Of a stretch of DNA of 64,000 nucleotides, positions 1 to 64,000 are shown piece after piece (within the stretch, counting starts at the first letter, position 1; every line of letters starts with the position of its first letter). Location of the stretch: assembly GCA_032358165.1 (NCBI GenBank), contig JAALGY010000020.1, forward strand, positions 1,736,001-1,800,000, read 5' to 3'. A model generated the notes under the pieces. It ran no database searches and was not told the DNA's origin. It saw only the letters and a program-made list of their open reading frames with translations. This stretch comes from Diplosphaera chodatii. Its lineage: Eukaryota; Chlorophyta; Trebouxiophyceae; Prasiolales; Stichococcaceae. Position numbers and translations under genes: made by a program.

Positions 1-82
1 TCGGCACTGCTGCCTGTTGCGGCTGCATGCAGCGTACCCTGTCGGATGTTTGCAGCGTAAACTTCTTCTTCACACACCGCAG

Positions 83-1851
83 GTACCCGCTGGACATGGT
101 GAGAGGGCGGCTCACCATCCAGGCAGGCAAGGGCGACCACTACCGCGGCATCGCGCACGCCACCAGCTCCATCATCCGGGAGGTAAGTCAGGCTCGCCTG
201 TACATGAAGCTGGGCCACCATTGGGTGGTGACAGCCATATCGCATCAAGAGGACCAGCTCACTTATCGCTTGATTCGTCACGCCCCACCGCACTCATGCA
301 GCTGTTCATCAACGATCATGGCACGGTAGCGTGCTTGACGCCAACACTTGACTCTGCTTGATTGCTCGGAGCATATGCTGAACGCAGCGTCCGTCAACCT
401 GCAGGAGGGTCTGCTTGCACTGTGGAGGGGGTGGCTGCCCAGCGTCATTGGCGTCATCCCCTATGTGGGATTGAACTTCGCAGTGTACGAGACGTCAAAG
501 GACATGATCTTGAAGCACTATGGTGCGGCAAACATCATCAGCTATGTGATGCACCAACGCATCAGCAGCGCTGCTTCGGCCCGGGGCTCCCACGTCACGA
601 GTTGCCACCCTGATGAATAAGAGTGGCTGCTGTGCTTGCAGAGCTGACGGATGAGCGGGACCTGAGCATTGTGACGAGGCTGGGGTGCGGCGCCTTTGCC
701 GGCACCTTTGGACAGACAGTGGCGTACCCGCTAGACGTTGTGCGGCGGCGCCTGCAGGTGAACGATGTGCGGTGCAGCACATGCAAGCAGTTGGGCAGCT
801 GCGCCAGTGTTGTTGCCGCACACGCAACAGGGCGCCAGCTGTATGCGCTTAGGTTGACCTTCTTTTGCTCCGCGCTTGCTGCGGCGACACGCTTGCGCAC
901 GCCTGGGAGAGCAGCAGGCTGCAGCTCACTATTTGCAGAGAGGCTGGCAACATCGCGCCAAGGGCCACAACCTGCACCCTGCCCGCTAACATGGTTGACT
1001 GTGGTGCGGTGCAGGTGTCGGGGTGGGCGGGCGCGTCGTCGCTGCACGCCGGCGAGGGCGGCACCTCCATCCGGTACAAGGGCATGGTGGACTGCTTCGT
1101 GCGCACCTGGCAGGAGGAGGGCTATCGCGCCTTCTTCAAGGTGGAGCGTCCTGAATCACAGTATCCAGCCAACCATATGACCTACCAACCAGGCGTAGCC
1201 TGTGATTACCGCCGCATGCCAGCCCCTCGGCAGTCGGTGCATCGAGTGATGCGTACCAGCACAAAGGGCATGTCAGGGGGCCGCCTCACATCGTCCGGTG
1301 CAATCTGGCCACATGCTGCTGGGGTTGCCGTCACAAATGTGCAACCAGCTCGAGGTTTTCCAGTGCTCGGTCTTGGCAGGGCAGGCTGCCGTCCTGCAAA
1401 TAATTCTCTTCCTGCAGCTGCCCCTCCTGTCACAGCAGCATCAGGCTGCAGGCCTCCCTGCGGCGAGGGCTGCGCCTCTGAAACTGTTCTGTTTGTGGCC
1501 TGGTGACGAAAACGATAGCGCAATACCCGACCTAGTCAGTGCCTCCTGCCGGCATGTGCAGCGTGCTTGCACGCACGCAGTGCTGGTGCAGGTGCTTGAA
1601 TGACGTCAAATCTATCCACTGAAGGCCTAATTGCGAAATAGCAACTGCTGAAGTGTTTTGTTATATGTGAAATGCACGGCAGCAGCTTAGCCGCTCTTGT
1701 AAGGTGTCATGGGCAACCTAACAGATTTGTTCTGTGTCCACAGGGGCTGTGGCCCAACTACATCAAGGTGGTGCCCTCCATTGCGCTGGCCTTCACCACT
1801 TACGAGCTGCTGAAGGAGATGATGGGTGTGCAGCTGCGCATCAGCTCGTGA
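83..1851 (+). CDS. ADNT1: Mitochondrial adenine nucleotide carrier, ADNT1-like (5' end outside window)
   Basis: Mitochondrial carrier family protein of the inner membrane; the closest plant relatives (ADNT1) exchange ATP and AMP. Exons in view are 83-182, 405-522, 642-757, 1015-1140 and 1744-1851 (stop TGA). Two carrier signatures are readable, YPLDMVRGR in the first exon and YPLDVVRRR in the third, each opening a repeat of about 100 residues with paired membrane helices. The second exon carries WRGWLPSVIGVIPYVGLNF, typical of repeat two, and the last ends ELLKEMMGVQLRIS, which closely resembles the C-terminus of plant ADNT1. The first repeat lies left of the window. Junction phases agree throughout. 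The subclass (ADNT1 rather than a CoA or Brittle-1 type carrier) rests on the C-terminal match and is likely but not proven. Confidence 0.85.
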
Positions 1852-2471
1852 CGGCCAGGCGGCGGGCCCAGATACTGTGGGGTGGCAACTGCTTGCGAAG
1901 TGTTTCGCTGACAAACGGGTTCAGCTTGAGGCAGCGGTGCAGCAATGGCAATGGCAGCACCGGCAAGCTCTGTGTCGTATGCTGGCTTGGTCCAGAGAAG
2001 CACCTCGAAACATGGTACTATCGCTCCCACACTCGAGCAGTATGGCCGATTCAAACAGATGATGGCCTGCATGCCTGATCATACAGTGCAGCCGACTGCA
2101 TGTTCGATCGTCACATGCTTCTTGCGCACTTGCAGCAGTTTCATGCTCTCGGTCTCGTCAAAGCTACTACTGCTCATGTGCCAAAAGTATCCCATTGCAC
2201 AGGCAATGCTCATGCATTTGCCTGCAACTCCTTGCGGTGGTGCCTGCATCCGAATCTCATTGCACACCACAGCTGGTTCCTGAAACGTTGACTGAAATCT
2301 GCATTGCTGCGAAGGTAGATCTGAAGATAGATTTGTGTTTCACAGAAGGCATGATGGTGTGCCTATACGGACCCCTGATATAGCGCAAACGGATCTGAGT
2401 GACATGAGCTGCATAATTGCTGAATATAGCATACGGTAGTACCAAATAGCACCGGGTTGTGGCCACGTACG
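1852..2471. other. Tail-to-tail intergenic region
   Basis: This stretch lies between the carrier gene (+) and the unrecognised gene (-). It should hold both 3' untranslated regions. I see no convincing coding exon; the short open frames on either strand lack splice support and family likeness. Confidence 0.5.
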
Positions 2472-5160
2472 TCAGTACAGATCGAAGTGTGCGCGATCAC
2501 GGAATCGCCGCGCCACGGTCTCATACATTCGCAGCAGCTCCGGCGCGTCACGGAACAGCGGCTGGTACGCCTCAATGCCGCTCAGCAGCTCCTCGCGCTT
2601 CACTGCCTGCATACACGAGCTGGCTATGAGGACTGAGCGGGGGCTGACATGCCCAGCCAACAATCGGTGGCCCGGAAGCACTAGCGCACAAACACCCCTG
2701 CCTACCAGCACGCCTGTCGCTGATGTAACCTCCACGGCTTGAGCTGCACAAGCCCCGAGGGTCGGCCCCGGAAGATCACAGCCAGGGTGTCGATCATTCG
2801 CATGAAAGCCTGCGGCCACGCTCACCGGGGCGAGGCGGTGGGGGCGGCCGTGGGGGGCATGCGGGGTGGTGGTCCAGGGCGGCGCCGGCTTCTGCGGCGG
2901 GTGCACCACCGGCTGCGGGTAGTTCTGCACCACTATCAGGTCCTTGGCCCCGATCTGGTCCAGCACGTAGTTGTCCTGCAGGGGCACCGGCGTGCACCCA
3001 TCAGCCGCGGCGGCTGGCAGGCATGCAGTAGGCACGGCGATAGCGTCTTCGGCAACCTGCAGCCAGCCCTCAGCTGCTCACATGTGGGCACGCAAGGGAC
3101 GTCGGTTGCCGGGCTCACCATTGTGGACAGGTAGTGGGAGGTCATGAACACGAACACGGTGTCGAACTTGTGGCGCTTCTTCTTCAGGCTGTCCACGACA
3201 AAGCGCCCGCGCTTGTAGAACTGCTTGATCGCCTGCCGGATTTTCTGTGGACAGCAACTCGCAGCGTGAACCATGTTGCTGTTGGCCACTGCTGAGGGAA
3301 GAGTGGATGGCGCAAATTGTGTCAGCTTGAAACGCTGAGAGTCGGCCGCTGGACGAAGTGTACACGTTAAGGGTGGGATCAGTCGCACCCCCTGTGTGCG
3401 GATGTCGCGCCCTGCCTGGGTGGTGATATAGAAGAGCACCGGCGCGCCGCTGCCGGGGGCTCCAGGCGTGCCATCGGCCTGCGCAGGCCGGCAGCACGCG
3501 CCTGGGCAATCCAGACGGATGTGCTGCATGGCATAGTGGACGCCCGCAGCGCTGATGGGCATCCGAGCCTGGTGTCGGGCAACGCCGGTCTGCTGGCTGC
3601 CCACAGCCAAACAAGAAGTCACACTGGTCGCCAGCTGCCCTGGGGTGTGCACAGGGGTGCCCAGGCGGTGGTGCTGCAGGGGTGGCAGTGGCGCCGCACC
3701 TGACGGCCGGGCGCCCAGCGGCGGGCGATGCGCAGGGTGGCGCGAGCACGCCGCAGGCACGCCTCCTTGTCCATGCCCTTGCACATGGACGCCCACCCCG
3801 GGTCCAGCAGCGGCGCCTGCATTCCGTGCGTCACACCACTGTTGGGGTGCTTGCGCAAGCGGCGCTGGCACTGCATTGCAGGACTCCAACTCCGGCAACT
3901 GACAGCCTATGGCTGAGGGTCGGGGATTCGTGATGCTTGCCAAGGACGGCAGGCATGTTAGCTTGTTCATGGCAGCCAGGTAGTACATCGTTGGTGTCAG
4001 CCCAGCAGCAGTGCATGAGGTGAAATCCTTGCAATGTGGGGTGTCGACATTGACGCCCGAAGACCTGCAGCAGGGGCGCGTCGGCGTTGTAGGGCGCCAG
4101 CGGGTCTACAGCGGCCAGGCCGGGGCCGCGGCCCCATTCCACCGGCAGCGTGGGCGCGTTGCGACCGGCGTCCGGGTTGAAGAAGAAGCTCTCGCGGTGC
4201 CGCGTCGGCCGCAGGATCGGCTGCCAGTCACGTGCCAGCCTGAGGCGCTGCACCTCCACCTGTAACAACAACCTATTGTTCTGAACAGTTGTCAGGTTGG
4301 GCTTTGGTAGTTGACCAACCTATTAAGCAAAGGGTCGGCGGTGCTTGGCACATGCAGCATGGCTCACGAGTAGTGCCCGTACGTCAGGGTTCATAGGCAG
4401 TCACATCGCAGAAATGCCCGATGGGACCATCCTCATTTATGGTGCGTCTTGTTGTACGTCTCCAGCACATGCCCCACCATGCACCTTTCGACCAAGAAGG
4501 TGCTGCGGGCCAACTGCGCCAGGGTACAGCTGCTTGATGGTGGTGATCACCGTCTGCGGCTCGGCTGCCCCGGCTCCCGCTTCAGCCTGACAGACAACAA
4601 GATTGTCGAGTGCTCCCACACTGGGTGAGAGGTTTGTGTTATAATTTCACTATTGTTGGTTTAAGGCCAAGGCAAGGCCAAGGCAAGATCCGGAGGTGCC
4701 TGCGCTGCCTCAGCTGCCTCTGTCAGGAGGGCCTCTGTACGAAGCCGCTCTGTTGCTGCAACTGCGTCGATGATAGACGGCCCGGCAGGCAGCTCACTCC
4801 ACCTGAGCAGGTGCAAATTGCAAGTGGCGGTTGACGAACACGAGTTTGCACACGAAAGAAGCGGATAGCTGTTGCAACCGGCACAGTACCTCAGCCATGT
4901 GGTATCATTGACAGGCATGTGCCCACCACTGCGGCATGAGCATGTGCCACCCATCCAGCAAAGAGCTGCTGGGCGGGCTGGGCAGCTGGGGCTGTGGCAG
5001 TGGCTGGCCATCACTGGTCACTTGCGGTGGGCACAGCCGTGCAGCCGCCTGCGACAGGACGAATGGCGGCAGCAGCGCCGGCTGCGGCTGCTGACCCCTT
5101 TGCGACGTCGCGTCGGCTGATGCGCTGCCGTCAGCGTCCGCTTCCCTGCCTGCTGTACGT
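2472..5160 (-). CDS. Unrecognised multi-exon protein, C-terminal part well modelled
   Basis: I do not recognise this protein. The last four exons join in phase: 3244-3119, 2975-2910, 2809-2750 and 2606-2472 (stop TGA). They encode about 108 residues with stretches such as KIRQAIKQFYKRGRFVVDSL, DNYVLDQIGAKDLIVVQNY and LLSGIEAYQPLFRDAPELL, ending RDRAHFDLY. The pattern of basic amphipathic helices and ordered hydrophobics looks like a folded eukaryotic protein, not a chance frame. Further upstream, likely exons include one near 4250-4070 with ESFFFNPDAGRNAPTLPVEW, one near 3830-3720 with MCKGMDKEACLRRARATLRI, one near 3480-3400 with GAPVLFYITTQAGRDIRTQ, and one near 4810-4680 with HLLRWSELPAGPSIIDAVAA. 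Their borders are unresolved. It may be one gene with the exons at 5590-6448. Confidence 0.5.
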
Positions 5161-5589
5161 TGCTGCCACAACTTCCGGCTGAGCCGCTGCGCACAGGAGC
5201 CGCCGAATTGCACACCGTGACTGCATTGTTCTGTCCGGCAGCATCCGTACCCACCAGAACAATAGACAGTACAACCAAGGCTCTTGTGCTGCCGTGCTAC
5301 ATCTGCAACATGTGTGTTACATATGTTGCTGCTGCTGCACCTGCTCTGAGGACTCTGTTGGCGCGCTGCCTGGCTGTCTTGCTGCTGGAGGTGCTGGAGG
5401 TAGGACTGCTGGCTTCACCGTCGGCGGGATATCACGCCCACTGAGCTGGCCTAGCAGAATTCTTGCCAGCGCCGCAGTTCCCCCTGCCTGTCAGGATGAT
5501 TGAACAGTGCCCGCTCTTGCAGGTCCATAGCCACATGCTGTCAAAGGGTGGCAGAAGGCACGCTGTTCAAGGCATGGCGAGACATCCAC

Positions 5590-6448
5590 CTGCTGCACGA
5601 GCTTCTCAACGATGGACTTAGACGCCAGCAGTTCACGCCACTGCAGCATACAAAGATCTGGCATGAGGGCAATCTTGTGATCACGTAAAGCACTAATAAG
5701 TGCCACCCGTAGGAAGGTATAAATCGTCCCCAAGATACCGGCAGCATGCACGCTTTGCACACAGGAAGAAACTGGCAGGCGGTGGTGCAGCGTTGCCAAT
5801 GACATGGTAAGCTGCCTGCTCGCCTCGGTCTCCACAGTAGCTGCGCACAGTGCCGCATCTGCATTCTTCCAGCGCCATCTGTCTGCCGCCTCTCGTGATG
5901 CTGTGGCCTCCACCAGCATGTCCAGCATCTGCTGGTCGCCGCCAGTTGCCTGTAGCGACACGTGCAGGTATGCATGTGTGTCGCGATCTAGCGTTGGCCG
6001 CATCCTGCTGCTGAACCATGTACATCAGGATCGCTATAGCCAAATGTTGCCGATAACACACTTCTTGCGGACACAGTGGCATCCCCAGTTGCTCTGCATC
6101 ATGTAGGGATGACATCGCTCACCTGCAGCAGGCCCTGGTACTCAGGAGACGCCAGCAGGCTCAGCAAGCGCGGCTTCTCTGCTGCTGAGAAGCCACGGTT
6201 AGGCCACAGCGTTGCCAGCAGCGCTGCTTCCACTGCAGCCCGCCGCGGATCCCTTGCAAGCGCCTGCAATGTCAGGAATGTCGCTGCTGAGGACCAGCCG
6301 ATGAGGCAGCATTGCTGGCATTTGATTTCTGCCCGCACATCTGCTCATGTTGTGGTCGACACTACCTTGGCGTGCCGCTCTTCCTCGCTAAGACTGTGGT
6401 CAGTGGCGTCGCCGTCGTCCTCATCCTCTGAACCTGACTCGTCCCATG
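5590..6448 (-). CDS. Unrecognised helical protein, four phased exons (possibly 5' part of the preceding gene)
   Basis: Exons 6448-6366, 6263-6123, 5949-5761 and 5640-5590 join in one frame. The first encodes an acidic stretch with ESGSEDEDDGDATDHSLSEE. The next two are alanine- and leucine-rich helices (for example AAVEAALLATLWPNRGF and QQMLDMLVEATASREAADRW), suggestive of an alpha-helical repeat or scaffold protein. The fourth has WRELLASKSIVEKLVQQ. A further 5' exon may lie near 6780-6714 (LNPAGSEQGLWGNSTTATS). I cannot name the family. Orientation and spacing allow it to be the N-terminal half of the gene ending at 2472, but no exon bridging 5590 to 5160 was secured, so I list it separately. 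Confidence 0.45.
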
Positions 6449-7414
6449 CTGCATCAGCAGGGTGACGCAGATTTGCATCGTGGCATTGTCGTCAAAGACC
6501 GCAGGTTGCAAAGCTCAGGACTGCTTCACACCTGCGCTCGCAGCCTCGGTCTGTATTTGTCGGCACATCGACCAGCGTACAGCTGCTTGTTGCTGTGAGT
6601 TCTGGCCAGCATGCCCGCCTGCATGCATTGGATGCGCCACCCCCATCAGTGCGATCGCTGTATATCCCAACATATATTTAACAGCAAGCGATGAAGTCAA
6701 ATTGGAGGCCTACCGTGATGAAGTTGCTGTGGTGGAGTTGCCCCAGAGTCCCTGCTCTGATCCGGCAGGGTTAAGCTCGACAGCCTGCAGCGCCGTACAC
6801 AAGGGGTCATCACAAGCTGTGGATATGCCCCTGCGTTGATAGCAAGCAATGCAGTTTGATCATGTCCGCTGCTGCATCGCCACCTGCGTGCAACGTGCAT
6901 GTCCGAGGGTCCTTCGGAGGCATGTAGCCAGGCCATCACATTTCTGGCAGCCAGCCGCCATGCTCGACTGCCATGCTGCATCGCCATCTATGCTGATCGA
7001 GAGTGAAGCAGGATTGCGTGCATTTGGTCCTTCACAGGCTCAGCGCGCCCCTGCACAGGGAAACAGCAGGGGCATGCATGCATGTATGCGCGCGAGAAAA
7101 CGAGTGTCAATTTGCACCAGGAGCAATCGGCAAATCGACTTTGGTCACTGTGAGTTGTGCGCACTTGCAATTCGTATAGGTAGCAACTTGGTCAACCGCA
7201 CCTCGCCGTGAACGGGCAACGCAAGTCCTCAGCTTGGTCTACCGTACATTGCACTGCGCGCCTGCACAGTCGCACAAGCTGCGGCCAGCGTCATAAGAGG
7301 CGCTGGATACGATGAAGTACGCAGTCTAATTGCGCATTATGGCTGCCTGCTGACCAGACACTGCCCCATAGTGAACTCAAGCTCGAGCACCCACAGCGGC
7401 GGCGCGGCGGCGCC
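6449..7414. promoter_or_regulatory. Divergent upstream region of the unrecognised gene and NAT10
   Basis: This segment separates a leftward gene from the rightward NAT10 start codon at 7415. It contains an AT-rich patch, catatatttaac near 6671-6682, which could act as a TATA-like element for the leftward gene. One small leftward exon near 6780-6714 is possible. Nothing else is identifiable. Confidence 0.3.
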
Positions 7415-10400
7415 ATGCGGAAGAAGGTGGACTCCCGCATCCGCACGCTCGTGGAGAACTGCGTGGCGCAGCGGCACCGGTCGCTGTTCGTCATCGTTGG
7501 TGACAAGGGGCGCGACCAGGTTGTCAACCTGCACTACATGCTGTCGAAGATCAGCGTGAAGGCGCGGCCGTCGGTGCTATGGTGCTACAAGAAGGAGCTA
7601 TACATCAGCAGGTGAGCAGCAAGGTGGCAGGAGTGACCAGGCAAGTCGTCGTTTGCTGCTGAGATGAAGCAAACATCCATCCGTCTGCAAGCGGTGCCTC
7701 GTTAAGCTGCACTGCATGCTGCAATGCCGGGCCTTGGCCCGCATGGTGCTGTTGGTGTGTTCAGCGCACATCCTGCCGCCCTGCAGTCACAAGCAGAAGC
7801 GCATGCGGCAGATCAAGAAACTTATGCAGCGCGGGCTGCTGGACCCTGAGAAGGAGGACCCCTTCTCGCTGTTTGTTGCCAGCACAAACATCCGCTACTG
7901 CTACTATCACGAGACGCACAAGATCCTCGGCCAGACATTCGGGATGTGTGTGCTGCAGGCAAGAGACCCGTGTCAGCTTCAGCACTGAGCTGTAGTTGCC
8001 ATCTGAAATGCACACTGGCTGTAGGGCTGGACCCCACCACAACCGTGTCCGCTATCACCTCTCCGCAGGCTGTGCACCATCCTCGACCGTCAGTCATTGC
8101 TTGCAGGACTTCGAAGCGTTGACACCGAACCTGCTGGCACGCACGATGGAGACAGTCGAGGGCGGCGGCATCGTTGTCCTGCTCCTCAGCAACCTGTCCT
8201 CGCTGCGGGACCTGTACACTGTGACGATGGACATGCACTCCCGACTGCGGACACCCGCACACGGCGAAGTCAAAGGTGAGGCATGCAGATGCCCATGTAT
8301 GCGCGGGCACCATCCGCAAATACCACATGGCCAGCCGACTGCACACGTCCATGCAAGTGCCTATCGCAGGAGCTTGCCTGCATTGCATGACTTCTCATTG
8401 AGGGCGACATGCACACACAATGCAGGCCGCTTCAACGAAAGGCTGGTGCTGTCATTGGCTACCAACCCAGCGTGCCTGCTCATGGATGATGAGCTCAACG
8501 TGCTTCCAACGTCCAGCCATGTGCGTGCACCGTACGATGGCACAACTGATGCTGGGGTCATGTAAGCTCCACAAGCAAGACTGGCAAGAGCAGGAGATCC
8601 TGTCGGCATCATGATATGTGCATGATGTATGCGCAGGTGCGGGACATCCGGCCATTGCCACGTGATGATGATGGGAAGATTGTGCTCAGTACTCCATCAA
8701 CACAGGCGGCAGCTGAGCTTGCGGACCTGGTCTCCAGCCTAGCCGACACACAGGTGACGACCATCATGCGCTTGCAGCCTAGTTAGGGTCTTACTTTGAC
8801 AGGATCCTGGCTTAGGCATTCGCAAGGCACTGATGTCTCAATGTTATCGCATATGACCACTCCTTCGTCAGCGTGTGACACTGGCACGGTGTTGGTCTGC
8901 TGCAGCCTGCGGGTGCCCTGGTGGGCAAGTGCAGGACGCTGGACCAGGCGCGGGCGGTGGTCACCTTTCTGGATGCCGCGTCTGAGAAGACGCTGCGCTC
9001 CACCGTGGCACTGACAGCTGCGAGGGGTCGTGGCAAGGTGTGATGCTGATAACACGAATTGCCTCAACTTCTTCGCGCGAATGGTGCACTGTGACCAGGG
9101 TATAGGGCGGCAACACCACCCGGCACGCACAGTATCCACGCCACAAAAACTGCCGCCAGCAACACTGTATCACCTCAGACGCTTTCCTCAATCATGCAGT
9201 CAGCTGCGCTCGGGCTGGCAATAGCGGGCGCGCTGGCCCTGGGGTACGCCAACATCTTTGTCACCGCGCCCTCGCCAGAGAACCTGCGCACGCTCTTCGA
9301 GTTTGCCTGCAAGGGCCTCGATGAGATGGAGTACAAGGTGTGAGATGCTGTAGCAAATGAGGCCCGCTAGCCTCCTACTTCACGGTTGTTGTATCCCCAT
9401 AACCGGGTTGCACGCTCATGCGACGCAGCTGCACTGCAAACGACGAGGTGATAACTCAAGTTTGAATGCTGCAGGAGCACTTAGACTACGACCTGGTTGA
9501 GTCGTCCAACCCGGCCTTTGCCAAGGCCATCGTGCGCATCAATGTGTTCCGCAACCACAGACAGGTGTCCCACTGCTGCTCTAACACTACCAAAGCCTGC
9601 AATGCCCGTGTGCAGCGTGTGAATACCACCATACTCTGCAAACCTTCGTCAGACTTTTTGCCAGTCACCAACGCTATCTATGGGAGGACCATCCAGACAG
9701 CTAAGTGTCGTCATCATACACCTGTCAAATGCTTGAGACAGCAGTCGGACCCCTAGGTCTTGCAGCATGAGGTTCAGATGGGACTCGCTGCTGTGCAGAC
9801 GGTGCAGTACATCCAGCCGCAGCACCATGCGCGCCTGAGCGCTGCAGAACTGCTGGTCATCGATGAGGCGGCGGCGATCCCGCTGCCGCTGGTCAAGGCG
9901 ATGCTGGGCCCCTACCTCGTCTTCCTGTGCTCCACCGTCAACGGCTACGAAGGTGGAGCGGGCCCAGCACCTCTGTCACCTGTCATGCGCAGTCACACTT
10001 CGACCTGCACGTCCAGCAAGGTCGGAGCCCCGGCCGCCTGGTTGACAGCAGTGACTTTGGACACACCGCCGCTTCCCACAGGCACACAGCAGACCCCCCT
10101 GGCCTGCACAGCGCCCAATGTTGCCGCCAATGACGCTTACAGGCACGGGGCGCAGCCTGTCGCTGAAGCTGCTGCAGCAGCTGCGGGAGGAGGGCGCCAG
10201 GCTGTCATCCGGGGGTGGTGACAACGCGGGCGCAGCGGGCGGCGGCCGCACCTTCCGCGAGATCGTGCTGCAGGAGCCCATTCGGTGCGCTCCCTAGCAG
10301 CCAAGCCCTCATGGCAACAAATGCGCGCTGCCCACAGTGGAGCTGGGCATGGGGTTGTTTGATGACCACATCATCACAACATCAAATCGTCGTTCCTGAT

Positions 10401-13400
10401 CAACTGGAGCGTGCCATGCCCTGACAGGTATGCAGCCGGCGACAAAGTAGAGCGGTGGCTGCACAGCCTGCTGTGCCTGGATGCCGCTGAGCACCTGCCG
10501 CCGCCGCCCGCAAGGCTGCCTGCTCCAGAAGAGTGCAACCTCTGGTATGTCGCCGGACGAACCGTATTGACACCCTTGCACAGAAGTCTCACATGCTCAT
10601 TGAGCGACTGCCTTCCACCTGCTTCCCCACTGGCACTCAGCCTTTTTACACCGCCACAATCAACTGCTGTGCCGCAGCAGCAGCATAGCTGCCAGCAGCA
10701 TTAAGCGGTGGAGCACAGGGCTGTGTAGCTAAAGCAGGGGTTGCTCTGCTTACATGTGCAATTTCGCTGTTGGGGCGATACGGACCCCCTGGCGCTCGTG
10801 CAGGTATGTGCAGCGCGACACGCTGTTCAGCGGGCACGCAGCGGCGGAGCGCATGCTGCAGGCGCTGATGTCGCTGTATGTCGCCAGCCACTACCGAAAC
10901 ACACCCAATGACTTGGCGATGCTGGCCGACGCGCCAGCGCACCACCTATTTGCGCTGCTGGGGCCTGTCGACGAGACGAAGGTGCGCTCATAGCCTTATT
11001 GCTGAAGCCGCGGCCCACAGGACACCCTGCATACCACCTCGGACATGCTTGGAACATGGTTGTCGCTCTTGCGCACCCCTGGTCATACTTACTTCGTGGA
11101 GTCCGGTGACGACGCATACTCAAGACTGCTGTTGCTTCCAGCCTCAGCTTCGGTCATCAGCGATGTAAATACTGCAATAGCACCACATGATGGGCGCGAG
11201 AATGATTTGGCCTGACCCGCACTATGCACTGAACTAAGCAGCGTTGGCTTGTGGTGCAGAATGCGCTCCCGGACGTGCTTGCGGTGGTGCAAGTAGCGCT
11301 CGAGGGCGCCATCAGCAGTGCGAATGCGCAGGCGGCGCTCGCCCGCGGCAACCTGCCGCAGGTGAGCACGCGCACATGTGGCGCCGCTGTTGCCAACTGC
11401 CAGCACCCAATTTCCACACGCGTCCACAGATGTGCAGCAGACAGCGTCATCCTGCTGAATGGCCAGGTTAGCACCGCGCTGCTGGTGCACCTGCAGGGCG
11501 ACCTCATACCCTGGACGGTGGGGCAGCAGTTCCAGGATGCGGACTTCCCGCGCCTGTCCGGCGCCCGCATCGTCCGCATCGCAGTGCACCCCGCCGTCAC
11601 GCGCGCAGGGTGAGCAGCCGAGCAACACCCAGCGCTGCGTTATGTTGCTGCAAGCAGGAAGTTTGGTTGCGCACACCCGGCATGAAGCAGCTTGGAGCCG
11701 GCACCTGGGATGTGCTGCGTGCCAGTGTGCCGCCTGTGAGGAGCGAGCCGGGTGCACAGTGTGTCAGCGGTGCTCGCTGTCGCTGCAGGTACGGCGGCAG
11801 GGCCCTGGAGCTCATACAGCGCTACTACGAGGGCGAGCTGGCAGACCTGGAGGCTGACGGGGCGTCCGACAGCGACCAGGAGGCCGACGAGCCCCAGACA
11901 GCGCCCACAGCCAACGGCAGCGCAGGTTGTCACCACGACGCTGGCACTGTCGGCGGGACGGCAGTCAGCTCTGTATATGCAATAGTGTCTGACGCTGTGC
12001 ATGCGTGCAATGGTCAGACGGTGCAGGCTGGTCTGACTGTCAAACAGATACCGCCTGGTGTTGTTGCAAGAGTTGTGCGCAGCAGCTGGTGCTGGTGCTG
12101 GTGCACGTAGGGTTCAACCCTAAACCCCGCCTGCAGGGGCCGGGCTGCAGGAGGAGGTGGTGCGCCCCAGGGCAGGACTGCCGCCACTGCTGCAGGTGCG
12201 CGCCAACCATCTTGTGCAAGCACCCTATGCATGTGTGCCCGTGGTGTGACGGCAGAGGACGCATGGTGGTCTGCAGGGTGATGGTGGCAGGACTCCAGGC
12301 TGCAGTACCAGCCCATGTTCATTCACTGATGTGTATCATGTGGTCCTCCTGACACATACGGATCCACTGCGACACTGCAGGCGGCGGGCGAGCGGCGGCC
12401 GGAGCCGCTGCAGTACCTGGGCGCCTCCTTCGGCCTCACGCAGCCGCTGCTCAACTTCTGGCGCCGCGGCGGCTACCAGCCCGTGTACCTGCGCCAGACT
12501 GCCTCCGATGTCACAGGTGCGGGGCAGCTGACTTTTGCGTGTGCCCTGCCGCCAATTGCAGGTGGCGCTACCAACAGCTCTGCCGATGCTGTAAGATCAC
12601 AGGGCTCTGCTGATGTCCCAGGATCATGTACAACCACTAAGAGCCAGCGGTTGCATTGGTGCTGAGGTTTGCAAAATCGCGCAGGCGAGCACACCTGCAT
12701 CGTGATCAGGCCGCTGGCAAGCGTGGAGGTGGAGGGCACCGCCTGGCTGCAGCCCTTCGTGGCGGACTTCCGCGTGCGGCTCATGGCGCTGCTGCCCTCC
12801 GCCTTCAAGTGCGATGCCAGTGTTGCCTACGCAAGTGATAGTGCCAGCCTGATGGTGCAACGGAAACCTGATGCGCCCATTTCTGGCTTGCCGCTGGACC
12901 AAAGTATGTGCCGCAGTTTTTGCAGTGCTGCGACCCCCTGCTTTATGTGGCAGTGCAGGACGAACACACTGTTGGCACATGCGTTCCGGCCAAGCAGCCT
13001 GCGTTCCAGCATGCGAGTGCCCAGCAATTTGGGTCGGTGAGTCTCACTGCCCACCATTGCATTACAGGCACTACTCGCCCGCGCTGGCGCTGACGCTGCT
13101 GGACCCGAAGCTGGACTTCAGCGAGGCGGAGACGTCAGCGGGCACGCAGTCCGGCACCGTGGTCGGCCGCGCCGACGGCAGCGGCACCTCGCCCCACGAC
13201 CTGCGCCGCCTGCAGGTGAGCTTCCTATCGATGCACACAAAGGGCTACTTTGCCGCCAGTCCTCTGGCAAGCACCTTGTACAAAAACAACATCGTTTGGT
13301 TTGTTTACGTTTGACATCACAAAGATTTGCCGTCGCCAGGCCTACGCCAACAGCCTGGTGGACCACCACCTGGTGCTGGACCTGCTGCCGGGGCTGGCCG

Positions 13401-14952
13401 GCGCCTACTTCGCTGGGCGCCTGCCCATCAGCCTCACCTATGGCCAGGTGTGCGAGTGCGGCCTGGCATGACTCCGCCACGCTTCTGGGCTTGTTGTACT
13501 GCACCCTGCAATGCTTGCTGCATATTGGCGTCACTTAGTCGCTGTGGCAATGGGAAGGTTCGTTGTGACAGTGACGGGAACTGCGCCGGCAACACACAGC
13601 TGCTGTTGACTTGTTACTGGCAGGTGGGACTCGCAGTAAGCTGCATCAACGAACGTGATGCAGACCCTGCATCCAACGGTATCGCCATGTTGCCCTGCAG
13701 GCAGCGCTGCTGGCTGGGGTCGGGCTGCAGCGGCTGGGGCTGTCCGAGCTGTCGGGCACCCTGGGCCTGCCCTACCCGCAGCTGCTGGCCCTCTTTAACA
13801 AGGTCCGCCGCCAGGCTGCACTGATCTGGCACCCTCGCTCAGTGTGGTTCACATCCTCTGCATGTTGCCACCGGTCAGGGCGATGTCGCCGGGGGCAGGG
13901 TTGGGCATTGGCGGTCAACCAGCCGGGCAACAGCTGGCCAGGGCTGCAGCTGCGACCACCGGCAAGGAGCTGCAGGACGATGCGCACGTCACACTGGTGC
14001 TGCATCGACGCAGATGATGCGGCGGCTGTACGGGCAGCTGCGGGCGGCGGCGGAGGCGGACGTGGCGCGCACGCTGCCGCTGCCCTCCGCGGCGCCGGCC
14101 ATGGCGCCCCACGCAGCCGACATGGACGCCGAGCTGGACGATGCTGCGCAGGTGAGGGTGGCTGGACGGGTGCTGAGGATTTTCCCGGTGTCACTTGTCT
14201 GTGAAGCTTGCCCCGCAAGGAGTAGCATTGGGCTCTGAACGGGAGCAGCCGCACACTGCGGTGCCACCTTGCAAGCCAAGGCCACCTTGCTACCTTCATC
14301 GAGGGTCACATACACACAGTACACATTGTGTTGCCAGCACGAGCTGTAGGTGGCTGTGGGCAATGCAGCCTCATGGGCTGCCACTCGCCACCTTGCTGCC
14401 TGCAGCACCCTTCACGCTGCCGTCCCAGCATCACTGGCGCCCCTGGGGCATGTTGTGAGCGTGCCATGCTGCGCCGCTGCTGCAGGCGGTGCGGGCGGAG
14501 CTGCAGGCGCAGCTGGACCCGGAGGAGCTCGCGCGCTACGCCATACGGGGCGGCGACGCCGACTTCGAGGAGGCGCTGGGCGGCCGCACCCCCAAGAGCG
14601 GCATCGTCAACGTGCGCGCCCAACTTCCCAGGATCCTGAGGCTGGTGGTTGAGACTGCACAGCAGTTTGCAGCACATGCTGCAGCAGCGGCTCGTCATAC
14701 TGGGAAGCACAGCACTCAGCCGCGTTGTGCCTGCATGACGCTCAGGTCCGCACGGCGGACGGCAGCCGGAGGGCGGAGGGCGAGGATGCGAACGGCGTTG
14801 AGGGGGGAGATGGCAGCGTGAGAGGCAAGGGCAAGAAGAAGGGAAAGCAGGGGCAGGATGGGGGGCAGCTGTACAAGCGCAGCGACAAGAAGCGGCGGTC
14901 AGATGGCGGCGGCGGCGGCGGCCGTGGCAGCGGCAAGAAGCGGAAATCGTGA
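7415..14952 (+). CDS. NAT10: RNA cytidine acetyltransferase NAT10/Kre33, 24 exons, 1077 residues
   Basis: Nucleolar enzyme that makes N4-acetylcytidine in 18S rRNA and some tRNAs, using ATP and acetyl-CoA, and is needed for small-subunit assembly. The ATG at 7415 starts MRKKVDSRIRTLVENCV, matching the family N-terminus. The 24 exons run from 7415-7611 to 14746-14952 and close in frame. Domains in order: the N-terminal DUF1726-type region (VKARPSVLWCYKKEL), a helicase module with Walker A GRGKSAALG split by an intron between K and S (9037/9200) and Walker B VIDEAAAIPLP (about 9853-9885), then a GNAT domain (DLIPWTVGQQFQD, RIVRIAVHP, 11497-11609), and a basic tail ending KKRKS typical of nucleolar proteins. 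Length is close to the human protein (about 1025). The second intron (7959-8106) has a GC donor. Tail-to-tail with the CDPK gene. Confidence 0.96.
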
Positions 14953-15542
14953 GTGGGTGTGCAAGTGGTGCTGCCATCTGCAACCGCTCAGAGCCCAGCA
15001 CGGTTTTCCCAACGGTGACAGCAGGGCGGCGAGCATGGCTGACAGGCTGTGCAGCAGATATATTGGCAGTTGTCTGCTGATGTGCGTAGTCACAGCTGCA
15101 GCAGCTGCTTCTGGCTCAGCGCTGGGTGACACAGGTGTTCTGAGGATCCGATGGCATGTTCTTTCGCTTTCAACACCAGTACAGAACAACCGCCAACGGA
15201 GACAACTGGTGACAAAACCCGTGCAACAGTGATCTGTTGCAAGACATGCGTCAGCTCCACGCTGTGCCGCCGCATGCGGACACCAGCCAAGTCCAAATAG
15301 ATGCGACAGTGCATCAAGAGCCACGCAGCAGTATAACCAAAGCGCTGGTGCATTGCTGATGTCGCTTAGCAAGTGCGCACACAGCAGGTCAAGCCCACAA
15401 AGAATAGTATCTGCACCTGGTATGTGCATGGTCGTCTGCAATATTGTGCTGCCCACAATGCCAGTATGTCTTCTCGGGGTTCTCAGCTGCTGATGCTGGC
15501 TGTGAGGCAATCAGCGCATCCCGCTGCACCCCCTACCAAACT
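14953..15542. other. Tail-to-tail intergenic region NAT10/CDPK
   Basis: About 590 bp holding the 3' untranslated regions of the two converging genes. No coding exon or obvious repeat was seen. Confidence 0.5.
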
Positions 15543-19329
<3,787 letters not shown>

Positions 19330-20218
19330 GAGTGTGGGCTGGGAACGTGCTTGCGTGAAGATGGGTAGGGACCAATAGTGCGAAGCACCGATACCTTGCG
19401 GTGAAGCCCTGCATCGCGGCGCACTGCTGTGCCATTCCCGCCGTGAGGGCAGGTGAGCGCACGGTGATCTCCTGCTGATGGGCACCGAATGGTTCGCTAA
19501 ACCTTTGTCAACAGCTTCCTAAGGCCCTGCTGAAAGATCAGAAAGCGCTGGCACGCGTCGTCATGGCTGACAGGCTGATAGGTCTGCAGCAGGTGCAAAC
19601 AAGTTGGTGAGGTCATTGCAGGGCCAGCACTCAGCAATCTCATCGTTCAAGGTGCTGACAGCCCAGGCACCAGCATTGAAGTTATATGGTGAAAACAAGC
19701 AGCCGGGCTACGATCCAGGGAACAGACAGACCTGGAGCTCACCCCTGAAGACCAAAAATATCACTGCTTGCGTTTGGTGGCAGTGGCTGATCGTCTGCTT
19801 CGATTGGTCATCAGGCAGTGTAAAGAGTTTGAGGTGCGACTCTTGGGTCCGCCTTTCTCTTATCCGTGCCTGAGAAGCTCCTGTGTTCTGTGAGCTCCGG
19901 TTGTCCACGACTGTTTGCGTGGATCAGACCATGACACAGACCCAACCGCAGATGCACTCAAGCTGATGCACTTTGGCTTCTGCAACGGGCATAACCACGG
20001 GGTAAACGTCAGGTTGGGCGTTCCAGTGCCGATTGACACGACCAGCCAGAAGCTGACATGAGGTAATCGTGTGCTGGCGAAAGCCCTGGGAATGCAATTC
20101 CTGCGGATCAGCACTTGACTTTCTGGGGCGCAGAGCTGGACGCCTGGATCCTTGCAGCGCCACCGGGTCACTTTGACGCGCGCGAGACCATCAGCTGCAT
20201 CCCAGTCGCTCAATCGAG
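19330..20218. promoter_or_regulatory. Divergent promoter region CDPK/VDAC
   Basis: About 0.9 kb between two head-to-head start codons. It must hold both promoters and 5' untranslated regions. No coding exon was supported; an upstream CDPK exon cannot be excluded because the chosen CDPK start is only the first in-frame ATG. Confidence 0.4.
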
Positions 20219-22385
20219 ATGGCGGTGGCTGGCAAGGTCCCCGCTTTTGGCGACATCGGCAAGGCCACAAAGGGTGAGTTATGATGAGGTTGGCAGTAGA
20301 TGTGGCTGTGGTTTGGTTTACACACGGCCCCAGCGGCGCTCCCTGTGATCCCACAGGTCACTCGATGCCATGCATGCAAAAGCTACAACCCTGTAACCTG
20401 CACACACCGTAAACCCTCAGTGCACAAACTTGCATCCTCTGCGATGGATCCGTGAGGGCGGCACCTTGCGTGGGTCAGCTTGTTTGGTAGGCTGATCAGT
20501 TCCACCAGCATGGGCAGAACACCTGGTGGCGACCCGCAAACCGACTGGTCCCACTGTGCACAGCAGCTGCGAACTTTCGTGCGGTGTCGGAAATGCCCGC
20601 GGGCGAGCCGTGCCCCCAGCTCCGACGGTCACAAGGGGGTTGTGAGTGCCGTGTACAGCCGTTTGTGGCCGCACAGGGGTCAGCATGGGTGACCAGCTGT
20701 GGGGCACAGATGTGCACCTGGTTGGCAGCTGGACTGGGCTTGATCCGACGTCCGGCCTGCTGTGTGCAGAGCTGCTGTACGGCGACCGGGATGGGGTGTT
20801 CATCTTCGAGAAGCAGGCGAAAATCACCACGAAGACGGCTGATGGTGTGGTAAGCGCACCTGGACGCAGGCCGATGCGCTGTTGTCCCGCATCCGGCACA
20901 ATACCCTTGCACCTAATTGACATGACGCTTCAGCAGACCGCTGATGTCTGAGTGCACCATCCCTGCAGGAGTTCGGGCTCACCAGCAAGTTCAAGGACTC
21001 AAAGGTGGAGCAGGAGGTGTCGGCTTCATACAAGGCCGACAAGTATGCCCTGAAGGCCTCTGTCAACCCTGCCGGCAAGGTGGGTGCTTGGCAGTGCGTC
21101 TGAAACCCGTCCAGGAGAGGTGCAGCTTGAGACAGTTGAAGCATATTGTATCGTATATGTCAGCCATGACGACCGAGATTATTGCCTGCAAAACCAACCC
21201 GCTTTCGTAATCCCAGCGGCATGCACTCCCAAATCCGATATAGTACATTTCGGTTTCATGAAATGCAGATCGTCACTACGTTGACACTGACGAACCCAGT
21301 GCCGAACCTGACGCTGGGCATCAGCGGTGCTCTTCCAGACCAATCCTCTGGCAAGGTGCAATTTTGCACCTGAGTGCTGTATGCATGGGCATTCTGCATC
21401 TGCACAGCATTCCGCCTATCAGTACCAGGCTTCAATATGTTCACAGGTGACGAGGTGCACGAAGCAGCTGACGCCAGACTCCCTGTGCACTGCAGCTCAC
21501 GCTGGACTATGCCGTGCCAAACCTGACGCTGAAGAGCAGCACCACACTGACATCGAACCCGGTGGTCAACGTGGCTGCGTCGACGGGGTACAAGGGCGGC
21601 GTCTTTGGCGTGTCGGGCGTCTACGACTCCAAGTCCGCCAGCGTGTCCAGCTGGGAGGCGGCAGCCGGCTACACCAGCCTGGATTACCAGGTACTGCCTG
21701 TGTGAGGCTATCGTGTGCTGGCCGCAGGAACGTGCAGCAGACAGGACAACCGGGTAGCCATTGCAGGGCATTGCTTATGCAGCAGCACTGTGCCGTTGTC
21801 AACTTTTGACCGTATTGGTTGCTGCGACCAGACGCTGCTACAGCCTGAGCTTGCGTTTCATGTCTGTAGGTGGCGGCCTCGCTGAACAACTCGGACCTGG
21901 CGAAGCTGGCGTACACGCACAACCTGGACAGGTCAGCCTCGGTGGGCGCCGAGGTGTCCAAGAAGGTCACCGACTCAGCAGAGTCACCCACCAAGTTCTC
22001 GGTCGGCTACGCCAAGCGCCTCCAGGGTGGCGGCCTCGCCAAGGCGCGCCTCGACAATGCCGGTGAGCCGCTGGAGCTGCAGTGTTGGACCACATGTTGT
22101 GGTGGCGAGGCTGTATGATTTGGGCCAGTTTATGTAGGTGCAGCTCATGACACGCATCTTGGATGCAGGCTTGTGCACAGCTTGACTACCCCGCCCAAGG
22201 TCCCAGCAGGTTTCATATGTGCATAACCATGATCCCGGACTCACTTCTTGATTGCAGGCATCGCAGCACTGCTGTACTCGGCAGAGGTGCAGCAGAACAC
22301 GAAGGTCACGCACGCAGTGCAGTTCGATGTCACCAACCCCAACACGCCGCCAAAGTATGGCTTTGCGCTGGACCTCAAGGCCTGA
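20219..22385 (+). CDS. VDAC: Voltage-dependent anion channel (mitochondrial porin), 7 exons, 282 residues
   Basis: Beta-barrel channel of the outer mitochondrial membrane that passes ATP, ADP and small metabolites. Exons 20219-20273, 20770-20849, 20969-21079, 21269-21355, 21496-21690, 21870-22062 and 22258-22385 (stop TGA) total 283 codons, the usual VDAC size (about 275-285). The start MAVAGKVPAFGDIGKATKEL is the typical porin N-terminal helix followed by the first strands. Further signs are alternating hydrophobic strands such as LTLDYAVPNLTLKSS, GYKGGVFGVSGVYDS and FSVGYAKRLQGGGLAKARL, and an ending in YGFALDLKA close to the C-terminal strand. Cytochrome c follows on the same strand 0.7 kb downstream. 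Confidence 0.93.
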
Positions 22386-23100
22386 GCTGCACCTGGACGG
22401 CAAGGCAGCAGCCGCAGCGGCAGGATGCGCTGGCAGCGAGTTGGCTGGAAGGAGGAGGGCTCTTGAAGCATGCGAGCACGGTTGCGCATGCATGGGCGCA
22501 GGCTGCATGCAGCCTGCGCTGTCAGCTCACCTGACGAGGCTTGGGACGGCGAGGATGTGAATGACCATTCAGCACTTGTGGTGTTGGCACCCCTTGTTTC
22601 CTTGTGCGGGTTGCCCTGCGCATGGACGGCTCTGGATCTCTGTGTCATCAGTACAGACGGACACAGTTGCAGCAGCATATCTTGCACTGGGCGTGATGTA
22701 ACATGTGGGCATACTGCTGACATGCCGGTGCCCCTTTGATGCAATCTCGTTAGTCAGCGTGTCTACGCTACACCCTGCTGTGATGGGCGGCCTTGCGACG
22801 TCACACTTCAGTGCGTCGTTTGCGTTAGCTGCTTGTCCGAGCGTTGCTGCGACACAGTTAACAAGGTTGAGCTCGGTCTGTGGTAAGGCGCGGACGTCCT
22901 TTTCGGGTGAGTTGAGTAATTTCGTTCGGGCCATCCATGTTGACGGATTCGCCAGCTATATGACGCAACTAGATTGCTTGAATGCAACACAGTTCTCTAT
23001 CTCAGCAATGCCGTGAGGTGCATTTTGGTTGACACGGTGCTTGGCAGTACTCTCCAAAACGGTTGCTCACCACTATGATGGGAGCTGGGCTGCAGGCATA
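22386..23100. other. Intergenic region VDAC to cytochrome c
   Basis: About 715 bp holding the VDAC 3' region and the cytochrome c promoter. A TGTAA motif, the usual green-algal poly(A) signal, lies at about 22697. A 300-bp open frame here begins at GTG and has no family likeness; I leave it out. Confidence 0.45.
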
Positions 23101-24549
23101 ATGTCATCGTTTTCAGAGGCGCCGGAGGGGGACACCAAGAAGGGCGAGAAGGTGAGCATGTATCAGCGTGCGTTACTGTTCCAATACATTAGGCGAAGAT
23201 GGGAGGCGTGCCGCGTCGGGAGCCCGCCCATTGCACTACAACATGTTGGGGCAACCGCAGCGCCAGGCTGCAATAGACAGCTGGGGCAAAGCTCGCGCTG
23301 TTCTTAATGACGTGACCAAGCCAACAGATTGGGTGCTTGTTAAATGCACTGCAGATTTTCAAGACCAAGTGCTCTCAGTGCCATGTGGCGGAGAAGGTGA
23401 GTTGGACAGCTGCTGCTTTCCTTTGTGCATGCCTGGCTACTCACTCGAGCATGCTTGACAAACTTACGTGGTTGGTGCGGCGCTTATGTCATATGTTGTG
23501 TTCTGCAGGGCGGTGGCCACAAGCAGGTATGCCCTTTGGTGGTGTTGACTGCAACCCTAGACTGCTGGCTGGCAATGGCTGGCCATTGCCATGTTCATTC
23601 GCAGTCTGGACTTTTGCCGATCCACATTTGCCTGCTCGGTCCAGCACATAGCCAGCACGATAGGCATCGTGCTGATTATGGCAGACCAACAACATTGTGC
23701 TGTCCTCCATCAACGCAGGGTCCCAACCTTGGGGGCATCTTTGGCAGGCAGTCAGGTGAGATGGCGATGCTGCTCTGCTCGGCTTGCATGATTGCCACGT
23801 CGTGTGCCCTCGTGGGTGCTGTTTACCGTGCACCTCAGCACCTATGCGCACTGCAGCAAGTGGCCGGGGCTTGGCGCAGCAGCGGCCGGCTAGAATAGCA
23901 CGCACGAGCAACGAGGCTGGCACCGAGGCTGGCATCGAGGCAGGCGATGAATGCAGTACATGAACACGTGCAGGCACGGTGGAGGGCTTTTCATACTCGA
24001 AGGCCAACAAGGAGAAGGCCGTGCACTGGGCAGAGGATACACTGTATGACTACCTGCTGGTGAGTGGGGATTTTGCCTCTGCACTGTCCTGCAGATGCAC
24101 CAGCACGGCAGCAACAGCGTGCGCACTGCAGCAGACAGCAGTCATGGTGTTATCAGACGGCGCCACATTCCTGCTGTCTATTGGCAGGCACCAAAGAAGT
24201 ACATTCCAGGCACGAAGATGGTGTTCCCAGGGCTGAAGAAGCCGCAGGACCGAGCGGTGAGCACATGCAGGATGCTGGTGCCATGCACTGCTTCAAGAGC
24301 TGTGTCATTAGGCCATGAGTAGCACATGAATAGCCAAACGTCGGCTCAAGCTTGGTGTTCAATGCTGCATTCGTCTTTGTCCGCAGGACCTGATCTCCTA
24401 CCTGAAGGTAAGAGTCTGATTTAGGTGTTTGTGTGGTGCATGTATACGCGAGAGGTACCCACCATGACTGAGCCACATGCCGTGCCCAGTGGACTGTGGC
24501 TCACATATCATCATGCTGCTACAGGAGGCGACAGCATAAGTAGTAGGTG
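23101..24549 (+). CDS. CYC: Cytochrome c, mitochondrial, 8 exons including 18-, 21- and 15-nt exons, 112 residues
   Basis: Soluble haem protein carrying electrons from complex III to complex IV in the intermembrane space. Exons 23101-23151, 23355-23396, 23509-23526, 23719-23755, 23974-24059, 24188-24256, 24387-24407 and 24535-24549 (stop TAA) sum to 113 codons, exactly plant cytochrome c size. The haem site is KCSQCH in exon 2. Exon 3 is only 18 nt (GGGHKQ). Exon 4 gives [13 protein letters not shown], exon 5 the FSYSKANK segment, and exon 6 [20 protein letters not shown] with the axial methionine. The last exons give DLISYLK and EATA. Such division of a 336-nt frame is unusual. Every junction is in phase with gt...ag borders. 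Confidence 0.96.
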
Positions 24550-24980
24550 TTTGGGCGCCGGCGGCAGGACGATCTGTCGTTGCAGCTGTGGTGGCCTGCT
24601 GTCTCCAGTGGAGGTGCTATGGACGACTCCGGGGTATTTTTGGGGTTTACAGTGCCCTTGCACTGCATCACTCGTGCTGGACAGCGTTGCGACCAGATCT
24701 GAGAGTGTCAGCACTATGTCCAGCTGGGTGCCTGTGGTCAGGTGATTTGTTAGGTAGCATTATTTCGTCAGCCTTGGCCAGATGTAAGCATCTGTCTGAG
24801 GGTCCTTCTCCCCTGGCATCATGGTTTTGCGCTCGCCATTTACATCGGCAAGCTGATGGCCAGGCCACTGTTGTATCCTGATGTGACACGATAGCTCGAT
24901 CTATGGGGATGCATGTCCAGTGCACGGAGCATGCGCCCACAAAGTCCCGACAACCTGATCCCTAGCCTACCAGTGCAACG
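24550..24980. other. Tail-to-tail intergenic region cytochrome c/IDH
   Basis: About 430 bp. TGTAA at 24783-24787 (+) suits cytochrome c polyadenylation and TTACA at 24840-24844 (TGTAA on -) suits the IDH gene, so the two transcripts may overlap at their ends. Confidence 0.4.
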
Positions 24981-27451
24981 CTAGTCCATCTTGTCAATGA
25001 TAGCCCTCGTGAACTCTGAGGTTTTGGCCTTCCCGCCCAGGTCGCCTGTGCGGTATTTGCCCTCCGCGATGACCCCCAGCACGGCATCCTACAAGCACAC
25101 TTTCACGCTTACACACTCGGGCGCATTTTGGCAGAGTTGAACCAAAGCATTATCCAGTGCGACATCGCACTCGACAGGCACATCGTGTTGGCGCAGGAGC
25201 ACACCTGGATGTTGTCTGCGTGCTCGTTCAGGTTGATGTGCCGCAGCATCATGCATGCTGCATGAGCAATAGCGAGGCGTCACGATGGTGCCAGAAGCGT
25301 TACTCATACACGAATGTGATGCCAACAGGGCAGGAGTGTTGAGCAGGTAGAAGACAGACACACCTGACAACAGGATGGCAGTGGGGTTGGCCAAGTCCTT
25401 GCCCGCGATGTCAGGCGCTGTGCCGTGCACTGCCTCCATCAGCGCCAGCCCGCCAGCACCTGCATGCACACAGCGCATGCTGTGGGTGCTGATGTCCGAG
25501 CTGGGGTACAAGTGGCGGAGGTTGCAACAGCAACGGCGCCATGTTTCCATGTGCCACTGACGAGGTTGTGAGGGTTAGAGGGAGCGGTCTGGGTGATACA
25601 CACCAACATTTGCCGATGGTGTCAGGCCCAGGCCGCCAATGAGGCCAGCGCACAGGTCGCTGATGATGTCACCCTGCAGCATTGTAGCAGACGCATTTGC
25701 TTTGCCTCTCATACAACTCAATTTTTTGCTGGCGGACAGGACACATCAACTATTGCACAGAAGCAGCGGCTAGCGACTTACGTAGAGGTTTGGCATCAGC
25801 TGCAATGGCAACAAAAATACTCATCAGCTTTGTGAACAAGGTATATACACAATCTGAACAATGCGCACACGTAAGCGGTACGTGCAACGCACCAGCATGT
25901 CATATTGTGTCGGGTCTCGTACGAGCTGCATGCATGCGTTGTCTACGATGACCTCGTGGTACACGATGTCAGGGTACCTGCAGGCACCGTCCCCAAGGAC
26001 GTCAGGGCTTAGTAGATCTGCGGTCCGCTTGCAGTTGCAGCAGCCCAAGCATTTGCAGCTGCACAGTGCCCGACTGGTCGTACAATGGGTCAAGCCATCA
26101 TGCAAAACACTTGAAAGCCCACTTCTCTGCCACCTCCCGTGCGCAGCGGATGAACAACCCGTCCGCCAGCTTCATGATATTCTGCAGAAAGCCAGCAAAA
26201 TGGCGCTCAGCAGCACACAGGGTTGTCACAGCAGAACTGCATCTTGACCATACCTTGACAGCATACTGGTGAGCGAAGCAGATCGGACAGCAGACGCACC
26301 GCTTTGTGGACGGCCGTGACTCGCTTGCGTCCATTGTCCCGGGCATACTGGAATGCGTACTCTGCCACCCGCATGCTGGCTGGCCGTGTGATCACCTTCA
26401 GTCATCAGACGACATAGTCGTGGAGCGGTTGTGGACATGCTGTGTCTTTGGTGATCGGATTGCTGCTGGCAAGCTGTTCAGCCAGTCCATATGCAGATAG
26501 ATCAGACCAAGACCACCTTAAGTGACTCCACAACTCCAGGAACCACTTCGTGCTCCAGCCCCGAGTACTCGCCCTCTGTGTTCTCACGGATGGTGATCAA
26601 ATCCACGCCATCATATTTAGTCTTATATCTGCGTTCAACAACCTCGTCATTAGCTGGTCCGAGTCCAAATTCACAGACAATGGTGAACTTGAGTCAAACT
26701 GCAGGAGAGTTCTGTCACCCGAAGCACCATGCAACATAGGCATGAAGCACTCAGCCGAGGGCGCACCCAGGTATCGACAAGCACGGTCGCACGTTGGCAT
26801 ACAGCTGCAGCTCTTTCCGCAGCGTCAGGTTCAAGCTGCGGAAGCCCTTGCCTATTGGGGTCGTCATTGGTGCCTTCAGCCCAATTTTGTGCTTCTGCAG
26901 CAGTGTAGCGCCACAAGCGTTGGGCATCAGCTTGCAGATAGGAGGCATTTCAGGGCAGGAGCGCAAGCCGCTGCCCTGTGGCACTGGTCATTGGTTGATT
27001 CAAGTAGGGGTCCTACCAGCACGGAGTCCAAGTTTTCCCTGGTGATGAAAGAGTTGGTACGGGGGTCCACTTGCTCAGCGATATCCTGCTCGTCCCACAC
27101 GATTGGCACGCCGCCGGCCGTGAAGATCTGCAGTGCATGGGATGTCCCGTGTGACCGCATACTGGCTGTTGTACGAAATCATCAAGGGCGTGGTCTGCAT
27201 GCATGTTTGCATGCAATTGCTCGCTTTGGGTGCAATTCATGCATCAAACAATATGTTGTGGCACTGCAAGGTCAACAAGCTGACATGAAGGGCCTGCTCG
27301 CCTTCTTGACCGACTCGCAGATCTCAGGGCCGATGCCATCGCCAGTGAACAGGGTGGCAGTGATCTTCTCATTGCCGCTGGCAAACCCGCGCTGGTTCTG
27401 TTTGGCGGCAGCGCGGAGCGCAGCACCAGCCGCTCTGCCGGCCCTCAGCAT
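24981..27451 (-). CDS. IDH5: NAD-dependent isocitrate dehydrogenase, catalytic subunit, 12 exons, 365 residues
   Basis: Mitochondrial matrix enzyme of the citric acid cycle; the catalytic subunit of the heteromeric NAD-IDH, like plant IDH5/IDH6. Exons 27451-27302, 27127-27017, 26894-26767, 26628-26517, 26395-26300, 26181-26111, 25977-25893, 25799-25782, 25673-25604, 25459-25364, 25257-25205 and 25088-24981 give an exact frame. The start [17 protein letters not shown] is an arginine/alanine-rich presequence. Then follow [82 protein letters not shown] and [19 protein letters not shown], all diagnostic. Exon 8 is only 18 nt (LMPNLY). Intron 1 has a GC donor (GCGAGC). Head-to-head with its regulatory partner at 33566. 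The symbol is by plant analogy. Confidence 0.95.
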
Positions 27452-27668
27452 AGCTCACTTTGCCGTCTGAATCCTCTAAGCTGGCGCTGTCAAGCTGCAC
27501 TATCAGCTGGTGGTTCCGCCCCGATCCCACGCTGCAGTGTGAAGACCTAAGCAGCAATCAGCTTGCACAACATCCAAGATCAGTGTCTACCAACACTTCC
27601 CTTGCAAGCCTGTTCGCGGCAAATGCTAGCAACTAGGCTCATGCTCCTCGACACACGTTGCAAATGCA
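27452..27668. promoter_or_regulatory. Left half of the IDH bidirectional upstream region
   Basis: About 217 bp lie between the catalytic IDH start codon and the transposon target-site copy. This is presumably the proximal promoter and 5' untranslated region of the catalytic gene, now cut off from the other half at 33225-33565. Confidence 0.5.
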
Positions 27669-27675
27669 GCAATGG
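27669..27675. repeat. Target-site duplication, left copy (GCAATGG)
   Basis: The 7 bp directly outside the left terminal inverted repeat. The identical 7 bp in the same orientation directly follow the right terminal repeat at 33218-33224. Confidence 0.8.
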
Positions 27676-28208
27676 CAGTCATGTAGGGCACCTTAACACT
27701 AGGCAAGAAAGGGTGGTTTTGATAGCAGAATTTCAGTGGGGCTGTGCCGATTGATAGCTGGTCCTGTGCAGATTGATAGCTGCGAACGCGGCTAAGTGCC
27801 GCCAGCACACAGCCCCTCAACATGCGCGACCCGTCTCAGAACATACTTTGCCATCTTGTCGGGGCCATCTGGTAGGGTGTGACCTCTCGCACCGGCGATG
27901 CGGCACGCTATACCGTCCTGCGTCGAGGACCCTCCGGCAGCTAAACCGGCAGCAGTCGAGGCCCACGCACAGTGACAGCCCCGCGTGCCGCAGCGGCGAA
28001 GGCTGGACAGTCCTGAGACTGCACTTTGCCGGGCAGACATGCGGTGGGGGCCTAGGCTGGCCGTGCACGGGTGTTTTTGGTCTGCAGGCTTGTCAGGCAT
28101 GGCGTCGTGCTGCGCGCGCCTTGGGCAAATGCAGCAGGTGAGCGGCAACCTGGGAGTGGGTCTGGCATCAGCAGCACCTTCTGTGCGGCTGTGCGCCCCG
28201 TACGCCTG
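27676..28208. repeat. Left terminal inverted repeat
   Basis: Matches 33217-32694 in reverse complement almost base for base; a 9-bp insertion near 28005 is the only length difference. It contains two copies of the 12-mer gattgatagctg at 27749-27760 and 27771-27782, a possible transposase-binding subterminal repeat. Open frames within it show no known protein. Confidence 0.88.
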
Positions 28209-29155
28209 AGTCTGCAGCGACATCGAAGCCTTTGCTCTGAGTCGGGTTGGGCGCGTCTCCGGGCTGTTAGCTGCCTGTCTGCGGCCGACTGCCCATCCGG
28301 GACGTCTAACTGGGCTTTACAGTCATATTACGTGCCCGCAACGATGCTTCCTGTCCCATCGGGCTGCTACTAGAAGGATTGCCTCCATGCACATCCATCA
28401 GATGCGATGCCCAGGTTCCATCGGTTGCATGAGAGAGCTGTCAAGCGAGCAAACAAGGCTCCCGCGTGATGCCATCACCCCCTGTAGGCCCTTTTACGTG
28501 CGGGCAACATTGGCACGTCGCAAAGCTGAAGCATTACATTGCACAACGCCCTGCGCTGCACATGCGCTTTCAGTGTTGGGAACCAGCATGGAAGCAGCTG
28601 CTGCTGTCAGCAAAGGCCTGAAACTGCCCACAGCAGATTGTCAGCTCCAGAAGCACCCGCAGATTGCTGGCGTGTAGCAGGTGCAGCACTGAGCATCAGC
28701 GCCATGGACGATCCACCACCGACAGCCGCAACCAGGCCAGCTGCTGTTGCAACTGTTGCCCTGTAACCGTTCAGACCCTACAGATACACACTCACAAAGT
28801 GTCCCGTTGCTTCTCAGTATGTGGCAGCCTCACTGTCATATGTACCAGCAGCGCAACATGCGTCAAGCTGCAACATACATCTACGCCAATGCTTGCACCT
28901 GCCATTTGGCTGCACCTCTCTCCTCTCTAGGATGTCCAGCTGCCTCTGCACGGGCAGCGAAGATTTCAGCTGCTTTTGCCTACAGACTGTACAGCACCCC
29001 TGAGTGCACATGGGATGGTCCTGTGCGGACGCTTGTACGCCTAACATGAAGTCTTGGCTGAACGCGAGCAGCTGAAGTGTTGTTGCTAAAGTGTTGCTGG
29101 TGCACGTGTATTGCATGTGCGGCCTGCAACACCATTGCTGGTTGCCAGCGGAAGA

Positions 29156-29205
29156 CACCTGGACTGAAAACCTGCACCTGGACTGGAAACCTGCACCTGG
29201 ACTGG
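29156..29205. repeat. Short tandem repeat, 19-bp unit, about 2.6 copies
   Basis: Unit cacctggactggaaacctg at 29156-29174 (one mismatch), 29175-29193 and a partial copy at 29194-29205, inside the transposon. Confidence 0.75.
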
Positions 29206-32186
29206 CTTCAGTAGTCGGTGCTCTCTAACCACACCGCTTGTTCCCTGCTGATATCGGTGGATTGCGTGGCGCTACGCTGTACTGGGACACCTCTCAAAGT
29301 GTCTACTTGAAAGCCTGCTGCTGGGTCCCTTCCACCTGCATCATGCAGACCACAAGCTCTTTGTGCAGTAGAGTGCAATTCCTAAGTGTGCACGTGTGGC
29401 ACACCCTGAGGCTATAGTGCCTGCATGCAGGCGAGTGACCTGAGAAAGGTCATCGCTCACACACTGCCGGCAGAGCGTTGCTGTGCAGCGCAGCAGCAGC
29501 GGGTGGGATAATCGACGCGTGCGCATACATACACCAGAACACTCTCACGTACTCCGTACACGGTCCAGTCCTGCATGTATGAAGCCTGCACAGCAATCAG
29601 TTTTTGCGCCAGGTTGTTGACATGCTGGACATGTCACTGTGATCTGCTGAAAGAAGCGATAGATGGTACTTGCATACCCAACTGCAACAAGCTCCCAGGC
29701 AAATTGTCTGCTCTCCCAATCAGATCATACCAATCGTGATTGCAGTGAACGTCCAGCACTCGCTGAATGTGGCATGCCTGGTGTCTGAAAGTCAACTGTT
29801 GACAGTAACCTCGCCACTGAGACTGCATACGTGTATCATATTGGATATTCGGCGGTCAAGATTGTGGCAAAACCCAGGGTTTGTTGCAGTGACCTGCAGT
29901 GTAGGAGTGATCTACTGATCCGTCACATTTGAGCATAAGAACAGGCACAGTCACCGCACTATGTGAAGTCGCACATGCACTTCTCAGACCAGTACTGATG
30001 GGGTTGTTGTCAACGGTGGACACCAGCGTTGCGACATATATAGCAGTGAAAGCAGGTGCCCTGCTGGCATCTCACCATGACATCGACAACAGTGACCAGC
30101 AGCAGAGCAGGGCGGTATATGCTTGATGACGGAGATCTCTGCTACGCTGGGATTGCTAGCAGGCAAGTGTCCTGCTTTGCCGCAAGTGGCGACGGTGCAG
30201 CGTCTACGTTGTGCGCAGGGGCGTCAGCGGTGATACAGTTGTATGCGCAGCATAGCAGCAATCAACGGAGTGCGATGTGAGGCATGTCATGAGCAGGCAT
30301 CGGCATTGCTGGTTACAAGTGGACCCCTGAATACTCCTGCATGCAACCTCGTGCTAGCTGACAGTCCTGTTCGCATAACCATCAGACTGCAGGCTGGCAA
30401 TGGCACATCCGGTCGGCAGCGCCCCAACAAAGGACATGGCCAAGATGCTGCTCCTGCGTTCCTCCTACAGTGGCCGCACCTTCACAACTTCCACCACAGT
30501 AAGGTTTGAGCTGTCGAATGTCCAGGTGATTCAGAGAGTGATACATTCACCACGGGGATGGACACCCGATTGATTGCGACATGACCTGCTATGTGCTCAA
30601 CTGGAACCATGCCTGCAGGTAGATACGACTGTTCCCGTCCACCAGCGTCAGTGAAACATCAGATGCAGCATTGCTTGTGGAGCTAGCACATGTAATGCTC
30701 GAGGACATAGCGGAAGTCCGTGCGCAGTGCGCAGTGCTTGAAGCTCAGTTTGCAATGCGCAGGATGCGCTGCCTGTGAGCGCAGGGCAAAGTGCAGGCGC
30801 ATGCCTGAGGACGCATTGTGTGCACGCAGAGCATGGTTCTGTTCCAGGCCATTCTACAAGGTATTCTGACACCGCCGCGCAGGTAGGAGCAAATGAGAGC
30901 CGCACATGGCGGTCCGGCCTGTATAGTTATTTCCATCGACCATAAGTATGTGGTATCCACTGCATTGGCAGCGTCCCAGTTCGTGTCGAACATGCTGCAA
31001 ACAAAGCGCTCCTCAGGTGTGGTCTTTAGGTAGCGGTAGATCTTCCCTGGGATGCAGGGTGCCATGTGGAGCAATTGTCATAGGCTTGGCAGGTCAATGT
31101 GCAAAAGCCGGCACGAATGTGTTTGGGAAGCGCTGGAACAGCGGTGAGGACAAGTTGCATGTTTGGTCCGGAGATTGAACTGCCGCTACCATGCACATCA
31201 GACCATGTATGCTTGTGTGTGAGTGCCGCCATTCGTATGGTGCAGGAGTGCCGAAGGGTGACTGCCGTGCACAGGTTTGCTCGTGCATCGAGTGGTCATC
31301 AATGCATGTCTGCCACTGATCAATTGTGACACCCCTGCTATTGCAGACCTACAGAACCATGACGCACTCCATCTGTCCGGACAAGCTGGCATGTGTAACA
31401 CCACATACAGGACAGGTGCCCTCTCCTGCACTTTGCAATGTCGTGCTGCTCCAGGACAAATACTGCTGTGCGCATGACTCCTGACAGACCACCAAATGTC
31501 ATGCAGCGTCCTTAGAGCACTAATGGTTCCAAGAGAAATAGGCTGCAGACACCACTGCCTGCATCTGGCAGGTGCAATGTGGGCAGCAACGCATGCTGCA
31601 GCCGCCTGCAGCTGGCACCCACATACGACGGTGATGTTGGCGGCAGACGCGGTGCCACCTGCGAGGGCATGAGATGTTCAGTGCCCAGCAGCACATCCAG
31701 CGTTTCAGTTGCAGCAGTTTGGCACATCAAGGGCTAGCTGCTTCAACACGAATGTGGCGCACCCGTGCAACCCACCGCAATGACTCGAGGACTGCGCCTC
31801 TGCTGGCTGGCTATGCCTTGTGGAAGTGTTCACTTGATGGCGACAGCACACCTGAATGGCATTGGAAGTTGTCAATGCAGCGCATCGCACCCGCTCACAC
31901 TGTGCAGCCTCGCACCCTCCCATCTAATTGCCACATCTGCTCATGTGCGCAATGGCTGCCATCATCCCTCAGAAGAGGAGAATTTGCTCTGCACAGCACT
32001 ACCAGCATGTGGTTCATGGGCACGATGCTGTACTGGCAGCATGCAAAATGTCGAAGCACAAACGAGATACACAGCTCATCAGCCTGGGAAGCTGCAGAAG
32101 TCCTATGTCATACGATACGTGGCAGCTGCTTGCCAATGTGCAGACTGCATCATGACATGTGTGGCGCACCAAGATGGTGGTGGTTC

Positions 32187-32208
32187 CAGGCACAGGCACA
32201 GGCACAGG
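32187..32208. repeat. Hexanucleotide microsatellite (CAGGCA)n
   Basis: About 3.7 copies of caggca in the transposon interior. Confidence 0.8.
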
Positions 32209-32368
32209 CTGCGCCTCAGTCGGCACTGAAAGCCGTGACTGCCGCGAGACTGCTGCCTGACGCTGTGCTGCTCAGCTGTGCTGCTAGGTTCTCGGAATTG
32301 TACATCAGCCACGGCTAGCATTGGTGCGCTGGTGGCAATCTGCGAGGCCTGCGCAGTGCGTCAATGTA

Positions 32369-32395
32369 AAGGCTCTTCTCTGAAAGAAGAGCCTT
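32369..32395. repeat. Perfect 11-bp hairpin near the inner edge of the right arm
   Basis: Arms aaggctcttct (32369-32379) and agaagagcctt (32385-32395) pair exactly around a 5-nt loop. It could be a terminator-like or transposase-recognition structure; function unknown. Confidence 0.7.
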
Positions 32396-32693
32396 GAGAG
32401 ACACCCAACGCTCTGCGATGTGTGGATGTCACAAGATCAGGATGGCAACGTGCACATAGGTCCGGCGGATCGCCACTCCGTGCAGTCAACGCACCTGACA
32501 TCTGATGGATGTGCATAGGGCGGACCCTCGGCCAGCAGCCTGATCGGCGCATGGCGATCCGTTCAGAGTACAGGATGTGACAGAAACGCATCCTGCAGAT
32601 TGCCGAGTATGCAATCAGCCAAGAGCACGCAGTATCAGCCCAAGAACGCACCCGGCCAGGGGCAGGGCAATGGCTTCGATGTCCATGCAAAAG

Positions 32694-33217
32694 CAGGCGT
32701 ACGGGGCGCACAGCCGCACAGAAGGTGCTCCTGATGCCAGACCCACTCCCAGGTTGCCGCTCACCTGCTGCATCTGCCCAAGGCGCGCGCAGCACGACGC
32801 CATGCCTGACAAGCCTGCAGACCAAAAACACCCGTGCACGGCCAGCCTAGGCCCCCACCGCATGTCTCCCCGGCACAGTGCAGTCTCAGGCCTTCGCCGC
32901 TGCGGCACGCGGGGCTGTCACTGTGCGTGGGCCTCGAATGCTGCCGGTTTAGCTGCCGGAGGGTCCTCGACGCAGGACGGTATAGCGTGCCGCATCGCCG
33001 GTGCGAGAGGTCACACCCTACCAGATGGCCCCGACAAGATGGCAAAGTATGTTCTGAGACGGGTCGCGCATGTTGAGGGGCTGTGTGCTGGCGGCACTTA
33101 GCCGCGTTCGCAGCTATCAATCTGCACAGGACCAGCTATCAATCGGCACAGCCCCACTGAAATTCTGCTATCAAAACCACCCTTTCTTGCCTAGTGTTAA
33201 GGTGCCCTACATGACTG
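32694..33217. repeat. Right terminal inverted repeat
   Basis: Reverse complement of the left repeat. Copies of the subterminal 12-mer (as cagctatcaatc) are at 33111-33122 and 33133-33144, the same 22-bp spacing as on the left. Confidence 0.88.
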
Positions 33218-33224
33218 GCAATGG
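33218..33224. repeat. Target-site duplication, right copy (GCAATGG)
   Basis: Identical and in direct orientation to 27669-27675, directly adjoining the right terminal repeat. Confidence 0.8.
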
Positions 33225-33565
33225 GGTCTCGTGACAAAGCGCGGGCCAACATGTGTCGGAAGGCAGGCGCACTCTCACATTTCATTTACATCTTACAGCT
33301 TGATACCTACATATTACAGGTTTCCGTTGATTGCTGTTGGGTCTCCCTGAAGTGGGCGGCTGCTCGAAGGGCCACCGAAACTGGTGTGACGGCAGGTTTA
33401 GGGCTCCAGATCATTGCTTGCAAACAGGCTACTCACGGTGGCGTGAGCCTCATCGCATAGTCGTGGGAGGCCAACCGTCCACGAAAGACCTCACAGAGTT
33501 TGCACAACAACAGAGCAAATTGGTTTGGCTGGGTGCACGTACTGTCACACAGTTGCGCGGGCAAC
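33225..33565. promoter_or_regulatory. Right half of the IDH bidirectional upstream region
   Basis: About 341 bp between the transposon and the start codon of the regulatory IDH subunit; presumed proximal promoter and 5' untranslated region. Joined to 27452-27675 it would form a shared region of roughly 565 bp. Confidence 0.5.
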
Positions 33566-36074
33566 ATGCTTAGGCAGGCTGCGCAGCGGCTTCTGGGGGG
33601 ATCTACACGGCGCCACAATGACCTGCTGGCAGCTGCGACATGCGGGGTGAGTTGGCTTGTGGATCAGCCGAAGACTCTGCCCGGACGATGGCGCAGTACT
33701 CTGCTGCGGTTCTCTGCAGACATTGGAACGCTGCTCAAAAGCACTGTGTGCGACGTCGCCTTGGAACCGACAGCGCAGTCTCTGTCGTGTTGCAGGGCCG
33801 GTCGATCATGACGTACGTGCCGCTGCCCGGCGATGGCCGCCCGCATGTGGTGACCCTCATTCCAGGAGACGGCATTGGGCCGGAGGTGACTGACGTGGTC
33901 ACGAAGGTGGTCGACGTGCTGGGGGCACCTCTGGTTTGGGAGCGGTGCGTCAACAGTTCGCTTGATGCTGCAAGCATGTGCATTACCCAACTCTCATGCT
34001 CACGGGCACTGGCAGATCCCCAGCAAAATCAGCTCCTGAAATGTATGCCACCAACATGCAGGTTCGACAACATCTCCGGCACCAACCAGCACGGCCAGCC
34101 AAACGATATCGTGCCTGAGGACATCCTGGCATCGATCAAGCGGAATGGCGTCTGCCTGAAAGGCACCCTGTTCACGGCATTGGACAAGAGCACCAGCACT
34201 CAGTCCCTGAATGTGCAGGTACACCCATAACGGCACCACCATGCTGCTTGTCACATGCATGGCTTTCAATGGCACGCGACACACATCACTGTCAGATGAC
34301 ATTATTGTACAGGATTTTAACGAGGCAACCCTGATCAAGATGTCGTGGAAAGTGCAGATGCGGAAGAGGCTGGATACATACGCCAATCTGGTGCATGGCT
34401 TCTCGATGCCAGGGCTAAAGACACGCCACGACAACATTGATATTGTCGTGATTCGGTGAGCTACGGCCCCGCATGCCTCATGCCAGATGGAGTGGACACT
34501 GTAAAACGCACTCTGTCATCACGTCTTGTGGATGCATTCGCCAGGGAAAACACGGAGGGTGAGTATTCGGGGCTTGAGCACGAGGTGAGGTTGCAGCCCA
34601 AATGTTGTCACTGATGACACTACCAGGCATGCCATCGGACTCTGCCTCTAAGGCATGCAAGATTTCCACAGCTTGAACTGGCATGCGGTGTTCTGTAGGT
34701 GGTGCCTGGGGTGGTGGAGTCGCTGAAGGTGCTGTCCTCAGCTTGTTTCACAGGATGTGCTGAACAAAGGACAACATGGGTGTATGGCATTGATGCAATT
34801 TGGTGTGCATACGCAGGTGATCACAGCCGAGAAGTCACGGCGCATTGCAGAGTACGCCTTCGAGTATGCAGTGCTCAATGGACGCAAACGTGTGACGGCA
34901 ATCCATAAGGCCAACATCATGAAGCTGTCAGACGGCCTGTTCCTCAGGGTGCGTGGGTGTTGGCACAAACATGCAAATGTGTGCATAGCAGTGAAGCTTT
35001 GCATTGGAGCTCAATCACAGCTGTTGAACAATCGGAGAATTTACCTGGTGTTTCAGCTGCACAGGAGTGCCAAAAGGTGGCGCAGGACTTTCCTACAGTA
35101 GAGTTCAACAGCATGATCGTTGATAACACATGCATGCAGCTGACAGGGCGGCCAGATCAGTTTGATGTCATGGTGCGCTACTGCAAAAGTCTGGGTACAT
35201 GGTGCCTACAGTCAACCAAACGACCGAGAAACAATCTTCTCATCTAGCATATACACATGCAGGTCACACCCAATCTGTATGGCAACCTCATCACCAACAT
35301 TGCAGCAGGCAAGCTTGATGCGCCCTGCTCATTGAGCCGTGCCATATCTGGCAGCTGGAGTCATCTATGCAAATGCACCACGTGTGTAATTGTCTGAATC
35401 CTGTACGATGGTGGTCCCTGTTGCAGGCCTGTGCGGCGGTCCTGGTGTCTGCCCAGGAGTCAATGTTGGCAAGGTGCGCACCCTGGCCATAACCACAGGG
35501 TGGGTTCTTGCTACGTCCTCAGCTCCTGACTGGTGCTGAGAGGTGCAGCAACTTTGCGCAGGATGTCGCCATATTCGAGCAGGGCGCGCGGCATGTGGCT
35601 AAGGACATTGTGGGCAAGGGCATTGCCAACCCAACGGCGCTGCTACTAGCCACATCCATGCTTCTTCGACATGTCCAGATGCACACGTTTGCTGACAGGT
35701 ATACCCGCAGGGTGGTTGCACACAGCTGACCGGCTTGGCTCTTCTGAGCGCCGTGGGTTCCCTGCGTCCCAGCATGACATCAACGCATTGTGTTGCTTAA
35801 TGGTGTGACAGATACAAATATGTGTGCCCTGTCCCTGCAGGCTTGAGGATGCTGTCATGGGGGTGATTGCAGCGGGAGACCCGTCACTTGTAACCCCAGA
35901 TATTGGTGCGCGACACGCATGCGCACTGTGTTGCATCTTCGAGCCGGAGGGAGCACCCGCAAACCTGCTTTTCTCCAAACGGGTCACATCAGGCTCCACC
36001 TTTTGGCTGCTGCAGGCGGGACCGGAACAACCAAGTCATTTACAGATGCTGTCATCAAGACTCTGAAGCCCTGA
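33566..36074 (+). CDS. IDH1: NAD-dependent isocitrate dehydrogenase, regulatory subunit, 13 exons, 382 residues
   Basis: Regulatory partner of the catalytic subunit in mitochondrial NAD-IDH, like plant IDH1/IDH2. Exons 33566-33646, 33796-33944, 34062-34218, 34358-34455, 34545-34584, 34699-34728, 34817-34948, 35065-35172, 35263-35308, 35427-35473, 35562-35698, 35841-35905 and 36016-36074 close exactly. [18 protein letters not shown] is a mitochondrial presequence. Family signs: [53 protein letters not shown] (catalytic subunits have LRKEL here), [40 protein letters not shown] and [19 protein letters not shown] (catalytic subunits have the [12 protein letters not shown] motif here), ending [14 protein letters not shown]. 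Those differences place it in the regulatory branch. Intron 9 (35309-35426) has a GCAAGC donor. The symbol is by plant analogy. Confidence 0.93.
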
Positions 36075-36233
36075 GCGCTGGTGGCGCTGTTCTGCTGTCA
36101 ATACCTGCGGCGTGCGTTTGGCACAACCGGCCTGTGTACACGTGTACACCCGAAATTTGGCCTACCGGACATACAGTTGTCGGTTGCAATCCAAGTACCG
36201 GTACTCTTGCACAGGCTGTGCTCGCACAACCAT

Positions 36234-36238
36234 TTACA
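36234..36238 (-). terminator. Candidate poly(A) signal TGTAA for the dynein light chain gene
   Basis: TTACA on +, so TGTAA on -, about 60 bp downstream of the stop codon. TGTAA is the common green-algal polyadenylation motif; a 5-mer alone is weak evidence. Confidence 0.35.
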
Positions 36239-36298
36239 GCCCCCAATATCGCATAGCGCTGTGTTCGTGCCTCCACCTGCTCACCAGCCGCTTGAACA

Positions 36299-36870
36299 CT
36301 AGATCGCTGTCCAACACACGGCCCCCAGCACCAGCACGGTGGCGTTGGTCCAGTGAACACTGGCCTTGCCATCTGTTTCGGCGTCCCACACAGTGGCACT
36401 AGTCACATGCATGCCTGACCCGGCCTTCTGGCTGACATTGACGGTGGCAACATACTTGTTCTGCCGCTTCAGCGCTGCCAGCTGCAGCAGGCAGGTCTCC
36501 AGCACACCATCCGTCCACCTTTTCACTTCAGAGTGCTGAAAAGGCGCCTCGCCAATGGAAAGCGTGATGGCATCCGATATGATCTTTTCGACCTGCAGGA
36601 GACGCGACCTCATCAGCTGATGAAGTCTCGCTTGCGTAGGCTTCTGCCTCAATGAGGTACACCTCAGGCCCTTCGTGAACGCAGCAAATCCCGGCATGCC
36701 AGGTTGTTCATCAGAAACGCGGTGTCGTACGCTGAGCCCTTGACAAGCGCGCAACCCGATCTGCGTTTTCTCGCAATAGCAGACCGTACCTCTGCGACTG
36801 CTAGCGGTGGCGGCGGCGGCTTCGTGGTCTCTGGCGGTGCAGCCTCCTCAGGGGCATCAGCCTGGTCCAT
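36299..36870 (-). CDS. Tctex-type dynein light chain, 2 exons, about 154 residues
   Basis: Light chain of dynein motors (DYNLT/Tctex1 family) that homodimerises and binds intermediate chains. Exon 2 (36592-36299) encodes VEKIISDAITLSIGEAPFQH, then WTDGVLETCLLQLAALKRQN, KYVATVNVSQKAGSGMHVTS and WDAETDGKASVHW, which follows the family core position by position. Exon 1 (36870-36700) begins MDQADAPEEAAPPETTKPPP, an acidic/proline-rich extension, and reaches YDTAFLMNNL. Joining L to VEKII keeps the spacing of animal DYNLT1 exactly, but needs a GC donor (GCATGC) at 36699; this junction is inferred. Whether it serves cytoplasmic or flagellar dynein cannot be told. Divergent from the ATC-hydrolase-like gene, 354 bp away. 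Confidence 0.82.
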
Positions 36871-37224
36871 TCATGCACAGGCCGTCCGGCGTGCTGGGCG
36901 GCGCAGTCTGTACATCAGAGCCGAAGCGATTGATTCTGATAGGTCAAGTAAGTATTAAATAGTGCGACCAGTCGTCGATTGCAGCGTGAGGAAAAAGGCG
37001 CCATCGCTCAAGCCGAGATTAGTCACCTCTGCATGACGTGGGTTGTATCTCGGAGCATGTGCAGCTGCAGCTGCCTCAAGTGTTGAAAGTTTGCATATGC
37101 ATGTCACAAACCTCACACGCACCTGGCTCCCCGTTGATCCACCCGAACCACAAAACCGCTGCTAGGGTCACTGACCAGTTTCCAAGCATCTGTGCGCTGC
37201 CTTCCATTGGCAGGCACCCTGAAC
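36871..37224. promoter_or_regulatory. Divergent promoter region dynein light chain / ATC-hydrolase-like
   Basis: Short 354-bp gap between two head-to-head start codons, so a bidirectional promoter is plausible. No further motif identified. Confidence 0.35.
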
Positions 37225-38952
37225 ATGCTCCGTTCAAGAGTCAGCAGCCTGCAGCGTGTCTCAGACTGGCTTGTCAGCAACAACAGCATCGTCATCTGGC
37301 CAAGGGGCACAGCACCTCTGCCTACAGGCGCAACTGTCCCAGCGCTGCTATCGCGGCACCTACGGCAACAGCAGACTGTAGCACCACTCTCTCCTCTGGA
37401 CCGTGTCAAAGCTCGCGTCCGCGACAACCAGCATCATGACGACGCACAACATGCCAGCGACGCAGCAGCGATGCGCAGGGGTGTACCAGCAATGCAGGAC
37501 ACACAACCAACGCAGAGGGCACCGCCAGCAGAGGCTGCTGGAGCAGCTGAAAGTGCAAGAAGCACATTTCGCGATCAGATGACGTCAGCGACAGAACCTG
37601 CAGCGGTCGCATCAAGTCAGCACTGGTTGGACAGACACTTCCCTAAAGCAAGGCCATGGCTGCAGCGGAAGAACATCCAGTGGTGGCTGCGAGGCGTGCA
37701 GGCGCGCTGCAAGTGAGATCGGCATCCCTCGCTGTGACTTATCGATGGCGATAGTCATTCGTATGACCGGCTGCTGCTCGCCAACATTGCGTAGTACATT
37801 CGTCATGCATACTCTGGGATGCACAGGCAATTCCCGCAGCTATCAGGGCGGGAGGACCTTATCCAGAAGCTCGTGACTCAAAAGTATCAGGACATCGTGG
37901 ACCGCCACCAGCACCGCGTCGTCGATGGCCGCGCCGAGACGCATCTGCAGGTGGTTTGGCACGGCAGCATGGCGCTGTCAACAGCCGAAAGCTTGCAGTA
38001 AGCAAGTGTGCCGGGAGGTGTCGCAAGTCAGACTCTGGTGCTTGCCGAGCTATTGAGTGCATGTGCCTGCAGGTGGCCGCGCTGCTGCTGGCAACATACC
38101 GCACACTTGTGCCATGGCTGCGTGATGATCAGGTATCAACTCACTTACCATAAGACCTTCTCCACATTGACAAAGAGAATGTGCGCACCTGATTGTAAAC
38201 AGCCACATCTGCTCCGATGCAGGAGCTGGTGCAGCTGCTCAAGGAGCACATGGGTGGGCAGGCCAGCGCTGGCTTGAGGTGTGCAACAGGATCACACGTG
38301 CCCTCAGTAGCATCCAACACATCTGGGCAAGTCCGCAGCGGGCGCATGCTGCTGGTAAACGCATGAGCCATCCCATGTGGTGTGCTGCCTCATGATGCAG
38401 GGTCATGCTGCGCGGAACGCTCTTGTTGTCGCGGTCACCGTTTGCTTGGCAGTCAATGCGGCTGCGGGCGCTGCAACTTGACCAAGGCTCGGGCTTCAAA
38501 TCAGAGCTGCAGCGCGGTGATGAGTGAGTACATGCAGCACCAGCTAACCTACGCCTGCGCAAGGTGCCCGAGAAACAGCTGATGCAGGTGAAGTAGCTGA
38601 TGTGCCCATCATACTGCTGCTTCCCGTGCAGGTCGGCATCCTTGACGGTCACCAGCTGCTTCTACCACGACCTGCTGTCAGCCGAGGGCGTGCCTGAGCT
38701 TGCTTCTGCCTGCTGCTGTGGCGTTGACCGCGTCTGGTGAGTAGTCAGATGTTGCCCGGATTGGCTGATAAAAGATGCATGTTTGTGTTTCACCGTCTCT
38801 GCGATGACAGCTTTGCGGAGCGATGGGCAAACCAGCTGTAACGTGTGTGTGGCAGGTTTGAGAACCTTGAGTGGCATGGCGTGGCATTTGCTCAGCCGTC
38901 CTGCCTTGCGCGTGGTGACAGCTGCTGCCAGATCAAAGTGTGGAAAACCTGA
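37225..38952 (+). CDS. L-2-amino-thiazoline-4-carboxylate hydrolase-like protein, 7 exons, 350 residues
   Basis: Exons 37225-37712, 37827-37950, 38073-38132, 38223-38278, 38401-38523, 38632-38736 and 38856-38952 (stop TGA) close in frame. The C-terminal half carries the pattern I associate with the ATC-hydrolase family: a Cys/Tyr motif TSCFYHDLLSAEGVPELASA, then CCCGVDRVWFENL, and a terminal Gly-Asp-x-Cys-Cys element in SCLARGDSCCQIKVWKT. Upstream are helices VAALLLATYRTLVPWLRDDQ and ELVQLLKEHMGG. The N-terminal 160 residues (MLRSRVSSLQRVSDWLVSNN onward) are low in conservation and could be organelle-targeting plus linker. The bacterial enzyme opens a thiazoline ring in L-cysteine synthesis; the algal substrate is unknown. 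Family assignment is from motif memory only. Confidence 0.65.
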
Positions 38953-39053
38953 CGGCTGAACAACTCGAGATGTTACGCAAACCTGGGCATGTGGGCAAGC
39001 ACTGATGTGTCCCAGACCCAGCATGGCTTGTGTAGCGTGGACAGTTAGGTTTA

Positions 39054-39058
39054 TTACA
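39054..39058 (-). terminator. Candidate poly(A) signal TGTAA for the L15 gene
   Basis: TTACA on + (TGTAA on -) about 65 bp beyond the L15 stop codon, a fitting place for a green-algal polyadenylation signal. Confidence 0.35.
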
Positions 39059-39121
39059 GCAATGTCAGATTGCAAAACTGCAAATGCAGCAGAACACGAG
39101 TCCCAACAACCTAGTGTGTGA

Positions 39122-40553
39122 CTATGCCTTCTTGCCGCCCTTGCCTGCCTTTGCCTCTGCCTCTGCCAGGCGCTCTTTGTGCAGCTTGCGGGTCCACGTC
39201 GGCTTGCGAGGCACCTCCACAGCAGACCCGCCTGCAAGTGAACGCACAGCCCAGTCCTTTCAGCTCGGACCAGTGGTGCTCTGTCGCACCACTACTGCTT
39301 TGAGCAGCACAGGGCTGACCGTGCAACAAAAAGGATGTGCAAACACAGCAAATGCGACTACCTGCTGCTTCGATCTTCTCGCGCGCTGATGTGCTGAACT
39401 GCTCGGCCTTGATGGTCAGCGGGAAGGGCATCTCTCCATCACCCAGCACCTGCTCTTCACAAAGCAAGCCTGAGCCCAAGCACTTGAACTACTGTCGATT
39501 CATGGCGTGTGAACAATTGTGGCATCAGGTTGTCAGAGGTGAAGGTTCTCTGCACTGGGGCTGCGCCCCTCAGGGTGTAGAATATACAAGAGTGTTCATC
39601 ATCTGCCAACGCTGCCAGTCTTATGTAGATTGGAACCGCGTGCTCGTGGCACCCACCTTCAGCGGCAGCTTGGCATGGCGACCCGACAGGTTCAGCACAC
39701 GCTTCTCCTGCAGGACGTTTGTCATGCCCACTGTTCAGTGCAACGTCCTGCCTACTGCAGACAGTGCGCAGGGTGATGCCAGACCACAGACGCAGCGGCA
39801 ACTGCAAGCAGCGGTTGACGGGCGGCATATGTAAGTTGCCAGGAATGTGAGTGTTCACCTGCAGCGTCTCCAGCGAAACCTCCTCGCCCTCAGCGAACTT
39901 GACCTCCAGGTCGCCCAAATTGATGACGTTGAAATCCTGCACGCCCGCCCGCATGCCTGTGCAAAGGAACAGGCTCGCCGTCTGCTCTTATAGAGAAGAT
40001 ACCAGATACCGCACAGTGGGCAGCTCTGCCATTCTGTGCATGCACGACTATCTAGCGATGCAGTGGCTGAAACGTGGCGCCGTGTTCAGGGACAACTGTG
40101 ACGTATGTGCTGGATCTTGCAGAGCCCCTGCTCACCTCCAGCAATACCCTTCAGCTTGGGCAACCGCCGGTACAGCGATGTCTGGCCACCCTCGAAGCCT
40201 GGGCGGGTTCCGCTGCCTGACCGCGACTTCTGGCCACGCATGCCAAAGCCACAGCTGCCGCCCTATGGTGAGCACCAGACGCTGCGTTGCGGGGGGTCTG
40301 AACCAGCTAGCGGCACAGCATGCACGCACCCTGTACACACCTGCAGCATAAGTTACAGGCTTAGGCAGCATCTGCCAAGTAGCACCTGGCCCGAGCCATA
40401 ACCGCGGCCCTTCCGCTTCTCCTTCTTGCGGGAGCCCTCCTGCGGCGACAGGTTGTTGAGCCTGAGCCGGTCTGCCGTCGGCGCAGCTGCGGCGTATGTG
40501 ACCAGCCGCTGCGCGGTGCACCTGGAGGCTGCTGACCGCGGCACGCTGAGCAT
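39122..40553 (-). CDS. RPL15: Organellar ribosomal protein uL15 (bacterial-type L15), 6 exons, 213 residues
   Basis: Large-subunit ribosomal protein of a plastid or mitochondrion. Exons 40553-40386, 40262-40136, 39956-39859, 39707-39657, 39449-39362 and 39231-39122 (stop TAG) close in frame. The N-terminus [20 protein letters not shown] reads as a transit peptide. The conserved core follows: [61 protein letters not shown] and [13 protein letters not shown], then [19 protein letters not shown] and [21 protein letters not shown] basic tail ends [11 protein letters not shown]. Plastid targeting is more likely, since the core is cyanobacterial in style, but mitochondrial location is not excluded. 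Tail-to-tail with the ATC-hydrolase-like gene. Confidence 0.92.
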
Positions 40554-41742
40554 GCGGCCCTGAGCAAAGGCTGAGCTACTTGCAGGCGACGCCTGCGCCT
40601 GCAGCGGAGACGGAGGAGTGGTGAGCGGAGCAACAAGGACATGATGCTTAGAGGGTAGCCCAAGGCTGCCCCGATCGTGCCAACAGCTGACGGGCTAAGT
40701 GTGGAGCTGGCTTGGTATGCGTGTAGTGGGGCGCGGTCAACAAGTGGCGAGGACGACAGCCGATGTGCCAAGCAAACTGTGAGCCAAAGGCAAGTTAGCA
40801 GCGACCCTCACCGGGCGCTGCATCGTAAGGCTGCCTGCCGCCATACACTGCGCCGCCATAGGAGCGGCAGCGTTTGGCCTTCGCTGTCTCGCAGGCTGCG
40901 ATCCGTCCCGGAGCGGCTTGTTACGCCGGCAGGGTCATCAGTGGGCGGAGACACAGGAAGCAGCAGGTACGTCAGCAGGAAGCAACTGAGGCTTGTCGTG
41001 TTGACCAGTTGCAGCTTGCAGGGGCTCAATGGTGCCCCAGGAGCGATCAACTCGATATGCTAGCCAGCTGCTGAGGATGTTGGACAGATGCACTTTCAAG
41101 TAACAATGCAGCCCGCAGGTACAAAACTGCTGCAAGCCATATCCGCAGAGCCGCCAGGCATACACCTTGTTGCCGCATCCTGTTGCACACGTCATATCAG
41201 ACTGTCCACTACGCTTAGAATCTCAACTACGTTGACTGAGACAAAATGAGGCACCCGTCACGTTGCAAGGATTGTGCATGCACTGCTTGTGGACTCGCAA
41301 TCAATGTTTCACTGAATGCATGCTTGCGGGAGCAGCTATGGTGTGCACGCTGTCTTCTCCTCCCCGATGTCAGGCCGCAATGTCCACAGCACGTGCAGAT
41401 GCTCCAGCTGCTAAATGTGCAAATGTGCTGGTAGCGTGGTGTGTCCGCCAGACAACTGGGGGCATCTGACGACCAGCCATCAGGACGAAACCCGAGCGGT
41501 TTGCTCTGGTCGAGCATGCCGAGGTCCGACATCAGATCGCCACAATCTGCTAGCCTGCAACCATCATGCACAATCAGGGGTGACCACCACATTGCATCTT
41601 GCAGCATTCGGTGGGAGATGTATGCTCTGTGCCAGACATCAAGTCGCCATGTGGCAAATGGAGAGTGTACCTGCACGGGCGTATCTACCACGCATACTGC
41701 ATGTGAGCATTTAGGGTGCTGTGCGGCCCAGAGATTGCAACA
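40554..41742. other. Intergenic region L15 / SET gene
   Basis: About 1.2 kb with no supported gene. It should hold the L15 promoter and the SET-gene 3' end. Open frames on both strands here show no family likeness and no consistent splice pattern. A small unrecognised gene could be hidden. Confidence 0.4.
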
Positions 41743-42544
41743 TCACAGCTGCACTCGGGCCAGCATCTTCATGCCATCGTCCTCGTCCGAGCTGACGGCT
41801 GGAGATGCATGTGCCTCAGCCTCATTGGTCTCAAACCACAGCGACGAGCCATAGAAGATGGTCAGCTCTGTGTGGGCCTTTATGTCGGCTGCTGCATAGT
41901 AGCGGATAACCTGCGGCCACGGAAAGGAGTCTTGAGGCTGCTGTTGCAGGGTAGCCGGACATGCTTCGTCGTCAAACTATGACGAAGACATATGATCACA
42001 CCTGCCGCACACTGTCAACGCGATAGTCCAGGTTCGGCTTGCGGGCATGGTTGAAAATTGAGCCGAGGCCAAGCGCGAGCAGCATATCGCCGCTGCGGTT
42101 GTGGAACAGGTAATGCTCGAGCACCGTGTACCTAGCACAGCACAGCACAGGTTATTGTTAGATTTCTGACATGCATGCCACAGCAGCACATAATGCCACT
42201 GTTTGCCTTGCTTCACAGGAGGCTCCGCTGCCAAACCGTACGAGGTGGTGCACCACGCCTGCAGCCTTACCTGGCATGTTCCAGGTACTGTTGGCGAGGG
42301 ATTGGAATGCAGTGAGCAGTCTCGACAAGGGCACCTTTCACAATGTCGCGTGTTGCTCTGACGCCTGCACGCCATACTGCTGTGTCCGGTGCGGCACGAC
42401 AGCAACCACATGCGTGCAAGCCGACCAAAGGGTCTCTCACAAGGTCTTACCTCTCCCTCTCTCGCTATCTAGCGTATCGAAGACCTCGGCAACAGGGATG
42501 GTGGGCTGCACCGGTGCGGCGGCCGGTGGAGGGTGCTCCGACAT
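41743..42544 (-). CDS. Small SET-domain protein (putative lysine methyltransferase), 4 exons, 161 residues
   Basis: Exons 42544-42451, 42364-42271, 42131-42002 and 41910-41743 (stop TGA) join in frame. After a 15-residue proline-rich start (MSEHPPPAAAPVQPT) the SET fold covers almost the whole protein: RGRGVRATRDIVKGALVETA (N-terminal SET motif), a YLFHN segment, then LALGLGSIFNHARKPNLDYR (the NHxxxPN cofactor-pocket motif) and ADIKAHTELTIFYGSSLWF (the ELTIxYG catalytic-tyrosine motif). The tail has acidic SSDEDDG. There is no pre-SET, post-SET or other domain. The compact layout resembles the minimal SET proteins of chloroviruses and some bacteria and algae. Substrate unknown; histone or other lysine methylation is inferred. 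Confidence 0.85.
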
Positions 42545-43177
42545 GCATCTGCTGTCGCAGCGAACGCGGTGGCCTACGTCAACAAAAGTAGAATGGTAAC
42601 GACTAAACTGCGTGTATGTGACTTGGAGTCTGTACACCACGCATAGTGCCCATGGGCCATGCGAAGAGCTGTGCTGAGCTGGCGCAGGATCCAGGATGTC
42701 ATGGAGTCATGCTCGATCATCCGCGCGGATCTGGAATCAGCTTCAAGCTTGCAGACGCACTTAGGCCACCGAAGGAACTGGAACATCTTGTCTGAGTGGG
42801 AGTTTACAGGTGCTTCCATTTCGGGTCCTGAACATTCATTGCGGGCGCAGGGCTGCGGCAACCGCTCTCAACCTCAGAGAGCAGGTTGACTGCCCAATAC
42901 TCTTCAGACTTAACGAAGCTGAAGTGAAAATGTAGGCGTTTGAGACTGTACATCACATACGTAGCAATGGCACCAGTCCAGCCGCCCGCTTACCGCCATG
43001 GTGCGCACATGCTGCGTCCATTTGGCAGTGGTCATGGCTCGCTTGACAACAGAGGCATAAACAGTGATGTCTTGCTGTTGTCGTCGAAGGTACATGCGTC
43101 CCGTTTGCAGCAGCCCAGTCATGCCGCGTGCATGGTCAGCGACATAAGCATACTACACATAGCTCAGCAACCATCAG
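42545..43177. promoter_or_regulatory. Upstream region of the SET gene and of the following + strand gene
   Basis: About 630 bp between two divergent genes. It must contain the missing first exon(s) of the gene at 43178. An ATG at about 42966 opens a + frame to a donor-like site near 43090, but its phase does not join 43178, so I do not use it. Confidence 0.35.
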
Positions 43178-44284
43178 AGCCGCCGCCAATGCTGATGCCG
43201 CTGGGAAAAATCTGGGAAGCGGTGTTCAACGAGTGGTCCGAAAGATTCAGGCAGCTCTGCCTATCGTTGGGCTGTTCTCGCGCCTCACAGCCACGTCTGG
43301 TGGCGTCAGCAGCGATGTGCTGTCCTACCCAGAGTACTGTCGGAAGATGATTGATACAGCGCCTGCGGGGTTTGACCAGGCGGTCGCAGAATGGGAAGAG
43401 ATGTATGGCAAGGTAATGTGCTGCATTTCCCGTGTATCATGGCTCAAGATGTTGCTACTGAATTTGCATTGCTGAGGAACCGTGCTCGCTGCGGCAGGAG
43501 GCATCGCGGCGGAACACGCTGTTGTGCCTCTGGATGGCAGCTGACGCACCAGGGCTTTTGCCTGCGCGGACAGTCATTCTAGCCGCTAGGCGCCTGCGTG
43601 TCACGTGAGCATTCTGCTTGTGATCTATGAGTGCCGTCGCTGCCTTGGTCAAGTGCAGCCCTGCTGTTCAGCCAAAGCTAAATGTGCCAGCTGGCTTTGC
43701 AGGTTTGATATCGGTGAGGCCTCCGTCCAGCACCTGCTGATGCACGTTCTGAATTGTGAGTGCATGTAAACACTCGGTGTACAGCCGTGGAGTGCTGTCC
43801 TGTGCAGAGATCGAGATGGACCGATTTGATGGCGGCAGGGAGAATGCACTGAAGGTGGGACTGGTGCATGTGTCACGTCTCCTGCAGAGTCCTCTGGCTG
43901 ACGAGGAGGCATGAAGATTGTCAAGCAGATGTGTTCACCCTGCAAACGTGCAGCAATATGACAACGTCGACCGACCACCAGCGCTGCTTGCGGACCAAAT
44001 CAACCTGGCTGTTGACAGTTTGTGCACCCTTGGGCCCGGTGAGCTGATTTGCTTTGGGTCATGCTGCCTACTGACTGCACGTGCAGACATGTTGAAGAGG
44101 GCGAAATATGCCGTCATGCCTGCAACCTGCAGGGCTGAAAGAAGGTGTGCCGCTGGATGGAAAGGCAGTGGATCTGCTAACAAAGATCATCGTCGGAGCG
44201 TTTCGTGGCAAAGATGGTGTCGAGGATGCTGTCAGGCAGTCCATAGAATCAATGCCATCGCGTGCAAAGTCGTATGCCGCATGA
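43178..44284 (+). CDS. Unnamed conserved-looking protein, possibly plastid (5' exon missing), with an 11-nt microexon
   Basis: Exons 43178-43412, 43498-43604, 43703-43713, 43808-43854, 43954-44038 and 44133-44284 (stop TGA) join in phase to about 211 residues. Notable stretches: IQAALPIVGLFSRLTATSGG, LSYPEYCRKMIDTAPAGFDQ, RRNTLLCLWMAADAPGLLPA, EIEMDRFDGGRENAL and GKAVDLLTKIIVGAFRGKDG. It recalls uncharacterised proteins of the plant and cyanobacterial line, but I cannot name a family. The 11-nt exon 43703-43713 is inferred: it alone fits the phases of its neighbours and gives a continuous VTFDIEIEMDRF. The 5' exon with start codon and any transit peptide was not found. No catalytic motif or membrane span is evident. 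Confidence 0.6.
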
Positions 44285-44828
44285 TGGCACAATGAGAGAG
44301 GTTTGTGAAGACAGTAAAGCCCTTACGAAGTTCAGCAAGTGGCGCCTCGTCTTTGTGTCACGTATCATCCATCCAGTTGTACGGATGTCCCAGATGAGCG
44401 CACTCTGGCACCAGTGGACCAATGAACAGCAACAGATCGCAGTCAGCATGTGCATAGGTTGGCTGGCTGTGGGATGATACGGCACCTTGATATTTAGAAT
44501 GTATTGCATGCTGGCATGTGCACTTGGGGGTGGTCATCACCCTAAGACCCACTCCATGCCACGGAGATTTGAAACACTAAGCAAAACCAAGAGCAGGTGA
44601 CAGGCTGGCTGCACAATACTGCAACACCATACGCTAATGAAGCAAGAAGACTGCGCACACCCACTGACAGCTGAACCAAGGGCGCCACACGCACTGCTAT
44701 AAATACACTGCACTTTACTGGATGGTGCAGTCAAGCGTTGAATCGGCAGCCTCAAGGTCGATCAGGAGGGTGCCGTAAGGAAGAGTGGCCGTGATGCATA
44801 AACATAGCTAGACGCGTAGGCTTGCACT
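44285..44828. other. Tail-to-tail intergenic region
   Basis: About 540 bp between two converging genes, presumably both 3' untranslated regions. Nothing else identified. Confidence 0.5.
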
Positions 44829-47063
44829 TCAGGCAACCCCGGCAGGCTCAGTCGCTGCTGAACCCGCTGGCATGGCAGGCGCTGTATCACCCTTGCCGAG
44901 GGGCACAGCGCCTGGAGCGCTCTTGTTGCCGAGCCGGATGTGCAGCAGCGACTCCACAGGGTTGCGGCAGATGGGACACCGCTGCGTCTGCTTGCGCAGC
45001 TCCTGAGCGCACTCTGCATGTCCAGCAAAGCAAAATGTCAGCCGACGAACGCATGCTGGCGGCCAACCAACCTGGCAGCTGTCTGCGAGGCACAGCAGCA
45101 CCTGCAGCAGCCTGGGCCTCCAGTGGCCACATCGACCACACCATCAAGTCATGAACGGCGTCGGGCAGCGCACCGTGGCACATGCACATGTGGCGGCACG
45201 GCAGCACGGTGGTGTCCCGCTCGTTGACGAGGCAGATGACGCACAGCCGGTCCTCGGCCTCCGCCTCCGTCAGCTCCGCCTTTGCTGCGGCTCCGCCCGC
45301 CTGATCCATGCCGTAGATCTCCTGCACGACAGTGCCGGAGCCACATCAGCGGACTGATCGAGCCAGCTCCGTCTGCACATCATGGTGTGCTGCTCACCTC
45401 ATGCGCCTGGTGCTTTGTGCAGTTGCACACGTGTTGCCAAGTATGCTGAGGAAACCAGTGCTGCAGTAGCGCCCTGCATGACCATACAATCAAAGCCGAG
45501 GCCCCGCAGGCACCTGCAGCTCGTACGAGACGCCCTCCACCCAGATCTTCTGCTTCAGGACGCGGACCTCGTACTCCCCCTCCTCCCCCTTGCCAAGCAC
45601 CGCGAATGTCGTCTGGCTCTGCACCCACTGCTTTTGTGCCGCACCAGGCTCCAGCTCCTGATGGTGGAAAGGCAGTGCTCAGACTTGGCCTTGGCAGATG
45701 TGCAAACGCTCAGCAGGAAGTGGCCTGCGGTGTGCTGCTCGGCTGTTGGTCGAGGCGCCCCGTGAACAAATGCCCACTCGCCTGCAGGCTGTGGCCGGCC
45801 TTGATGCCGTCCTCGGTGATGGTCTCCAGGCGGATGATCAGCGGGAAGGTGTGGCCCTGTGCCGCCATGAGCAACGCCTCCGAGTGCACGCTCATGTCGA
45901 CGATGTGCTGGTGCGCCGCCCCCGCACCCGGCTTTGGGAACTTCAGCCCGAGCTGCAGGCACGGTGACATATAGTTTGAATGAGTGCTTTGCCATGTGTC
46001 GCATCTGTCGCAAGCGCATGCTCCATGCTGTGTGGAGCTGGCGGCAGCAGAACCTTACCCCTTGGTCATACTGGATGCTAGGAGGTGGCGCCTGTGCGCT
46101 GCTGATGCGGCACCCCTTCTCGGGATCTTCAGTGCCGCCAATAAATGTTGACACTCTATACAGCAGCAAGCAACTGCTTAACAAGCGCACAGTGCACCGC
46201 AGCTTGTCTCTTTGATGCCAAGCTGATGATAGCGGTAAAATGCACCAGCTGCATGTAACCCATATCCACTCCAGGACGAGTGTGGCCATGAGCTGCAAGG
46301 ACGCACATGCAGGGCGCTGAGTTGTCAAAGACAAAGGTGATGAGCAGCTTCGTGGCGTCCCCGCCAAGCGGCACCAGCCGTAGCGTGTTCTTCTTGAGGT
46401 TGGCGCGGTTCCGGATGGTGGCTGTCTTCGTCAGCTCCTGCGCCGGCTGCTGCGGGGGGCCCAGCGGCGGTCCGGGGCGTCCAGCTGGCTGGGGCCCCTG
46501 CAACGTGCAGCACAGGGAGCGCGTCATGCAACTGCGCCCTGCACTGCTGGTGATCAACCAACTTCCTCTCTCCAGCACATGCCCAACCCCTGCACCGCTC
46601 GAGTCCAGATGCCTGCCTGAGGAAAAGGTGGCCGCCAGTTGGAGTGATACGTGTTGGCGTCAGGCAGTGGCCCATGAAACGTGCTGCCCTGCGGCATGCG
46701 CAGCACCGCGCTCGACATTCTGCACAAGACTAGTGGCAGCAGACTCCGTGTCCGAGGTCTGATCAATCGCTTGAGAGCTGGGTGTATGCATGGCCTGGTC
46801 AGGCGCCGCGCACTGCTTCCAGATGGCCAGGCCTGTACTGGCCCTGACAGCTGCATTGCGGGCTCAATAGTTTGAGTTGAGAAGGAAAGAAGGTTGAGAA
46901 GCGCTTAGCCCACCTGCCGCGTGCTCGTTATGAAGGCTGGCGGGTAGTGCGGGCCAGGTGCCCCGGAACCTGGGGCGTAGGCAGGCGGGGCCGGGGCCAC
47001 GCCCGGCTGTGCGGGCGCTGTCTGCGAGCTGCTCTGGCGCTGCCGTGACGCCTGGTTGCCCAT
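44829..47063 (-). CDS. RING-type E3 ubiquitin ligase, MGRN1/LUL family, 8 exons, 385 residues
   Basis: Ubiquitin ligase of the mahogunin/LOG2-like family. Exons 47063-46914, 46688-46617 (probable), 46497-46307, 46155-46059, 45952-45782, 45657-45514, 45321-45174 and 45013-44829 (stop TGA) close in frame. It starts MGNQASRQRQ, a good N-myristoylation context as in plant LULs, then a Pro/Ala/Gly-rich segment. The central domain associated with RING2 follows: IRNRANLKKNTLRLVPLGGD, EDPEKGCRISSAQAPPPSIQ, LGLKFPKPGAG and KQKIWVEGVSYELQ. The C3HC4 RING is at the C-terminus (CVICLVNERDTTVLPCRHMC, then CAQELRKQTQRCPICR). The exon ending at 45782 is followed by a GC donor (GCGAGT), and 46617 by GCAGGC; the 72-nt exon is less certain. 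Confidence 0.9.
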
Positions 47064-47639
47064 GATGGCCCCGCGGCACTGCTGTGCTGCTCTTGGGTCG
47101 CACACACGAGAGTGGATGACCTGGCAACAGTGTCCCCTGCTGTAGCTGCGCACGCACAAGTGCACACCCAACAATGTGCACAATGACGGAGAATGCAGTT
47201 ACCAGCGCTTGTCAGGTGCGCAAGCTGTGAACACCTGGCATGCGTCTTGCTGGCAGGGATTATGGGAGACGGTGAGAACCCACGCTGTTATTCCCAGTCG
47301 GGCAGTCGCTGACGGCCAGGGGCGCTAAAGATGCCTCCACGGACGATCTGCCTGGCACTCGCTGCGTTCGGTCATTCGCGCATGCAGGACCCGTTGTGCC
47401 CATCTCCTCTGCTGTGGGTCTTCACAACATTGCTTCGGGGCGTTGTTATCGAGTGTGGTGGTGCGTTACAAGCCCCCCGCTAGACGAGTGCTTGACGTCC
47501 GCAATAATCGAAACTGACTGAGGTTGCAGCATCCTTGCGACACCGTCGGAATCTCCGATCTGTGTTTCTGTGTGGACGCACGCAGCATGATCACAGTCTG
47601 AAGGTGTACACCGCTTCAGCGCGTGAAGCACGCCTGAAG
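47064..47639. promoter_or_regulatory. Divergent promoter region RING ligase / Rxt3-like
   Basis: About 575 bp between two head-to-head start codons. No specific motif recognised. Confidence 0.35.
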
Positions 47640-50550
47640 ATGGCAAAGCGTCCAGCTCAGAATGGCGAGACTGGCGAGTGGGAGGCAAACGGCGAGCCAC
47701 CTGCACAGAGGGTCAAACCGGAGCCAGCACAGGACGGCCGGGACAAGCCCTCTGACGAGGTGCGCCCGATCATGGACTTCAGCATGTTTCGGAGCACTGG
47801 CAGACGCACCCCTTGCATTCGTAACGTGCCACGGACACTCCTGCTCATGTTCAGCGACCACAGACACATGCAATGTGTGGCCGGCTCGATAGTTGTGGTT
47901 GTTGCACATGAGGTAGGCACGACAGCTGCTGGTGCCGCACCTAGAAAGCCAGTTTGTCTGGTCTGGGATCCAGCATGATGCGGACAGAAGCTCAGGGTCA
48001 CGCTGCGCTCAGGCTTGCTGTTTCAATACTACGCAAGCACCTGGTAGGAACCGGCATATGCGTTTGATCGGTGACCTGCATCGAGCCTGCTGCGTAACAG
48101 CTCGGGGACACATGTGTGACACCTCATGAGGCACGCTCAAAAGCAGCCTGGCAAGCCAGATATTTCCTAGCCAAATAGCGTGCAGGAATGCACACAACCG
48201 TCATCGCTGATGGTCATCCGTGTAACTGTTCAAACATCCGCCTGCTGGACGGTGCTTCAACTGCACATGCAGGAATGCCGGCGGAGCTTTCGAAAGACTG
48301 CACCCAGAAGGGCAATTAAGGGTGAGTGCAGAAATGAATAGGTCCACTTGATGGATTTTGCTGGATGGCTGATCGTTTTGAGAACGTCGCTACAGCCGTT
48401 GCGCAACCTGGAGTCATCGGCAGTGCAATCTCATACATCGTGTTGGTGCAGACGAGAAGCTGCCCACCATCATGTATAAGCCTGGAGACACGCTGAAAGG
48501 GCTGGGCAAACATGGCGGCGAGGGCCAACGCTATGAGGTGGGCTGTGCATGACGGACATGCTTTGTGAACTCGTTTGGTCCCAATGACAGCTAGACAGCA
48601 GACTATGATGACCACCACTAAAGCCAACTCAGAATACACAAGTGCAGTGCCACATGGACGTGCGACACTCGGCGTTACACTTACGCTGCGTCGCAGGTGC
48701 GCATTGCGCCCAACTGGATGAGCAACACGAACCAGCAGGTGCGGGCGCGGCAGCTGTGGGGCAGCGACATCTACACCGAGGACAGCGACCTGGTGGCGGC
48801 GCTCATGCACTCCGGCTTCTACTCCATCTCCCTGCCCGCCTGCCCACCCACTGTGAGCCCAGTCCTGTGAAGCATCTGTGGGCCCAAGTGCACAAGGCTT
48901 ACCTGAAAGGCAGGTTGCTTTTTGTGCATGCTGTCCTGCAGCCGAGCGGAGGCGGCCTGTTCATGGCAACCAGCAGGAGCTGCCTCATGCCAGTCACGAC
49001 ACGTGCATCGTTGCATCGCAGCCCGGTCTCCTCGCATGCGCAGGTGGCGGAGGTGCGGGCGGTGGTGGCGATGATGCCGGCGATGCCGCACTACCCCAGC
49101 ACCTCCCGCCACTCCATCCGCTCCCGCGCCTGGGGCGCCAGCCTGCAGGGCTGCTCCTTCAAGGTGCCGTGCCACGGCGCAAGCACCGACTGCAGCGCCG
49201 GCTGTCTGAAACTATATAGACCTGACGACCAAGCAACAGGGAGAACGCAACGCCGAGATCGCAGGGCCCTGGAGCCTGCGCAGCGGTGCGGGTGGATGAC
49301 GGTGTCGCCCGTCGCTGCAGGTGGAGCGGGCGTGGCTGGTGACGGCGACGGGCGCCGCGGTGGAGCTGGAGGCGGGGGCCGAGGGCGCGCCGCCCGTGGC
49401 GCCCACCTTCGCGCCCGTCGGCCGGGAGCGCTCCATGACGACGCGCGCCGCGGCGTCCGCCGTGGACCGCCGGCAGCGCACCATGCAGGAGGTGAGCATA
49501 TCCTGTGCGCCTGACGCTGCCGGTGGCCGGGTGAACCTGCCTCCTGCAGTCCGGCGGACGAGCGACGTGCTGTTCCCCAACATGCAGCCCCCAGTCTGTC
49601 ATTCATGAGGTCAAGGACGGCTCGAGATTTGATGCAGCGCTGCCCGGCGGCGCAGGTGACAGTGCAGTACAACCTGTGCAACGAGCCGTGGGTCAAGTAC
49701 AGCATGGCGGGCGTCGCGGACCGCGGGCTGTCACCCAGCCTGTGGACCTCTGCACGCCTGCACCACCACGTGCTCTACTTGGAGACCCACAGGTGAGCAG
49801 TGTGGTGCAGGAAGCAGTGGGCTATCCCTCCCATCAAGCACTGTGGCGCTTCTCATCTGTGTGCAGACCTTGACGACATGTGACACCATGTGGTGTGGCA
49901 ACCATGTGCTGTGCTCAGTCCCCCACTTTGACGCCCATGCCACTGGAGCCAGCGAGCACAGCATTCAGCAGCACAGTGCGCTATCTGACCGAAGCATGGC
50001 CTCCTGAGCAAGTCCAATGGCTGCGCAGAAACCGGTATGAGATTTCGAGGCTGGAGGTGGCAGAGGGCGCCCACGACAAGGTGACAAAGGCCGACATGCA
50101 GTACATGTCGAGTGCGCAGTCACTCTTGGCACAGGATGGCGCGTGGGACCAGGACAGATGCTGACCAGTGTCTGGTGCCAGCACAGGAGACATACAAGTG
50201 GGGCCGGTGCACGGCAGCGCTGCCGGCAGCAGCGATGCGTTCCATAGGCTCGCCGCTACCAGAGGAGCACTTGGCAGATGTGCAGCAGCCGCTCACCTGG
50301 TCTGACTTCCAGGTGCGCCTCAGGCTCTGCTGCCATGCGATCGGAGCAAGATAGTGACACAGGCTGCTTGTGGGTTGTAGCATCAGCACCTGCGTGGCTG
50401 CATCAATGGGAGTGACTCTGTGATAATTGCTGCATGCAGTGGGGTCCGACAGGTGTCCACGTCAAAAAGGGGTTCTATGCACTCGCTCGCGTGCAATTTG
50501 TGCGGCGGCAGCAGCCAAAGGCAGCACCCGTCGCAGCTGTTGCATCATAG
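47640..50550 (+). CDS. Rxt3-like histone deacetylase complex protein, 10 exons, about 417 residues
   Basis: Nuclear protein similar to Rxt3, a subunit of the Rpd3L histone deacetylase complex in yeast; plants have relatives. Exons 47640-47825, 48273-48321, 48452-48537, 48697-48852, 49044-49163, 49321-49491, 49656-49792, 49969-50080, 50187-50312 and 50440-50550 (stop TAG) close in frame. It starts MAKRPAQNGETGEWEANGEP with a Lys/Glu/Pro-rich region. The family core is VRIAPNWMSNTNQQVRARQL then LWGSDIYTEDSDLVAALMHS, which is the most telling match. Later exons give VQYNLCNEPWVKYSMAG, EVAEGAHDKETYKWGRC and a basic end. The first two junctions (47825/48273/48321) are phase-consistent but rest on weak likeness. 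Confidence 0.7.
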
Positions 50551-51056
50551 CAAGCGGCTGGTCGCAATGCAGTCATCTTTGAAGCGCTAGCCACCAGATG
50601 TACAGTCGGTTTCCGTCGAACAACAGTCAGATCTGCAGCAGCTCACCATGAGTGCCACAGTGGACAGCAACACACTTAGAATTGCCTGTCATGGTTTTCA
50701 ATGGGGGTAAAGCTCAAGAGCCTACGTCGACTGTAATCATCATGTTGATACCGCAGCTTCCGCAAACAGCTTTCACACCAGCAAAGGCTGCACATGAAGC
50801 GTTCTCTGGGGGACAATCGGCAAAAGTGGTCAACAAGAGAGCTGCATGCTGCAGTCTGTGGCACTCCGCAATGGAGCCACAGTCACGTGCCAGATGCTGC
50901 TTGCTATAAGATTCTCCTGAATCCTGCCGTGTCATCAGACACAAGTTCGGGTGTTGTAGAAGCCCGGCATTGCATGGTGCTGTAGGAAGCAATGCAAAGC
51001 AGCATGTGACTTCACCCCGCAGCCAGGGCGTGCTGCCAAAGCGGAGCTGGTAGTGT
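50551..51056. other. Tail-to-tail intergenic region
   Basis: About 500 bp between the Rxt3-like and THF1 stop codons. TGTAA at about 50731 could serve the + strand gene. No coding evidence. Confidence 0.45.
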
Positions 51057-52989
51057 TCAGGCCTCCTGCTTCTTCTTATCCTCCTCTGACTCCCGCATGC
51101 TGCGGTCCAGCTTGCCAACGAGCGCATCGTCCTCTGGCGCCGGCGCCTGGTCGCCCGTGTCCTTCTGCAGGTATTTGAATGACATGCATCAGGAAATCTG
51201 CACAGATGCTACAATCTCTCAGACTGTCAGACACACTTGAGGGCACATACAAGCTTGAGGACTGCAGCAGACACAGCGGCTGTGGTATCGCAGCAAAGCC
51301 TATGAGGTGGAAACATATGGGGTGATCTCAGGAAGTCCCAAGTCCGCCAGCAGCAATGGGAAACCATTGCAGAATGCCTGCTTGCTCATTCCAGGTGTGA
51401 CAACAGCAGTTACAGGCGGACGAAGGCGTATGGACTCACGTAGACGTCCTTTGTGGTGGCGGCGGCGCGCTCCTCCTGCTTCTTCTTCTCGCGCGCCAGC
51501 ACCTCCTTCATCAGCTCCTTGGCCGCGCCCAGCTTCGACAGCACCCCCTGCAGCAGCCAACACATGCAATTCCTTCAACCCTGACAGCAGTGACAACCCA
51601 CACCGACTGCACCCACACAGTGGGGGAGCTGGGAGCTCGAGTCCGCAGGGAAGATGATCAACGACAGGGAGAGTCCTGAACAATGAACGGAGAAAAGCTG
51701 GCAGGCGTCGCTTGCAGCCCCACCTTGTAGGTGAGCAGGTCGCGGTTGACGGAGGGCAGGCGCAGGTTCAGGGACTTGACCAGGCCCTCCAGTGCCTTGG
51801 GGTCCTTTGCGCCGCTCAGCTCCAGCAGCCTAGCAATGCAGTTGTTGAGTTCATTGCAAGCTGCTGCAGGGTCTTCGACGCCATTGCCGGCAAGAGCACG
51901 CAGCATGGAACAGGCATGACAGCTGCACCGTGGTGCTGTATGTATCCGGTCCACTCATGTGTTGCCCACTTGGGTACCTGAAGAGCCCGATGGCCAGGAA
52001 CTTGGAGTACACCGCATCCTTGGCCTCAAACTTGCCGGCAAGGTCCGCCAGCGCCTTCTGCTGGTCGCTGCCGTCTGCGTCAGGCTTGAGCTCCTCCGGG
52101 CCTGTGCAAAGACTGAACGCCCATCGACCCTGGCCTCTGTGGGTGGGGGTAGTTGGGGATACATGACCGCCGCAACTGTGGGCATGGCAGAAACAGGTGT
52201 GAAGCGTTGCCACAATGCTGCAAACCCTGTAGCTGGCCTGCATGCGCCCAGTCGTGACCACCACACAAGCGCAGCGGCACCAGCCTCACCCGACATGCCC
52301 TTGACCCACGCCTCCCAGGCCTCTGCGTCTGTGCGGTACTGCTGCGGATCCTCATCCAACGCTTCAACGTACGACTTGAAGACAGCTGCCTGCTCCTCAG
52401 CTGGCAGCCCCTCCAGGACTTGGTCGAACACCGACACGAAGCCTAGCGCCGCTGCCTGTTGTCCGGGCAACATGCATCTCATGTCAACATGATGTTAACA
52501 TGTTGACACCGGCACAGCATTGCTGCTTTACGATACGTCTTGGCCGCATGTACCCGCAGCTTCTCCGATTCTCACCGGGTTGTACTTGTATTTCCTGTTG
52601 TAGCGGATCAGGTGTTGCTGCACCAGCAGCTCCTGAACGACCGCATCATAGATGCCAGAGATTGGCTTTGGGTAAGATTCCCGGAACCTCCGCTTAGTCT
52701 CTGATACCGGGGGCGGATCCCACGGGGCTGCACGGTTTAAACAAAGCATCTCAGCCGTGCGCCGGAGGCAACAGGCCCTGTGGGCTGTGCACTTGATGAG
52801 GCTGGGTGTTGGAACCACGCCTGGGCTGCATGTGCGTGCAGGCAGCGCATGCAGCTGTCATGTCGGCCTACGCAGGCGTGGGACTGGCACCGCAGCGACA
52901 GCTGACCTGAGTTGGATGAGTCCGCACGGACAACGAGCCCTGTGCGCCTCTGCAGGAGCACTGGTGCGGCGTGCAGCGGCTGGAAACAC
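51057..52989 (-). CDS. THF1: THYLAKOID FORMATION1 / Psb29 (5' exon not found)
   Basis: Plastid protein for thylakoid biogenesis and photosystem II maintenance; cyanobacteria have the orthologue Psb29. Exons 52989-52907, 52727-52576, 52455-52290, 52101-51978, 51829-51724, 51547-51440 and 51164-51057 (stop TGA) are phase-consistent. The first visible exon ends a likely transit peptide (LQRRTGLVVRADSSNS). The core then reads PPVSETKRRFRESYPKPISG, IYDAVVQELLVQQHLIRYNR, ALGFVSVFDQVLEGLPAEEQ and YVEALDEDPQQYRTDAEAWE, the strongest family signature. The C-terminus is a long charged coiled-coil region (KELMKEVLAREKKKQEERAA), ending MRESEEDKKKQEA. The start codon must lie in an exon upstream of 52989, since a stop precedes it in frame. 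Confidence 0.92.
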
Positions 52990-53692
52990 CTGCAACACGT
53001 CACGGAAAGGTGAGCTGATCAAGCCTGCCGTTGAATACCCAGCTTGCAACGGATCGGAGACGTGCCAATGCGGCCCCCGGCCGACAAGATGCAAGGCTGG
53101 ACCGTTTAGAAGCGGACTGGATGCTGTCCACACTCTACAATATGGATCAGGCCCAGAGAGCTGCAGTAAAAGATGGCGTAGAAGTCTATTACGTGCTGCG
53201 TATATGGAGTCACCTTTGGTGCAGGTGACTGAGCGGCGCACGGGCTGTCAGACAGGCTGCTGCCGGTGCGGAGCGACTGCGTGCACTGTTGCTGCAAAAT
53301 GGCACGCACGCAAGCGGAGCCTGCTGCACCAGCATTGACGTCATGTTGGGCGCAATGTGTACGCGCCTCAGCGAGCTGTGCGTGTTTGCTTGTCTAAGTA
53401 GCGGCTGCAAGCTGCTCGCAAGTTGCTCCACGCTGATCAGGGTTTATGATGAGAAGACAGCGGGGGGTATGTATCGCTTCCTATGTGCTGTCACCTAGGC
53501 ACCAGTGGATGTCAGTCGTGGGCCCCGTGGGCACATCTGGACCATCACCATCTGGAATAGTGGTCTACGATGACATGTGTATTTTGTGTGAATGTCTCTG
53601 ATGAGCGGAGCAACCTTGACGACAGCAGTGGCACAATGACAACCGATTGCAGCCCTGGAAATAGAGGTCTGACACCGGACGGCTCCCTGCTT
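52990..53692. other. Region upstream of THF1 and downstream of HP30
   Basis: About 0.7 kb. It should contain the first THF1 exon and promoter and the HP30 3' untranslated region. I could not fix the THF1 start. No other gene is supported. Confidence 0.4.
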
Positions 53693-54499
53693 TCAGGCAG
53701 AGGATGCGGACAGGGACTGCCTGTTGACCGGCAGTCCTGGCTTCAGCGGCTGCCGGAAGCCATCCAGGTGGTGCAGTATCAGCAGCCTGGGGCCGGGCGG
53801 AATGCCCGCTTGTGTGAGCGCGCTCTCGTTCCACAGCATGATGGTCTTGTCTGTCAGCTGCGCCTTCTTCAACCTTTTCTCATATTGCGGGAAGCCAGTC
53901 GTCTGAAGCACAAGCTTGGCCTTCACATAGTTGGTGTCCTCCACCTTGGGGCCTGAGAATGCTTTGCCCAACTTATACAGGGCGCCCTGCAGCAGTGCGA
54001 ACAGCACACCAGTGGAGAAGGCGCTCTGGAAAACATTTGCGCCGCCACCGCCCAGCTGACTCATACCGCTGACTGCTGAAAATGCTGCACCCGAGAGGAA
54101 CGCTGCTCCCATCGCGCCGCGGACATCCTCCTTGCCGCCCCGCGCATGCCTGATGGCCATTGCGGCGCCGGCATTCACGCCAGTCATGACTGCGAAGTTT
54201 CTTGCCTGCACCATTGGGCTTTGCGACTGCATCGCTGCCATCTGCTTCGACATCGCGTCATTGCCGCCAGTTGGCGGTACCAGCAGCTTGCCGGCGCCCT
54301 CCGGGTCCAGCTTTGTCATCGCTCCCATAACACCACCGAGCACAGCGCCCTGTGTGGAGCCGCCCAGCGTGGCGAGCCCCACTTCGACGTAAGGCGGCTG
54401 TGCCTTTGTCCAAGCATCGACCTTGGCCTTCACCCGGTCCAGCTCCTGTTGGGGTTTGCTCCAGTCTATGCTTTGCAGCGCAGCAAAAGGCCCCGACAT
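53693..54499 (-). CDS. HP30: HP30-like Tim17/Tim22/Tim23-family plastid inner-membrane translocase protein, intronless, 268 residues
   Basis: Member of the PRAT family (HP30-1/HP30-2 in plants), associated with import of transit-peptide-less proteins at the plastid inner envelope; some members are mitochondrial. A single uninterrupted frame from ATG 54499 to the stop at 53693. MSGPFAALQSIDWSKPQQEL is followed by glycine-rich membrane segments (GGSTQGAVLGGVMGAM, VMTGVNAGAAMAIRHARGGK, GAMGAAFLSGAAFSAVSG), the typical four-helix PRAT core with the GxxxA-rich pattern and a conserved arginine loop. The C-terminus has a SAM-like domain (IMLWNESALTQAGIPPGPRL), as in HP30. In a region where most genes have 6-28 exons, the lack of introns is striking and could mean a retrocopy. 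Divergent from CHD1. Confidence 0.88.
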   Translation of the reverse strand: MSGPFAALQSIDWSKPQQELDRVKAKVDAWTKAQPPYVEVGLATLGGSTQGAVLGGVMGAMTKLDPEGAGKLLVPPTGGNDAMSKQMAAMQSQSPMVQARNFAVMTGVNAGAAMAIRHARGGKEDVRGAMGAAFLSGAAFSAVSGMSQLGGGGANVFQSAFSTGVLFALLQGALYKLGKAFSGPKVEDTNYVKAKLVLQTTGFPQYEKRLKKAQLTDKTIMLWNESALTQAGIPPGPRLLILHHLDGFRQPLKPGLPVNRQSLSASSA

Positions 54500-55357
54500 G
54501 GTGTCAGTCGAACGCAGCGCGCTATCAGAGTCTTCAGCTGCTCGATTGGACAGCTGCGAGAACCGACGACAGCTTCGCACGCTCGCACAGCGGGGTAACA
54601 ATCAACTTCGAAAAGGGGAGCCGATTGCTGGCGGCCCACTGCTAGCCTGTGGCGCGATGCACCGCACGATGCACGTGTGGGTCGGCTTGCTGATCAGTGG
54701 CGATTGGGAATCTCCGTCCACTGCCAACGCTGCAAGCGGCTTTGTGATCATGCCGTTCAGTGCTGTCCCAAATTTCATATCATGACCCCCTCCTTTGCAT
54801 CATAAATTGAATACTCCAATTCTCCAACCCCCACCGGCGGAGACTGCGACATCGAGGCACCGTGAACGCCGCGTTCTCGGACAGCTTTGACACATGAAAG
54901 GGTGTTGCAAGCATTGAGCTTGCGTACGACTCCATCAAAGTGGTCAACGCTGGTGGAACCGCCGCAGGTGTGGCCTCGGCCCCGAAGTGCCAAATGATCC
55001 TCTGTGGAGCGTGACACAGCGGCAGGAACTTGCAGCTAGACCAGCAGGCCTCAGGCAGCTTTGCCGACAGCAGGCTTTCTTACAGCTCTGCAGGAGCCAG
55101 CGTGACCGCTCATCTGTCCGGTTGTACTGGCTTGTGGCTTGGGCTGTCGCTGGTTGCACTTTCTTCAAACTTCGGGGATGCAACCACCGACAGCTCAGCG
55201 GTGAAGCAGCGCCTTGAATGCACGTTCAGCATTGTCACTAGCTGTTTCAGCGGCCATTGTTCCTCGAGGGCGACCACGAAGAAGAGAGCAAGGCTGGCCT
55301 TACCCAATCACTTACTACTCAACCTGGAGATGAGGCGTTGAGCTGCGGCGTTGCGGC
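54500..55357. promoter_or_regulatory. Divergent promoter region HP30/CHD1
   Basis: About 860 bp between two head-to-head start codons. Contains no supported exon; open frames here are short and unlike known families. Confidence 0.35.
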
Positions 55358-63965
<8,608 letters not shown>

Positions 63966-64000
63966 GTGCGCACCCGGCCACCACCTTGCTCGTGTGCCTG

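Follow-up and report, generated by a model that had tools for sequence, protein, structure and literature searches.

A recently mobile 5.5-kb transposon in the green alga Diplosphaera chodatii, its likely 8-kb partner elements and partner copies with missing introns

The window analysed here is a stretch of 64,000 nucleotides from Diplosphaera chodatii (contig JAALGY010000020.1). Between two copies of the 7-mer GCAATGG it contains a DNA transposon of 5,542 bp (window positions 27676-33217). The termini of the element are CAGTCATGTAGGGCACC and its inverted ends, which extend to 28239 and 32663, are 564 and 555 bases long, with 12 mismatches and 9 gap columns between them. A preliminary description of this DNA had reported near-identical arms at 27676-28208 and 33217-32694. 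These have exactly 5 mismatches and one 9-base gap, and the repeat reaches further than was described. GCAATGG, which had been placed directly outside both ends, is present there. The features of the locus are:

27669..27675, + strand: left 7-bp target site duplication, GCAATGG; the empty paralogue on C7 has it once, as GCTATGG
27676..28239, + strand: left terminal inverted repeat, 564 bp, starting CAGTCATGTAGGGCACC
27676..27855, + strand: left outer ~180 bp, common to the 8-kb partner elements at about 90-96% over 152-186 bp
27737..27780, + strand: two 22-bp subterminal repeats in tandem, TGGGGCTGTGCCGATTGATAGC and a variant of it, seen in the end of the partners too
28240..32662, no strand: interior, 4.4 kb, without a recognised gene
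32663..33217, - strand: right terminal inverted repeat, 555 bp
33038..33217, - strand: right outer ~180 bp, common to the 8-kb partner elements
33111..33154, - strand: mirror pair of the 22-bp subterminal repeats
33218..33224, + strand: right 7-bp target site duplication, GCAATGG

The outer 180 bp or so are presumably the region recognised by the transposase, and the 22-bp repeats are candidate binding sites for it.

The 85.6-Mb assembly was searched with the terminal 24-mer, allowing up to 3 mismatches. There were 17 forward and 16 reverse matches, 32 of the 33 being exact and one having 3 mismatches. The reversed pattern had 0 matches in the same assembly and the matches are therefore not due to chance. 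They represent 17 elements, 13 of the 5.5-kb type and 4 of an 8-kb type, with inverted ends of 177-607 bp across the family. Two are at contig ends with a single flank and were left out of the duplication count. Among the 15 whose flanks can be read on both sides, an exact 7-bp direct duplication is present in 12, the 7-mer differing between elements; one (L019) matches at 6 of the 7 bases, and the duplication is missing from two (L013 and L018). Over 5,542 bp, nine of the 5.5-kb copies are separated by no more than 5 substitutions (0, 1, 4 or 5). A paralogous site on C7 (L066) matches the joined flanks of the window element across the junction, at 304 of 393 positions; there the 7-mer is single and uninterrupted.

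Dispersed near-identical copies, precise ends, a duplication of fixed length and one empty paralogous site identify the 17 elements as class II elements with inverted ends. The window element is thus a DNA transposon, as had been proposed, and the suggested search for further copies with duplicated flanks bears this out. The element is recently mobile. Very long, near-identical arms with no recognised genes inside might also be produced by an inverted duplication of host DNA with 7-mers matching by coincidence, but this is ruled out by the 17 elements with the same ends, the different exact 7-mers at 12 of 15 and the uninterrupted paralogous site.

The interior of the window element has no similarity to that of the 8-kb partners. 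A tblastn search of the element with the spliced transposase model of the partners, its relatives P0001 and P0002, and the second partner gene (gene 2) found nothing at E up to 1, in agreement with the earlier statement that a recognisable transposase is absent. It had also been suggested that interior translations be compared with protein profiles; the longest interior frame (227 codons), the sole one scanned, has no match in Pfam. Of 200 dinucleotide-shuffled versions of the interior, 18 have a frame of at least 227 codons. That the interior is captured host DNA was considered and rejected: among the matches listed, 28209-32693 is matched in full or nearly so only by the 13 copies of the 5.5-kb type, and no parent sequence was seen.

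The four partners (L022 to L025, on C37, C17, C12 and C21) are 8.1-8.8 kb in length, with two genes each. They are like the 5.5-kb type only in the outer ~180 bp, where the ends of the window element match theirs at 90-96%. One of the genes, made up of four exons, is transposase-like; cysteine and acidic residues are conserved in its protein, and its spliced model is 1,030 aa. In a search against 5.8 billion sequences the model matched P0001, a protein of Coprinopsis, at E 9.4e-12. It matches P0002 at E 4.8e-56, with 54% over the C-terminal 171 aa, and this alignment spans exon joins. A profile built from three proteins, used to look for further homologues, retrieved P0002 alone. There is a frame break in the transposase gene that is common to three of the four partners, and the remaining one deviates close to the N terminus, which weakens the case for present activity. 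Against the PDB, the C-terminal 234 aa of the transposase had no match at E up to 1. Among viral contigs there were 29 pattern matches, none of them a relative. An NCBIfam scan of four frames gave only a line for class A beta-lactamase, at E 0.026, far under its cut-off. Element ends were not found for the relatives on C29 and C38 within 836000-846000 and 26500-34000. Gene 2 has no match in Pfam (E up to 10), PADLOC (0.1) or the PDB (1).

The window element has the same ends as the partners and no recognised transposase of its own, and a transposase-like gene is present in the partners with those ends. Because a transposase-like protein is encoded by elements with the same ends, the window element looks non-autonomous.

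Two of the partners are missing introns. In L024 (C12:1130094-1138191) all five GT-AG introns of gene 2 are precisely absent, with 1 substitution relative to L022 over 8,098 bp. In L025 (C21:1032186-1040836) the first GT-AG intron of the transposase gene, one of its three introns, is absent just as precisely. By inspection, divergent relatives on C29 have introns at the positions of transposase intron 1 and gene 2 introns 1 and 2, the three of the six that were checked, and for these three the absence is therefore a loss. It is plausible, and on balance somewhat probable, that this DNA transposon family is rewritten via its own spliced RNA, with reverse transcripts of element mRNAs converting copies to the intron-less form. 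Intron loss in DNA transposons, and a reverse transcriptase-mediated model for it, have been reported for CACTA transposases (PMC4158355); there the loss was inferred between family consensus proteins, whereas here the copies are 1 substitution apart in 8 kb.

It is possible, if rather doubtful, that errors of assembly or polishing account for the introns absent from L024 and L025, or that these were deleted separately with short direct repeats as the guide. The gaps are seen at the level of the assembly, and there are short repeats at some intron ends, reaching 8 bases at the 97-bp intron. However, the repeat amounts to a single base at the 111-bp and 133-bp introns, and all six gaps can be placed exactly at GT-AG. 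Five of the gaps are together in L024 and none of these five is in the other three partners. In L024 the reading frame also runs through the five joins and is open for 619 codons, and this copy bears its own 7-bp duplication. Recent gain of the introns, as introners, by the copies that carry them is very improbable. A difference in introns between near-identical copies suits gain as well as loss, but genome matches to the 133-bp intron are confined to the 3 expected places, and the same holds for a 236-base segment of the 239-bp intron. In addition, the three introns checked are at the same positions in relatives that are only 77-78% alike in the DNA of gene 2, or 31-54% alike, piece by piece, in the transposase.

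The transposase of these elements is probably a divergent member of the KDZ group, judging from its sequence relatives. P0001 carries CxC4 (E 1.2e-46), which is described as associated with KDZ transposases. The C-terminal region of P0001 is like that of the partner model (31% identity over 153 positions), although P0001 has only 21-23% identity to P0002 over full alignments and the partner protein does not match the CxC4 model. By eye, the partner protein has aligned cysteines and a SWIM-like motif, C-x-C..C-x-H. D497, D832 and E886 of P0002 (D189, D524 and E578 in the alignment listing) are invariant in all three aligned proteins, and may be the catalytic D, D and E. An AlphaFold model of P0002 with P0001 has a mean pLDDT of 27.9.

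The Pfam KDZ model itself (PF18758) is matched weakly, by P0001 (E 0.041, profile positions 76-163) and by a C29 relative (E 0.0097, positions 76-210, in a register consistent with P0001). These are two of five related proteins, both under the curated cut-off. Pfam scans gave no KDZ match for P0002, the C38 relative or the transposase of the partner element, which matched no transposase model, and the KDZ match was again absent when the exact C38 sequence and a shortened P0002 were rescanned. Across the genome, at E up to 10, the KDZ profile matched 3 other places and no 8-kb element. The CxC4 profile had 0 matches in the genome and 0 in the controls, and is hence uninformative.

In PMC12730594, the fungal TET+ Kyakuja-1_LB and Kyakuja-2_LB are described as having 7-bp duplications, 5'-CA..TG-3' ends, no inverted ends and a TET/JBP gene. 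The elements described here share the 7-bp duplication and the CA..TG ends and have a probable KDZ relative where those have a KDZ-type transposase. They differ in their inverted ends of 177-607 bp and in a second gene without a family match. What is new here is the long inverted ends, the second gene without a family match and an interior unrelated to that of the partners. Kyakuja-3_cRei of Chlamydomonas, compared by its description in PMC10828217, is likewise a KDZ-assigned element in a green alga with inverted ends and recent movement, but left an 8-bp duplication. Zisupton and Dileera, also of the KDZ group, have 8-bp duplications (PMC12730594).

The preliminary description had held that the features fit no known superfamily. 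This is not supported, given the CxC4 protein to which the partner protein is related and the Kyakuja elements; there is no need for a new superfamily, since 7-bp duplications together with CA..TG ends have already been reported for Kyakuja, which belongs to the KDZ group. Of its phrase 'new or poorly described algal element', poorly described is fair and algal fits the TTTAGGG arrays seen at some contig ends, while a place outside the known superfamilies is not upheld.

It is unlikely that the KDZ likeness is superficial and that the family belongs to another or undescribed superfamily with duplications of about 7 bp, such as hAT7, Dada, a MULE variant or a new one. The KDZ matches are sub-threshold, in two of the five proteins. 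hAT7 of rust fungi makes 7-bp duplications (PMC12730594) and Dada makes duplications of 6-7 bp, but Dada-U6 and Dada-U1 are described without inverted ends (PMC3706591). The ends here are long, and no Rfam family was found in window 27600-33300, which concerns the window copy only. The SWIM-like motif recalls MULE proteins, but MULE duplications are 8-11 bp and those here are 7 bp. KDZ was the sole transposase model to appear among the Pfam matches of the partner transposase and its relatives, with no hAT or MULE model, and the annotated homologue P0001 has the KDZ-associated CxC4.

Taken with the probable KDZ membership, it is likely that the window element is a recently mobile non-autonomous transposon moved in trans by the partner transposase, and that spliced partner transcripts have been copied back at least twice. 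The protein made by L022-L025 would be the enzyme, a putative DDE enzyme of the KDZ group acting in trans. It would bind the common ~180-bp ends and the 22-bp repeats, cut the window element out and insert it by a 7-bp staggered cut that leaves the 7-bp duplication, so that movement would be cut-and-paste. Copying of spliced transcripts back into element DNA would have occurred at least twice because L024 lacks the five gene 2 introns and L025 lacks transposase intron 1.

A single genome holds the whole set of parts: copies of a non-autonomous element that are almost identical, a candidate partner that has genes and the same ends, and a duplication fixed at 7 bp. This branch of transposons is barely recognised by Pfam, and the little-known transposition chemistry of the group would become testable in an alga. 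The intron-less partners are a nearly fresh case of precise intron loss, which has mostly been inferred between species. If the intron-less copies are real, they would represent a case in which RNA served as the template for editing a class II element, and did so within a very short time.

The element in the window is real, recently mobile and non-autonomous, and its mover was most likely a divergent transposase, probably of the KDZ group. It is arranged as follows:

27676-33217, window element, 5,542 bp
27669-27675 and 33218-33224, target site duplication GCAATGG, directly abutting both element ends

Taken over its whole length, the inverted repeat measures 564/555 bp and contains 12 mismatches and the 9 gap columns of a single 9-base gap. 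The preliminary description had reported near-identical arms, with GCAATGG immediately outside both ends, and this holds, there being exactly five mismatches and one 9-base gap over the span it compared.

Copies were sought in the 85.6-Mb, 55-contig assembly containing the window, using the terminal 24-mer with up to 3 mismatches. A total of 33 occurrences were identified (17 forward, 16 reverse; 32 exact), against 0 for the reversed-pattern control. Further copies, whose absence the preliminary description had listed among the things that would speak against transposition, are thus present, with 17 elements carrying the window-type 24-mer. The interior of the window element is found in 13 of these; nine are separated by 0-5 substitutions and four are older, being 42-77 substitutions away from the nine. 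One window-type copy (L012) is 4 bases short due to a contig end. The remaining four elements are 8,098-8,778 bp and have only the outer ~180 bp in common with the window type. Contig C17 breaks off 4 bases short of completing a window-type element (2412815-2418352), and C19 opens at the first base of one (1-5542). This points to the near-identical repeats as places where the assembly is interrupted.

An exact 7-bp duplication flanks 12 of the 15 copies with both flanks, all 12 being different; L010 and L012, at contig ends, are outside the 15. L019 matches at 6 of 7 positions, and L013 and L018 have no target duplication, both flanks being readable. Read along the element, the first base of all 12 exact duplications is C or G, which amounts to a weak preference. 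L013 (C17:1089296-1094837) and L014 (C14:750053-755594) are identical inside, with the same four private substitutions, although only L014 has the duplication. Its absence from L013 may be due to ectopic recombination or a mis-join.

The empty-site search covered the insertion site of the window element, one of the 15. The flanks of the window element, joined with one 7-mer, match C7:1609502-1609641 at 86%, where a single GCTATGG replaces the element and its two GCAATGG. Across this junction, 304 of 393 positions align in a longer comparison, with 7 gaps. The C7 site is paralogous, not allelic. Arrays of TTTAGGG, the plant-type telomere repeat, consistent with a green-lineage host, are at the ends of C7 and C14, at the starts of C18 and C24, and in some cases inside contigs (at least 191 forward and at least 50 reverse pattern matches).

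Zisupton and Dileera differ from this family in having 8-bp rather than 7-bp duplications, according to PMC12730594. TET+ Kyakuja, in the same paper, shares the 7-bp duplication and has CA..TG ends but, unlike the family described here, no inverted repeats. One insertion in Chlamydomonas that has been placed in Kyakuja combines imperfect inverted ends with an 8-bp duplication (PMC10828217). Zisupton and Kyakuja are also reported in Chlamydomonas relatives (PMC8226300). The 7-bp duplication therefore requires no new superfamily, since Kyakuja has already been described with one, and the earlier view that no textbook superfamily fits is not supported, although the combination of features matches none of these descriptions exactly.

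Each of the four 8-kb elements (partners L022-L025) contains two genes, which point from the element ends towards the interior. Four exons are modelled for the transposase-like gene, with introns of 133, 102 and 117 bp. By eye, its protein shows C-x-C pairs, together with a C-x-C..C-x-H motif of SWIM-like appearance and a block near the C terminus that is conserved. L022, L023 and L024 have a common frame break within this C-terminal region; L025 is open there, with a frame shift near the N terminus. Gene 2, 619 codons in L024, matched no recognised family. Searches for homologues of the transposase over 5.8 billion sequences (7,996, 47 and 7,996 candidates scored) found two: P0001 of Coprinopsis (E 9.4e-12), which carries CxC4 and a weak KDZ match, and P0002 (933 aa, from a 2,994-bp contig), which matches the C-terminal 171 residues at 54%. 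More relatives are present in the genome that contains the window, on C29, C37, C38, C26 and C27. The C29 relative matches the Pfam KDZ model (E 0.0097, profile positions 76-210); P0002, the C38 relative and the partner protein itself have no match to it. KDZ support is thus seen in two of five related proteins (P0001 and the C29 relative), both scoring under the cut-off. At C29:839049-842452, a transposase relative that closely resembles P0002 contains both introns and stops; no element ends were found around it within a 10-kb stretch. Three matches to the Pfam KDZ model that exceed its cut-off, at C38:10391-10573, C39:8360-8542 and C37:1924465-1924647, are probably another KDZ family in this genome; when the partner transposase, P0001 and P0002 were compared with these loci by tblastn, no hit had an E value below 0.59.

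Apparent intron loss in the partners is an unexpected side result. When the four are aligned, L024 shows five gaps and L025 a single one, each corresponding exactly to one intron:

C12:1130094-1138191, L024, lost gene 2 introns of 239, 111, 97, 126 and 107 bp, all GT-AG
C21:1032186-1040836, L025, lost transposase intron of 133 bp, GT-AG

Otherwise L024 differs from L022 by 1 substitution per 8,098, and its gene 2 frame is open across all five joins. An assembly fault or separate deletions are a possible but less likely source of these gaps. Repeated introners are ruled out for the 133-bp and 239-bp introns, because the former and a 236-base stretch of the latter have no genome match beyond three expected copies each. 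By inspection, divergent C29 relatives carry introns at the positions of the 133-bp transposase intron and of introns 1 and 2 of gene 2, so for these three the intron-bearing state is the older. Among the literature matches listed, titles and abstract openings describe neither the window element nor copies lacking introns inside a single family of DNA transposons. For CACTA transposases, a comparison at the level of families led to the proposal of a mechanism similar to the one favoured here (PMC4158355). The simplest reading of the missing introns is conversion, in which reverse transcripts of spliced RNA would turn partner copies into intron-less versions.
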